Shown here piece after piece: positions 1 through 46,638 of a stretch of DNA of 46,638 nt. The position numbers were made by a program, and so were the translations under genes. How positions within the stretch are numbered: position 1 is the stretch's first letter; the number at the start of each line of letters is the position of its first letter. The notes under the pieces were generated by a model. That model made no database searches and was not told where the DNA came from. It was given only the letters and a program-made list of their open reading frames with translations. Source of the stretch: Bacteroidota bacterium (GTDB lineage Bacteria > Bacteroidota > Bacteroidia > Chitinophagales > UBA10324); NCBI GenBank assembly GCA_014190575.1, contig BJGQ01000026.1, positions 1-46,638 on the forward strand, given 5' to 3'.

Positions 1-896
1 AGCTTCGGGTCAATGGTTTTGAATTCGAATTTTATTTCGTCTGCAATTTTGTTGAGTGTTACAGTAAAATCATTCGCAGCATTATCGGGCACCACCACTT
101 TCGCATTGCTCTCGCGCGGAATGGCATTGCGCAAGCTGCCGCCATCAATTTCCGCCACCCGCATTCCGAATTTCGTTGCACCATTGTATAGCAGGCGGTT
201 CATAATTTTATTGGCATTGCCTAAGTCCTTATGAATTTCAATTCCGGAGTGTCCACCGTTTAATCCCTTCACTGTTACAGTAAAAGATGTTACACCTGCA
301 GGAATTTCCTCTTCGTTGTATTTTTTGTTGGCTGTAACATCCACCCCGCCGGCGCAGCCAATGTCAATTTCATCTTCTTCCTCGGTGTCAAGGTTAAGCA
401 GTATTTCACCGCTGAGTATTCCACCTTTCAAACCAAGCGCACCGGTCATTCCGGTTTCTTCATCAATGGTAAACAATGCTTCAATAGCAGGATGTGCAAT
501 GTCCTTACTTTCAAGAATGCTCATTATGGTCGCTACACCAATACCGTTATCAGCACCAAGAGTGGTTCCCTTTGCTCTCACCCATTCGCCATCCACCAGC
601 ATTTCAATTCCCTGTGTGCTGAAATCAAAATTGGTATCGTTGTTTTTCTGATGCACCATATCCAGGTGCGACTGTAACACCACGGTTTTATATTTCTCCA
701 TTCCGGCAGTCGCCGGTTTTTTGATAATGACATTGCGAATCGAGTCTTCAAAAGTTTCGAGTCCTAAACTCTTCCCGAAATCTTTCATGAACTCAATTAC
801 ACGCTCTTCTTTTTTCGATGGGCGCGGCACAGCATTCAAATCGGCAAACTTGTTCCACAGTTGCTTGGGTTCGAGGTTTCTTATTTGTTCGTTCAT
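1..896 (-). CDS. pepD: aminoacyl-histidine dipeptidase (PepD, M20 family), 3' part cut by window edge
   Basis: Cytosolic Zn-dependent dipeptidase that splits Xaa-His and other dipeptides. The minus strand reads open from the ATG at 896 to the window edge, giving about 298 residues of a family that is usually near 485, so the C-terminal part lies outside. Visible motifs in M20/PepD order: SHLDMV with metal His77 and Asp79, GADNGIG with bridging Asp116, the DEETG pair Glu146/Glu147, NLDTEEE with Asp170, and GGHSG with His216 in the dimerisation (lid) domain. The N-terminus beginning MNEQIRNLEP is typical of PepD. The gene is divergent from the DUF1415 gene at 999. Family assignment is secure; substrate preference is inferred from the family. 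Confidence 0.93.
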   Translation of the reverse strand, partial: MNEQIRNLEPKQLWNKFADLNAVPRPSKKEERVIEFMKDFGKSLGLETFEDSIRNVIIKKPATAGMEKYKTVVLQSHLDMVHQKNNDTNFDFSTQGIEMLVDGEWVRAKGTTLGADNGIGVATIMSILESKDIAHPAIEALFTIDEETGMTGALGLKGGILSGEILLNLDTEEEDEIDIGCAGGVDVTANKKYNEEEIPAGVTSFTVTVKGLNGGHSGIEIHKDLGNANKIMNRLLYNGATKFGMRVAEIDGGSLRNAIPRESNAKVVVPDNAANDFTVTLNKIADEIKFEFKTIDPK

Positions 897-998
897 AATT
901 GATTTCAAAAGTAATTGGAAAGGTTAGGGATGCAAATGAGGAACAGAGAAAATTATTTTATCGTTTATAACTTTTAAGTTTGTGAAAATTCATATCGA

Positions 999-1541
999 TT
1001 GACTGACAAAAAAATAATTGAGCATACCATTAACTGGATAAAAAATATTGTGATTGATTTAAACTTTTGTCCGTTCGCTGGTAAGGCATTACTGAAAAAA
1101 AGCATCAGGTATGTAGTGTTACCAAAAACAACCGCTAAAAAATGTTTGGAGGCACTATCTGCTGAATTAAAATTCTTAGATGTCAATAACGATTTCGAAA
1201 CCGCTTTCATTATTATCCCTGCTAATTTCAAATCATTCGATACCTATCTAAGCTTAGTTGAAAAGGCTGAAGAATTTATTTCAGAAAATAATTATGATGG
1301 AATGTACCAGCTCGCAAGTTTCCATCCGAAGTATTGTTTTGCCGGCTCAACAAACACTGATGCTGCCAATTACACCAATCGCTCACCTTATCCGATGTTG
1401 CATATTTTAAGAGAAGATAGTGTTACCAAAGCTTTAGCTCATTTCCCTAATCCCGAAAAAATCCCTGAGCGTAATATTGATTTAGCAAGAGAAAAAGGGC
1501 TGAGGTATATGCAGTTATTAAGAGCAGCTTGTATGCAATAG
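999..1541 (+). CDS. DUF1415 family protein
   Basis: Conserved protein of unknown function, 180 residues. DUF1415 hallmarks are visible: LNFCPFA at residues 21-27, YQLASFHPKYCFAG around 103-116 and NYTNRSPYPM at 124-133, followed by a leucine-rich helix and a conserved PERNI segment. The family is cytosolic and has no established activity; the conserved Cys, His and Asn residues suggest a catalytic or metal site, which is inference. The start is TTG at 999. An in-frame stop lies at 975-977 and no ATG or GTG occurs between, so TTG is the only conventional choice. It is followed 60 bp later by the DUF1456 gene. Confidence 0.9.
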   Translation: MTDKKIIEHTINWIKNIVIDLNFCPFAGKALLKKSIRYVVLPKTTAKKCLEALSAELKFLDVNNDFETAFIIIPANFKSFDTYLSLVEKAEEFISENNYDGMYQLASFHPKYCFAGSTNTDAANYTNRSPYPMLHILREDSVTKALAHFPNPEKIPERNIDLAREKGLRYMQLLRAACMQ

Positions 1542-1601
1542 AAACTTAATCATAAAAACGAATTGCTAAATTGCATCTTCGAAATCTGAACAGAATAATT
1601 C

Positions 1602-1850
1602 ATGAGCAATAATGATATTTTAAAAAAACTTCGTGTGGCTTTGCAACTGCGCGATGATGAGATTGTAAAAATCCTTGAATTGGTAAACTTTAAAATATCA
1701 AAAAGCGAGGTAAACGATTTATTCCGTAATGAAGATCAACCCAACTTTAAGAAATGCGGCGATCAGATTCTCCGCAACTTTTTAAATGGTTTGGTAATAC
1801 ACCTTCGCGGCCCGAAAGAAGATAAGAAGCCACGATTACCGAATCTTTAA
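1602..1850 (+). CDS. DUF1456 (YehS-like) protein, single repeat
   Basis: Small conserved protein of 82 residues. One copy of the DUF1456 unit is visible: an N-terminal NNDILKKLR, then DEIVKILELVNF, a short acidic link and the FLNGLVIHLRG end. E. coli YehS (about 156 residues) carries two such units in tandem, so this is a half-length, one-unit form; it could act as a homodimer (inference). It has a proper ATG and stop. Its stop codon overlaps the stop of the convergent glmM gene by 4 bp. Function unknown. Confidence 0.85.
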   Translation: MSNNDILKKLRVALQLRDDEIVKILELVNFKISKSEVNDLFRNEDQPNFKKCGDQILRNFLNGLVIHLRGPKEDKKPRLPNL

Positions 1851-3244
1851 ATCGTCATAGTTGCTGCGCTTACAGCTTCAATTTCCCTTATCATTTTTTT
1901 TGCCAAATCGTTAGCTGATTGTTCGTTTTTGCTTTCAGCATAAATACGAATGATGGGTTCGGTGTTGCTCTTGCGCATGTGCACCCATTCATTACCGAAT
2001 TCTATTTTCAAACCATCTTCGATATTACAAGGCTGGGCAATAAATTTTTCGTGCAGGGTTTTTAAAATCGCATCAACATCAATTCCTTTCTTCAATTCTA
2101 TTTTATTCTTCGCAATAAAATAAGAAGGATAAGATGCCCTCAATTCAGATACCTTCATTTTAGTTTCAGCAAGATGTGTCAGAAACAATGCAATACCTAC
2201 TAATGCATCACGACCATAATGTAATTCAGGATAAATGATTCCACCGTTTCCTTCACCGCCGATAACTGCATTTACCTGTTTCATTTTTGTCACCACATTC
2301 ACCTCTCCCACCGCAGCACCACTATAAACCCCACCCGCAGCTTCAGTTACATCACGCAATGCTTTTGTCGATGACAGGTTTGAAACAGTATTCCCTTTTT
2401 TCTTTTTAAGTATGTAATCAGCAACGGCAACCAAAGTATATTCTTCCCCAAACATGTTTCCATCCTCACAAACAAAAGCAAGCCGGTCAACATCAGGGTC
2501 AACAACAATTCCTAAATCTGCTTTGTGCTTTTTAACCTCAGCGGAAATTGCAGTAAGATTTTCAGGTAGTGGTTCAGGATTATGAGGAAAAACTCCGGTT
2601 GGCTCACAATACAGTTCTACAATATTCTTAACTCCAAGTGCTTTTAACAGTTTCGGAACAAAAATTCCTCCGGAAGAATTTACTGCATCAACCACAATTT
2701 TAAAATTTGCAACGGCAATTTTCTCCTTGTTCACCAATGGTAATTTCAAAATCAACTCTATATGCTTATCAACCCAACTATTGTCAGATTTATATGAACC
2801 GATTTTATCGATCGCTAAAAAATCATATTGTTCTTCATCAGCTATGGAAAGTATCTTTTTTCCATCCTCATCAGAAATAAATTCGCCCTTTGCATTTAAC
2901 AATTTCAACGCATTCCATTGCCCGGGATTGTGACTGGCAGTAATTATTATTCCACCACTTGCTTTTTCACCAACAACTGCAACTTCAACTGTTGGAGTAG
3001 TGCTTAAACCTAGATCGACTACCTCCATTCCCATTGCTATTAATGTTGCACTAACCAATTTCGAAACCATATCACCACTTAATCTTGCATCTCGACCAAT
3101 AACAATTTTATTGTGTTCGCTTTTAGTTTTCATCCAAACAGCATAAGCTGCTGTAAACTTTACAACATCTAGTGGAGTTAAATTGTCTCCTGGTTTGCCG
3201 CCAATTGTCCCCCTGATTCCTGAAATGGATTTTATTAAAGTCAT
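1847..3244 (-). CDS. glmM: phosphoglucosamine mutase
   Basis: Converts glucosamine-6-phosphate to glucosamine-1-phosphate for UDP-GlcNAc, peptidoglycan and LPS synthesis. At 465 residues it has normal length for the Bacteroidota alpha-D-phosphohexomutase. The four signature loops are present: the phosphoserine loop TASHNP with Ser104, the Mg loop DPDVDRL with Asp249, Asp251 and Asp253, the sugar loop GEGNGG at 330-335, and the phosphate-binding loop RKSNTEP at 424-430. The ATG at 3244 follows a good -7 element. It could also act on other hexose phosphates (phosphomannomutase-like), since specificity cannot be read with certainty. It is convergent with the DUF1456 gene and divergent from the EamA gene. 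Confidence 0.92.
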   Translation of the reverse strand: MTLIKSISGIRGTIGGKPGDNLTPLDVVKFTAAYAVWMKTKSEHNKIVIGRDARLSGDMVSKLVSATLIAMGMEVVDLGLSTTPTVEVAVVGEKASGGIIITASHNPGQWNALKLLNAKGEFISDEDGKKILSIADEEQYDFLAIDKIGSYKSDNSWVDKHIELILKLPLVNKEKIAVANFKIVVDAVNSSGGIFVPKLLKALGVKNIVELYCEPTGVFPHNPEPLPENLTAISAEVKKHKADLGIVVDPDVDRLAFVCEDGNMFGEEYTLVAVADYILKKKKGNTVSNLSSTKALRDVTEAAGGVYSGAAVGEVNVVTKMKQVNAVIGGEGNGGIIYPELHYGRDALVGIALFLTHLAETKMKVSELRASYPSYFIAKNKIELKKGIDVDAILKTLHEKFIAQPCNIEDGLKIEFGNEWVHMRKSNTEPIIRIYAESKNEQSANDLAKKMIREIEAVSAATMTI

Positions 3245-3271
3245 AACAGTTACTTATTTCTTTTTGTAATA

Positions 3272-3279
3272 CAAAGCTA
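3272..3279 (-). promoter_or_regulatory. -7 promoter element of glmM
   Basis: On the minus strand this reads TAGCTTTG, an exact match to the Bacteroidota -7 consensus TAnnTTTG. It lies 28 bp upstream of the glmM ATG, leaving a short untranslated leader of about 20 nt. No convincing -33 TTTG was found at the usual spacing, so this is a moderate call. Confidence 0.4.
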
Positions 3280-3391
3280 TTAAGCTTCAACACATTTATA
3301 ATTTACTTGTAATGAAAATAAGAAGAATAAAATGTTGAAATGAATATTTTAAATGCTTTAACTAAAAAAACATCTTTATAGCGAAAGAAAA

Positions 3392-4312
3392 ATGCGAAGA
3401 GCCCTAATCTACTTACACATATCTATTTTTCTCTGGGGTTTCACCGGCATATTCGGACGGGCAATTGAGTTAAAAGAATTGGTGCTTGTTTGGTATCGGT
3501 TGATATTTACTGTTATTATTCTTTTGCTGATTCCAGCCTTTTCCAGAAACATAAAAAAACTTTCTCTTAAAGAATCAAAGCGAATAATTTTCGTAGGATT
3601 TTTAGTTGCAATTCATTGGGTATTGTTTTATGGTAGTATCAAGTATTCAAACATATCAATTGGACTAAGTTGTTTAAGCACCATTGCGGTTTTCACCTCA
3701 CTAATAGACCCAATAGTTAACCGAAAAAAAATTAATGTTCGTGAATTGTTGCTTGCAATATTTGCCTTAATCGGAATGCTGGTGATTTTCAGAGTTCAGG
3801 AAATTCAGCGAACCGGAATTATATTAGGAATCGGTGCTGCTTTGGTAGGTTCTTACTTTACAATCCTAAACGCTAAACTGGTAAAAGATTTTCCGTCTGA
3901 AACTGTTACCTTTTATGAATTGGCCAGTGGGTTATTTTTAATCACAATCCTTCTGCCTTTTTATCAACATATTTTCCCTTCTTCTTCAATTATTCCGACT
4001 CGCAACGATCTAATTCTGCTGTTGTTCTTCAGCATTTTTTGTACGGTTATTCCGTTCAACCTTTCTCTTAAGGCTTTACAACATATTTCTGCGTTTACTT
4101 CAAATCTGTACATCAACTTAGAACCAATCTATGGAATCATTTTCGCCTTTATATTTTTTCATGAACAAAAGGAGTTACAGCCTGGTTTTTATATCGGATC
4201 AGGTATAATACTTTCATCAGTAATAATTTATACAGTTGCGAAATACAGAAAGCAACTTATTAGCGCAGCAACTCAAACAAAGAATTATGTAACAGGAAAA
4301 GATGCCGAGTAA
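3392..4312 (+). CDS. EamA/DMT-superfamily transporter (RhaT/YdcZ-like exporter)
   Basis: Inner-membrane permease of the drug/metabolite transporter superfamily with 306 residues and about ten hydrophobic helices arranged as two EamA repeats. The first half begins LIYLHISIFLWGFTGIFGRA, typical of the first EamA helix; the second repeat starts near residue 148 (GIGAALVGSYFTILNAKLVK). The end of the second repeat (NLYINLEPIYGIIFAFIFFHEQ) carries the conserved Glu-Pro of the family. Likely exports a small metabolite or amino acid; the substrate cannot be read from sequence. The gene is monocistronic, divergent from glmM and convergent with the TolB-like gene 7 bp downstream. Confidence 0.9.
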   Translation: MRRALIYLHISIFLWGFTGIFGRAIELKELVLVWYRLIFTVIILLLIPAFSRNIKKLSLKESKRIIFVGFLVAIHWVLFYGSIKYSNISIGLSCLSTIAVFTSLIDPIVNRKKINVRELLLAIFALIGMLVIFRVQEIQRTGIILGIGAALVGSYFTILNAKLVKDFPSETVTFYELASGLFLITILLPFYQHIFPSSSIIPTRNDLILLLFFSIFCTVIPFNLSLKALQHISAFTSNLYINLEPIYGIIFAFIFFHEQKELQPGFYIGSGIILSSVIIYTVAKYRKQLISAATQTKNYVTGKDAE

Positions 4313-4319
4313 TTTTCTA

Positions 4320-5231
4320 TCAAGGTTTTTTACCCTCATAGGTGACCAATGCAAGCATATTAAAATCAGGTGAATAAACCAATCGATAAAAATTTTTAAA
4401 TGGTAGTGAAGTGAAATCCAAAACTGTTTTCCATTGCGGATTTTGCAATGATGCTTCCAATATTTTTCCATTACTGCTTAGCCATATTACATCATTTGGT
4501 CCTATTGTAAAATCTTCGTGCCCAACAGGTAATTGTATTTCGCCTTTATAAACATTTCGTTTAAAATCATAACACCGAATTTTCCAATCGAGCGAGTCGT
4601 ATTTTTTTACATAATACATTAAATCATGACTTCTTGATTTTTGAATACACCGGCCAGCCAACTCATCTAGTTTATCCATTGTCCCGGATGAAATGTTTCC
4701 GATAGCTAAGGTCAGGTTTGTATTTGATGCCTTTCCTATTCTGATAAAAGAAACTAACTCTTCATCTAACCAACAGTAATATCCAACATCAGTTACATCC
4801 GGAAATAATGGTTTGCCAATTCCGGCACTAAACGGGAATTGCCAAAACCGCTGAGATGTTCCATCTGGTTCTATACTTATACAACTGATTAGCTTTCCAT
4901 CATAACTAATCATTGGTGAGTATTCTTTATAATATTCAGTATTCAATACTCTTTTTGAATTTCCGGTTGCCAAATCAAATTGATAAATGTCAGTTTGATT
5001 TGAGTTTTTATCTGACACATACAAAATACTGTTTAACGATGGCACAAAAAACGGTTGGTTATCGTAACTAGGGTTTTCGGTTATTTTTTTATAATTCGAA
5101 ACTTGATAAGAACCAGAAACAGTACTTTTTAATTGAACAAGCCAAATATCTGTTGCAGGCGGAGCATCTTGCCCCAAAGACCGATGGTAAAAAATAAAAC
5201 ATATAAAAGTTAGAAAAAACAAATTTTTCAC
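4320..5231 (-). CDS. exported TolB-like beta-propeller protein
   Basis: Predicted secreted or periplasmic protein of 303 residues with a signal peptide (first 20 residues, hydrophobic, ending SLGQ). The body shows repeated blade-like segments of the WD40-like/PD40 type: FFVPSLNSILYVSDKNSNQTDI, then SPMISYDGKLISCISIEPDG, then later VYSPDFNMLALVTYEGK. These resemble the TolB C-terminal propeller. No catalytic motif is visible, so it may be a binding or scaffold protein. It sits downstream of the CotH/LTD cargo on the same strand but is separated from it by a terminator, so it probably has its own promoter. Confidence 0.75.
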   Translation of the reverse strand: MKNLFFLTFICFIFYHRSLGQDAPPATDIWLVQLKSTVSGSYQVSNYKKITENPSYDNQPFFVPSLNSILYVSDKNSNQTDIYQFDLATGNSKRVLNTEYYKEYSPMISYDGKLISCISIEPDGTSQRFWQFPFSAGIGKPLFPDVTDVGYYCWLDEELVSFIRIGKASNTNLTLAIGNISSGTMDKLDELAGRCIQKSRSHDLMYYVKKYDSLDWKIRCYDFKRNVYKGEIQLPVGHEDFTIGPNDVIWLSSNGKILEASLQNPQWKTVLDFTSLPFKNFYRLVYSPDFNMLALVTYEGKKP

Positions 5232-5245
5232 GGAACATAGGTAAA

Positions 5246-5287
5246 TAAAAAACCGCCGAAAGCCAAGAGCCTCCGACGGTTTTTTTA
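5246..5287 (-). terminator. intrinsic terminator after the CotH/LTD gene
   Basis: In the minus-strand transcript this forms a stem of about 13 pairs (ACCGUCGGAGGCU against GGCUUUCGGCGGU, with G-U wobbles and a CUU loop) followed by a U-run. In the plus direction the wobbles become C-A mismatches, so the hairpin favours the minus strand. It lies 15 bp beyond the stop of the 843-residue gene. Confidence 0.8.
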
Positions 5288-5301
5288 AATTAAAAAAATC
5301 A

Positions 5302-7833
5302 TTACCTGATTAAAGTCAAATCTCCGCTTTTAACAACTTCAGTTCCATCATATAGAATAGCCTTTAATTGATAAACAAGAACATCAGTATTTAGTGGCAT
5401 ACCGTTAAAAGTTCCATCCCAACCTCTTGTTTTATCCTTAGTTTCAAATACCATTTCACCGGTTCGATCAAATATTTTGAAACTCATTGATGATATATTA
5501 TTAAAATAATCATAAATGAAAAGGACATCATTTTTGCCATCATCATTAGGGCTGAAAGCAGTTGGTACAAAAACATCTGGTACTTGAGTAATGGTAATTA
5601 TTGGTGGGTCAATCACCGGAGGATCCGGAACTGGTGGTTCTTCAACGAAGTAAGCAACAATGTTATCAGAAGAAATCAAATTTATTTTCATTGTATCAGA
5701 AGTACTTGATGGGGTTGGTGTATTAACTAATAATCCCCAATGATCAAAATACCAACCTGGATTTGCAATAGCTGTAAATTTCATATTCACACCCCCAAAA
5801 TAAGTCCCTGTCCAGGGATATGAAGAAGGAATAATTGTACTTACCATCGCATTTCCGGAACCTGGTGGTGAAACAGATACAATTAAATCAAACGGCCCCG
5901 TCAAATCATAACAACCTATTAACGAACTATCAATAAATGCACAACGGTTTGAAATAAAATTATGAAGGTTTGTTACATTGTTTTGCCATCCAGCCATACT
6001 ACCGCCCCACCTAGCAATTTGATTTGGCATTTCCGGGGTAATAACGCCAATCATGGAATCTAATAATGAGATTGTTGCAGGACATGACAAACATGTATTC
6101 ATCAAATCAGCATATCGATTTATGTATGCGTCTTCAAAATCCGGATTTAAAAGCAATTTATTCAAAATATCCATGGTAGCCATATTCGGCCCTGAATTAC
6201 TAAAACTTCCTGCTAAATCACAAGGATCAGCATTCCATCCGGTTGTTGGCCACCCTGTAAAGTTTTGCCCTAAATCCCAAGTGTTATCTTCATCCCAAAG
6301 TACATAGCGCCATTTCTTTTTATTTCCAGCCGGGTTTTTTCCATGCCACCACATGGTATTCCAATTAATCCAATCTGAATTAACTGCATAAGTATTTAAA
6401 ATGGTATAATCAATTATATTTTTAATGTTAAGCAAAGAATCCACATAATCATAATTTGCCTGAATAGATAAATCATTGGCCATAATGTATGCGTACAAAG
6501 CATTCCAATCAGTATTGGTACCATATTGAATTACAAGTCCGCCCCAAAATCTTAAAAGATCAATATTGTCTTTGTCTTGATTGTAATAATAATCGGTATA
6601 TCCCGCATGACTCATCCGTTCTCTGATTTCATAAACTCCCCAATACTTACCATTCAGATAAACAATGCATGAATGATTTGTTCTTTCGTCCGTTTCGAGA
6701 TGTGCATTCTGAGAAAGTGTGTGAGTGAAGGCATCACGAATATGACAACTTGCAGATGGACCAAATGGGTAATTATCTGATGCCGCGGCCTTTAAAATTA
6801 CACGATCAAATTCATCGCGATCTGTAATTAGCGGATCAAAAATCGGAGAGGTAATAGCGTAGCTGTAACCATATCTGTCTTCACAAACAAAATCAACTCC
6901 TCGTTGATCGTAAGCCCATGAATCGTTCCCATGTGCATTAACTTCTCCATCTACTTCGTATAGAAAGCTTCCGGATGGTGTAAAATATTCATAAGTTGTA
7001 TAATGAACAGGCCCCCCGCCTCCGCCATTTACAACAAGAGTTTCTGTATCAAATGAACCTAATGAAACAACATTTAAAGTTGTATTAAGATTGATAAAAT
7101 AAGTATTTGTTTCAATAAATGAAGCTGGTGCGCCAATTGAACTGAATGCGCGAGCTTTAAATAATGTTGTTATAGTAATATTTATTGGGCCTGCATAAAG
7201 TGTGGACGAAACTGTTGGTTCAGAGCCATCAGTTGTATATCTGATCTCCGAACTTGGGGTTGAACATGTTATTGTAATATTTTGTGGTCCTGCATAATTT
7301 CCAGGAGCAAGGTTAAAAACAGGTGTTGCTACATAGTTTGTTTGTCCGCCTGTGTTTGCAGCATTTGGAGTTGGGGTAGTAAACACACTCCAAGTTGCTG
7401 CGCCATTCGTAGTCCTTCCTCTTGAGTGATCTGCCAGCGCGGGGTTCAGTATTAATTGGTCAATTATTGTTCCAGTTGGATTTGATAAAACAATTTCTTC
7501 CGGCTTGGTTTGAGTGAGTGAAAAGTTTGTATGAAAATTTGGTCCTGCTGATAAATCATTTTTTGATGCCCAAACAATTATTGTTCCATTGGCCGGAATA
7601 GTCCCCCCTGTAAATTGCCATTTTGTAGGATTGCTTGATTTATCACTTAGGTAATATCCGTTTAAACTAATGGCAGCACCGGTAGTATTAAATAATTCTA
7701 TCCAATCTTCATTGGCTCCGAAATTATCTGTAACAGTAGTAAAGTTTGAGCATGAATATTCATTGATAACAATTTGCGCAAAGGAATATTTTATTCCAAA
7801 TAGGAATACGATTAGGAAAGCGACTTTTTTCAT
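5302..7833 (-). CDS. T9SS type B cargo with lamin-tail and CotH-kinase domains
   Basis: Large secreted protein of 843 residues. Order: signal peptide 1-20 (ends SFAQ); lamin-tail domain about 22-150 (VINEYSCSNF...EDWIELFNTTG); chitobiase/HEX C-terminal-like domain about 175-245 (EIRYTTDGSEPT); CotH spore-coat kinase-like domain about 340-620 with IRDAFTHTL, CIVYLNGKYWGVYEIRERMS and the acidic LWDEDNTWDLG motif that matches the metal-binding DxDxxW region; a C-terminal gliding-motility/CHU_C type B sorting domain from FVPTAFSPNDDG to the end. Exported by Sec, then T9SS, to the surface or medium. CotH proteins in spores phosphorylate protein substrates; whether this one is active is not shown. 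It is 76 bp downstream of porQ. Confidence 0.9.
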   Translation of the reverse strand: MKKVAFLIVFLFGIKYSFAQIVINEYSCSNFTTVTDNFGANEDWIELFNTTGAAISLNGYYLSDKSSNPTKWQFTGGTIPANGTIIVWASKNDLSAGPNFHTNFSLTQTKPEEIVLSNPTGTIIDQLILNPALADHSRGRTTNGAATWSVFTTPTPNAANTGGQTNYVATPVFNLAPGNYAGPQNITITCSTPSSEIRYTTDGSEPTVSSTLYAGPINITITTLFKARAFSSIGAPASFIETNTYFINLNTTLNVVSLGSFDTETLVVNGGGGGPVHYTTYEYFTPSGSFLYEVDGEVNAHGNDSWAYDQRGVDFVCEDRYGYSYAITSPIFDPLITDRDEFDRVILKAAASDNYPFGPSASCHIRDAFTHTLSQNAHLETDERTNHSCIVYLNGKYWGVYEIRERMSHAGYTDYYYNQDKDNIDLLRFWGGLVIQYGTNTDWNALYAYIMANDLSIQANYDYVDSLLNIKNIIDYTILNTYAVNSDWINWNTMWWHGKNPAGNKKKWRYVLWDEDNTWDLGQNFTGWPTTGWNADPCDLAGSFSNSGPNMATMDILNKLLLNPDFEDAYINRYADLMNTCLSCPATISLLDSMIGVITPEMPNQIARWGGSMAGWQNNVTNLHNFISNRCAFIDSSLIGCYDLTGPFDLIVSVSPPGSGNAMVSTIIPSSYPWTGTYFGGVNMKFTAIANPGWYFDHWGLLVNTPTPSSTSDTMKINLISSDNIVAYFVEEPPVPDPPVIDPPIITITQVPDVFVPTAFSPNDDGKNDVLFIYDYFNNISSMSFKIFDRTGEMVFETKDKTRGWDGTFNGMPLNTDVLVYQLKAILYDGTEVVKSGDLTLIR

Positions 7834-7909
7834 TATGCCAGGTTAATTTTATTAAAGGGTGAAAGTAGGACGCCCAATATAAATAACCAACTGCTTTCCG
7901 ATAAGAAAT

Positions 7910-8965
7910 TCACATCTTTCTTACACCGGCAAAATCATTTATGCTAAATGACATTGAAAGGTTGTTTTGCCCCCCAGAAATATTGTAAACCGAATAACTG
8001 TATCCGAAATTAATTTTTTTAACTGTGAGTTGAAATCCAAAAGAAAAACCGGCTAAACTTTTCCGAATGTCAAAAGCTAACTCTTGCCGGCGCTGATGAT
8101 TGTAACCAATATCAATTCTGAAAATTTTTCCGGCATCAATCTGCAATCCCAAATTAGCATGCCTTGCAATTTTATCAAGAGTATATTTTTTTTCTTTCAG
8201 TTGGGTCGAGTCAACAATCAGTTGTTGTTGTGATTCAACTTTCGGATAACGGATATCAAATTGATTTAAGTCGTGAACATTTAAAAACAAAGTAAACGGC
8301 GTATGGATTAATTTTTTACTGATAGCGGCTTGTAAGTCAAATGGAAGTTTACTTGCTGATGTTTCAGTGAAATCTTTTATTACTACTCCCGCATTCTTAA
8401 TTACTATTCCTGCAGTAATTCCTTTTGTTGTGTCTTGAAAAACCAATCCTGCATCCATTGCAAATCCATCCGCTTTATAATTTTCAATGGTGGAATAAAC
8501 ATATTTTAATGAAGCACCATAATTAATTTTTTCAGTCAGCTTGTTTGAATATCCAGCTGTTAGAGTAAAATCTTTCCCATAAAATGTTTCGCCTAAATCA
8601 TATCCATTTTCATCTGTGTTTTCAAAAACACCATAATCCAAAAACTGAATTCCCAATCCGAAATTCCCTAGCTTTTTAAATGAATGAGAAAAGCCCGCTA
8701 CTGAGTTTTTAATTTTACCTGATAGTGGTGTGTAGTTAAAAAAGAAACTGTTGTTATTTCTCACATCCAATGTTGCTGGGTTCTGAAAAAAATAAGCACT
8801 CTCTTTATTCCATGTGGCTAAATTCTGGCCCCCTAATGAAGCAACATTTGATGAAGTTGGAAAATTTAATGATAAAAAAGTTTGATGCCCCGCATTTTGC
8901 GCATCCGCATATTTCTGAATCAAAATAAATTGAAAAACAACAAAACTGAAATAATACTTAGTCAT
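7910..8965 (-). CDS. porQ: type IX secretion system protein PorQ
   Basis: Outer-membrane beta-barrel of the PorV/FadL-like group that acts in the T9SS attachment step. 351 residues with a signal peptide ending ADAQ. Family marks: FLSLNFPTSSNVASLGGQNLATW near the mature N-terminus, AYFFQNPATL, repeated amphipathic strands with Gly-rich turns and the terminal NNLSMSFSINDF strand. Length fits the PorQ family (about 340). It lies directly upstream of a T9SS type B cargo on the same strand. PorQ is preferred over PorV because of the length and the N-terminal ASLGGQN pattern. Confidence 0.88.
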   Translation of the reverse strand: MTKYYFSFVVFQFILIQKYADAQNAGHQTFLSLNFPTSSNVASLGGQNLATWNKESAYFFQNPATLDVRNNNSFFFNYTPLSGKIKNSVAGFSHSFKKLGNFGLGIQFLDYGVFENTDENGYDLGETFYGKDFTLTAGYSNKLTEKINYGASLKYVYSTIENYKADGFAMDAGLVFQDTTKGITAGIVIKNAGVVIKDFTETSASKLPFDLQAAISKKLIHTPFTLFLNVHDLNQFDIRYPKVESQQQLIVDSTQLKEKKYTLDKIARHANLGLQIDAGKIFRIDIGYNHQRRQELAFDIRKSLAGFSFGFQLTVKKINFGYSYSVYNISGGQNNLSMSFSINDFAGVRKM

Positions 8966-9090
8966 TAAACTTATGATTTTAAAAAATGTTTTTATTCAAA
9001 AAAAAAATCGGATGGCGGTAAAAATCGTAAATGAAACGACAGTGTTTCAAAATTATTTTCTGAATAGTGGAAATGTTGTGCGTAAAATCA

Positions 9091-9120
9091 TTTCACCATT
9101 GAATTGTAATTATATTTTTG
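9091..9120 (+). promoter_or_regulatory. probable Bacteroidota promoter of mdh
   Basis: The -7 element TATTTTTG at 9113-9120 fits TAnnTTTG. A weak -33 element (TTTC, 9091-9094) lies 18 bp upstream. The ATG of mdh is 22 bp downstream of the -7 element. Matched by eye only. Confidence 0.45.
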
Positions 9121-9142
9121 CGGGCATTAAAAAATAACCAAA

Positions 9143-10084
9143 ATGAAAGTTACAGTAATAGGCGCAGGAAATGTTGGTGCAACATGCGCAAATGTTATCG
9201 CTCATGGCGACTATGCAAGTGAAGTAATTTTACTTGACATTAAAGAAGGAATAGCGGAAGGTAAGGCTCTTGACATCTGGCAAACGGCTGCAATCAATAT
9301 GTATAACACTCGAGTGGTGGGTGTTACAAACGATTATGCCCGCACTGCTAATTCTGATGTTGTGGTAATTACTTCAGGGTTGCCACGCAAACCAGGCATG
9401 AGCCGCGACGATTTAATTTCGACCAACGCAGGAATTGTTCGTGGTGTAACAGAAAACATCATGAAATATTCGCCGAACACTATTGTAATTGTGGTGAGCA
9501 ATCCATTGGATGTAATGACTTATTGCGCTTTTCTCACGGCTAAAATTGATTCGAAAAAAGTTTTCGGAATGGCTGGCATTTTAGATACTGCTCGTTACAA
9601 AGCGTTTTTAGCTGAAGCATTAAACTGTTCACCAAAAGATATTCAGGCAGTGTTGATGGGTGGTCATGGCGACACCATGGTTCCACTTCCGCGTTACACT
9701 ACTGTGAGCGGAATACCTGTAACTGAATTAATTGAAAAAGATAAACTCGAAGCCATTATTGAGCGTACTAAAAAAGGTGGCGGCGAATTGGTAAACCTTA
9801 TGGGAACAAGCGCTTGGTATGCACCAGGTGCTGCTGCTGCACAAATGGTAGAGGCAATTGCAAAAAATGAAAACAGAATTTATCCGTGTTGTGTTTGGTT
9901 GCAGGGAGAATATGGTTTGAAAGATGTATATCTTGGTGTTCCTGTGAAGCTGGGCAAAAACGGAATTGAAAAAATAATTGAACTGAAACTGAATGCTGAA
10001 GAATCCAAATTAATGAACGACTCGTGTGTTGCGGTGAAAGAAGTGATGAGCGTGCTCGACAAAATGGGTGCTACGGCGAACTAA
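9143..10084 (+). CDS. mdh: malate dehydrogenase (NAD-dependent, LDH-like type)
   Basis: TCA-cycle enzyme that interconverts malate and oxaloacetate with NAD. At 313 residues it has full family length. Rossmann motif GAGNVGAT at 7-14, with Asp32 at the end of beta-2 (LLDI) giving NAD preference. The substrate loop PRKPGMSRDD holds Arg82 and Arg88, the arginine pattern of malate rather than lactate enzymes. Asp148 and Arg151 lie in GILDTARY, and the catalytic His175 lies in GGHGDTMV. The gene stands alone between its own promoter and a strong terminator. Confidence 0.97.
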   Translation: MKVTVIGAGNVGATCANVIAHGDYASEVILLDIKEGIAEGKALDIWQTAAINMYNTRVVGVTNDYARTANSDVVVITSGLPRKPGMSRDDLISTNAGIVRGVTENIMKYSPNTIVIVVSNPLDVMTYCAFLTAKIDSKKVFGMAGILDTARYKAFLAEALNCSPKDIQAVLMGGHGDTMVPLPRYTTVSGIPVTELIEKDKLEAIIERTKKGGGELVNLMGTSAWYAPGAAAAQMVEAIAKNENRIYPCCVWLQGEYGLKDVYLGVPVKLGKNGIEKIIELKLNAEESKLMNDSCVAVKEVMSVLDKMGATAN

Positions 10085-10105
10085 AAAAAACTAAATCAAA
10101 ATTTT

Positions 10106-10166
10106 AATCCGTTGATTATTTATTTTGTTGTTGCAACGACAACAGAAAATAATCAACGGATTTTTT
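10106..10166 (+). terminator. intrinsic terminator after mdh
   Basis: Perfect 16-bp inverted repeat: 10106-10121 pairs with 10147-10162 (arm AATCCGTTGATTATTT), followed by a T6 run at 10161-10166. The loop itself holds a smaller TTGTTG/CAACGACAAC inverted repeat. It ends 7 bp before the next start codon. Confidence 0.92.
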
Positions 10167-10173
10167 ATTAAAC

Positions 10174-10602
10174 ATGGCACGACACAAAATCAATATTGAA
10201 ATTTTATCCATTCAGGATTATGGAATTCACTGTTTTATTCCTGTAAAAGTGAATGGCATTGCGTCCCGATTATTAATTGATACAGGTGCGTCGAAAACTG
10301 TTTTTGATAAATCATTTATTCATAAACACTTGCAGGAACTTTATACAAAAAAATCAGAACAACTAACAACAGGTCTCGGAAGCAATACCATTGAAAGTGA
10401 AGAAGCAGTAATACCATTATTAAAAATCGGCAAATTGAAAATAAAAAATTATCACGCGCACATACTCGACCTCTCGCATGTGAATGAAACCTACAAACAA
10501 GTTGACCTCCCTCCTATTGACGGTGTTATTGGTTGCGATTTATTAATGGAACATCAGGCAACGCTGAATTTTAAAAAGAGAATTTTAGCAATGAGCGAAT
10601 AA
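10174..10602 (+). CDS. retropepsin-like aspartic protease (clan AA)
   Basis: Small protein of 142 residues with a single retropepsin-like domain. The catalytic motif LLIDTGASKTVFD gives Asp36-Thr37-Gly38, and a downstream IDGVIGCDLL matches the hydrophobic-hydrophobic-Gly strand of the fold. Only one DTG is present, so like retroviral proteases it would need to dimerise (known for the fold, inferred here). No signal peptide or membrane segment is seen, so it is probably cytosolic. It starts 8 bp after the mdh terminator run and needs its own promoter or read-through. Confidence 0.85.
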   Translation: MARHKINIEILSIQDYGIHCFIPVKVNGIASRLLIDTGASKTVFDKSFIHKHLQELYTKKSEQLTTGLGSNTIESEEAVIPLLKIGKLKIKNYHAHILDLSHVNETYKQVDLPPIDGVIGCDLLMEHQATLNFKKRILAMSE

Positions 10603-10659
10603 GAATTCTTATTTCTGAATAAATGAAATGATATAAATTGCAATTTCTAAACCCACTTT

Positions 10660-12126
10660 GTGAATCGTTTTCTTCTCCTTATTCTTTCAATAATTATAAT
10701 AGTAATTTCTTCCTGTAAAAAGGATATTTCAACAACTGAAATGCAAGGTTATCCGGATGCGGTTGGAGAAATTATGGTTAAGAAATGTGCGACAGCCGGT
10801 TGCCATGTTGATGCGAGCAAAGCAGCAGCAGGCGGCCTTTCATTGGAAACATGGGACAAATTATTTGAAGGCGCAAACAATGGTTCAGTTGTTATTCCTT
10901 ATCGCGCAGATAATAGTTGGCTTTGCTATTTTGTAAATACTTATTCTGATCTTGGAATTTCGCTTGCTCCAACTATGCCAGTGAACGGAACAAAATTGAC
11001 TCATGATGAAGTTAAATTACTGCAAGATTGGATTAATAACGGCGCTCCATCAGTCAACGGAAATATTGCTTTCCATACTGATGCAAACCGAAATAAATTT
11101 TATGTAACCAATCAAGGTTGTGATGTGATAACTGTTTTTGATACCAAAACAAAATTGGCAATGCGTTATATTGATGTTGGAGTTATTCCCGGAAACATTG
11201 AAGTGCCACACGATATCAAATGTTCGCCAGATGGAAAATATTTGTATGTAATTTTTGCAGCGGGAAGCGTGATTCAGAAATTTAATACTACTACTGACTC
11301 ACTCGTTGGGCAAATTGATATATCTTTTGGGAGTTGGAATACGATGACTATTTCTCCTGATGGCAAATATGCTTTTTTAGTTGACTTCAATTCAAACAGT
11401 CGAATCGCTTATGTTGATTTAGAAAATCTAACATTGGTAAAAATGTATTCAGCTGCAACACTATTTGTTAATTTACATGGTATTACTTCCACTCAGGATT
11501 TTAAAACATTGTATGTGACTTCGCAATACGGAAATTATATTTTGAAAATAGATGTATCCAATCCACTGCTTCCCGATTTTCAAACCATTGTAATTGCTCC
11601 AGGAGAAACTGCTAATAACAATCATGATATTTATGATCCGCATCAGATTGAATTAAGCCCTGATGAAACAAAATATTTTGTGAGTTGTCAATCTTCCAAT
11701 GAGGTTCGTGTTTTTCAACGAAACAATGATTCATTACTAAAAATAATTCCAGTTGGAGTATTTCCTTTAGAAATTGAAGATTCAGATAAATTTCCATATC
11801 TGTTCGTTACATGCGAAAATGACCCGACAAACAATCCTCAGTATGTGGGTTCAGTTTATGTAATCAATTATCAAACACTTGAAGTTGTTAAGGTATTGCA
11901 AAATAATTTTGCAAAACCACACGGTATTGGTGTGGATGATAAAAACAATTTACTCATTATCCCAAACAGAAACATAAATCCAACCGGACCAACACCACAT
12001 CACACTTCAGTTTGTGGTGGACGAAATGGCTATGTTCAGTTAGTAGATTTGAATACTCTGGAGTTTATAAAAAATTACAAAGCCGAGGTTAGTGTTGATC
12101 CATATGAAGTTGCTATCAAATATTGA
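10660..12126 (+). CDS. outer-membrane lipoprotein with c-type cytochrome-like domain and YVTN beta-propeller
   Basis: 488 residues. Lipoprotein signal: hydrophobic helix then ISSC with Cys19 as lipidated residue, followed by KKD. Residues 30-130 look like a small cytochrome c domain: heme motif CATAGCH (Cys43, Cys48, His49; CX4CH instead of CXXCH), distal ligand candidate Met106 in APTMPVNG, and the closing helix LLQDWINNGAP. Residues 140-488 form a YVTN/YncE-type propeller with repeated blades (CSPDGKYLYVIF, ISPDGKYAFLVDF, LSPDETKYFVSC). The start is GTG at 10660; no ATG gives the full signal. A role in surface electron transfer or binding is inferred only. Confidence 0.82.
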   Translation: MNRFLLLILSIIIIVISSCKKDISTTEMQGYPDAVGEIMVKKCATAGCHVDASKAAAGGLSLETWDKLFEGANNGSVVIPYRADNSWLCYFVNTYSDLGISLAPTMPVNGTKLTHDEVKLLQDWINNGAPSVNGNIAFHTDANRNKFYVTNQGCDVITVFDTKTKLAMRYIDVGVIPGNIEVPHDIKCSPDGKYLYVIFAAGSVIQKFNTTTDSLVGQIDISFGSWNTMTISPDGKYAFLVDFNSNSRIAYVDLENLTLVKMYSAATLFVNLHGITSTQDFKTLYVTSQYGNYILKIDVSNPLLPDFQTIVIAPGETANNNHDIYDPHQIELSPDETKYFVSCQSSNEVRVFQRNNDSLLKIIPVGVFPLEIEDSDKFPYLFVTCENDPTNNPQYVGSVYVINYQTLEVVKVLQNNFAKPHGIGVDDKNNLLIIPNRNINPTGPTPHHTSVCGGRNGYVQLVDLNTLEFIKNYKAEVSVDPYEVAIKY

Positions 12127-12277
12127 AGCCATTAACTCAACTGAAAAATCCCTGATCAATTTATCCGAAGCACAAAACTGAAAACTCTGAAATCCGAATT
12201 TTATAATCTTTCTGTTACATCTGCTTTCTCTCCTAAAAAGATATACTGTGTGTGAAATTTTTTTCAGAATTTTTTAA

Positions 12278-12296
12278 TGTGATTCATCTAATCACA
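12278..12296. promoter_or_regulatory. inverted repeat upstream of the sirtuin gene, possible operator
   Basis: TGTGATT and AATCACA flank a 5-bp CATCT spacer, a perfect 7-bp inverted repeat 26 bp before the sirtuin start. The half-sites TGTGA and TCACA are those of CRP-type sites, but the spacing here is 9 rather than 6 bases, so CRP binding is doubtful. Palindromy and position suggest a regulator site or a small leader hairpin. Confidence 0.35.
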
Positions 12297-12321
12297 GCAT
12301 ATTTACAAAAGTTAATTTTTC

Positions 12322-13014
12322 ATGACCCGAAAAAAAATTGTGGTATTAACCGGTGCTGGAGTAAGTGCTGAAAGTGGCTTGCGAACATTCCGCGACAGTG
12401 ATGGTTTGTGGGAAGAACATCGGATTGAAGATGTTGCGTCTCCTGAAGGCTGGCGAAATAATATGCAACTGGTTCTTAATTTTTATAATCAGCGGAGAAG
12501 AGATGTATTAAAAGCAAAACCAAACGAAGGACACAAAGCCATTGCGCAATTGGAAGAAAAATTTGATGTGGTTGTTGTCACTCAGAATATTGATAACCTT
12601 CATGAGCGTGCAGGTTCTTCCAATGTAATTCACTTACATGGTGAAATTTTAAAATCACGAAGCATAGTTGATTCTAAATTAATTTATAAATGCGAAGTGG
12701 ATATTCTAATTGGAGATAAGTGTGAAAAGGGTTCGCAGTTGCGACCATTTATTGTTTGGTTTAACGAAGCTGTTCCGATGATTGATGTTGCCGCAAGAGA
12801 AGTTTCATCAGCAGATATTTTTATTATCGTTGGAACTTCATTACAGGTTTACCCCGCTGCGGGATTAATTAATTATGCCCATCCAACTGTTCCGAAATAT
12901 TTAATTGACCCGAATATTCCGGATGTAAGTTTTGTGAGAAACATTTCCTGTATTGAAAAAAAAGGAAGTGAAGGACTGAGAGACCTTGTTGAAATACTTT
13001 ATAAAAAATATTAA
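12322..13014 (+). CDS. cobB: NAD-dependent protein deacylase, sirtuin (CobB-like, class III type)
   Basis: Removes acyl groups from lysines using NAD, producing nicotinamide and O-acyl-ADP-ribose. 230 residues, normal for short bacterial sirtuins. Motifs: GAGVSAESGLRTFR at 11-24; TQNIDNLHERAGS at 87-99; HLHG with catalytic His106; VWFNEAVP; GTSLQVYPAAGL. The YNQR segment (Tyr55, Arg58) is the Tyr-x-x-Arg pair of SIRT5/CobB-type enzymes that accept succinyl and other acidic acyl groups. The usual four zinc cysteines are not all present, a known feature of zinc-less short sirtuins. The Nudix gene follows after 3 bp, so the two are almost certainly co-transcribed. Confidence 0.93.
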   Translation: MTRKKIVVLTGAGVSAESGLRTFRDSDGLWEEHRIEDVASPEGWRNNMQLVLNFYNQRRRDVLKAKPNEGHKAIAQLEEKFDVVVVTQNIDNLHERAGSSNVIHLHGEILKSRSIVDSKLIYKCEVDILIGDKCEKGSQLRPFIVWFNEAVPMIDVAAREVSSADIFIIVGTSLQVYPAAGLINYAHPTVPKYLIDPNIPDVSFVRNISCIEKKGSEGLRDLVEILYKKY

Positions 13015-13017
13015 CTA

Positions 13018-13578
13018 ATGAGAAACTTAGAAAAAAATCCGTGGACGATAATCGATGAGAAAAAGATTTATAACAATCCGTGGATTGAATTAACAGAGTT
13101 TGATGTGTTGAATCCATCTGGTGGAAAAGGAATTTATAGTGTTGTTCATTTTCACAATTATGCAATAGGTATTCTTCCGTTGGATGAAAACAATAACACT
13201 TGGCTGGTTGGTCAGTATCGTTTTCCTTTGAAACAATACAGTTGGGAAATTCCGGAAGGTGGTGGAACCAAAGAGCTTCCTCCGCTCGAATCTGCAAAAA
13301 GAGAATTATTGGAAGAAACAGGAATAGAAGCCACCGAATGGATTCCGATTATTGAAACACATTTGAGCAACAGTGCAATGGATGAATTCGGAATTATATA
13401 TATCGCGAAGGGTTTAAGTTTCACCAATTCCTCACCTGAAGAAACAGAAGAATTGCAGGTAAAAAAATTACCGTTTGATGAAGTTTATAATATGGTGATG
13501 AACGGAGAAATTACTGATGGACTAACAATGCTCGCAGTAATGAAAACAAAACTGTTAATGTTGGAAGGAAAAATCTGA
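13018..13578 (+). CDS. Nudix hydrolase, ADP-ribose pyrophosphatase-like
   Basis: 186 residues. Nudix box at about 81-102: Gly-rich GGGTKELPPLESA followed by KRELLEETGI, giving the catalytic RE-x2-EE-TG core (Arg95, Glu96, Glu99, Glu100, Gly102). The spacing before RE is one residue longer than the strict consensus, as in many ADP-sugar pyrophosphatases. The preceding YSWEIPEGG and the QYRFP strand fit the ADP-ribose diphosphatase group. Expected reaction: ADP-ribose (or O-acyl-ADP-ribose) to AMP plus ribose-5-phosphate. The 3-bp gap to the sirtuin gene supports a role in clearing its product; this is inference. Confidence 0.9.
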   Translation: MRNLEKNPWTIIDEKKIYNNPWIELTEFDVLNPSGGKGIYSVVHFHNYAIGILPLDENNNTWLVGQYRFPLKQYSWEIPEGGGTKELPPLESAKRELLEETGIEATEWIPIIETHLSNSAMDEFGIIYIAKGLSFTNSSPEETEELQVKKLPFDEVYNMVMNGEITDGLTMLAVMKTKLLMLEGKI

Positions 13579-13583
13579 AACTG

Positions 13584-14072
13584 TTACACTATAGGTTCAA
13601 AGATTCCTGTTGCTCTGTTTTTACGAACATTATTCCACGGAAAATATTTCCCATTCATGGCTACATATACGCCGGTTGGTAAAGCCTGCACCAGCGACAA
13701 AGCACAACCCATATTAAAAAATCCATCAGAGCTTCCGAATTGATAAGGAATCATGGCGCCGGTAAGCACAATGGTTTTGGCAAGCTTTGCTTCCCCTAAA
13801 ACTTTTGCAGTTACTTCCATTGTATCAGTACCGTGTGTAATCACAATTTGATACTCCTCACTTTCTTTACAGCTATTTAAAATTAATTCGCGGTGCGTTT
13901 CATTCATTTCCAAACTATCAATCATCATCAGTGTTTCCACAGTCACTTTCAACTGGCTTCGACCTCGTGATAATATTTCATTGAGGTGGGTATCTTTAAA
14001 AAATAGTTTTCCGGTTAGCTCATCATATTCTTTATCGAAGGTTCCACCAGTTACCAGAATTTTAATTGCCAT
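13584..14072 (-). CDS. asparaginase N-terminal-domain protein
   Basis: 162 residues resembling only the N-terminal domain of type I/II L-asparaginases, which are normally about 330-350 residues. Active-site segments are visible: VTGGTFDKEYDELTG (Thr11 as candidate nucleophile) and THGTDTMEVTAK (Thr82-Asp83), plus KTIVLTGAM. The C-terminal domain that completes the active site in classical enzymes is missing, and the ORF ends cleanly at a stop, so it looks like a stable short family rather than a recent truncation. Activity on asparagine is uncertain. It is convergent with the Nudix gene (5 bp apart). Confidence 0.82.
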   Translation of the reverse strand: MAIKILVTGGTFDKEYDELTGKLFFKDTHLNEILSRGRSQLKVTVETLMMIDSLEMNETHRELILNSCKESEEYQIVITHGTDTMEVTAKVLGEAKLAKTIVLTGAMIPYQFGSSDGFFNMGCALSLVQALPTGVYVAMNGKYFPWNNVRKNRATGIFEPIV

Positions 14073-14192
14073 GCAATTATTTTTTTGCGAATGTAATGGC
14101 TGAAATAATTTCCAAACAAATCAGTTTAAACAATTTGTTTACCACCTGAAATTCACAATGTACAATTAACATTAACAGGAAAAGTTTTTGGT

Positions 14193-14200
14193 TATTTTTG
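14193..14200 (+). promoter_or_regulatory. -7 promoter element of the Calx-beta T9SS gene
   Basis: TATTTTTG fits the Bacteroidota -7 consensus TAnnTTTG and lies 19 bp upstream of the ATG at 14220. A -33 element is not clear, so confidence is moderate. Confidence 0.4.
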
Positions 14201-14219
14201 TTGTAAATAAAACCAATCG

Positions 14220-16118
14220 ATGAAAAGAATTTTTACTTCAATAGTTATGCTACTGGCTTCAGCAACAGCATTCGCACAAAATCCTGCTCCATGTTCTGAT
14301 TTATTTTTTTCAGAATACATTGAAGGAACTTCTTTTAATAAAGTAATAGAAATATATAATCCAACAACTGCTTCAGTTGATCTGAGCGATTACAAATTGT
14401 TATTGTTTGCCAATGGCAGCCCTACCCCAACATCAACCTTTACCATGTTTGGAACATTAACTTCGGGCAATGTTTATATTGTAACAAATCCAAATGATAC
14501 ATCAACTTATATAAATGGATTGGCTGATACAACAGCCGGCACAATAAACTTTACCGGTAACGATGCATTTGCATTATTAAAAATTTCTTCAGCTGATACA
14601 ATTGACAGAATCGGTCAAATAGGAGTTGATCCGGGTGCTGCAATTGGTTGGATGGTTGGATCGGGAAATACAATTGACCATACATTAGTCAGGAAAATTT
14701 CAGTTAATAACGGACAATCAGATTGGTTGATTGGTGCAAATGAATGGGATGTGTTTCCATTAAATGATTTTACACATCTTGGAACTCATACAATGACTCC
14801 ATGTGCTGCCACTCCTCCCAATATATTTTTAGTTAGTGCCACACAAAATGTAAATGAAGGTGGTGGTACAGTTGCTATTCAGGTAGGCATTACTAACCCA
14901 GATGCAAACGCTACATCAGTAACATTAACCCTTAGTGATATTTCAGCAATCATTGGTCAGGATTATGATTTAGTTGGAAACCCGGTTACTGTAAATTTCC
15001 CCGGTGGTTCATCCGCAAATCAAACAGTTACTGTTTCAATCATTGATGATGTAAATATTGAAGCTGCAGAAACATTTAATGTGGCAATTAGTAATCCAAC
15101 TAACAACGCATCAATTTCAGGTGCAACAGAAGTTGTTACAATTTTTGACAATGATGCTTTGGCACCTGATGTATATATAGTTAACACAACACAAACCGTA
15201 AGCGAAACTGCAGGTTCCATTGCAATTCAGGTCGGAATAAATAATCCTAATGCCAATCCAACTTCAGTGACTTTAACGCTAAGTGATGGCACTGCTTCAA
15301 TTGGTCAGGATTATAACCTTGCTGGAAGTCAAGCCACAGTTACATTCCCTGGAGGCTCTTCTGCTATTCAAACAGTGACGGTAACAATTATCAGTGATGC
15401 AATTACAGAGTTAAATGAAACTTTTTATGCAACATTAAACTCTGCAACCAATAACGCAACAATCTCGGCTGGCAACGATACTGTAACTATCTCCAATGTT
15501 GACATCAATTCTTACATTAGTTTTTTTAAAGCCACTGATTCGGTTTCAGAAAGTATGACAACCTTTTCGGCTGACATTGAAATATTTTCAGGTAACCCTA
15601 CAACTTCACCAACCAGTGCTGATGTTACATTGGTAACGGCCCAATCAACTGCAACAACAGGCGTCGATTTTATTTTTAATGATACAACAGTTACATGGCC
15701 TGCAGGGAGTTCAAATTCACAGTATGCTATTTTTCATATTATTGACGATGCCCTAATTGAATCAATGGAGCACTTTGTTCTCACGCTTTCAAATTTCACA
15801 AACAGCTCAGCAGTTGGAAATACCGGAAGTACTCAAATAAATATTATTGATAATGATCCGAATGCTGTTAAAGATATTTTGAATGATAAAAATGTTTTGC
15901 TTATTCCGAATCCTGCAAATGACAAAGCGATTTTAATTACCAATGGTTCGTTCGAATATTTTGAAATCAGAGATGCTGCCGGACGAATTATACTGGCAAC
16001 CAATATTCATAATCAAAACACATACACTATTCAATTAACTGATTTTGCAGTTGGAGTTTATTTTGTTAGTCTGCATTCATCTACTCAAAATGAAGTTGTA
16101 AAATTGATGAAGCAATAA
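14220..16118 (+). CDS. T9SS type A cargo with lamin-tail domain and Calx-beta repeats
   Basis: Secreted surface protein of 632 residues. Signal peptide 1-19 (ends TAFA, then QNPAPC). Lamin-tail-like domain about 25-190 (LFFSEYIEGTSFNKVIEIYNPT). Three Calx-beta repeats follow (about 203-305, 318-420, 430-545), each with a NEGGG or SETAG type start, a DY segment, FPGGSSA and an IIDD or ISDA strand with acidic residues for Ca2+; the first two are closely similar. The C-terminal type A sorting domain runs from about 560 (LLIPNPANDKAILI) to VVKLMKQ. Likely a Ca-binding adhesin-like protein; its ligand is unknown. Confidence 0.87.
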   Translation: MKRIFTSIVMLLASATAFAQNPAPCSDLFFSEYIEGTSFNKVIEIYNPTTASVDLSDYKLLLFANGSPTPTSTFTMFGTLTSGNVYIVTNPNDTSTYINGLADTTAGTINFTGNDAFALLKISSADTIDRIGQIGVDPGAAIGWMVGSGNTIDHTLVRKISVNNGQSDWLIGANEWDVFPLNDFTHLGTHTMTPCAATPPNIFLVSATQNVNEGGGTVAIQVGITNPDANATSVTLTLSDISAIIGQDYDLVGNPVTVNFPGGSSANQTVTVSIIDDVNIEAAETFNVAISNPTNNASISGATEVVTIFDNDALAPDVYIVNTTQTVSETAGSIAIQVGINNPNANPTSVTLTLSDGTASIGQDYNLAGSQATVTFPGGSSAIQTVTVTIISDAITELNETFYATLNSATNNATISAGNDTVTISNVDINSYISFFKATDSVSESMTTFSADIEIFSGNPTTSPTSADVTLVTAQSTATTGVDFIFNDTTVTWPAGSSNSQYAIFHIIDDALIESMEHFVLTLSNFTNSSAVGNTGSTQINIIDNDPNAVKDILNDKNVLLIPNPANDKAILITNGSFEYFEIRDAAGRIILATNIHNQNTYTIQLTDFAVGVYFVSLHSSTQNEVVKLMKQ

Positions 16119-16140
16119 TTTTCAGTTGAAAATAAATCGA

Positions 16141-17301
16141 ATGATAAAAAATATAGTACAATGCCTGCTGCTTTCAGCGGGCATTGTTTTTATCATGAGT
16201 GAAAAATCTTTTTCTCAGGTAAAAACAGATTCAACATCGTGGCATAAAAATTTTTCAATTGGGTTATACAATTTTAATTACTTGCGCGATTACGAATATT
16301 TTTCGCCAATTATGGAGGGATATACCTTGTATGGAAGTATTGTGCAGCCAACAATTATTTATAAACCTTCCAATCATGTTTCATTCAAGGGTGGAATATT
16401 CGTTCAGCAGAATTTCGGAGATGATTCAATTAGAGTTCGACCAACCTTCTTATTGTCGGTCAGAAATTCATCCACAGATTTTAGTTTTGGAAACTACAGA
16501 AATGAATATGGCCATCAATTGATAGAACCCTTATGGTTCGATGATAATTTGGTAACAGAAAATATTGAGAACGGTTTTAACCTGAAACAAAAATTCAGTC
16601 ATCTTGAATTAGATAACTGGATTGACTGGAATCGCGCTATAATAAATGGTTCTGACTTTCAAGAGAAAGTTTTTGGAGGATTAACTTCGAATATTTTACT
16701 ATTGAAAAATTCAAGTAAAAAAATAACATTCCCAATTCAGGTTTGTATTCAACATACCGGAGGGCAAATAAATAAACCCGATACTTCATTTTTTGTAACA
16801 ACCATTTTGAATGCTGATGCAGGCATTAAATCGATATTAAAAAACAAAAACTCCAATATTTTTATTTCTGAATTCAGTGCTGAAGCATACTATGTTTTTT
16901 ATAAAGAATTTTCTCCGAACCCTCATTTGCAATTCACTGAAGGAAACGGAATTTGGGGACTGCTTAAACTGAAATCAAATGTGGGTGCCGGAATTGAATT
17001 GGCATACTGGCAAGGAAATAATTTTATTTCGCCGAAGGGTAATTCTTTGATGCAAAGTGTCTCGTCAGTTTATCCGAAAAGCGATTACACAGAAAAAGAA
17101 CGACAACTTATTTTCTTTACTTTGAAATATGAAAAAGATATACTTCCGCACCTTCATTTTCTATTTTCGGGTGAAACTTATTATGATTTTAAAAATAAAT
17201 TATTCGAATATGGAATTCATCTTCAACTGATTTATGCAATTAATGAAGATATGCACTTGCCTATTGGAAAATTCAGACCAAGAAAAATTATAGATCCATA
17301 A
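16141..17301 (+). CDS. exported protein of unknown function, probable outer-membrane beta-barrel
   Basis: 386 residues from the ATG at 16141; the frame also opens at a TTG at 16126, but the ATG gives a regular signal peptide (IKNIVQCLLLSAGIVFIMSEKSFSQ). The mature part alternates polar and hydrophobic residues with many aromatic residues at strand ends (SIGLYNFNYLRDYEYFSP, LHFLFSGETYYDF), as in outer-membrane barrels. No named family was recognised. It starts 22 bp after the Calx-beta cargo and is probably co-transcribed with it. Its 3' end overlaps the convergent CNNM gene by 14 bp. Confidence 0.65.
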   Translation: MIKNIVQCLLLSAGIVFIMSEKSFSQVKTDSTSWHKNFSIGLYNFNYLRDYEYFSPIMEGYTLYGSIVQPTIIYKPSNHVSFKGGIFVQQNFGDDSIRVRPTFLLSVRNSSTDFSFGNYRNEYGHQLIEPLWFDDNLVTENIENGFNLKQKFSHLELDNWIDWNRAIINGSDFQEKVFGGLTSNILLLKNSSKKITFPIQVCIQHTGGQINKPDTSFFVTTILNADAGIKSILKNKNSNIFISEFSAEAYYVFYKEFSPNPHLQFTEGNGIWGLLKLKSNVGAGIELAYWQGNNFISPKGNSLMQSVSSVYPKSDYTEKERQLIFFTLKYEKDILPHLHFLFSGETYYDFKNKLFEYGIHLQLIYAINEDMHLPIGKFRPRKIIDP

Positions 17302-18601
17302 ATTTAATAAGCACTTTATCCACTCTGTGGCCATCCATATCCATCACTTCAAAATGATATTTTTTAAATTCAAAACTGTCTGCCTCTTTTGGAATTTTTC
17401 CTAAGTGGTGCATTACAAAACCGCCAACAGTTGTGTAAGCACCGGTATCTGTATCAGCAATTTCTTCAATTCCGATTAACTCAATGCAACGATCAATTTG
17501 CATTAAGCCATCAATTAACCAGCTACCGTCTTTTCGGCGCACAGCCATTTGTTCATCATCAGTCGAATCAATTGGCAAGTCACCAACAATCGATTCCATA
17601 ATATCATGCAATGAAACTATTCCTTCGAGCGAACCATATTCATTCACGATTAAGCCAGTATGTGAATGAGTCTTCTTAAAAGTTTCTAATAATTCTAATG
17701 CAGGCATTGTTTCCGGAAAAAATACAGGTGGTTTTAACAATGATTTTAAATCCAGTTTTTTCTTTTCAGCCAATTGAGTAAAAATATCTTTTATGTAAAC
17801 CATGCCTAAAACTTTATCCAGTTCTTTATCGCAAACCGGAAAACTTGAATGCACACTTGCGCTTAAATGTTTTAACAAATCATCTTCTTCAATTTCAATA
17901 TCCACCCAAATGATTTCACTTCTATGTGTCATTAACGAATTTACTTTTCTATCTCCGATCCGAATAATTCCACGCATCATATCCGATTCTTGCTTCTCCA
18001 AAATTCCATGTTGCGAACCCTGATCAATCATATGATGCAACTCCTCTTCAGTTACAGTGTGCGCAATATTGGTTTTAATCATTAATATTTTTAAAACCAT
18101 TTTAGTAGAGAATTGTAAAAACAGTGCAATTGGTTTTGCAATCCAACCCATCACCTGAATAATGGGAGCAAAAAACATAGCAACTTTTTCCGGATAATTT
18201 ATCCCTAAAGTTTTAGGAACTAATTCACCTAATAATAAACTCAGGTAAGTAGTGAGTGAAACAATTGTCGCGATTCCTAAAAAGTCAGCGTATTCTTTTA
18301 ACGAATCATATTGCTGAAAAAATTGTGCGAGGTGATGCGCGATTGAAGTACCTCCATAAGTTGCAGCAATAAAACTGATGAGTGTAATATAAATCTGAAC
18401 AACTGATAAAAACTGTTGTGGTTTTTCCATCAGTTTTAGCGCAACCTTCGCTCCCATTCTTCCTTGCTTGGCCGATTTTTCCAAGCGAGCTTTTCGTGAA
18501 GATATCAATGCAATTTCAGCAAGAACAAAAGCGCCGCTTATGCAAATAAGTAAAAGGACTAATAATAATTCAGTAAGCAATTTTGAAAATATTTTCAACA
18601 A
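17288..18601 (-). CDS. CNNM/CorC-type transporter (hemolysin-family protein)
   Basis: 437 residues. N-terminal DUF21/CNNM membrane domain about 1-200 with four hydrophobic helices and the family marks LAEIALISSRKARLEK, ISFIAATYGG and LLLGELVPKTLGI. A CBS-domain pair lies at about 215-345 (MTHRSEIIWVD, GMVYIKDIF, GIVSLHDIMESIVGDL), followed by a CorC/HlyC FAD-like C-terminal domain about 355-437 (WLIDGLMQIDR, YTTVGGFVMHHLGKIP). Family members move or regulate Mg2+ or Co2+ at the inner membrane. Complete and normal length. Confidence 0.93.
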   Translation of the reverse strand: MLKIFSKLLTELLLVLLLICISGAFVLAEIALISSRKARLEKSAKQGRMGAKVALKLMEKPQQFLSVVQIYITLISFIAATYGGTSIAHHLAQFFQQYDSLKEYADFLGIATIVSLTTYLSLLLGELVPKTLGINYPEKVAMFFAPIIQVMGWIAKPIALFLQFSTKMVLKILMIKTNIAHTVTEEELHHMIDQGSQHGILEKQESDMMRGIIRIGDRKVNSLMTHRSEIIWVDIEIEEDDLLKHLSASVHSSFPVCDKELDKVLGMVYIKDIFTQLAEKKKLDLKSLLKPPVFFPETMPALELLETFKKTHSHTGLIVNEYGSLEGIVSLHDIMESIVGDLPIDSTDDEQMAVRRKDGSWLIDGLMQIDRCIELIGIEEIADTDTGAYTTVGGFVMHHLGKIPKEADSFEFKKYHFEVMDMDGHRVDKVLIKFMDL

Positions 18602-18912
18602 AAATACTCAAGAGAAAAACGAATTGCTTAAAAGAATTAAACCATTTAAATATTCGTTGAAGTTGATTCTGAACAATTATTTATTGCGAGAAAAAAAAAT
18701 GGCATTATGAAAAGATTAACATTTCGTTAATAATTTACCTTTTAAATTTTCCATACTTTAAAAAGTATCATTCATCGGAAAATTAGTACTGTTAAATTAA
18801 AATTCAGTTTCTTCGGGTTTCTTAAAAAAAACAGGTGTAGAAAGATTAGTAAATACGCTTATTTTTAATGCAGAAAATTCAAATACTTTTTAAATTTTTT
18901 AAATAATTCCCC
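18602..18912. other. AT-rich intergenic region without a recognised gene
   Basis: 311 bp upstream of both the CNNM gene (minus) and the chimeric pseudogene (plus). Contains a small TTAAC/GTTAA inverted repeat at 18716-18730 and A- and T-runs. No ORF with coding character, RNA gene or clear promoter pair was seen. Confidence 0.5.
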
Positions 18913-19050
18913 ATGAAACAATTCCGATTAACATCAATCTTCTACAATCTTTTGATTGCATGTATTTTTTTGCTATTGATAAGAACTGAAAATGTCAATG
19001 GGCAAACGCCAACAATTAATCAATATGTTTTATTCTCCGGCAACTGGTAG
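18913..19050 (+). pseudogene. 5' remnant of a secreted-protein gene
   Basis: Short reading frame of 45 codons ending in TAG at 19048-19050. Residues 1-31 form a good signal peptide (NLLIACIFLLLIR, cleavage near VNGQ), and the mature start TPTINQYVLFSGNW resembles N-termini of secreted Bacteroidota surface proteins rather than a cyclase. It then runs into sequence whose meaningful frame is the cyclase fragment that follows. This looks like the start of one gene joined by deletion to the end of another, or an assembly join. Confidence 0.6.
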
Positions 19051-19520
19051 ATGAAATTAATTATTGCTACAGCGAGTTCGATCGGATTATTACGAGGCAT
19101 GGCATTGAAAAAATAAAAACCATTGGCGACAGTTACATGTGTGTTGGCGGATTACCTGTTCCAAATGAAACACATGCTTCAGATGTGGTTAGTGCAGGAT
19201 TGGAAATGCAGCAGTTTATTATTCTTCACAAACAGGAAAGAATTAAAAACGGATTACCGTATTTCGATTTGCGATTAGGAATTCATACCGGAAATGTGGT
19301 AGCCGGAATTGTAGGTATAAAAAAATTCGCATATGATATCTGGGGCGATACAGTAAATACTGCATCCCGGATGGAAAGCAGCGGACAGATTGAAAAAGTA
19401 AATATTTCAGGCACCACTTATAATTTAATAAAAGATAAATTCACCTGCACACATCGAGGTAAAATTGAAGCGAAGAATAAAGGGCAGATAGATATGTACT
19501 TTGTTGTGAGTGCCAATTAA
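19020..19520 (+). pseudogene. class III adenylate/guanylate cyclase, C-terminal fragment
   Basis: The cyclase-like frame becomes recognisable near 19041 (QLVDEINYCYSEFDRI) and runs to the stop at 19518-19520. Conserved parts of the catalytic domain: IKTIGDSYMCVGG with the second metal Asp, LRLGIHTGNVVAGIVG, and YDIWGDTVNTASRMES with the transition-state Asn and Arg. The first metal strand (normally LFxDIxGFT) and all N-terminal sensor parts are missing, and no conventional start precedes the homology, so it should be inactive. The ATG at 19137 would give a 127-residue product. Upstream the frame closes at a TAA (19017-19019). Confidence 0.85.
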
Positions 19521-19563
19521 AAAAATTCCTATAGAATTCCAGTATCGGCAGGTCGAAGGCTGA

Positions 19564-20157
19564 TTATTTATTTATCAGCACTAGTTCTTTAAGTCGTTGC
19601 AGGTGTTCACCTTTTTTATTAGCTCTGTTCGAAATAGCAGTCGCTGTCCAGTAATGATGCGATTGTAAAAATTCTATTTGCAATTTATTCCACTCTTTTT
19701 CATCAATGGTTTTCCCCATTGCATTTAATTCCTGCAATAATTTATTTCCGATTACAATAAAATTATCGTGACCTAAATAATTCAAATCAGCATCGCATAA
19801 TATTTTCTCTAAATGAGTTTCCGGTTGCTGTGGCATTTTGGTTTTCATAATCAGTTTGCAAATAATTTCAATCTGTAAACTGTTGTAATCAAACCTTGGC
19901 AAAACTTCTCTTGCAATCGTACACGCTTCTTCTTCCGTATTTTTTTCATACACATTCAGGAAACCGGTATCGTGATACAATGCTGCGGTTTTAAGCAATA
20001 GCAAGTCATCTTCATCCTGAATATTTTCATCCTTAGCAATTTCAACAGCAGCCTTTAAAACTCCCATTGTGTGAGCATAACTATGATAAAATAACAGCGG
20101 CGAAAGTTGAGTCTTTAAAACTTCCTGTATGTAATTGCTTGCCTTTTCGAATTCCAT
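19564..20157 (-). CDS. HD-domain hydrolase
   Basis: 197-residue cytosolic protein with an HD phosphohydrolase fold. Metal ligands are visible: YHSYAHT (His25/His29), ALYHDTG (His62-Asp63, the HD pair) and CDADLNYLG (Asp122/Asp124). Such proteins dephosphorylate nucleotides or act as phosphodiesterases; the substrate cannot be read here. It is convergent with the cyclase fragment, ending 44 bp from it, so a link to cyclic-nucleotide turnover is possible but unproven. The ATG at 20157 gives a full-length domain. Confidence 0.85.
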   Translation of the reverse strand: MEFEKASNYIQEVLKTQLSPLLFYHSYAHTMGVLKAAVEIAKDENIQDEDDLLLLKTAALYHDTGFLNVYEKNTEEEACTIAREVLPRFDYNSLQIEIICKLIMKTKMPQQPETHLEKILCDADLNYLGHDNFIVIGNKLLQELNAMGKTIDEKEWNKLQIEFLQSHHYWTATAISNRANKKGEHLQRLKELVLINK

Positions 20158-20341
20158 ATTTTAACCGTTGCTAAAATAATCATCGACTTCATATTTAAAA
20201 CAAGATTACAAAATAAAGTATCAATAATTTCAAAATTGTAGCATTTTCCAATCCCCCTTTTTATAGCTACTGTTAATAATTTTCATTTGAATTATTTTAT
20301 CTGCATTTCATTTCTGTTTTTGTCCAAACACAATAACAATC

Positions 20342-21211
20342 ATGCTGAAACAAATTTTTAATTCAATTCTTTTATCTGCCTTTGTTTTATTTCAGTTTTC
20401 TTCATGCAATAACAGCAGTACTGAAAACAAAACCGTTAATGTTGATTCTTCTTTGGCTGATTCAAATCGGATTGATTCATTAAGTGCTGAAAAAAAACAA
20501 TCAATTGAATTCAAATTTTCAATGACAGAAGCAAATCTTCCATCGCCATTTGAAATCGTAAATGACATATACAGTTACAAAGCACCTTTCAAAGTTGAAT
20601 TACTGAATCCTTCTAGTAATGTAGGAAATTATATTTCTTCATTTAAACAAGAAATTAATTATGGTGTTTATAGTATTGATTTATCCTACATAAATTTTTA
20701 TGGACAGAATCAGGAGTTGTTGAATTATTATTCTGCCACTAAAAAGATTGCAAAGGAATTAAACATCAACCAGGCATTTGATCTATTTGCTAATCGTTTC
20801 AGTCAGAATTCATCTAACAAAGATTCAGTTATCGCATTGATTGACCATGCATTTGCTGAGACAGATAATTATCTAAAAAAAAACGAGCGTTACCTTGCAG
20901 CAAGTCATGTGCTTGCAGGTGCGCTAATAGAAATAAATTATCTGAGTCTTAATTTAATTCGTGATGTTCCGAAAACTGCTGAGAATCAAAAGCTGTTTGA
21001 TAAAGTTTATAATCAAAAATTATACATCTACCACCTGATAAATTTATATAAAGAATATACTGATAAAGATTCAAAAGATTTAATGTCAAGTTTGGAGAAA
21101 TTAAAAAAATCGTATGACGATTTAATAAAATCAACCGACGATTATACCCCTGAAACCATTGACAAAACTATTGCAATGTTTAAAGTTGTCAGAGATAAGC
21201 TCATTAAATAA
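20342..21211 (+). CDS. lipoprotein of unknown function
   Basis: 289 residues. Lipoprotein signal peptide with FSSC, lipid Cys at residue 22, then a Ser/Asn-rich linker. The mature part is mostly helical and charged (about 75-289), with segments such as INYGVYSIDLSYINFY and YLAASHVLAGALIEINYLSLNLI that suggest a compact helical repeat fold. No named family was recognised, though it resembles conserved Bacteroidota hypothetical lipoproteins. It lies 72 bp upstream of the large ABC gene and may be co-transcribed with it. Confidence 0.7.
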   Translation: MLKQIFNSILLSAFVLFQFSSCNNSSTENKTVNVDSSLADSNRIDSLSAEKKQSIEFKFSMTEANLPSPFEIVNDIYSYKAPFKVELLNPSSNVGNYISSFKQEINYGVYSIDLSYINFYGQNQELLNYYSATKKIAKELNINQAFDLFANRFSQNSSNKDSVIALIDHAFAETDNYLKKNERYLAASHVLAGALIEINYLSLNLIRDVPKTAENQKLFDKVYNQKLYIYHLINLYKEYTDKDSKDLMSSLEKLKKSYDDLIKSTDDYTPETIDKTIAMFKVVRDKLIK

Positions 21212-21283
21212 TTTGAGCGAAGAATCAATCAGAAATTACATTTTATTTGGGCTGTCACGCTCAAGGATTAACTATCAGCAACA

Positions 21284-24200
21284 ATGAGCGATAAGATTTT
21301 AAAAGCCTTAATGCAATTGTTTGCTATTGTTGCAAACCGCGAAGAAGTCGGTACAAAGGGTCGTGATATAGTAGAACGGTTTTTAAAACGACAACTCAGC
21401 TCCAGTTTTGTTCAGCAGTATCTTATAACATTCGATACCTTTTTAGAACAACTCAGTGGAAAGTCTGAAGAAGGGAAAAACAGAAAAAGAATTTCGGTTA
21501 ACTCGGTTAAAGTTTTAAGAATATGTACCGATATAAACAAAGAACTTGATCACAAACAAAAAATCATTGTATTAATCCGGTTGCTCGAATATGTAAGAGC
21601 ATCTGCTCTTGAAATAAACGAACAACACCTGGAATTTTTAAAAACAGTTGCCGAAGTATTTTCTATTGACGAAATAAGTTATGATAATTGCCTTTACCTA
21701 ACCGGAATCACTTTAACCAAATTACCGCATTCCGAAAATCTATTTTTATTAATTGATAAGAATAGTTCTACCGCTGATAAATCGTTTCACATTCAGAAAG
21801 AAAATTTATCTGGCGAAATTCTTTTTCTCTTTTTTAAAGAACTCAATTTTTTTGTTTTCAGATACAATGGAAGCGACCAGTTATTTTTAAATGGAAGAGC
21901 AATAGTTCCGAATGCTGTTGGAGTGGTTGATGTGTTTGAACAAGGTTCAGTTATCAGAGGAAACAAACTAAATTCTGTTTTTTATAATGATATTCTTCAT
22001 CAGTTTATCGGCAGTGAAATTTCAAAACAAATTTTATTTGAAGTAAAAGAGTTGGGCTATTCGTTCCGCAACAATAAAATTGGATTACACGATTTAACTT
22101 TCACTGCTTCATCCGGAAACCTGGTGAGCATTATGGGAAATAGTGGAGCTGGAAAAACCACTTTACTTACATTATTAAATGGAAGTATAAAACCAAGCAA
22201 AGGAAAAATTTTAATAAACGGAACCGATTTACATTCAAACAAAAACAACCTGCATGTATGGATCGGGAATATTCCGCAGGATGATTTGCTGATTGAAGAA
22301 TTGACTGTGTTTCAGAATTTATTTTTCAGTGCAAAACTTTATTTCGGCAAACTCAGCAACGAAGAAATTGAACAGAAAGTAAATGAATGCCTGATTTCAC
22401 TCGGACTTTTTGAATCAAAAGATTTAACTGTTGGTGACCCGTTGAATAAATTTATAAGTGGCGGACAGCGCAAGCGATTGAACATTGCATTGGAATTAAT
22501 TCGTCAGCCTGAAATTTTATTTGTTGATGAACCTACCTCAGGTCTCTCATCAAACGATGCGGAGAATGTGATGGATTTGTTAAAGCATCTTTCACTTTCT
22601 GGAAAGTTGGTTTTCGTGGTAATCCATCAACCATCATCTGATATATTTAAACTGTTTGATAAATTATTGTTGCTTGATACAGGAGGCTATCCGATATTTT
22701 ATGGTAACCCGGTTGACTCCCTCTCCTACTTTAAGCAGCAAATGAATTATGTTGATTTCGATAGCAGCGAGTGTGTGGAATGCGGCAACATTAATCCTGA
22801 AGAGAATTTTAAAATCATAGAATCGAAAACCGTTGATGAATATGGTCGGTCAACAAGCGAACGAAAGATTTCTTCACCAGAATGGTATCGTTTGTTCAAT
22901 GAAAATTTTGTAAAAAAAGAATCTGGTAAAAAAAGTATTTATTCTCAAATTGCGTCTCCGGTTTCAAAAGTTTCAAGTGCATTCATTCAATACCTTGTTT
23001 ATTTCAAACGAAATTTTTTAGCAAAAATCAATAACCGACAATACCTGGCCATCACTTTAATTGAAGGCCCATTACTAGCAATGATTTTGGCTGTGGCACT
23101 CCGTGCACATGCACCAGGCGAAGAATATAGATTTGGAAATAACCCAAACATTCCGGTTTACATATTCATTTGCACAATCGTTGCTTTGTTTCTAGGATTA
23201 ATTGTTAGTGCAGAAGAAATTATTCATGATAAAAAAATATTGAAGCGAGAATCGTTTTTACGATTGAGCCGCAGCAGTTATCTGTTTTCAAAAATCTCTT
23301 TTCTTTTTATAGTTTCTGTATTGCAAACATTCATGTTCTTGTTAGTTGGAAATTTAATTTTAGGTGTATCGAATTTATTTTTTGATTACTGGTTGGTACT
23401 TTTTTCAGTTTCATGCTTTGCAAATGTGTTGGGTTTAAATATTTCTTCTGGGTTAAAAACAAGAGTTGCTGTTTATATTTTAATTCCATTTTTAGTTATT
23501 CCGCAAATTATGCTTAGTGGTGTGATGGTGAAGTTTGAAGATTTAAGCCCTGCTGTAAGCAGTCAGTCAAAGGTTCCGTTCATTGGAAATATCATGGCAT
23601 CGCGCTGGGCATTTGAAGCATTAGCAGTTGACCAGTTTAAAAATAACGATTACGAAAAACCATATTTTGAGTTTGATAAAATAATGAGCAATAAATCATA
23701 TCGTACTGATTTGTGGATTGGCATTATGCAAACACAATTACGCAATGCAGAGATGTTTGTTCACTCACATAAATCATCAAACGATTCGTTGAAATTAATT
23801 TCTTCATTTATTAAAAATGAATTTCAGGATTTACATGACGAATACCCCAAACTACCTATTCATAATATTACCCAATTAGATATGGTTTCCAATCAGGAAT
23901 TTTTTATTCTATGCAACCACAATATGGACAGCATAAATAAATATTTAATCAAAGAATACAACAATGCAAGTGAAAAGAAGCAACAATTACTTGATGTGCA
24001 GATTCAGAAAACTGGAGATGATCAATTGTTCGTTGCATTTAAAGAAAAACACTACAACGACAAGTTGGAGGAATTTGTAAAAAACACAACAGGCCTGACA
24101 AAAATATTAATTGCAGAAAATAAAATTATCCGCCGCTTTGACCCTGTATTTATAAATGCGTCATCTAAAGGAATGTTTTCAGCTCCGTTTTTCTCCTATT

Positions 24201-24325
24201 CAAAATCTTTCTTTGGAATGGAGATGGATACTTTTTGGTTTAACATAATTGTACTTTGGCTAATGACCATTGCACTTTATGTCACATTGTATTTTGATTG
24301 GCTTCGAAAAATACTTGAACGATAA
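21284..24325 (+). CDS. ABCG-like ABC transporter (fused ATPase-permease) with TerB-like N-terminus
   Basis: 1013-residue fused half-transporter. Residues 1-135: helical TerB-like domain (LMQLFAIVANREEVGTKGRD...FSIDEISYD). Residues 150-245: small beta-rich region with an FHA-like look. ATPase about 250-480: Walker A GNSGAGKTTLL (Lys291), Q-loop Gln332, signature ISGGQRKRLN at 391-400, Walker B ILFVDEPTSG with Glu416, H-loop His448. A Cys-rich ECVECG segment follows near 496, then an ABC-2/ABCG-type membrane domain with six helices (about 590-760), a long soluble loop and a final helix near 990. Substrate unknown. Convergent with siaC, 4 bp apart; gene neighbourhood suggests control by the Sia module. 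Confidence 0.87.
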   Translation: MSDKILKALMQLFAIVANREEVGTKGRDIVERFLKRQLSSSFVQQYLITFDTFLEQLSGKSEEGKNRKRISVNSVKVLRICTDINKELDHKQKIIVLIRLLEYVRASALEINEQHLEFLKTVAEVFSIDEISYDNCLYLTGITLTKLPHSENLFLLIDKNSSTADKSFHIQKENLSGEILFLFFKELNFFVFRYNGSDQLFLNGRAIVPNAVGVVDVFEQGSVIRGNKLNSVFYNDILHQFIGSEISKQILFEVKELGYSFRNNKIGLHDLTFTASSGNLVSIMGNSGAGKTTLLTLLNGSIKPSKGKILINGTDLHSNKNNLHVWIGNIPQDDLLIEELTVFQNLFFSAKLYFGKLSNEEIEQKVNECLISLGLFESKDLTVGDPLNKFISGGQRKRLNIALELIRQPEILFVDEPTSGLSSNDAENVMDLLKHLSLSGKLVFVVIHQPSSDIFKLFDKLLLLDTGGYPIFYGNPVDSLSYFKQQMNYVDFDSSECVECGNINPEENFKIIESKTVDEYGRSTSERKISSPEWYRLFNENFVKKESGKKSIYSQIASPVSKVSSAFIQYLVYFKRNFLAKINNRQYLAITLIEGPLLAMILAVALRAHAPGEEYRFGNNPNIPVYIFICTIVALFLGLIVSAEEIIHDKKILKRESFLRLSRSSYLFSKISFLFIVSVLQTFMFLLVGNLILGVSNLFFDYWLVLFSVSCFANVLGLNISSGLKTRVAVYILIPFLVIPQIMLSGVMVKFEDLSPAVSSQSKVPFIGNIMASRWAFEALAVDQFKNNDYEKPYFEFDKIMSNKSYRTDLWIGIMQTQLRNAEMFVHSHKSSNDSLKLISSFIKNEFQDLHDEYPKLPIHNITQLDMVSNQEFFILCNHNMDSINKYLIKEYNNASEKKQQLLDVQIQKTGDDQLFVAFKEKHYNDKLEEFVKNTTGLTKILIAENKIIRRFDPVFINASSKGMFSAPFFSYSKSFFGMEMDTFWFNIIVLWLMTIALYVTLYFDWLRKILER

Positions 24326-24329
24326 GCGA

Positions 24330-24710
24330 TTATATTTTTATTAACCGAAAAGTTAAATCAACCAACGAATTATAATCATCGCCGGCTTCCATCATATCTT
24401 CATCATCGGCTTCGTAATGCCACAACACTTCTATATCACTTTTTCCTGCTTTTTTTATTGTCTCAAACTTTCTGAAAATATCCAGTAAACATTTTGATGA
24501 ACTGGTGTTAAAATATTCCAATTGAATTTTTATTTCGGTTTTAGTTGATGGCTTAGCAGCATAATTATCAATCCAACTATAAACCGGTTGATAAAAACCA
24601 ATGGAGTTTTCCGGAATTGATTTACCCGAAATTTCAACAGAACCTGTTTCGGAATAAAGTTTTATGGTTGGTGTTTTACCTGAACCCTCAATGATTAAAT
24701 TTTCTGTCAT
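24330..24710 (-). CDS. siaC: SiaC-family regulatory phosphoprotein (DUF1987)
   Basis: 126 residues from the ATG at 24710 (a TTG two codons upstream is less likely). The DUF1987 pattern is clear: IEGSGKTPTIKLYSETG near the start, SWIDNYAAKP, then the conserved LEYFNTSSSKCLL loop that holds the phosphorylatable Thr/Ser in SiaC-type anti-sigma-antagonist-like proteins, and the end VLWHYEADDEDMMEAG. In Pseudomonas the SiaB kinase phosphorylates SiaC and the SiaA PP2C phosphatase reverses it. Here siaC follows siaB by 15 bp on the same strand, consistent with one operon. What this SiaC controls in Bacteroidota is not established from the sequence. Confidence 0.9.
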   Translation of the reverse strand: MTENLIIEGSGKTPTIKLYSETGSVEISGKSIPENSIGFYQPVYSWIDNYAAKPSTKTEIKIQLEYFNTSSSKCLLDIFRKFETIKKAGKSDIEVLWHYEADDEDMMEAGDDYNSLVDLTFRLIKI

Positions 24711-24725
24711 AATCAATTTTATTTA

Positions 24726-25292
24726 TCAATTTATTTTAACTGCCAATGTAAAAAAAGAATAAGTATCGGTGAGTGGATGAAACTGATACTCTAATTTGTT
24801 TTCTGATTTGCGTGCCATATCAATGATTCCTAGTCCTGCTCCACCCTTCTCTGATAATTCTGAAGTGCTTAAACTGCCGAGATAAAATGCTTTGAGTTCC
24901 TGCGCATTCATTGCATTCACCTTTTCAATTCGCTGCTTTAATAATTCTAACTTTTCATTCAGAATAAAATTGCCGGTAAATACTCGATAAGAATTTTCTT
25001 CTCCACGCGCCATCATAAAAAGGCCACCTACATTTCCATTCAATAATTCATTGGCAGCATTGTTCTTAAATGATTCCATGTGATGAAATACATTTTGCAA
25101 GCATTCCACCAGTACATGAAATATTTTTTTTCTGCGCTTTGAATCTTCCACTTCCTTTTCCAATCGTGCTTCAATAATCTGATAAACAGCAGTCAATAAC
25201 TCTTGTGTTATATCACCCTTGTAAGAAAGGATTACATCATCCTTTTGCATTTCAGAATAAAAGGTATTGATATCAATTATGGTTTGCAACAA
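24726..25292 (-). CDS. siaB: SiaB-family protein kinase
   Basis: 188 residues. Kinase of the GHKL/anti-sigma-factor type that would phosphorylate SiaC. Visible: N-box-like VLVECLQNVFHHM at about 63-75 and G-box KGGAGLGIIDMARKS around 153-167, with the family signature DDVILSYKGDITQELL near the start. The frame has only TTG (25292 or the next codon) as conventional start; no ATG occurs before the conserved region. Divergent from the SiaA-like gene, with about 117 bp between starts, which must hold both promoters. Confidence 0.88.
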   Translation of the reverse strand: MLQTIIDINTFYSEMQKDDVILSYKGDITQELLTAVYQIIEARLEKEVEDSKRRKKIFHVLVECLQNVFHHMESFKNNAANELLNGNVGGLFMMARGEENSYRVFTGNFILNEKLELLKQRIEKVNAMNAQELKAFYLGSLSTSELSEKGGAGLGIIDMARKSENKLEYQFHPLTDTYSFFTLAVKIN

Positions 25293-25409
25293 CTCTGTTT
25301 TAATTTTTCAAATGTAAATAAATCTGTCATTCATTTGCTTTCCTGTACTAGTTTTTATAAATATACAAAACGGAATAAAGATTTATTCGCTCTCACAATT
25401 GTTTGCGTT

Positions 25410-25721
25410 ATGATAAATATATTGCGTGCGAAAATGACACCAGAATATTTAGCCGGCATTCTTCATCAAACAGATATTTTCAGCTTGGTTTCAATGGACA
25501 TGCTGAAGGAAATTATTCCTGAACTTACCATTCATTCTTTTCATAAAGATGATTTGATAATAAGTAAAGGAGAATCGGGTGATAAAATGTTTGTGTTGGT
25601 TTCGGGCAAAGCAAAAATTCACGACAAGGATCACATACTCGCTACAGTTGAATCCGGAACTTATTTCGGCGAGTTTTTTTATTCGATTCTGCACCAAGGT
25701 CGATGTCGGTTTCCGCATTGA
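25410..25721 (+). CDS. SiaA-like phosphatase, N-terminal fragment (cyclic-nucleotide-binding domain) before a frameshift
   Basis: First part of a gene split by a frameshift. From ATG 25410 (or 25434, MTPEYLAGIL) it encodes a cNMP-binding/CRP-type sensory domain: DIFSLVSMDMLKEIIPEL, the strand HSFHKDDLIISKGESGDKMFVLVSGKAKI and the phosphate-binding-cassette start GTYFGEF. Just after GEF the frame enters a T7 run at 25674-25680 and then reads nonsense (YSILHQGRCRFPH) to a stop. Adding one T restores GEFFLFDSAPRSMSVSAL, the expected cassette, in the frame of the following fragment. The upstream extension of this frame to 25203 overlaps siaB and is not coding. Probably one gene with the next entry. 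Confidence 0.85.
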   Translation: MINILRAKMTPEYLAGILHQTDIFSLVSMDMLKEIIPELTIHSFHKDDLIISKGESGDKMFVLVSGKAKIHDKDHILATVESGTYFGEFFYSILHQGRCRFPH

Positions 25722-26698
25722 ATGATGTGGAGTTGATTGGAATAAGTCGAGAGGTTTTTGTAAAAATCTTGAAATATCACCCGGAGATTTATAATAAAAT
25801 TATTTCACTCCTAATAAAACGGTTGCGCGAACAAAACAATAACACCGTTAACATTTTAAAATCGCGCGAACAGGAATTGTTACGATTGGTGGATGAACGC
25901 ACGCTAGAGTTAAACAACAAATCAAAAGAACTGGAACTGAAAAACAAGGAGATAACCGACAGCATTGTTTACGCACAACGAATTCAAAATGCAATTCTTC
26001 CTGATGTAAATAAAATTGCTTCTGTGTTTACTGACTCATTCATTTTATTTCTTCCGAAAGATATTGTGAGCGGAGATTTTTATGCTTTCTTTTTAAAAGA
26101 TGATTGCGCAATAATTGTTGCAGCCGATTGCACTGGGCACGGAGTGGCAGGCGCTTTCATGAGCATGATCGGCAGTTCATTGCTGAACAGAATAATTATT
26201 GAAAAAGGAATTACTCAACCATCAATTATTTTAGATCAGTTGCATGTTGCAGTTATAGAATCGCTACGACAAACTGAAAGCGAATCGAATGACGGGATGG
26301 ATGTATCTATCTGTTCATTCAATTTAAAAGAAAATAAAATGGAATACGCCGGAGCAAACCGACCACTGTGGCTTATCAGAAATACAGAATTGGAAATTAT
26401 TAAAGCTGATAAATTTCCCATTGGAGGAACACAGATTTTACGATTTGACAATTACACAAATCATTCATTGGAAATAAAACCTGATGATGCCATTTATTTA
26501 TCTACCGATGGATATGCGGATCAGTTTGGTGGCGAAAATTTTAAAAAGATAATGACTGCGAAATTTAAAGAACTGTTATTATCTATTCAGCAATTAAGTA
26601 TGGCTGAACAAAAAATTTCATTACATCAATTCTTTAACAATTGGAAAGGTGCAAACGAACAAGTCGATGATGTGTTAGTGATCGGAATAAAAATATAA
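25703..26698 (+). CDS. SiaA-like PP2C/SpoIIE serine/threonine phosphatase, C-terminal fragment after a frameshift
   Basis: Remainder of the split gene; 331 residues from the internal ATG at 25703. Starts inside the cyclic-nucleotide-binding domain (SMSVSALNDVELIGISREVF), then a coiled-coil linker about 45-90 (LVDERTLELNNKSKELELKNKEI) and a SpoIIE/PP2C domain about 95-331: QNAILPD, PKDIVSGDFY with metal Asp, AADCTGHGVAGAFMS, YLSTDGYADQFGG and the closing DDVLVIGIKI. The domain would dephosphorylate SiaC-P. As a separate product it would lack an intact sensor. Frame change is at the T7 run 25674-25680. Convergent with the TonB-C gene, 14 bp away. Confidence 0.88.
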   Translation: MSVSALNDVELIGISREVFVKILKYHPEIYNKIISLLIKRLREQNNNTVNILKSREQELLRLVDERTLELNNKSKELELKNKEITDSIVYAQRIQNAILPDVNKIASVFTDSFILFLPKDIVSGDFYAFFLKDDCAIIVAADCTGHGVAGAFMSMIGSSLLNRIIIEKGITQPSIILDQLHVAVIESLRQTESESNDGMDVSICSFNLKENKMEYAGANRPLWLIRNTELEIIKADKFPIGGTQILRFDNYTNHSLEIKPDDAIYLSTDGYADQFGGENFKKIMTAKFKELLLSIQQLSMAEQKISLHQFFNNWKGANEQVDDVLVIGIKI

Positions 26699-26712
26699 TT
26701 GAATTCCTGTTT

Positions 26713-27459
26713 TTACTTCGGCATAAAGCCAACCATCATTTCCACTCTCACACGAACAGATTCTCCTTTGTTTTCCCCTGGATTCCAGACGGGCATTGTT
26801 TTTACAACACGCACAGCCTCGGCTCCGCAACCTGAACCAATATCATTCATCACTAAAATATTTGTGAGTGTTCCGTCTTTTTCAACCACTGCCATCAACT
26901 TCACAAAACCTTTTGTTTTATTTTTTTCCGCTTCCTTCGGATAGTGAATGTTCTTGGTAAAAAATGCAACCATCTCTCCTTTCCCTCCAGGAAATTCAGG
27001 CATCACATCGGCTTCTTCATAAATGGAAGTATCTTCTATTATTAGTTCATTTCCCAATGAATCCAATTTCGGAGGTGAAGTATCAATCACCTCGGGTTTT
27101 ATTTCTTTTACTTTATCCAGTATGTATCGCAGGTAGTAAGTCTTCAACCGGTAATCAATATATTTTGAACGCGGATTGAATGTGACATAAATTGTATCGT
27201 CATTTTTATCAAGCAACCGATAATTGCGATTGCTGCCAGCACCCTGCATATCTACTAAACCAAAGTACACATTCATTTGCCCCATGTGCATGGTGAATGA
27301 GGTGGAATCAAAATCGAAATTTGTTTCTTCAATGGAAGTTTGTCCCGATGTAAAATCTTTATACTGGCTACTGTGCGCTTCAAATTGTTGCGCATTTATT
27401 TTCTGTTGAAATAAAAACAGCAGCAGCAACACAATGAAAATTTTAAATTCTGATTTCAT
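26713..27459 (-). CDS. TonB C-terminal-domain protein (energy-transducer-like)
   Basis: 248 residues. N-terminal signal or anchor (KIFIVLLLLFLFQQ) to about residue 23. The middle 25-150 is unassigned. The C-terminal 155-248 is a TonB_C domain of the Bacteroidota kind: MPEFPGGKGEMVAFFTKNIHYP, KGFVKLMAVVEKDGTL, and AEAVRVVKTMPVWNPG with MMVGF at the end. Classical TonB has an inner-membrane anchor and Pro-rich spacer; here the spacer is not Pro-rich, so a soluble periplasmic role is also possible. A receptor partner is not in the window. Confidence 0.83.
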   Translation of the reverse strand: MKSEFKIFIVLLLLFLFQQKINAQQFEAHSSQYKDFTSGQTSIEETNFDFDSTSFTMHMGQMNVYFGLVDMQGAGSNRNYRLLDKNDDTIYVTFNPRSKYIDYRLKTYYLRYILDKVKEIKPEVIDTSPPKLDSLGNELIIEDTSIYEEADVMPEFPGGKGEMVAFFTKNIHYPKEAEKNKTKGFVKLMAVVEKDGTLTNILVMNDIGSGCGAEAVRVVKTMPVWNPGENKGESVRVRVEMMVGFMPK

Positions 27460-27489
27460 GATTTCTGATTTAGTAATTGAAATTCATTT

Positions 27490-27537
27490 TGTAAAAATAA
27501 AAAAGCCACGACAGTTACAACGAACCATCGCGGCTTT
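27490..27537 (-). terminator. intrinsic terminator after the lysyl oxidase-like gene
   Basis: On the minus strand AGCCGCGA pairs with UCGUGGCU (with one G-U), arms 27504-27511 and 27529-27536, followed by a U-rich tail. It lies 16 bp beyond the stop of the 798-residue gene and within 35 bp upstream of the next start. Confidence 0.7.
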
Positions 27538-27552
27538 CAGTATTTTATTTTT

Positions 27553-29949
27553 TTATTGATTGATTAACACAACTCTCTTTGTCATCACTTCATTTTGAGT
27601 ATGCAGATTGATGAAGTAAACTCCTTCAGCATAATCTTTTAATGAAAGTGAAATTGTTTTTCCGAAAATATTATTTAATGAATTTATCATCACAATTCTT
27701 CCCAAAGCATCTGTTACTTCCAAAGTCGCATTCTGTGTATTCATCAGTTGAATGGATACATCAATTAAACCTGAAGTTGGATTTGGATAAACTGACAATG
27801 ATGAATGCGCCTGCACCAATGTTGGAACAGCATTATTTAACATACCTGCAATACATCCATCACCTTTCAAATCAATCACCTCTTGAAACAGTTGATTCAC
27901 TACGGAGTAAATGGAATCAATGCAAACTGTATCCTGAGTTGCGGAATAATAAATGCGACAAAGCGGCTGAAACGGTGTTGATTTTGAAATGCTGCTATCA
28001 ATGTAACTCAAGCCAACAATTAAATTATTTGCAATTGAAAACGATGGTGTCATTGGATACATAACAGGATCAACTAAACTTTGAACTGACTGAATAGTTA
28101 ATCCCTTCATTGAAAACTGATAAGCTAAAACTCTGCAATCTGAATTTTGAATTCCGATATCAATGTAGTGATTAGTTAAATCGGCTCCTATAATTTTAAA
28201 TGTTGCAGTGTCATTAATGTTAGTTAAGCCGGTTGGAAATGCACAGTAATTATGAATTCCACCACCTGACATTGGCCAAGCCTCGCCGTAATTGGCACAA
28301 CCGGTTAACAGTGCTGCATCATACACATCAATATCCAGATCGCCATTCAAATCATTGCAAGGCGCAGGAATCAAACTATCGCCAAGAATATAATTTACAT
28401 AGAGCATACCGTCGGTATTTGTTCTTAGAGTATCAGCATTTAAATCGCCAATCTTTGATGGTCCTCCGCAAATTCCATTGCAATCGGGTTGAGTGTTTCC
28501 GTATAAAACTCCAGCACAATCATAGTATGGACTGCAATTCTGAACCACACTGAAATTCTTTACACCCGGAGCAGTTTCAAAAATATGAATACACACCTGT
28601 GCCCAATTGTTCATGTAATCCATTTCGTAATGACCAAGTGCATCGGGTGATTGACCCCAGTTTACTTTAATTGCCATAGTATAAAATCCGGTATCAACAT
28701 CAGTGATGTCCAACCACTGACAATCCAAACCCGAACTATAAATATCGCCGCAACCAACTGAAATCCCCATGTTGCTGCAACCATATTGTGCTGTACCACC
28801 TCCGCTGCATTCTAAATCCAAAACACAAAAACCATTTTTAAATCCAATCGGAATCATTGTACCTGCTGTATCATACAAATCATACTCTGCATACCCTTGA
28901 TAGTGCCAGTGACCATGACAGGTTCCAAAAACAAACTGCCCCGGATTGTTTCCTGGATTGCCAATGAAGTAATCCTGATTCCCAAGATTTTTTATGTGAG
29001 TTGTAAAATTAATTACTGTGCGTAAGCCAAAGCCCGTTAAGCAACCTTCTGTAACCTGACAATTGGTTGCATTGATAGTTCCTATTGCTAATGAGTTTTC
29101 AAAATCGGTTTGCATAACAGCCAGATCGGGACCATTTGGACAATTCGGATCCCCAGGATAAATACATGAACCATCAGAAACTGTTGCATTGGGATTATAG
29201 TTACAGGCTAATGGATCCAGGCAACCTACGATAGGTCCCCCATAATTTATTATCCAGTTAATCGGAACTCCACAACCTCCCCCGCCTTCGCCGATTCTGA
29301 TATAGTAGGAAGTGCCTGCAACAAGTGCAGCTGAAACATGTGCCTGATATCCGCAAGCATTATCATCGTAATATGAAGTTCCGATATTAGTATTATTCCA
29401 AGTGAGATTATTGCAATGATCGTACACCCATATTTTGGTATCGCAGGTATTCAAATTACAGGTTGTAATATCATACATACCATTTGCAGTTGGAATAAAC
29501 TCATACCAAGTATCATTAACCGGTGCCACATAAGAAGTTGCTGCAATGGCTGATAATGCAGAAGCACAACTGGTTCCCGGAGGACAATTTAACCAGGTAA
29601 CTTCAGAGTAAGTATAATTTCCACCTGTAACAACAACACTACCATTCAAGAAAACGCTGTAGGAACCAATTCCGTAACCACAACAAATTCCATCGCCTGC
29701 TGCATCGTGTATGGTGAATTGAACGCATGTTCCATTAAGTACACATATTGTATCGTCATTGTAAGTTCCGGTGTATAAGGTAATACCACCCGCATTTTTT
29801 ATGTCCCATGAAATTTCCTGCGGATAATTATCCTCAGTTATTTGCACAATGATTTGAGAGTATCCGGTTGAACACTGTGCATTTGAATTTTGTGTTGAGG
29901 TTGTTAAAAGAAATAAACACATCAACAAAACAGAACTAACTATTTTCAT
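27553..29949 (-). CDS. T9SS type A-exported lysyl oxidase-like protein
   Basis: 798 residues. Signal peptide 1-24 (NSNAQ). Residues 26-235 hold two beta-sandwich modules, the second with pre-peptidase/PPC look. GCLDPLACNYNPNATVSDG (242-260) is a common Bacteroidota linker motif. Residues about 271-456 match the lysyl oxidase catalytic domain: copper motif CHGHWH (His345, His347, His349), FKNGFC with Lys371 and GDIYSSG with Tyr404, at the places of the Lys and Tyr that form the lysyl tyrosylquinone in animal LOX, then LDCQWLDITDV and MNNWAQVC. The paired cysteines are kept. After that come a dockerin-like Asp-rich segment (about 500-560) and a type A sorting domain (from VYPNPTSG). Predicted amine oxidase acting outside the cell; substrate unknown. 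Confidence 0.85.
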   Translation of the reverse strand: MKIVSSVLLMCLFLLTTSTQNSNAQCSTGYSQIIVQITEDNYPQEISWDIKNAGGITLYTGTYNDDTICVLNGTCVQFTIHDAAGDGICCGYGIGSYSVFLNGSVVVTGGNYTYSEVTWLNCPPGTSCASALSAIAATSYVAPVNDTWYEFIPTANGMYDITTCNLNTCDTKIWVYDHCNNLTWNNTNIGTSYYDDNACGYQAHVSAALVAGTSYYIRIGEGGGGCGVPINWIINYGGPIVGCLDPLACNYNPNATVSDGSCIYPGDPNCPNGPDLAVMQTDFENSLAIGTINATNCQVTEGCLTGFGLRTVINFTTHIKNLGNQDYFIGNPGNNPGQFVFGTCHGHWHYQGYAEYDLYDTAGTMIPIGFKNGFCVLDLECSGGGTAQYGCSNMGISVGCGDIYSSGLDCQWLDITDVDTGFYTMAIKVNWGQSPDALGHYEMDYMNNWAQVCIHIFETAPGVKNFSVVQNCSPYYDCAGVLYGNTQPDCNGICGGPSKIGDLNADTLRTNTDGMLYVNYILGDSLIPAPCNDLNGDLDIDVYDAALLTGCANYGEAWPMSGGGIHNYCAFPTGLTNINDTATFKIIGADLTNHYIDIGIQNSDCRVLAYQFSMKGLTIQSVQSLVDPVMYPMTPSFSIANNLIVGLSYIDSSISKSTPFQPLCRIYYSATQDTVCIDSIYSVVNQLFQEVIDLKGDGCIAGMLNNAVPTLVQAHSSLSVYPNPTSGLIDVSIQLMNTQNATLEVTDALGRIVMINSLNNIFGKTISLSLKDYAEGVYFINLHTQNEVMTKRVVLINQ

Positions 29950-30050
29950 TTTTTTTGAATTTTTCGTGAGATGAAAGTAAAAAGAAACTTTTATAAAAAT
30001 TTGACTATGATCATAAACTTCCTATCAATACTTACTGTTTCAAGAATGAA

Positions 30051-30308
30051 TTAATCCTCTTCTATTCCCGTATCAACTCCTGAGAAATCAGAATTATCAA
30101 TTAACTCAATTGCTCTTTCTGCATCTTCAGCATTCACTTGAAGTTTTATTCCGCCAACAGTATTTGAAAAAAATGGCATTATTGAAACCAAGTGGTCATT
30201 GGTAATTACACAATATATTCCTTCTGATTCTAACATGCCTTTTATAATATGTGCTTTTGAAGGGTGTTCAAAAGTAGCTATCACCACCCACTCCGATTTT
30301 TCTTCCAT
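30051..30308 (-). CDS. DUF2007 family protein (putative signal-transducing protein)
   Basis: 85 residues. The DUF2007 fold is visible: WVVIATFEHPSKAHIIKGMLESEGI, then CVITNDH and the GGIKLQVNAEDAERAIELI strand-helix end, similar to the PII-like GlnB fold. Acidic C-terminal tail. Cytosolic, with no known reaction. It lies 58 bp downstream of the GH3-like gene on the same strand, possibly the same transcript. Confidence 0.88.
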   Translation of the reverse strand: MEEKSEWVVIATFEHPSKAHIIKGMLESEGIYCVITNDHLVSIMPFFSNTVGGIKLQVNAEDAERAIELIDNSDFSGVDTGIEED

Positions 30309-30366
30309 GTGCCTTTTAATTTTGAAATTGAAAAGTAAACTTCTTTGTGAAAAATAAAAATTTGCT

Positions 30367-31857
30367 TTATAAACTCAGCAACGCGTCTGCTAAATTTCTA
30401 TCGTTGGTTAAGCGAGGCACTTTATTTTGACCTCCTAGTTTGCCAACTGATTTCATGTAATTACGAAATGATTCTTTCGGTAATGAAGAAATATGCAAGG
30501 GTTCCAAAATATTTCCAGTAATTAAATCCTTATAATAAATATTTTTCTCCTGCATAAGTTTATCCAATTTGTTCCGAAAAAAAATTAAATCATTTGGTGA
30601 GTTTGAAAATTCAATTAGCCATTCGTGATACGGCAGGCCTTGTTTCGGATTTACTTGGGGAGCAACAGTAAATTCTGTTACGCTTACTTTTTCTTCATTA
30701 CACAATTCCATTAACGCGCCTTCTACTTCTTCGGCAATCACATGCTCGCCAAATGCACTTATAAAATGTTTTATTCTTCCGGTTACAACAATGCGATATG
30801 GATTCTTTGAAACAAACTTTATAGTATCACCAATCAAGTATCCCCATAAACCAGCATTGGAATTTATGACCAACGCATAATTCACATCGAGCTCAATATC
30901 TTTAATAGTTATGCGTGTTGGATTTTCATTGAACACTTCAGTAGTTGGAATGAACTCGAAGAAAATTCCGGAATCAACATTTAACAACAATCCTTTTTCT
31001 TTTTGTGAATCCTGGTAAGCGATGAATCCTTCGGATGCAGGATATGTTTCAATACTGTCAATCTCCTCACCTATTGTGTTGAACAATTGCGAGCGATAGG
31101 GTTCAAAGTTTACGCCACCATAAATCAGCAAATTGAAATTCGGAAAAATCTCTTTTATCGTTTTCTTTCCGGTCTTCTGTAATAACTTTTCAAAATACAT
31201 CTGCACCCACGGCGGAATACCGCTGATAAGTGTCATATTTTGATCATAAGTTTCTTCCACTATCGCATCTACTTTCTGTTCCCAGTCTTCAATACAATTT
31301 GTTGTAAAGGATGGAAGCTGATTGCCTTTTAAATATTTCGGCACATGATGATTCACAATGCCTGATAATCTTCCTGTGAGAATTCCATTTACATTTTCAA
31401 GCACAGGACTACCCGACAAAAAAATCATTTTACCATTTACAAATTCCGAATTATTGTTTTCAGAAATATAAAGCAGCAAAGCATTGCGCGCCGAGTTAAT
31501 GTGATTGGGAATGGAATCCTTTGTAAGCGGAATATATTTTACACCCGAAGTGGTGCCCGATGATTTTGCAAAATACACAGGCTTACCTGGCCATAATACA
31601 TCCTTCTCTCCCGTTTTAATTTTTTCAATGTACGGAATCAGTGCTTCATAATCGCGGATGGGCACACGCTTTACAAATTCTTCGTGAGAAATTATTTCGT
31701 TGAAACCATGCTCTTTTCCGAACACCGTTTTCTTTGCCTGATTAATTAATTTATGAAAAAGAAATTCCTGCGCTCTGGCGGCATCCATGCTCCACTTATT
31801 GATATTACGATGTACAACATTTGCATAAGGGCGAGCAAAGAATGATTTAATACTCAT
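30367..31857 (-). CDS. GH3 auxin-responsive promoter family protein (acyl-adenylate-forming)
   Basis: 496 residues from the ATG at 31857; the frame extends 16 codons further upstream, but those lack coding character and the family start MSIKSFFARPYANVV fits the ATG. GH3-family features: adenylation P-loop SSGTTSGVKYIP (99-110), LLIYGGVNFEPYR, ETYPASEGFIAYQD, GYLIGDTIKF and the TGRIKHFISAFGEHV region. Plant members link amino acids to hormones through acyl-AMP; bacterial members are mostly uncharacterised. Cytosolic. Possibly co-transcribed with the DUF2007 gene. Confidence 0.9.
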   Translation of the reverse strand: MSIKSFFARPYANVVHRNINKWSMDAARAQEFLFHKLINQAKKTVFGKEHGFNEIISHEEFVKRVPIRDYEALIPYIEKIKTGEKDVLWPGKPVYFAKSSGTTSGVKYIPLTKDSIPNHINSARNALLLYISENNNSEFVNGKMIFLSGSPVLENVNGILTGRLSGIVNHHVPKYLKGNQLPSFTTNCIEDWEQKVDAIVEETYDQNMTLISGIPPWVQMYFEKLLQKTGKKTIKEIFPNFNLLIYGGVNFEPYRSQLFNTIGEEIDSIETYPASEGFIAYQDSQKEKGLLLNVDSGIFFEFIPTTEVFNENPTRITIKDIELDVNYALVINSNAGLWGYLIGDTIKFVSKNPYRIVVTGRIKHFISAFGEHVIAEEVEGALMELCNEEKVSVTEFTVAPQVNPKQGLPYHEWLIEFSNSPNDLIFFRNKLDKLMQEKNIYYKDLITGNILEPLHISSLPKESFRNYMKSVGKLGGQNKVPRLTNDRNLADALLSL

Positions 31858-31951
31858 GCGGCAAATGTAAAATTGGATTTGAGTATTATTCCACTTGAAA
31901 TCCATACCTAAACACCTTTATTAAAGAAATAATTATTCCGTGGTACAGAAA

Positions 31952-32650
31952 TTAATGCATCCCGAAATATTTAAAATGCTGTTTTATGTTGCTCAGCAAT
32001 TCGTAAAAACTACAATGCTGAAGATACTCATCAGTAAATCCGCAGAAGTCAATGAATGCATCCATATCAGAAAATGAAAGACTAATTAAATCTGATTTTA
32101 TACATAATTTTAAAAGCTCTCTTTGCATATTCCGTCGTTGATCATCATTCATGAGTACTGCAACTTTGCGCTTGTCCTTTTCTGCTTTCGAAAAAATCTC
32201 CCACAAGGCAGTGATCGGATTTTGCATTGGATTATAATTCTGATAAGTATCTGTATTTGGAACTCCGAGTTTATCAATCTCTTCTTGAATCTGATCAAAA
32301 GTTTTGTCCGGCGTAACAGTTATGGGAGACAATTCTATTTGTAAATGAAAAAGCGTAACAGTTAAATTATAACTGGCATGCTTTATCGAATCTTTATAAC
32401 AAATAGTAACCGGCGAATAATTCTGACATACAACCAGAAAAGTATCAGTGCGATAGCCAACCAGTTCAAACATACCTGACGCAACAGACGGAATGATAAA
32501 TGTGCCTGTGCGTTGATTATAAATTTTTACAAACCTGTAACCAGTTAATCCATCGTTGAAAACAATGCGACCAGATACATGCAGACCATCAGGCGCCTGA
32601 CCAAAAATATTTAAAGGAAATAAAAACAGAATGAATAAAATCCGATGCAT
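31952..32650 (-). CDS. exported carboxypeptidase-regulatory-like domain protein, function unknown
   Basis: 232 residues from the ATG at 32650 (a TTG three codons upstream is less likely). Signal peptide ending NIFG-Q, then a small beta-sandwich about 25-110 (VSGRIVFNDGLTGYRFVKIYNQRTGTFI) like the CarboxypepD_reg domain found in many Bacteroidota outer-membrane proteins. The C-terminal 125-232 is charged and helical (KAEKDKRKVAVLMNDDQRRNMQREL) without a recognised family. It is 94 bp upstream of the GH3-like gene. Location periplasmic or outer-membrane-associated by inference. Confidence 0.72.
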   Translation of the reverse strand: MHRILFILFLFPLNIFGQAPDGLHVSGRIVFNDGLTGYRFVKIYNQRTGTFIIPSVASGMFELVGYRTDTFLVVCQNYSPVTICYKDSIKHASYNLTVTLFHLQIELSPITVTPDKTFDQIQEEIDKLGVPNTDTYQNYNPMQNPITALWEIFSKAEKDKRKVAVLMNDDQRRNMQRELLKLCIKSDLISLSFSDMDAFIDFCGFTDEYLQHCSFYELLSNIKQHFKYFGMH

Positions 32651-32659
32651 GAAAAGCAA

Positions 32660-33038
32660 ATGTAAATATCCGTTAATAATGATTTTTTTCTAAGCATTAA
32701 TTTTCAAACAATTATTTTGCAACCATGAATTTTTAAAAAGTTTTTTGTGCAGATTTTGGGGAACATTACATTGAAAAAACACAGATTAAGAAATAGAGTA
32801 GATTGATTTGTATTATAAATACATTTAGAATATATGATTTGGAAAAAAAATAATTATAAAATATTTCCCTTCCAATCCATTACAATCCGGATTTTTATTC
32901 CATTTTTAACACAAACATTTTTTCGTTCACTAATTTGCAAACTGTTACACCGCAGTAATTGGTAACACAAAACCCGAAATAAAAAATTCGTAGCATTAAA
33001 CTCGAAACCAAAAACTCGAAGCCCGAAACTAACCATCT
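32660..33038. other. intergenic region without a recognised gene
   Basis: About 380 bp, AT-rich, between divergent genes. No ORF with coding character was seen, nor any RNA gene. Near its right end is a run of loosely repeated CTCGAAaCC/CTCGAAgCC/CCGAAaCT words (33000-33030), just upstream of cphA, which look like a decayed short tandem repeat. Confidence 0.5.
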
Positions 33039-35672
33039 ATGAAAATCATTGACATCAAAGTAATGAATGGTCCCAACTACTGGAGCATTCGCCGGCACAA
33101 ACTCATAGTCATGCGCTTAGACCTCGAAGGGCTTGAAGAAAAACCAACCAATAAAATCCCGGGGTTTATTGATCGCTTAAAAAAATTAATGCCCTCGTTG
33201 CAAGAGCATCGTTGCAGCGAAAATTTTGCGGGCGGATTTTTTCATCGCGTGGAAGAAGGCACCTGGATGGGACATGTAGTTGAACACATTGCACTCGAAC
33301 TGCAAACACTCGCAGGCATGGATGTAGGTTTCGGTCGCACCCGCGAAACCAGCACTAAGGGAGTTTACAATGTAGTGTTCGCCTACATGGAAAAAAAAGC
33401 AGGCATTTACACAGCCAATGCAGCAGTAAGTATTGCCACAGCATTAATAGCCGGAACCGAATACGATTTAGCAAACGATATACAAACACTTCGAGAAATT
33501 CGTGAAGACGAACGACTCGGACCATCCACCGGTTCCATTGTTGATGAAGCCATCGCGCGCGGTATTCCATACATCAGATTAAATCGTCATTCACTAGTGC
33601 AGTTGGGTTATGCCATGAATCAAAAAAGAATTCAGGCAACAGTTGCAAGCACCACAAGTAGCATTGCAGTAGAGATTGCATGCGATAAAGAAGAAACAAA
33701 AAATTTATTAGAAGCAGCGGAGATTCCTGTTCCACGCGGAATCATTTGTTACGACGAAGAGGATTTAGAAATCGCTGCGAAAAAATATGGTTATCCGTTG
33801 GTCACAAAACCAGTGAACGGAAATCACGGCAAGGGCGCATCCACCGATTTAAAAAATTGGGATGAATTGTTGGTTGGTTTTCACGCCGCAAAAAAATATG
33901 GTCGCGGCATCATTGTCGAGCGCTTCATCACCGGGCTTGACCATCGGGTGCTCGTAATCAATTACAAATTTGTAGCAGCAGCCATCCGGAAACCTGCCGC
34001 TGTTATGGGCGATGGAAAATCTACGATTCAGCAACTGATTGATAAAGTAAATACAGATCCACGCAGAGGTTACGGTCACGAAAAAGTTTTAACATCCATT
34101 AAAGTAGATGATCACACACTGAAAATTCTCACCGATAAAAATCTCACACTCGATTCTGTTCTTGAAAAAGATAAAGAGTTGTGGTTAAAGCCCACGGCAA
34201 ATCTCAGCACCGGTGGAACATCAACTGATATAACTGATCTCGTTCATCCCGATAATATTTTTATGTGCGAACGAATAGCGCGCATCATCGGTCTCGATAT
34301 TTGCGGCATCGATATCATGGCATCAAGTTTAAGTGTTCCCGTTACCGAAAACGGTGGTGCGGTGCTCGAAGTAAATGCAGCTCCCGGTTTCCGAATGCAC
34401 ATTTCGCCTGCCGAAGGTTTACCACGCAATGTAGCCGAACCTGTAATTGATATGTTATTTCCGCCCGGCACATCAGCGCGCATTCCAATCATTGCGGTTA
34501 CAGGCACCAATGGAAAAACAACAACCACACGATTAACGGCGCACATTGTAAAATCAATGGGCTACAAAGTTGGTTTCACGACTACCGATGGAATTTATAT
34601 TCAGAATCAAATGCTCATGCGCGGCGATTGCACCGGCCCTGTATCATCAGAGTTTGTGTTGAAAGATCCTTCCGTTGATTTCGCCGTGTTGGAATGTGCG
34701 CGTGGCGGAATACTTCGCGCCGGTTTAGGATTTCACAATTGCGATATTGCCATCGTAACAAATGTTGCCGCCGATCACCTCGGCTTGCAGGGCATCGATA
34801 CATTGGAACAATTAGCAAGAGTGAAAGGTGTGGTACCCGAAACTGTTTTACCAAGTGGTTATGCAATACTGAATGCCGATGATGATCTGGTTTACAAAAT
34901 GCGCGAGAGTTTAAATTGCAAAGTTGCGTTCTTCAGCATAGACGAAAATAATCCGCGCATCAAAGCGCATTGTGCAAGCGGCGGCCTCGCAGCCATTGCC
35001 GAAAATGGTTATGTAACTATTTGTAAAGGCACATGGAAAATCCGAGTAGATAAAATCAGCAACATCCCTCTCACATTCGGTGGTCGAGCCGTGTTCAATG
35101 TGTTAAATGTTTTGCCATCAGTACTCGCCGGTTTCATTCGCGGTTTCAAAATCGAAGACATCAAGCAGGCATTGGAAACCTTCATTCCATCACCTGGACA
35201 AACTCCCGGTCGCATGAACATGTTTCAGTTCCGCAATTTTTCTGTCATGGTTGATTATGCGCACAACACTGCTGGCTTTGAAGCTATCGGAAAATTTTTA
35301 GAGAAAGTTGATGCACATCCAAAAGTAGGAATCATTGCAGGAGTTGGTGATAGAAGAGATGAAGACATTATCGCACTCGGCACCACAGCAGCTAAAATGT
35401 TCGACCAGATAATTATCCGACAAGATAAAAATCTACGCGGTCGTTCTGAAGATGAAATTATTGATTTAATGAAACAGGGTATTGCACAAGTAGATGTAAG
35501 CAAAGTGGCCGAAGTATTTCGCAAAGAAAGCGAAGCCATTGACTACGCAATCAGCAATGCAGTAAAAGGTTCGTTCGTTATCATTTGCAGCGATGTAGTG
35601 CCCGATGCATTGGATCAAATCATGCGCTTAAAAGAAGCAGATGATTTAGTGGAAACACAACCCGTTGTGTAA
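33039..35672 (+). CDS. cphA: cyanophycin synthetase
   Basis: 877 residues, normal for CphA1. Builds the multi-L-arginyl-poly-L-aspartate storage polymer by adding Asp then Arg with ATP. Three parts: N-terminal CphA domain 1-160 (GMDVGFGRTRET); ATP-grasp about 200-475 with GNHGKGAST at 261-269, IVERFITGLDHRVLV, the STGGTSTDITD loop and metal residues in LEVNAAPG (Glu444, Asn446); Mur-ligase-like domain 480-877 with P-loop GTNGKTTTT at 489-497, VDYAHNTAGF and GVGDRRDED. No cyanophycinase is in the window, so breakdown genes must lie elsewhere. The ATG is supported by the family start KIIDIKVMNGPNYWS. Confidence 0.95.
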   Translation: MKIIDIKVMNGPNYWSIRRHKLIVMRLDLEGLEEKPTNKIPGFIDRLKKLMPSLQEHRCSENFAGGFFHRVEEGTWMGHVVEHIALELQTLAGMDVGFGRTRETSTKGVYNVVFAYMEKKAGIYTANAAVSIATALIAGTEYDLANDIQTLREIREDERLGPSTGSIVDEAIARGIPYIRLNRHSLVQLGYAMNQKRIQATVASTTSSIAVEIACDKEETKNLLEAAEIPVPRGIICYDEEDLEIAAKKYGYPLVTKPVNGNHGKGASTDLKNWDELLVGFHAAKKYGRGIIVERFITGLDHRVLVINYKFVAAAIRKPAAVMGDGKSTIQQLIDKVNTDPRRGYGHEKVLTSIKVDDHTLKILTDKNLTLDSVLEKDKELWLKPTANLSTGGTSTDITDLVHPDNIFMCERIARIIGLDICGIDIMASSLSVPVTENGGAVLEVNAAPGFRMHISPAEGLPRNVAEPVIDMLFPPGTSARIPIIAVTGTNGKTTTTRLTAHIVKSMGYKVGFTTTDGIYIQNQMLMRGDCTGPVSSEFVLKDPSVDFAVLECARGGILRAGLGFHNCDIAIVTNVAADHLGLQGIDTLEQLARVKGVVPETVLPSGYAILNADDDLVYKMRESLNCKVAFFSIDENNPRIKAHCASGGLAAIAENGYVTICKGTWKIRVDKISNIPLTFGGRAVFNVLNVLPSVLAGFIRGFKIEDIKQALETFIPSPGQTPGRMNMFQFRNFSVMVDYAHNTAGFEAIGKFLEKVDAHPKVGIIAGVGDRRDEDIIALGTTAAKMFDQIIIRQDKNLRGRSEDEIIDLMKQGIAQVDVSKVAEVFRKESEAIDYAISNAVKGSFVIICSDVVPDALDQIMRLKEADDLVETQPVV

Positions 35673-35810
35673 TAAATAATAATGAGGGGGTTCTTTTTTT
35701 TGAATACAAAAAAAGGCGGGCTTTACATTTCAATTTTTTTATTGATTACAATAAAAAAAATTTCCATTTCAATCCCTAACCCGGCTGACGCACTCTTTTG
35801 CGAACACTGT

Positions 35811-35909
35811 CATTGCGAAAACTCACGATGTCATTGCAAAAATTTATGTAATCATAAATTTGATGCAATCTGTAAACCTTTCACGCCTGTATTTCAATCG
35901 CGACTATTC
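35811..35909 (+). repeat. imperfect direct repeat, copy 1
   Basis: About 99 bp beginning CATTGCGAAAACTCAC and ending TTTCAATCGCGACTATTC. The last 45 bp (35865-35909) match 36112-36156 with only a few changes; the first half is more diverged. A related tail (TGTATTTTTCTTCGCGACTG) recurs near 36428. Confidence 0.8.
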
Positions 35910-36062
35910 CCTCCTAACAAGGAGGGTTAGGGAGGTATTCTGCGAACAAAAATATTTATCGCCGCAAACATCCATTGCCACGACCTTCAGGTCGTGGATT
36001 AAAATAAAATCTCAACCGGCTTTAGCCACAATTTTTTTTCAGAAGAAAATATCTTCGTCCTT

Positions 36063-36156
36063 CATTGTGAAAACTCACTCTGTTCATTGCGAACATTGTA
36101 ATCAATGTGAAGCAATCTGTAAACCATTCACCCCTGTATTTCAATCGCAACTATTC
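36063..36156 (+). repeat. imperfect direct repeat, copy 2
   Basis: About 94 bp beginning CATTGTGAAAACTCAC and ending TTTCAATCGCAACTATTC, the second copy of the 35811-35909 repeat. The copies are separated by about 150 bp that hold two palindromes. Confidence 0.8.
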
Positions 36157-36490
36157 AATGTGGCTAAAGCCAGCTTCATTTTATCTGCCATAATCCGTCC
36201 CGTGAACGGGACGGCAATTGATAAACAACAATTACTCTTATAGAAATTTTTCTTAAAAGACAAACGCAACTAATCCATTGCCGTCTGCTTTAGCTGACGG
36301 AAAATAAAATTCAAAATGTATTTGGCTTTAGCCTCAATTTTTTTCATACGCTCTCATGCTGATGGAACATTCCGGACCTCAAAGTCGGAAGCCTGTCGAA
36401 GCATCGTCCTTCCTATCCCTTCTGTCCTTGTATTTTTCTTCGCGACTGTTCCCTCTCCTTGAGAGAGGGTTAGCGTGAGGTGTATTTAAG

Positions 36491-36537
36491 AACCTCGCGA
36501 ACCTCCGCGCTAAACTCAGAGAAACTCTGTGGTAAAA
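36491..36537 (+). repeat. short degenerate tandem-like repeat
   Basis: Run of related words of 10-13 bases: AACCTCGCG, AACCTCCGCGCT, AAACTCAGAG, AAACTCTGTGGT. Found 45-90 bp upstream of the aminotransferase start. It resembles dispersed non-coding repeat units of environmental Bacteroidota; this is from memory of the pattern, not checked. Confidence 0.5.
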
Positions 36538-36581
36538 TAATTCAATAATTTATTTTTACTTCACATTCAAATTCTTTGTTC

Positions 36582-37907
36582 ATGAATTCCGAATCCCTAA
36601 CATTGACTCCGAAAACTAAATCCATGCTATCAAGCACTGCGCAACCAAAACTTATAGTTTCCACAATGGCGGAGAGCCTCATTGGTTCCGAAATAATAAA
36701 ACTCGGAGGAGAAATAAACGAGCGCATAAAAAAAGGAGAGAAAATAAACAACTACACCATAGGCGATTTCGACCCGAAAGTTTTTCCGATACCGCAGGAA
36801 CTAACTGATGAAATTATCCGTGCCATGCGTGAAGGGCACACCAACTATCCAACAGCAAACGGAATAATAGAATTAAGAAAAGCAGTTGCCGCATTTCTCA
36901 ATCGCTTTTTAAAACTCGATTATTCAAGCGACGAAATATTAATAACCAGTGGAGCACGCCCTGCAATTTATGCTGCATACATAACTTTATTAGATGAGGG
37001 CGATAAAGTAATTTATCCGGTGCCAAGCTGGAACAACAATCACTACATACATCTTTCAAGAGCAAGAGGAGTCATGGTAGAAACCTCAGTGGAAAATAAT
37101 TTCATGCCAACAGCCGATGATATTCGTCCGCACATTACTGATGCTACATTGATAGCGCTATGCTCTCCTCTCAATCCAACCGGAACAACCTTTACTGCAG
37201 ATACACTTGCCGAAATCTGCGATATGATTCTGGAAGAAAACAGCAGACGAAGTTCCGATGAAAAACCTTTGTATCTTTTATACGATCAGATTTATTGGGC
37301 TTTAACTTTTAGAGATACTGTGCATGTAAATCCTGTTTCGCTCCGACCTGAAATGCGCAATTACACCATCTTTGTTGATGGACTTTCAAAAGCATTCGCC
37401 GCAACCGGCATCCGTGTCGGCTGGACTTTCGGACCACAAAGCATCATTGATAAAATGAAAGCGATTCTCTCGCATGTTGGCGCATGGGCACCCAAGGCGG
37501 AACAGATTGCATCAGCAAGATACTTAACACAAGAAGCGCGCATCGATGAGTTTTTATTTCACTTTAAAAACGAAATTGATTTCCGTCTTGAACATTTTTA
37601 CAATGGAATTCAGCAACTAAAAAACAAAGGATACACTGTAGATGCCATTGCACCGCAAGCAGCAATTTATTTAACTGTTCAATTTAATCTGATTGGTAAA
37701 AAAACTTCATCAGGAAAAAAATTGGAAGACGCAAACGATATTCTATACTATTTAATTGATGAAGCAAAAATTGCATTGGTTCCATTCTCTGCTTTTGGTG
37801 CTTCTACCAATTCAACCTGGTATCGTCTTTCAGTTGGTACCTGTACGCGTGAAGAAATTGAAGAGGTGATTAACAATTTAGAAGGTGCTCTTTCGAAATT
37901 AAAATAG
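36582..37907 (+). CDS. PLP-dependent aminotransferase, class I/II
   Basis: 441 residues from the ATG at 36582 (a TTG two codons upstream, and a later ATG before LSSTAQPK, are alternatives). Fold-type I aminotransferase: ITSGARPAIYAAY cofactor phosphate region, SPLNPTGT with Asn198, YDQIYW with Asp235 and the Schiff-base Lys270 in VDGLSKAFAATGIRVGW. The length and the DYSSDEILITSG pattern fit aspartate/aromatic aminotransferase-like enzymes. Substrate not certain. Preceded by the repeat-rich stretch; not evidently in an operon with cphA, although aspartate supply to cyanophycin would be a possible link. Confidence 0.92.
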   Translation: MNSESLTLTPKTKSMLSSTAQPKLIVSTMAESLIGSEIIKLGGEINERIKKGEKINNYTIGDFDPKVFPIPQELTDEIIRAMREGHTNYPTANGIIELRKAVAAFLNRFLKLDYSSDEILITSGARPAIYAAYITLLDEGDKVIYPVPSWNNNHYIHLSRARGVMVETSVENNFMPTADDIRPHITDATLIALCSPLNPTGTTFTADTLAEICDMILEENSRRSSDEKPLYLLYDQIYWALTFRDTVHVNPVSLRPEMRNYTIFVDGLSKAFAATGIRVGWTFGPQSIIDKMKAILSHVGAWAPKAEQIASARYLTQEARIDEFLFHFKNEIDFRLEHFYNGIQQLKNKGYTVDAIAPQAAIYLTVQFNLIGKKTSSGKKLEDANDILYYLIDEAKIALVPFSAFGASTNSTWYRLSVGTCTREEIEEVINNLEGALSKLK

Positions 37908-37940
37908 GATGATTAAGAATTGAAAATGAATTCAATTGAT

Positions 37941-38633
37941 TCAATAACTCATCACCACAGTTTTATCTTTTCTGTATACTGAATATCCTAAATAAATAAA
38001 AAGTATTCCGAACAGTTCTGAAATGTAAAGCACTTCGATATGCCCGTAATGCATAAATGCTCCACCAATACCTGGTAGTAATCCACCAAAAGCAATTAAT
38101 ACATTTCCATAACATTTATTCAGCGAAACTTTTTTCTTCCAGAAACCCCACGCAGCATACATGGTTCCGCCAACAAAAAACAACAAAGCATAAGTGTTAA
38201 TTACAATCGGAAATAATCGAACTTCACTCCACACAATTACATTTCCTGCTAATCGATAAGTTTCTACCTTTGAATAATCAATTGGGCTGAGTGCGCATGC
38301 AATAGAACCGACTAAAATTACCGGAACTAATAATGCAGTTAAAAAGTCAGCAGGATTTCTTTTCATGATCAGGTAAATAGTTCCTTGCGCCAATGGAACT
38401 CCACCTAACATTGCACCCAAAATATACCATGCTTTAAAAACTGATTCGTGCCATCCGATAATTGCGGTGATTGATTCTGGAATAGTTCCGGCGCCATAAA
38501 AAAACACGCCGATTATCCACCATCCGAAATACTTTGTTTTGTGTTTTCTCCAATGAAAAAAAAGTTCAATACAAAATAATGCAGAGAAAAGCGAAGTGAG
38601 TATTGGGATATAATATACCGTGCTATGCATCAT
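37941..38633 (-). CDS. seven-helix membrane protein of unknown function
   Basis: 230 residues with about seven hydrophobic helices (IPILTSLFSALFCIELFF, YFGWWIIGVFFYGAGTI, FLTALLVPVILVGSIACAL, YALLFFVGGTMYAAWGFW, VLYISELFGILFIYLGYSVY). Short loops with Lys/Arg on one side. No sensor, kinase or transporter motif was recognised. It has an ATG start; convergent with the aminotransferase gene. Inner membrane by prediction; function unknown. Confidence 0.75.
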   Translation of the reverse strand: MMHSTVYYIPILTSLFSALFCIELFFHWRKHKTKYFGWWIIGVFFYGAGTIPESITAIIGWHESVFKAWYILGAMLGGVPLAQGTIYLIMKRNPADFLTALLVPVILVGSIACALSPIDYSKVETYRLAGNVIVWSEVRLFPIVINTYALLFFVGGTMYAAWGFWKKKVSLNKCYGNVLIAFGGLLPGIGGAFMHYGHIEVLYISELFGILFIYLGYSVYRKDKTVVMSY

Positions 38634-38742
38634 GTGAAGTTAATTACCTTCTAATTTATTTCACTTGTGAAATTTATTAATTTTCATTTTTTGACAAGAT
38701 GATGACAAATCACAAGATCAATTTAATTTATTCATTTCGTAA

Positions 38743-38756
38743 AGTTGATATCAACT
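38743..38756. promoter_or_regulatory. 14-bp perfect palindrome upstream of the receiver gene
   Basis: AGTTGATATCAACT, a perfect palindrome in the 270-bp gap between divergent genes, 147 bp before the ATG of the receiver protein. Might be an operator for a dimeric regulator. It is not an FNR box because the two halves are not spaced by four bases. Confidence 0.3.
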
Positions 38757-38902
38757 ATTGAATTACATGCTATGACAATAGGTTTTTTAAACGAAGATTG
38801 AAATCTTTTTTTTCGAATCAAATAAATATTAAATCAGGGTTACTTAATTTTCATAAAATAAAAAAGAGATTAGATTTACTTTTTCAAAATAAAAACACGC
38901 TA

Positions 38903-39277
38903 ATGGCAAAAAATATTTTTATTGTTGATGACGATAATTTTTTTGGACAAATGTTAAAAGAACATTTGAATAAAAAAGGCGGAAGAAATGTTTCTGTTTT
39001 TCTGACTGGTGAAGATTGCTTAAACAATTTGGATGAAGGCCCAAATCTGGTAATACTCGATTACAATTTAGACAGTGTTGTCAAGTATGCTGCCAATGGG
39101 TTAAAAATCCTTCAACTGATTCGTGAAAAAAATCAATTACTTCCTGTAATCATGCTTTCAAATCAAGACCAGTACAGCATTGCTTTGCAAACTATTCAAC
39201 ACGGTGCCCTACAATATGTTATTAAAGATGAAGATGCTTTTGAAAATGTAGACCGTATATTGGAAGACATTCTTTAG
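38903..39277 (+). CDS. stand-alone response-regulator receiver domain
   Basis: 124 residues from the ATG at 38903. The frame also extends upstream from a TTG, but those residues have no domain character and the receiver fold starts at AKNIFIVDDD. Acidic pair Asp10/Asp11, phosphoacceptor Asp53 in VILDYNL, the conserved Ser in MLSNQDQ and Lys in VIKDED are all present, so it should be phosphorylated. No output domain: a single-domain relay or CheY-like regulator. Partner histidine kinase not in the window. Confidence 0.9.
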   Translation: MAKNIFIVDDDNFFGQMLKEHLNKKGGRNVSVFLTGEDCLNNLDEGPNLVILDYNLDSVVKYAANGLKILQLIREKNQLLPVIMLSNQDQYSIALQTIQHGALQYVIKDEDAFENVDRILEDIL

Positions 39278-39332
39278 GCATTTTTTTGGAGAATTTTTCA
39301 TGACTAATTTTTCGAACTAAAACCTTACAACT

Positions 39333-39722
39333 ATGAAATACATTTTTTCCACTTTACTTCTTTTAGTTTTTTTTATTCCTGCAAATGCACAAACAATTAC
39401 TCCGGTAAAAACAACAGGTTGTATTGATGGCAATTGCGATGAAGGAACCGGCAAATATTTATTTACAAATGGTGATAAATTCAATGGTGAGTGGCATGGT
39501 GGAATGCGTTCAGGCTACGGCCGATATGATTATAAAAACGGAGATTGGTACATAGGAGATTTCAAAAATGATTTAATCGAAGGCAAGGGTGTAATACACC
39601 TTGTTTCAGGAAAAGTAATTAGTGGGGAATGGTTAAATTATATTCTTGTTAAAGTTGATGACCCCAAAGATGCTGCATCCATTAACATGAAGTTGCCTAC
39701 TATGCAGGTAAAGAAAAAATAA
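39333..39722 (+). CDS. exported MORN-repeat protein
   Basis: 129 residues. Signal peptide 1-19 (ends NANA-Q). About three MORN repeats follow: YLFTNGDKFNGEWHGGMRSGYG, YDYKNGDWYIGDFKNDLIEGKG and IHLVSGKVISGEW. MORN proteins are small beta-hairpin scaffolds; in bacteria their targets are mostly unknown. It lies 55 bp downstream of the receiver gene and may be co-transcribed. Confidence 0.88.
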   Translation: MKYIFSTLLLLVFFIPANAQTITPVKTTGCIDGNCDEGTGKYLFTNGDKFNGEWHGGMRSGYGRYDYKNGDWYIGDFKNDLIEGKGVIHLVSGKVISGEWLNYILVKVDDPKDAASINMKLPTMQVKKK

Positions 39723-39754
39723 AATTTATTATTAAAAATAGGTTTAAAGCTAAA

Positions 39755-40108
39755 CTAAACAGCCTCTACAATTGCAGGTTCAACCTGAATAGTTAATATA
39801 AAGTCGCTGTTCATGCTGAATTTAAAGTAACCTATTCCTATTTGCTGTTTCATCGCTAAATTCTGACGAAGGGTTTCAGATAAATCTTTTGCTATTGGTG
39901 GAATAGAACTATTGTTCAATACACGACTATCTCTCATTTCTAGATCAAATTCAAACGATATTTTTTTTCGCTTACTTGCAACCTGAAATTCAGGCTTATA
40001 TAAAGAGAAAGAAACAGACTCATTTTTTCGCTGAGATTCTTTAATTTTCATAGCAATTACCGGAAGGTATTTTTTCCAAACTGCCTGATAAATATCTAAC
40101 TCTTTCAT
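39755..40108 (-). CDS. hypothetical protein
   Basis: 117 residues, no signal peptide. N-terminal helix (DIYQAVWKKYLPVIAMKIKES), a basic stretch (VASKRKKISFEF) and a C-terminal strand region ending ILTIQVEPAIVEAV. No family recognised, but codon use and the ATG start look normal and no competing gene overlaps. Convergent with the MORN gene. Confidence 0.65.
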   Translation of the reverse strand: MKELDIYQAVWKKYLPVIAMKIKESQRKNESVSFSLYKPEFQVASKRKKISFEFDLEMRDSRVLNNSSIPPIAKDLSETLRQNLAMKQQIGIGYFKFSMNSDFILTIQVEPAIVEAV

Positions 40109-40251
40109 TTTAATTTTTTTGTAAAGATAATAAAAAGAATTTGATTCGGATTTTTAAGCGATTATTCAGTATTATTAGCTAAAATTTGAATATTCAATTA
40201 TTGAATCAATTGTTATGTTTGATGGTAATAACTTCATTAATTTTTTAAAGA

Positions 40252-40995
40252 GTGATAAAATATTTTCAATTTTTAGCAGCATTCGTAATTGTTTCCGGGG
40301 TTTTTTCTTCGTGTGATTTTTTTTCGGGTAAAGAAGCGGAAAGCAAAAAAAATGAAATAGGAATGTTGCCTGAAGAAGATAGAAAGTATGTTTTAAAATC
40401 GGCAATTATTAAATTAAAAAGTGCCCGGCAGGTTTTAGGTTCTGATATAGAAACAACCATTTATATTGATGACTATGGAGATAAATATTGCAACATTACC
40501 GACACAAAATTGAAATATAAAAACACTACAATTGTTACGAGTTCCGTGAGCATAACAAAAAACGACTTTACTTATATCTACAATCCAGAAAAAAAAACAG
40601 GAACAAAGAGCAGGAACAAAGGCAATTTTAACCCAATGCACATTGATTTTGCTAAAATGGATGCTCAATCGTTGGTATCAAATGGAATAAGCAAAACAGG
40701 TGAGTCAGAATGCTTGGGTCGCATTTGTGAAGTTTATGTAATGGATAATCCTGCATTGGAAATGAGTGGGCGATATGAAGTATGGAATAAAATTCCCCTT
40801 AAATATTTTACTAAGATTGGAACTTCTCAAATTGAAATGTATGCAGTTGAATTACAAGAGAATCCTGTTCTTCCAGTAAATATCTTTGATTTACCAAAGG
40901 ATGTTGAATTTATTGATGTTGCAAATCCTTTAGCATCACCAAGCGAACCTGCTCTTTCAGACTCTCTATTGAATCTTCCTTCCGAGGGTAAATAG
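40252..40995 (+). CDS. lipoprotein of unknown function
   Basis: 247 residues, start GTG at 40252 (no ATG in frame gives the signal). Lipoprotein signal IVSGVFSSC with Cys at 21. The mature part contains IYIDDYGDKYCNI, a YIYNPEKKTGTKS strand and RICEVYVMDNP, like the outer-membrane-lipoprotein-sorting/DUF4412-type beta-sheet proteins, although this is only a resemblance. The last 86 bp overlap the end of the convergent plsC-like gene. Confidence 0.72.
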   Translation: MIKYFQFLAAFVIVSGVFSSCDFFSGKEAESKKNEIGMLPEEDRKYVLKSAIIKLKSARQVLGSDIETTIYIDDYGDKYCNITDTKLKYKNTTIVTSSVSITKNDFTYIYNPEKKTGTKSRNKGNFNPMHIDFAKMDAQSLVSNGISKTGESECLGRICEVYVMDNPALEMSGRYEVWNKIPLKYFTKIGTSQIEMYAVELQENPVLPVNIFDLPKDVEFIDVANPLASPSEPALSDSLLNLPSEGK

Positions 40996-41638
40996 GATCA
41001 CTCCACAAACATTCAATGGTTCCCGGTTTAAGTTTAAAACCTTTCAATAAATTCCCCGAATTTCTTATTGTCATTGGTACAAGCGGAATTCCAGTTTCTA
41101 AAGATAGTTTAAATGCGCCATCATAAAATTTTTTTAAAGGCTCATTCGTTTTATTTCTTGTTCCTTCCGGAAACAAATAAATACTTATTCCATCCTGCAA
41201 CGATTGTTTCATTTTTTCTAAACTTCTCGCCCTACTTACTTCATCCTTTCTATTTACACTTAGATAAAGTTTACGAATGATGTATCCAAACAATGGAACT
41301 TTTGTTAATTCTTCTTTAGATAAATATCTGAAAGTTACAGGTGTAACAATTGCACAAAACGGAACATCTAAAAGTGATGTGTGATTGCTTACGAAAATAT
41401 ACACACCATTTTTTTTCAAATTATTTTTCCGAATCACTTTAACTCTGGTAAAATAAAAAATGAAAATAATTTTTGCCATTGCAATTGAAATCATATGAGC
41501 CATATGCGGAGTTTGCTTTCCAAAAATATTTGTAGTGAAAAGCAAAAAATATAACGGAACACCAAGAATAATTATCAGGGTTACTATCAGGGCTGCATAA
41601 ATTCCATAAAGAGTTTTTAAAAAATTTATCACAATCAA
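40910..41638 (-). CDS. plsC: 1-acyl-sn-glycerol-3-phosphate acyltransferase (PlsC-like)
   Basis: 242 residues. Adds the second acyl chain to lysophosphatidic acid. N-terminal membrane helix 8-36 and a second hydrophobic stretch 50-65. Active motif NHTSLLD (His86, Asp91, HX4D), later FPEGTR at 156-161 and PLVPMTIRN. Start is TTG at 41638 or GTG at 41632; no ATG gives the helix. It follows pdxJ by 3 bp and is likely co-transcribed with it. Its 3' end overlaps the lipoprotein gene in antisense by 86 bp, which is unusually long. Confidence 0.88.
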   Translation of the reverse strand: MIVINFLKTLYGIYAALIVTLIIILGVPLYFLLFTTNIFGKQTPHMAHMISIAMAKIIFIFYFTRVKVIRKNNLKKNGVYIFVSNHTSLLDVPFCAIVTPVTFRYLSKEELTKVPLFGYIIRKLYLSVNRKDEVSRARSLEKMKQSLQDGISIYLFPEGTRNKTNEPLKKFYDGAFKLSLETGIPLVPMTIRNSGNLLKGFKLKPGTIECLWSDPIYPRKEDSIESLKEQVRLVMLKDLQHQ

Positions 41639-41641
41639 AAT

Positions 41642-42358
41642 TTATTTCAATTGACGCAAGTACATTTGAATGGTGTTTTCTAAGCCATAATAAAGAGAAT
41701 CGCAAATAAGCGCATGACCAATGGAAACTTCGGAGATGAATGGAATATTTTTTTTGAAGAAAGCAAGATTATCTAAATTTAAATCGTGCCCTGCATTAGT
41801 TGCCAACCCTATTGACTGCGCGTACTTTGCTGATTGAATGTACGGTTCAATTGCTTTGTGCTTATCAGAATAAAAAATATGCGCGAAAGATCCTGTGTAA
41901 AGTTCAATGCAATCTGCATTCATGAATTTCGCTCCTTCAATAAATTGCTCTATCGGGTCAACAAAAAGCGAAACACGAATTCCATTTGATTGTAGTTGTT
42001 CAATTATATCAGACAAAAATTCTTTCTGTTTAATGGTATCCCAACCCTGATTACTTGTAATTACATTTTCTGCATCCGGCACAAGTGTGCATTGTTCAGG
42101 TTTCACTTTTAAAACCAATTCTAAAAATTCTTTTGTCGGATATCCTTCTATATTAAACTCGGTAGAAACAACATCATTTAACTGAATCACATCAGCATAC
42201 CGAATGTGTCGTTCATCAGGTCGTGGATGAACTGTAATTCCTTCTGCACCAAATCTCTCGCAGTCTTTTGCGGCTTTAATAATATCAGGCATATTTCCTC
42301 CGCGCGCATTTCGTAGCGTGGCTATTTTATTTATGTTGACTGATAATCTTGTATGCAT
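41642..42358 (-). CDS. pdxJ: pyridoxine 5'-phosphate synthase
   Basis: Last step of DXP-dependent vitamin B6 synthesis: condenses 3-amino-2-oxopropyl phosphate and DXP to PNP. 238 residues, normal length. Family motifs: LSVNINKIATLRNARG at the N-terminus, VHPRPDERHIRY (His44, Arg46, Arg50, His51), NIEGYPT, SLFVDP, ELYTGSFA, NAGHDLN and EVSIGHALICD. Cytosolic octamer in known members. First gene of a probable pdxJ-plsC operon. Confidence 0.97.
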   Translation of the reverse strand: MHTRLSVNINKIATLRNARGGNMPDIIKAAKDCERFGAEGITVHPRPDERHIRYADVIQLNDVVSTEFNIEGYPTKEFLELVLKVKPEQCTLVPDAENVITSNQGWDTIKQKEFLSDIIEQLQSNGIRVSLFVDPIEQFIEGAKFMNADCIELYTGSFAHIFYSDKHKAIEPYIQSAKYAQSIGLATNAGHDLNLDNLAFFKKNIPFISEVSIGHALICDSLYYGLENTIQMYLRQLK

Positions 42359-42494
42359 GTAATTTTTTCAGTGCACACAAACATATTAATCACAATCAAA
42401 ATAATTTATAATTATTATTCCATAGGTAATCTTCTTAATTCAATAATTTTTCGAATCATTCAATGAAGAATCTCTTCTCCTAAAATTTACCAAC

Positions 42495-42902
42495 CTAAAC
42501 CAATTTGTTAATTTCATAAAGAAACAATTTATAAATAGCAATAAAATGAGTAGTCCTTCTTCTCGATATTAATATTTCACTTTGGTCAGCCATAATTGCT
42601 TTAACAGGCAATGCATTAGAAATTTGGTCGATCTGAAAGAAATTAATTATGCATGATTTGCTCGCCCTGAAAAAATATTTTGAATTTAATTTTTTGGTTT
42701 GATATGTCAGGTTATGTGAACTGATAAATGGCCTGTTGTTTTTTAAATGAAAAACTGCATAACTTTTATTTGCCTCAATTCTGATGATGTCTATAACACG
42801 AACTCTTACTTTTCCTGATGTAAACGATCTCAGTTCTATATAATCGGGTAGCAATTCCGAAAATATAAAATTACTCTTTGCACTTTCTTTTGATAAATCC
42901 AA
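42495..42902 (-). CDS. LytTR-domain DNA-binding protein
   Basis: 135 residues that are almost only a LytTR domain: IIRIEANKSYAVFHLKNNRPFISSHNLTYQTKKL, then FFRASKSCIINFFQIDQI and EILISRRRT near the end. LytTR regulators normally have an N-terminal receiver; here none is present and upstream frames contain no receiver. Start TTG at 42902 is the only conventional one; an in-frame stop lies about 45 bp above. So it is either a solo LytTR regulator or a truncated one. Divergent space upstream is AT-rich. Confidence 0.78.
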   Translation of the reverse strand: MDLSKESAKSNFIFSELLPDYIELRSFTSGKVRVRVIDIIRIEANKSYAVFHLKNNRPFISSHNLTYQTKKLNSKYFFRASKSCIINFFQIDQISNALPVKAIMADQSEILISRRRTTHFIAIYKLFLYEINKLV

Positions 42903-43187
42903 ATCAGTTTTATTTTCATTGTGAAAAGTATAGTTGAATATTATTTAAAACTCATCATGTTATTCACAGAATTATTCATTTAATAATATTTAATAAACAA
43001 TTTTTACTATCGGCAGCTATTTTTTCTATTATTATCATATTAACCAGTTCGGGTTAAAAATATTTTTAATTATAAAGAAATAGATAATTTTTTTTATCTC
43101 ATTAATGTTTCCTTTTTACTGAAATTATATGTTTTTACCGTAATTAAATTATTGCTATCAATAAATTTTTTAAGAATTATTGAAAAC

Positions 43188-44984
43188 CTACCTTGTTATT
43201 GTTATTTGTTTAAACACCGAATTGTTTTTCTCATCGGTGATTTTTATAAAATAGTTTCCGGTTGAAATATTTTCAATGGAGCAATTCAATTGATTTGCTT
43301 TTTCATTTTTACAGAATAATGTTACACCAAGCATATTAAACATTTCAATTTTGCTAAATGTTTTTTCTGATTTCACAGTTACTAAATCACTTGCCGGATT
43401 CGGATAAATCTGAAATTCAAAATCTTCTATCTGTAATTCCGAAATTCCATCTACCCACTGGTAAAAACTCGTATCAGAAGTGGAAGAGCAACCATAGTGA
43501 TTGGTGTATGTAACAGAATAAACACCATCTTCTGTAATAATATAAGTCGGACTATTTGCTCCGGCTATAGCTGTGTCATTTTCATACCACTGAATTGTTT
43601 CATTAAAAGCAGGTGATGCAGTTAAAGCATTATCAATTGCAGTTATTGTTGGAGTTGGAGCCGCATCACTTCCATCATTGAATGAAACAATGCACATTCC
43701 GGGATGCGCAGTGGTGGTTTTACAAGAGAATACCGGATTAAAATCATAATTCTGTCCGGTGAAATAACAATTTCCATTTCCATCGTTTGTTAAATCATTT
43801 ACCCGATCAGTTCCTGTCAGTGATCCACTTCCTGAAGCCCAAATAACATTTCCGTTGAAATCCATTTTCACTAACAGGTTACCACCGTTGCCTGCAGCGC
43901 TTAATGAGTCACCATTGTTAAAATATGTAACAGCGCCGTGATTTCCACCAAGATAAATTCCGTTGTTTGCAATCATCAGCGCATTTGTTTCATGAAAGTC
44001 GGATTTAAAAATACGAACACCCGATAAAGGATTCAGTGATGCATCCATTTTCAGAAATGCTGCGGCATATGGTTCAGGAATAATGCTGTCGGTTCCGAAA
44101 TAATTTGTTACGATAGTTGATTGAGAACACACATAAACATTATTGGCATCTGCAACAACGGGCCACAAGGCAGTGGAAACATAATTGCCATATGCTTTGA
44201 ACGCAAGCACATTCATTGCAGTGTCCATTCTGATGACTGCTAAATTTCCGCCTGTGCCATCAGCAGAAGCAGTAACGGGAAGTGTTACACCATCAACAGT
44301 CATCGTTGAAGTAATGCTATAGGTTGTAATTATATCTCCATTCGGTGCAGCAGTAATTCCTTTCTGTTCACCCCATCCACCTGCGAGCGGGAGCGTTGAG
44401 ATTATATTTCCATCTATACAATTGACTTTATGAATTCCTGAACAACTTCCAATAAAAATAAATCCACGGGAATACTGTATGAACTTTCCACAACCTGCAG
44501 GAATTTGCGAAACCCATTTAAAATTACCTGCTGAATCAATTTTTATTAAAACATCATTTGCCAGATTCAAAACTGTATCATCAAACTGAATGCTGAATCC
44601 ATATGAATGTTCGAAAATGTAAATGTTTGATGAATCATCAATTGTCATATCAAAAATTGCATCAACCTGAACGGTGCTACCAAATGGAATTGACCATATG
44701 CGTTGACCTTGAGAATTAAACTTAACAATATAATCATCCAGAAGTCCACCATCGATTGGTTGAATAGTATCACCCTGAATCATTACAGGTGCATTGTATG
44801 GGGCCACCGTATACAAGTTGCCACCACCATCCCGAACAATGGCTGCTCCGCCACCTGCGTTGTTTCCAGTGCCGGAAACTGATTCTCCAAACGATTCCCA
44901 TTCGTATCGCTGTGCGAAAAGAAAATTTGTTTGTTACAATAATGCGATGATGAAAATGTGTTTTAAGAAATTGATTGATTTCAT
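43188..44984 (-). pseudogene. T9SS type A cargo with SBBP-like propeller, in-frame stop in the signal peptide
   Basis: From the ATG at 44984 the frame reads MKSINFLKHIFIIALL, then a TAA (44934-44936), then QTNFLFAQRYEWESFG and on without break for a further 582 codons. The two sides together form a normal signal peptide (cleavage after LFA), so the stop cuts one gene. The body about 40-400 is a beta-propeller of SBBP type (DDYIVKFNSQGQRIWS, NVIWASGSGSLTGTDRVNDLTNDGNGN), then an Ig-like segment (IQWYENDTAIAGANSPTYII) and a C-terminal type A sorting domain (QIYPNPASDLVTV). A start at 44816 (TTG) would lack the export signal. Real nonsense mutation or sequence error. Confidence 0.8.
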
Positions 44985-45205
44985 GAATTAATAGTTTGAA
45001 TTTTTTATTAAGCAAACAAGAATAAGAAAAATGCATTGCTCCATCTAATATGCCATTTACTTTTTTTTAAACAAAGTGAGTCATTGGATGAATAGTTAAT
45101 GGATAATCCGGTATTAGAAATTTTCAAAAACAATTTATTCAGCGTCGAAATGAAATGAACTAAACTTTTTATGTTTACACAAGTCACAATCGCAAAATTC
45201 ATTTT

Positions 45206-46408
45206 ATGAAAAAGCAAGTACTTACTTTTTTATTTTTCATTTTTTCCATTCCTGTTTTCGCGCAGGCACCAATTGTTTATTTTGATTTTGTAACACACAA
45301 CGAAGAAACCTTTCAATGGAATGTTCCGAATTTTTATTCAGCCAACCGAACTAAACTTATTTCACTCAGCAATTATTTTAAGTCGAAAGGAATTACCTGG
45401 AACATGCAATCAGATTGGGTGTATCTGAACAATGTGATTATGCAGGACACTGCATTTTTTTCGTCAACAGGAAATAAAAATATTCTTCGGTGGATGCACG
45501 AAGACAAAGGAATAGAAATGGATCCGCATGCGCATGAGTCGCAATACATTTATCCGGATGTGGTGCACCTGATGGATTCAATTGGATTACCAGAGAGCAA
45601 AGTAATTGGCGGAACAATTTACAACGACAGCAATGGAGTAAACATCTGGACCAATTTAGTGAATGGTCAGTATGGAATTATTTATCCGAATCAATTCTGG
45701 AAGCCGAATTACATGATGGGTGGCGGTACTCCGAATCATGTTGATGATTTAAAATACTTTGGTATCTGGAATCCGCAAAGTCCCTCTGCTTATTTAACAC
45801 ATGATACAGCTACTCACATTCGTCATCTCGGTGTCGGATGCACAATTAAAATATGGGATACTTCCACAGTTGCCGGTGTAGTAGCACAGATAAAAGATGT
45901 AGTTGATAAAGTGCAGAGCGGGCAATATCCATCTAACGGATTTTATCTTCAAACCATTTTTTTTGAGCAGGCAAGTTTAAATGATCTTGCATTTTATAAT
46001 CGTGTAATTGAAATTGCCGATAGCGCAAATGCATTGGTTGCTTCTGGTGTTGCACAATGGAAAACATTTACGCAAGTTACTACCGAATGGGAGACAGCTT
46101 ATAACGCGCAAATGTTTCAGTGGGAGTGTGGCGAAATTGTTTCAGGTGTCGAAAGTGTTACAGCAGATAATTTTATTGTTTTTCCGAATCCAGTGAACGA
46201 ACAATTAACCATTGCAGATAATCAATTGAATGGAGAAATTGAATTTGAAATTTTTGATTTGATGGGAAGAAAAATTCAAACAATAAAATTGCTGAGCGAA
46301 GACGAACAAACAACAGTTGATGTAAAACAACTTCCATCCGGAATTTATTTCTATCGCCTTACTTCCGTGAAAAATAAAAGTGTAACAGGGAAATTTGTTA
46401 AAGAATAA
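45206..46408 (+). CDS. T9SS type A cargo with deacetylase-like fold
   Basis: 400 residues. Signal peptide 1-19 (ends PVFA-Q). The body about 20-310 has a polysaccharide-deacetylase-like layout: IVYFDFVTHNEET strand, YFKSKGITWNMQSDW, MDPHAHES with a candidate metal His pair, and IRHLGVG. Similarity to the NodB family is weak, so enzyme activity is uncertain. The type A sorting domain runs from about 325 (FIVFPNPVNEQLTIADNQ) to the end (GKFVKE). It starts right after the AT-rich gap above the pseudogene and has its own promoter region (a weak TATGTTTA -7-like word about 30 bp upstream). Confidence 0.7.
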   Translation: MKKQVLTFLFFIFSIPVFAQAPIVYFDFVTHNEETFQWNVPNFYSANRTKLISLSNYFKSKGITWNMQSDWVYLNNVIMQDTAFFSSTGNKNILRWMHEDKGIEMDPHAHESQYIYPDVVHLMDSIGLPESKVIGGTIYNDSNGVNIWTNLVNGQYGIIYPNQFWKPNYMMGGGTPNHVDDLKYFGIWNPQSPSAYLTHDTATHIRHLGVGCTIKIWDTSTVAGVVAQIKDVVDKVQSGQYPSNGFYLQTIFFEQASLNDLAFYNRVIEIADSANALVASGVAQWKTFTQVTTEWETAYNAQMFQWECGEIVSGVESVTADNFIVFPNPVNEQLTIADNQLNGEIEFEIFDLMGRKIQTIKLLSEDEQTTVDVKQLPSGIYFYRLTSVKNKSVTGKFVKE

Positions 46409-46414
46409 TTGAGC

Positions 46415-46453
46415 AAAAAAAATCCGCCCCGATTTTATTGAGACGGATTTTTT
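46415..46453. terminator. bidirectional intrinsic terminator
   Basis: Arms 46422-46430 (ATCCGCCCC) and 46440-46448 (GAGACGGAT) with A- and T-runs on both sides. In the minus-strand RNA all pairs form with G-U wobbles; in the plus direction there are C-A mismatches. It can serve the gene on the right edge and, less well, the T9SS cargo on its left. Confidence 0.7.
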
Positions 46454-46458
46454 AAAAT

Positions 46459-46511
46459 TGTCATTCCGACGAAGGAGGAATCTCACCGTCTAATTTCAGA
46501 TGCTTCGTTCC
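46459..46511. repeat. imperfect long inverted repeat (dispersed hairpin element)
   Basis: Left arm begins TGTCATTCCGACGAAGGAGG, right arm reads GATGCTTCGTTCCTCAGCATGACA, which is its imperfect reverse complement. The pattern, about 53 bp, is one I associate with dispersed hairpins in Bacteroidota intergenic regions; copy number here is not tested. Confidence 0.65.
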
Positions 46512-46530
46512 TCAGCATGACAGTGTGTTT

Positions 46531-46638
46531 TTAATTCAAACTCCGAAAATCAACCGGCACCACTTTACTAACTCCTTGCTCCTGCATAGTCACACCATAA
46601 ATAACATCCACGGTGCTCATGGTTTGCTTGTTGTGAGT
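46531..46638 (-). CDS. C-terminal end of an unidentified protein, cut by window edge
   Basis: The last 35 codons of a minus-strand gene (stop TAA at 46531-46533). The visible peptide ends [13 protein letters not shown], and a stretch before it reads [15 protein letters not shown]. Too short to name; codon use looks coding and it is followed by a terminator in the right direction. Confidence 0.6.

Follow-up and report, generated by a model that had tools for sequence, protein, structure and literature searches.

Does a bacterium of the phylum Bacteroidota carry a working lysyl oxidase (LOX) to its surface, and what would it use such an enzyme for? Animals use this kind of enzyme to cross-link collagen. 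The locus raises the question because the original prediction read in it an exported LOX domain with animal-like copper and quinone residues. The window, i.e. the whole stretch of DNA that was analysed, is an entire contig of 46,638 bases from a genome of 3.19 Mb that is 98.3% complete.

Layout of the multidomain protein

The gene is one uninterrupted frame of 798 residues. The encoded protein begins with a signal peptide, a Cys-rich beta domain, a PPC-fold domain, a short GCxDPxACNYNP module, and the LOX domain; after these come a DC-rich linker, a dockerin-like stretch, a cohesin-like sandwich, and a T9SS sorting tail. The features, with the basis for each in parentheses, are the following.

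27553..29949, minus strand: whole gene for the 798-residue multidomain LOX protein (open reading frame and translation)
29878..29949, minus strand: putative Sec signal peptide, residues 1-24, with cleavage before Gln25-Cys26 (read by eye)
29587..29874, minus strand: N-terminal Cys-rich beta domain, residues 26-121 (beta strands in models)
29242..29586, minus strand: PPC-fold domain, residues about 122-236 (VIA-align to collagenase collagen-binding/PPC domains)
29158..29223, minus strand: GCLDPLACNYNPNATVSDGSCI module, residues 243-264 (conserved Cys)
28582..29139, minus strand: lysyl oxidase catalytic domain, residues 271-456 as first given and 305-456 by Pfam (profile, alignment, and fold)
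28903..28917, minus strand: copper motif H345-G-H347-W-H349 (LOXL2 alignment and conservation, codons checked)
28837..28839, minus strand: Lys371, predicted lysine of lysyl tyrosylquinone (LTQ), equivalent to LOXL2 K653 (LOXL2 alignment and conservation, codon checked)
28738..28740, minus strand: Tyr404, predicted LTQ tyrosine, equivalent to LOXL2 Y689 (LOXL2 alignment and conservation, codon checked)
28294..28449, minus strand: dockerin-like pair of Ca-loop motifs, residues 501-552 (weak sequence match, two helices)
27826..28221, minus strand: cohesin-like beta sandwich, residues 577-708 (VIA-align to cohesins)
27568..27792, minus strand: T9SS type A C-terminal sorting domain, residues 720-794 (PF18962, TIGR04183, and fold)
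27501..27538, minus strand: terminator-like hairpin just 3' of the gene, 16 pairs and a T tail (sequence)

An AlphaFold2 model of the protein had a mean pLDDT of 81.9 and a pTM of 0.54, and with such a pTM the model does not fix the arrangement of the domains. For comparison, we aligned the protein with 28 full-length relatives chosen from the loci found, which are 34-89% identical to it; the full layout was checked in these 29 sequences only. The layout is largely kept in the 28 relatives and is not present in every LOX found. The open frames at loci L024, L025, and L032 lack the N-terminal domains, as their copper motif already comes at residue 109-145; L031, L033, L036, L040, and L048 have different C-terminal ends. 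Within the genus, all six genomes have a strong match to PF01186 (Lysyl_oxidase) inside an open frame of 793-822 codons.

The catalytic domain and its active site

The LOX domain is real by every sequence and fold test applied. PF01186 matched residues 305-456 with E 2.3e-31 and 109.5 bits, where the cut-off is 20.4, so the predicted domain at 28582-29139 has the significant profile match whose absence would have counted against it. A phmmer search of solved structures found one convincing relative, human LOXL2 (5ze3, E 1.7e-22), the other two rows having E 0.42 and 0.72. The profile of the 29 sequences matched LOXL2 at E 3.5e-40 and extended the match to residues 265-451. Residues 249-474 of the predicted fold superposed on 5ze3_A with VIA-align (Z 21.6, 2.3 A, 192 residues, 30% identity), and LOXL2 was also the top Foldseek row (E 1.6e-13, with an rmsd of 7.1 across a long alignment). 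PF01186 matched none of 14 named control genomes.

The predicted active-site residues fall where LOXL2 has its own. In the phmmer alignment, CHGHWH lies over CHRHYH, K371 aligns with the Lys in GHKASFC, and Y404 aligns with the Tyr in WDMYRHDIDCQW; the CQW that follows is residues 410-412 (codons checked). Twelve positions are invariant in 29/29 sequences: C344, H345, H347, H349, K371, C375, Y404, C410, Q411, W412, D414, and T416. As to the paired cysteines claimed at the outset, cysteines 297, 303, 344, 375, 381, 391, 400, 410, 453, and 472 are invariant in all 29. The ten cysteines that form the five disulfides of the LOXL2 domain (Table 1 of PMC9180022) have their counterparts here, the first eight via alignments and C453 and C472 via order only.

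To place this domain among its relatives, we compared 75 LOX loci with its profile; each search contributed its best-scoring loci, a non-random set in which weaker members are under-sampled. Of these, 73 matched, giving 68 distinct domains, and L021 and L054 had no match. We call the 56 distinct domains above 250 bits, this protein's included, type A, and all 56 keep the set HHH-K-C-Y-C-Q. Together with the 0/14 control, this conservation puts the LOX match far beyond chance. Next in score come one LOX from a phage and one from Gemmatirosa, which retain H, H, H, K, and Y; the remaining ten domains score 12-17 bits, and most of them align only partly to the profile. Bit scores against LOXL2, a rough gauge of closeness to animal LOX and not a tree, were 82 for this protein, 104 for its relative L026, 64 for the phage LOX, and 32 for the Gemmatirosa LOX; the second LOX of this genome had no match to LOXL2 at E≤1.

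How animal-like, then, is the site? The copper histidines and the LTQ Lys and Tyr are present as predicted, and almost every group of LOX, bacterial ones included, shares them (PMC4448552). Two further animal histidines are absent. The His before the copper motif (LOX H289, LOXL2 H623) is Gly342 here, and position 342 is Asp in 22, Gly in six, and Val in one of the 29 sequences. The His beside the LTQ Lys (LOXL2 H652) is Phe370, a position occupied by F in 24, T in two, Y in two, and R in one. The term "animal-like" thus holds for residues that nearly all LOX share and fails at the H623 and H652 equivalents. Accounts of what their loss costs differ: LOXL2 with H623 or H652 changed to Gln retained less than 50% of its LTQ (PMC9694262, section 2.8), and work cited in PMC4448552 found that losing the first animal His hardly mattered. 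We regard the domain as probably active, with a site not identical to that of animal LOX.

Model confidence was lowest at the active site, where pLDDT averaged 68 (residues 341-350) and 72 (residues 371-380). The distance between Lys371 and Tyr404, proposed at the outset as a check, cannot decide activity because in the precursor crystal of LOXL2 itself Lys653 and Tyr689 are separated by 16.6 A (PMC9694262).

The selection on the gene bears on a different reading, in which the LOX fold is kept as a binding or structural part, no LTQ forms in this cell, and the flanking modules do the work. The absence of the two animal histidines would fit it, as would L018, which belongs to the second group of the LOX family and lacks H-x-H-x-H. 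This reading is hard to square with the Cu/LTQ residues in 56/56 type-A domains and with the dN/dS of the LOX part, which in 4/5 pairs is below that of the other three stretches compared, and we judge it improbable. Against the five genus relatives, the whole gene had a dN/dS of 0.049-0.099 and the LOX part by itself one of 0.017-0.049, values that are rough because dS is near saturation; they indicate that selection on the gene is purifying.

Export, flanking modules, and genomic setting

The predicted route to the surface begins with the signal peptide, read as M1-A24 followed by QC; a Gln at +1 is in keeping with the Q-rule of Bacteroidetes (PMC5837995). At the other end, the tail was correctly named as a type A sorting domain: residues 720-794 match Por_Secre_tail PF18962 (E 2.4e-13) and the NCBIfam model TIGR04183 (E 1.4e-12, 47.4 bits against a cut-off of 23). 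Its fold aligned with the mirolase CTD (8qb1_A) at Z 11.2, tied with Ig-like rows such as CD109. PF18962 is found in 24/29 sequences and absent in 5/29, and CHU_C is found in five, which may overlap. The genome has SprA (1840.6 bits; the match covers profile positions 574-2318, and another contig carries a further piece) and PorU (1326 bits), both over the cut-off, and at least 150 T9SS sorting tails were counted (150 of 308 candidates scored). Among the 14 named control genomes, none exceeded the cut-off for SprA or PorU, the PorU model matched below its cut-off in two, and the sorting-tail model matched one. The tail and the SprA and PorU genes together support T9SS export of the LOX protein.

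Between these ends lie the modules that flank the LOX domain. At E≤0.5, Pfam has no match to residues 26-121. Modeled on its own, the N-terminal part gave a pLDDT of 89.4, and its fold comparison spanned chiefly residues 93-217 of that model, i.e. mainly the PPC-fold domain. The best seven VIA-align rows, among them 2o8o (Z 11.6, 2.3 A, 99 residues) and 5iku (Z 11.6, 2.8 A, 104 residues), were collagenase collagen-binding/PPC domains at Z 11.6-10.4; a single ColG domain accounts for five of the seven, and the next row was unrelated at Z 9.4. Identity to these collagenase domains was 13-19%, and no PPC family appeared among the Pfam matches at E≤0.5; GBD_T9SS_assoc matched below its cut-off (E 0.011). 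Because of this low identity and the missing Pfam PPC match, we treat collagen binding by the predicted domain as a lead only. In the short module before the LOX domain, C243, C249, and C262 are invariant in 29/29 sequences.

On the C-terminal side, the description "dockerin-like" is fair. Residues 501-552 contain the Ca-loop motifs GDLNADTLRTNTDG...NDLNGDLDIDVYD, and the model has two helices there; the match of the 29-sequence profile to endoglucanase dockerins by hmmsearch was weak (E 0.08-0.1), and Pfam Dockerin_1 was found at E≤0.01 in 5/29 sequences, this protein not among them. Residues 577-708 aligned with cohesin folds at Z 11.4-10.6 overall, led by 6kgf_A (Z 11.4, 2.6 A, 119 residues) and 3kcp_A (Z 11.1, 3.0 A, 121 residues).

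The neighborhood was compared across the window and 20 regions, 15 of them from outside the genus. A TonB_C cluster gene follows the LOX gene on the same strand in 6/6 genus genomes, and a GH3 cluster lies near it in 4/6. In this genome, the terminator-like hairpin sits between the LOX gene and the TonB_C cluster gene. It suggests a single-gene transcript for the LOX gene, and by number such hairpins are not significant (one found against 1.9 expected in shuffles). In the 15 regions outside the genus, no neighbor from the window recurs beside LOX, and none names a substrate or an amine-use pathway; in one of these regions, L068, the LOX is itself not in the LOX cluster, presumably owing to the coverage rule.

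In a genome-contig scan that gave six loci, the nearest named relatives were four MAGs with 79-89% protein identity (three Chitinophagaceae and one Chitinophaga pinensis), followed by two Saprospiraceae MAGs at 40-41%. Counting this genome in each case, two PF01186 loci occur in 6/6 genomes of the genus, and PF01186 is found in 11/16 genomes of the family, seven of them strong. The counts were 98/396 for the order (66/396 at E≤1e-20), 97/395 for the class (58/395 at E≤1e-20), and 4/395 with any match for the phylum draw, figures that are not rates because the draws overlap and were evidently made up differently. Elsewhere, one IMG/VR contig and one plasmid record (Gemmatirosa, 33%) matched, and the phage records searched gave no match.

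Chance resemblance of motifs, or eukaryotic contamination of the assembly, would make the locus an artifact. Nothing observed spoke for this explanation, and we rejected it as having a negligible probability on the E-values, the fold match, the bacterial T9SS tail in the same frame, the paired PF01186 loci of all six genus genomes, and the TonB_C cluster adjoining in each of them.

Possible uses and comparison with known systems

Based on the residues, the models, and the export genes, the protein is likely to be a catalytically competent Cu/LTQ amine oxidase carried to the cell surface by the T9SS. After Sec had brought it to the periplasm, Cu(II) would be bound by H345, H347, and H349 and, with O2, would drive self-processing of Tyr404 and Lys371 to LTQ. 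The T9SS translocon would take the protein through the outer membrane and PorU would cut off the tail, leaving the LOX protein on the surface or releasing it. Outside, it would oxidize primary amines, likeliest the lysine side chains of secreted proteins, to aldehydes, with NH3 and H2O2 as further products. The PPC, dockerin-like, and cohesin-like modules may hold secreted substrate proteins close.

As to purpose, our first choice, because of these binding-type modules, is that the bacterium covalently cross-links proteins of its own surface or matrix, an assignment we make tentatively and at somewhat below even confidence; scavenging or H2O2 production comes next. Several points stand against an active surface cross-linker: the missing H623 and H652 equivalents, the active-site pLDDT of 68 and 72, the lack of a collagen match, the lack of a neighbor beyond the genus that names a substrate, and the 5/29 sequences in which PF18962 has no match. 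Collagen PF01391 has no match in this genome and is found in 1/16 family genomes (3/14 controls), so the substrate of the animal enzymes is not available here.

The same catalysis could serve a different purpose. Working outside the cell with relaxed specificity, the amine oxidase might provide nutrients, with free amines, taurine, and polyamines as sources of ammonia and carbon, or might direct H2O2 against neighbors, without cross-linking. The archaeal HTU-LOX of Haloterrigena, a distant prokaryotic LOX, offers a precedent: it oxidizes lysine-containing polypeptides and also taurine, cadaverine, histamine, even glycine, and the antibiotics amikacin, capreomycin, and polymyxin (PMC6452851). 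The absence of a collagen match in this genome and of any partner gene conserved outside the genus would also fit. A multidomain surface protein with modules of protein-binding type exceeds what a scavenger needs, however, and no amine-use pathway adjoins LOX in the 15 regions outside the genus. We hold this use to be possible but rather doubtful.

More broadly, some Bacteroidia may possess a surface-anchored machine for covalent matrix building, in which a T9SS-borne LOX uses oxidized lysines to cross-link partners gathered by PPC (collagen-binding-like) and cohesin/dockerin-like modules. We consider this broader proposal unlikely; if true, such a LOX would be a bacterial counterpart of the maturation of the animal extracellular matrix. 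The role of LOX outside animals is left open in PMC4448552 and PMC6452851, and a recurring, apparently surface-exported multidomain LOX gives a defined protein with which to probe extracellular lysine oxidation and cross-linking in bacteria. As a general expectation, it may also supply bacterial LOX enzymes for laboratory use.

The literature bears out in part the expectation that such an enzyme would be little described. Bacteroidetes were listed among LOX carriers in 2015 by Grau-Bove et al. (PMC4448552), so a LOX in this phylum is not new; the multidomain T9SS layout is less described. We found no report of a T9SS-exported LOX in the literature searched, most subscription journals being outside its reach, and within it prokaryotic LOX was the title subject only of PMC4448552 and PMC6452851. 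The prokaryotic LOX of these two papers share with this protein the LOX domain, the three His, the Lys and the Tyr, and the lack of the fourth animal His. Those of PMC4448552 are mostly LOX-only ("most (except three)"), whereas this protein is multidomain; it is possible that a T9SS form is among the three exceptions. HTU-LOX has 308 residues against 798 here. It was active once truncated and refolded, was most active with Cu, and was sensitive to BAPN; the full-length protein was inactive, its specificity is relaxed, its native role is cryptic, and amine oxidase activity was not detectable in H. turkmenica cells (PMC6452851). Neither activity of the long form nor cross-linking should therefore be assumed here.

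Compared with human LOXL2 and other animal LOX (PF01186, 5ze3), the likeness extends to the fold, H-x-H-x-H, the LTQ Lys and Tyr, and the cysteines that are paired in LOXL2, and the difference lies in the replaced H623 and H652. Where LOXL2 has SRCR domains, this protein has the T9SS tail and the PPC, dockerin-like, and cohesin-like modules. Gingipains are T9SS cargo with type A CTDs. Such cargo, mirolase for example, resembles our protein in the signal peptide with Gln at +1, the sorting domain, and a host with SprA and PorU; the cargo here differs in being a predicted amine oxidase. The collagen-binding/PPC domains of the collagenases ColG and ColH come nearest in fold to residues about 122-236 (Z 11.6-10.4) and differ in sequence, with 13-19% identity and no Pfam PPC match here. 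Cellulosomal dockerins and cohesins are resembled in the Ca-loop motifs and, for the cohesin part, also in fold, but here both occur in one chain and have no Pfam match in this protein. Overall, this is the same kind of enzyme as the known LOX, and its delivery and its set of modules differ.

Genes around the main LOX gene

Besides the main lysyl oxidase (LOX) gene, the window encodes neighbors, further T9SS-tailed proteins, and a cyanophycin synthetase.

5302-7833, minus strand: CotH protein-kinase domain protein
14220-16118, plus strand: T9SS-tailed protein combining Calx-beta and a Lamin Tail Domain
26713-27459, minus strand: TonB_C-domain protein
30367-31905, minus strand: GH3-family protein similar to lyso-ornithine lipid synthetase OlsH
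33039-35672, plus strand: cyanophycin synthetase
43188-44816: T9SS-tailed protein
45206-46408: T9SS-tailed protein

The cluster of the TonB_C-domain protein adjoins LOX in all six genus genomes. The GH3-family protein scored 406 bits against the OlsH model, below the cut-off of 620. Alongside its CotH domain (E 3.3e-32), the first protein listed has a T9SS tail of the CHU_C type, a chitobiase-C-like domain, and a Lamin Tail Domain; it is possibly a secreted CotH kinase. The cyanophycin synthetase (1255.6 bits vs a cut-off of 850) lies in a Bacteroidota genome.

A second LOX-type protein and a collagen match

The same genome (G000) encodes a second, divergent LOX-type protein on contig C4.

L106:1051-3867, minus strand: LOX-type protein, 938-aa frame

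It scored 26.9 bits against PF01186, carries HGHMH, a lysine within GAKLGFC, and a tyrosine within WADVYYQYLDG, and has a T9SS tail of its own (C4:132056-132295). H-x-H-x-H and K-x-x-F-C were kept in nine of the ten family loci of this type (L008, L014-L018, and L020-L023); L018 has lost the histidines.

Across the 16 family genomes, the sole match to Pfam Collagen (E 8.7e-7) was locus L107 on contig C4 of G005, a genus member that also has LOX.

LOX on a phage-type contig

Our IMG/VR search found LOX on one contig only, IMGVR_UViG_3300022562_001652, a phage-type contig of 113.8 kb.

L086:4818-5447, plus strand: gene for a 209-aa LOX

SbcC-like, UDG, RusA, and terminase genes lie close to it. 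Judged by title, none of the six papers listed by a literature search on lysyl oxidase and bacteriophages was about a phage LOX. The protein is lipoprotein-like, as judged by eye. It keeps H-x-H-x-H, the lysine, and the tyrosine, and matches both PF01186 (E 4.6e-28) and human LOXL2 (E 1.4e-16).
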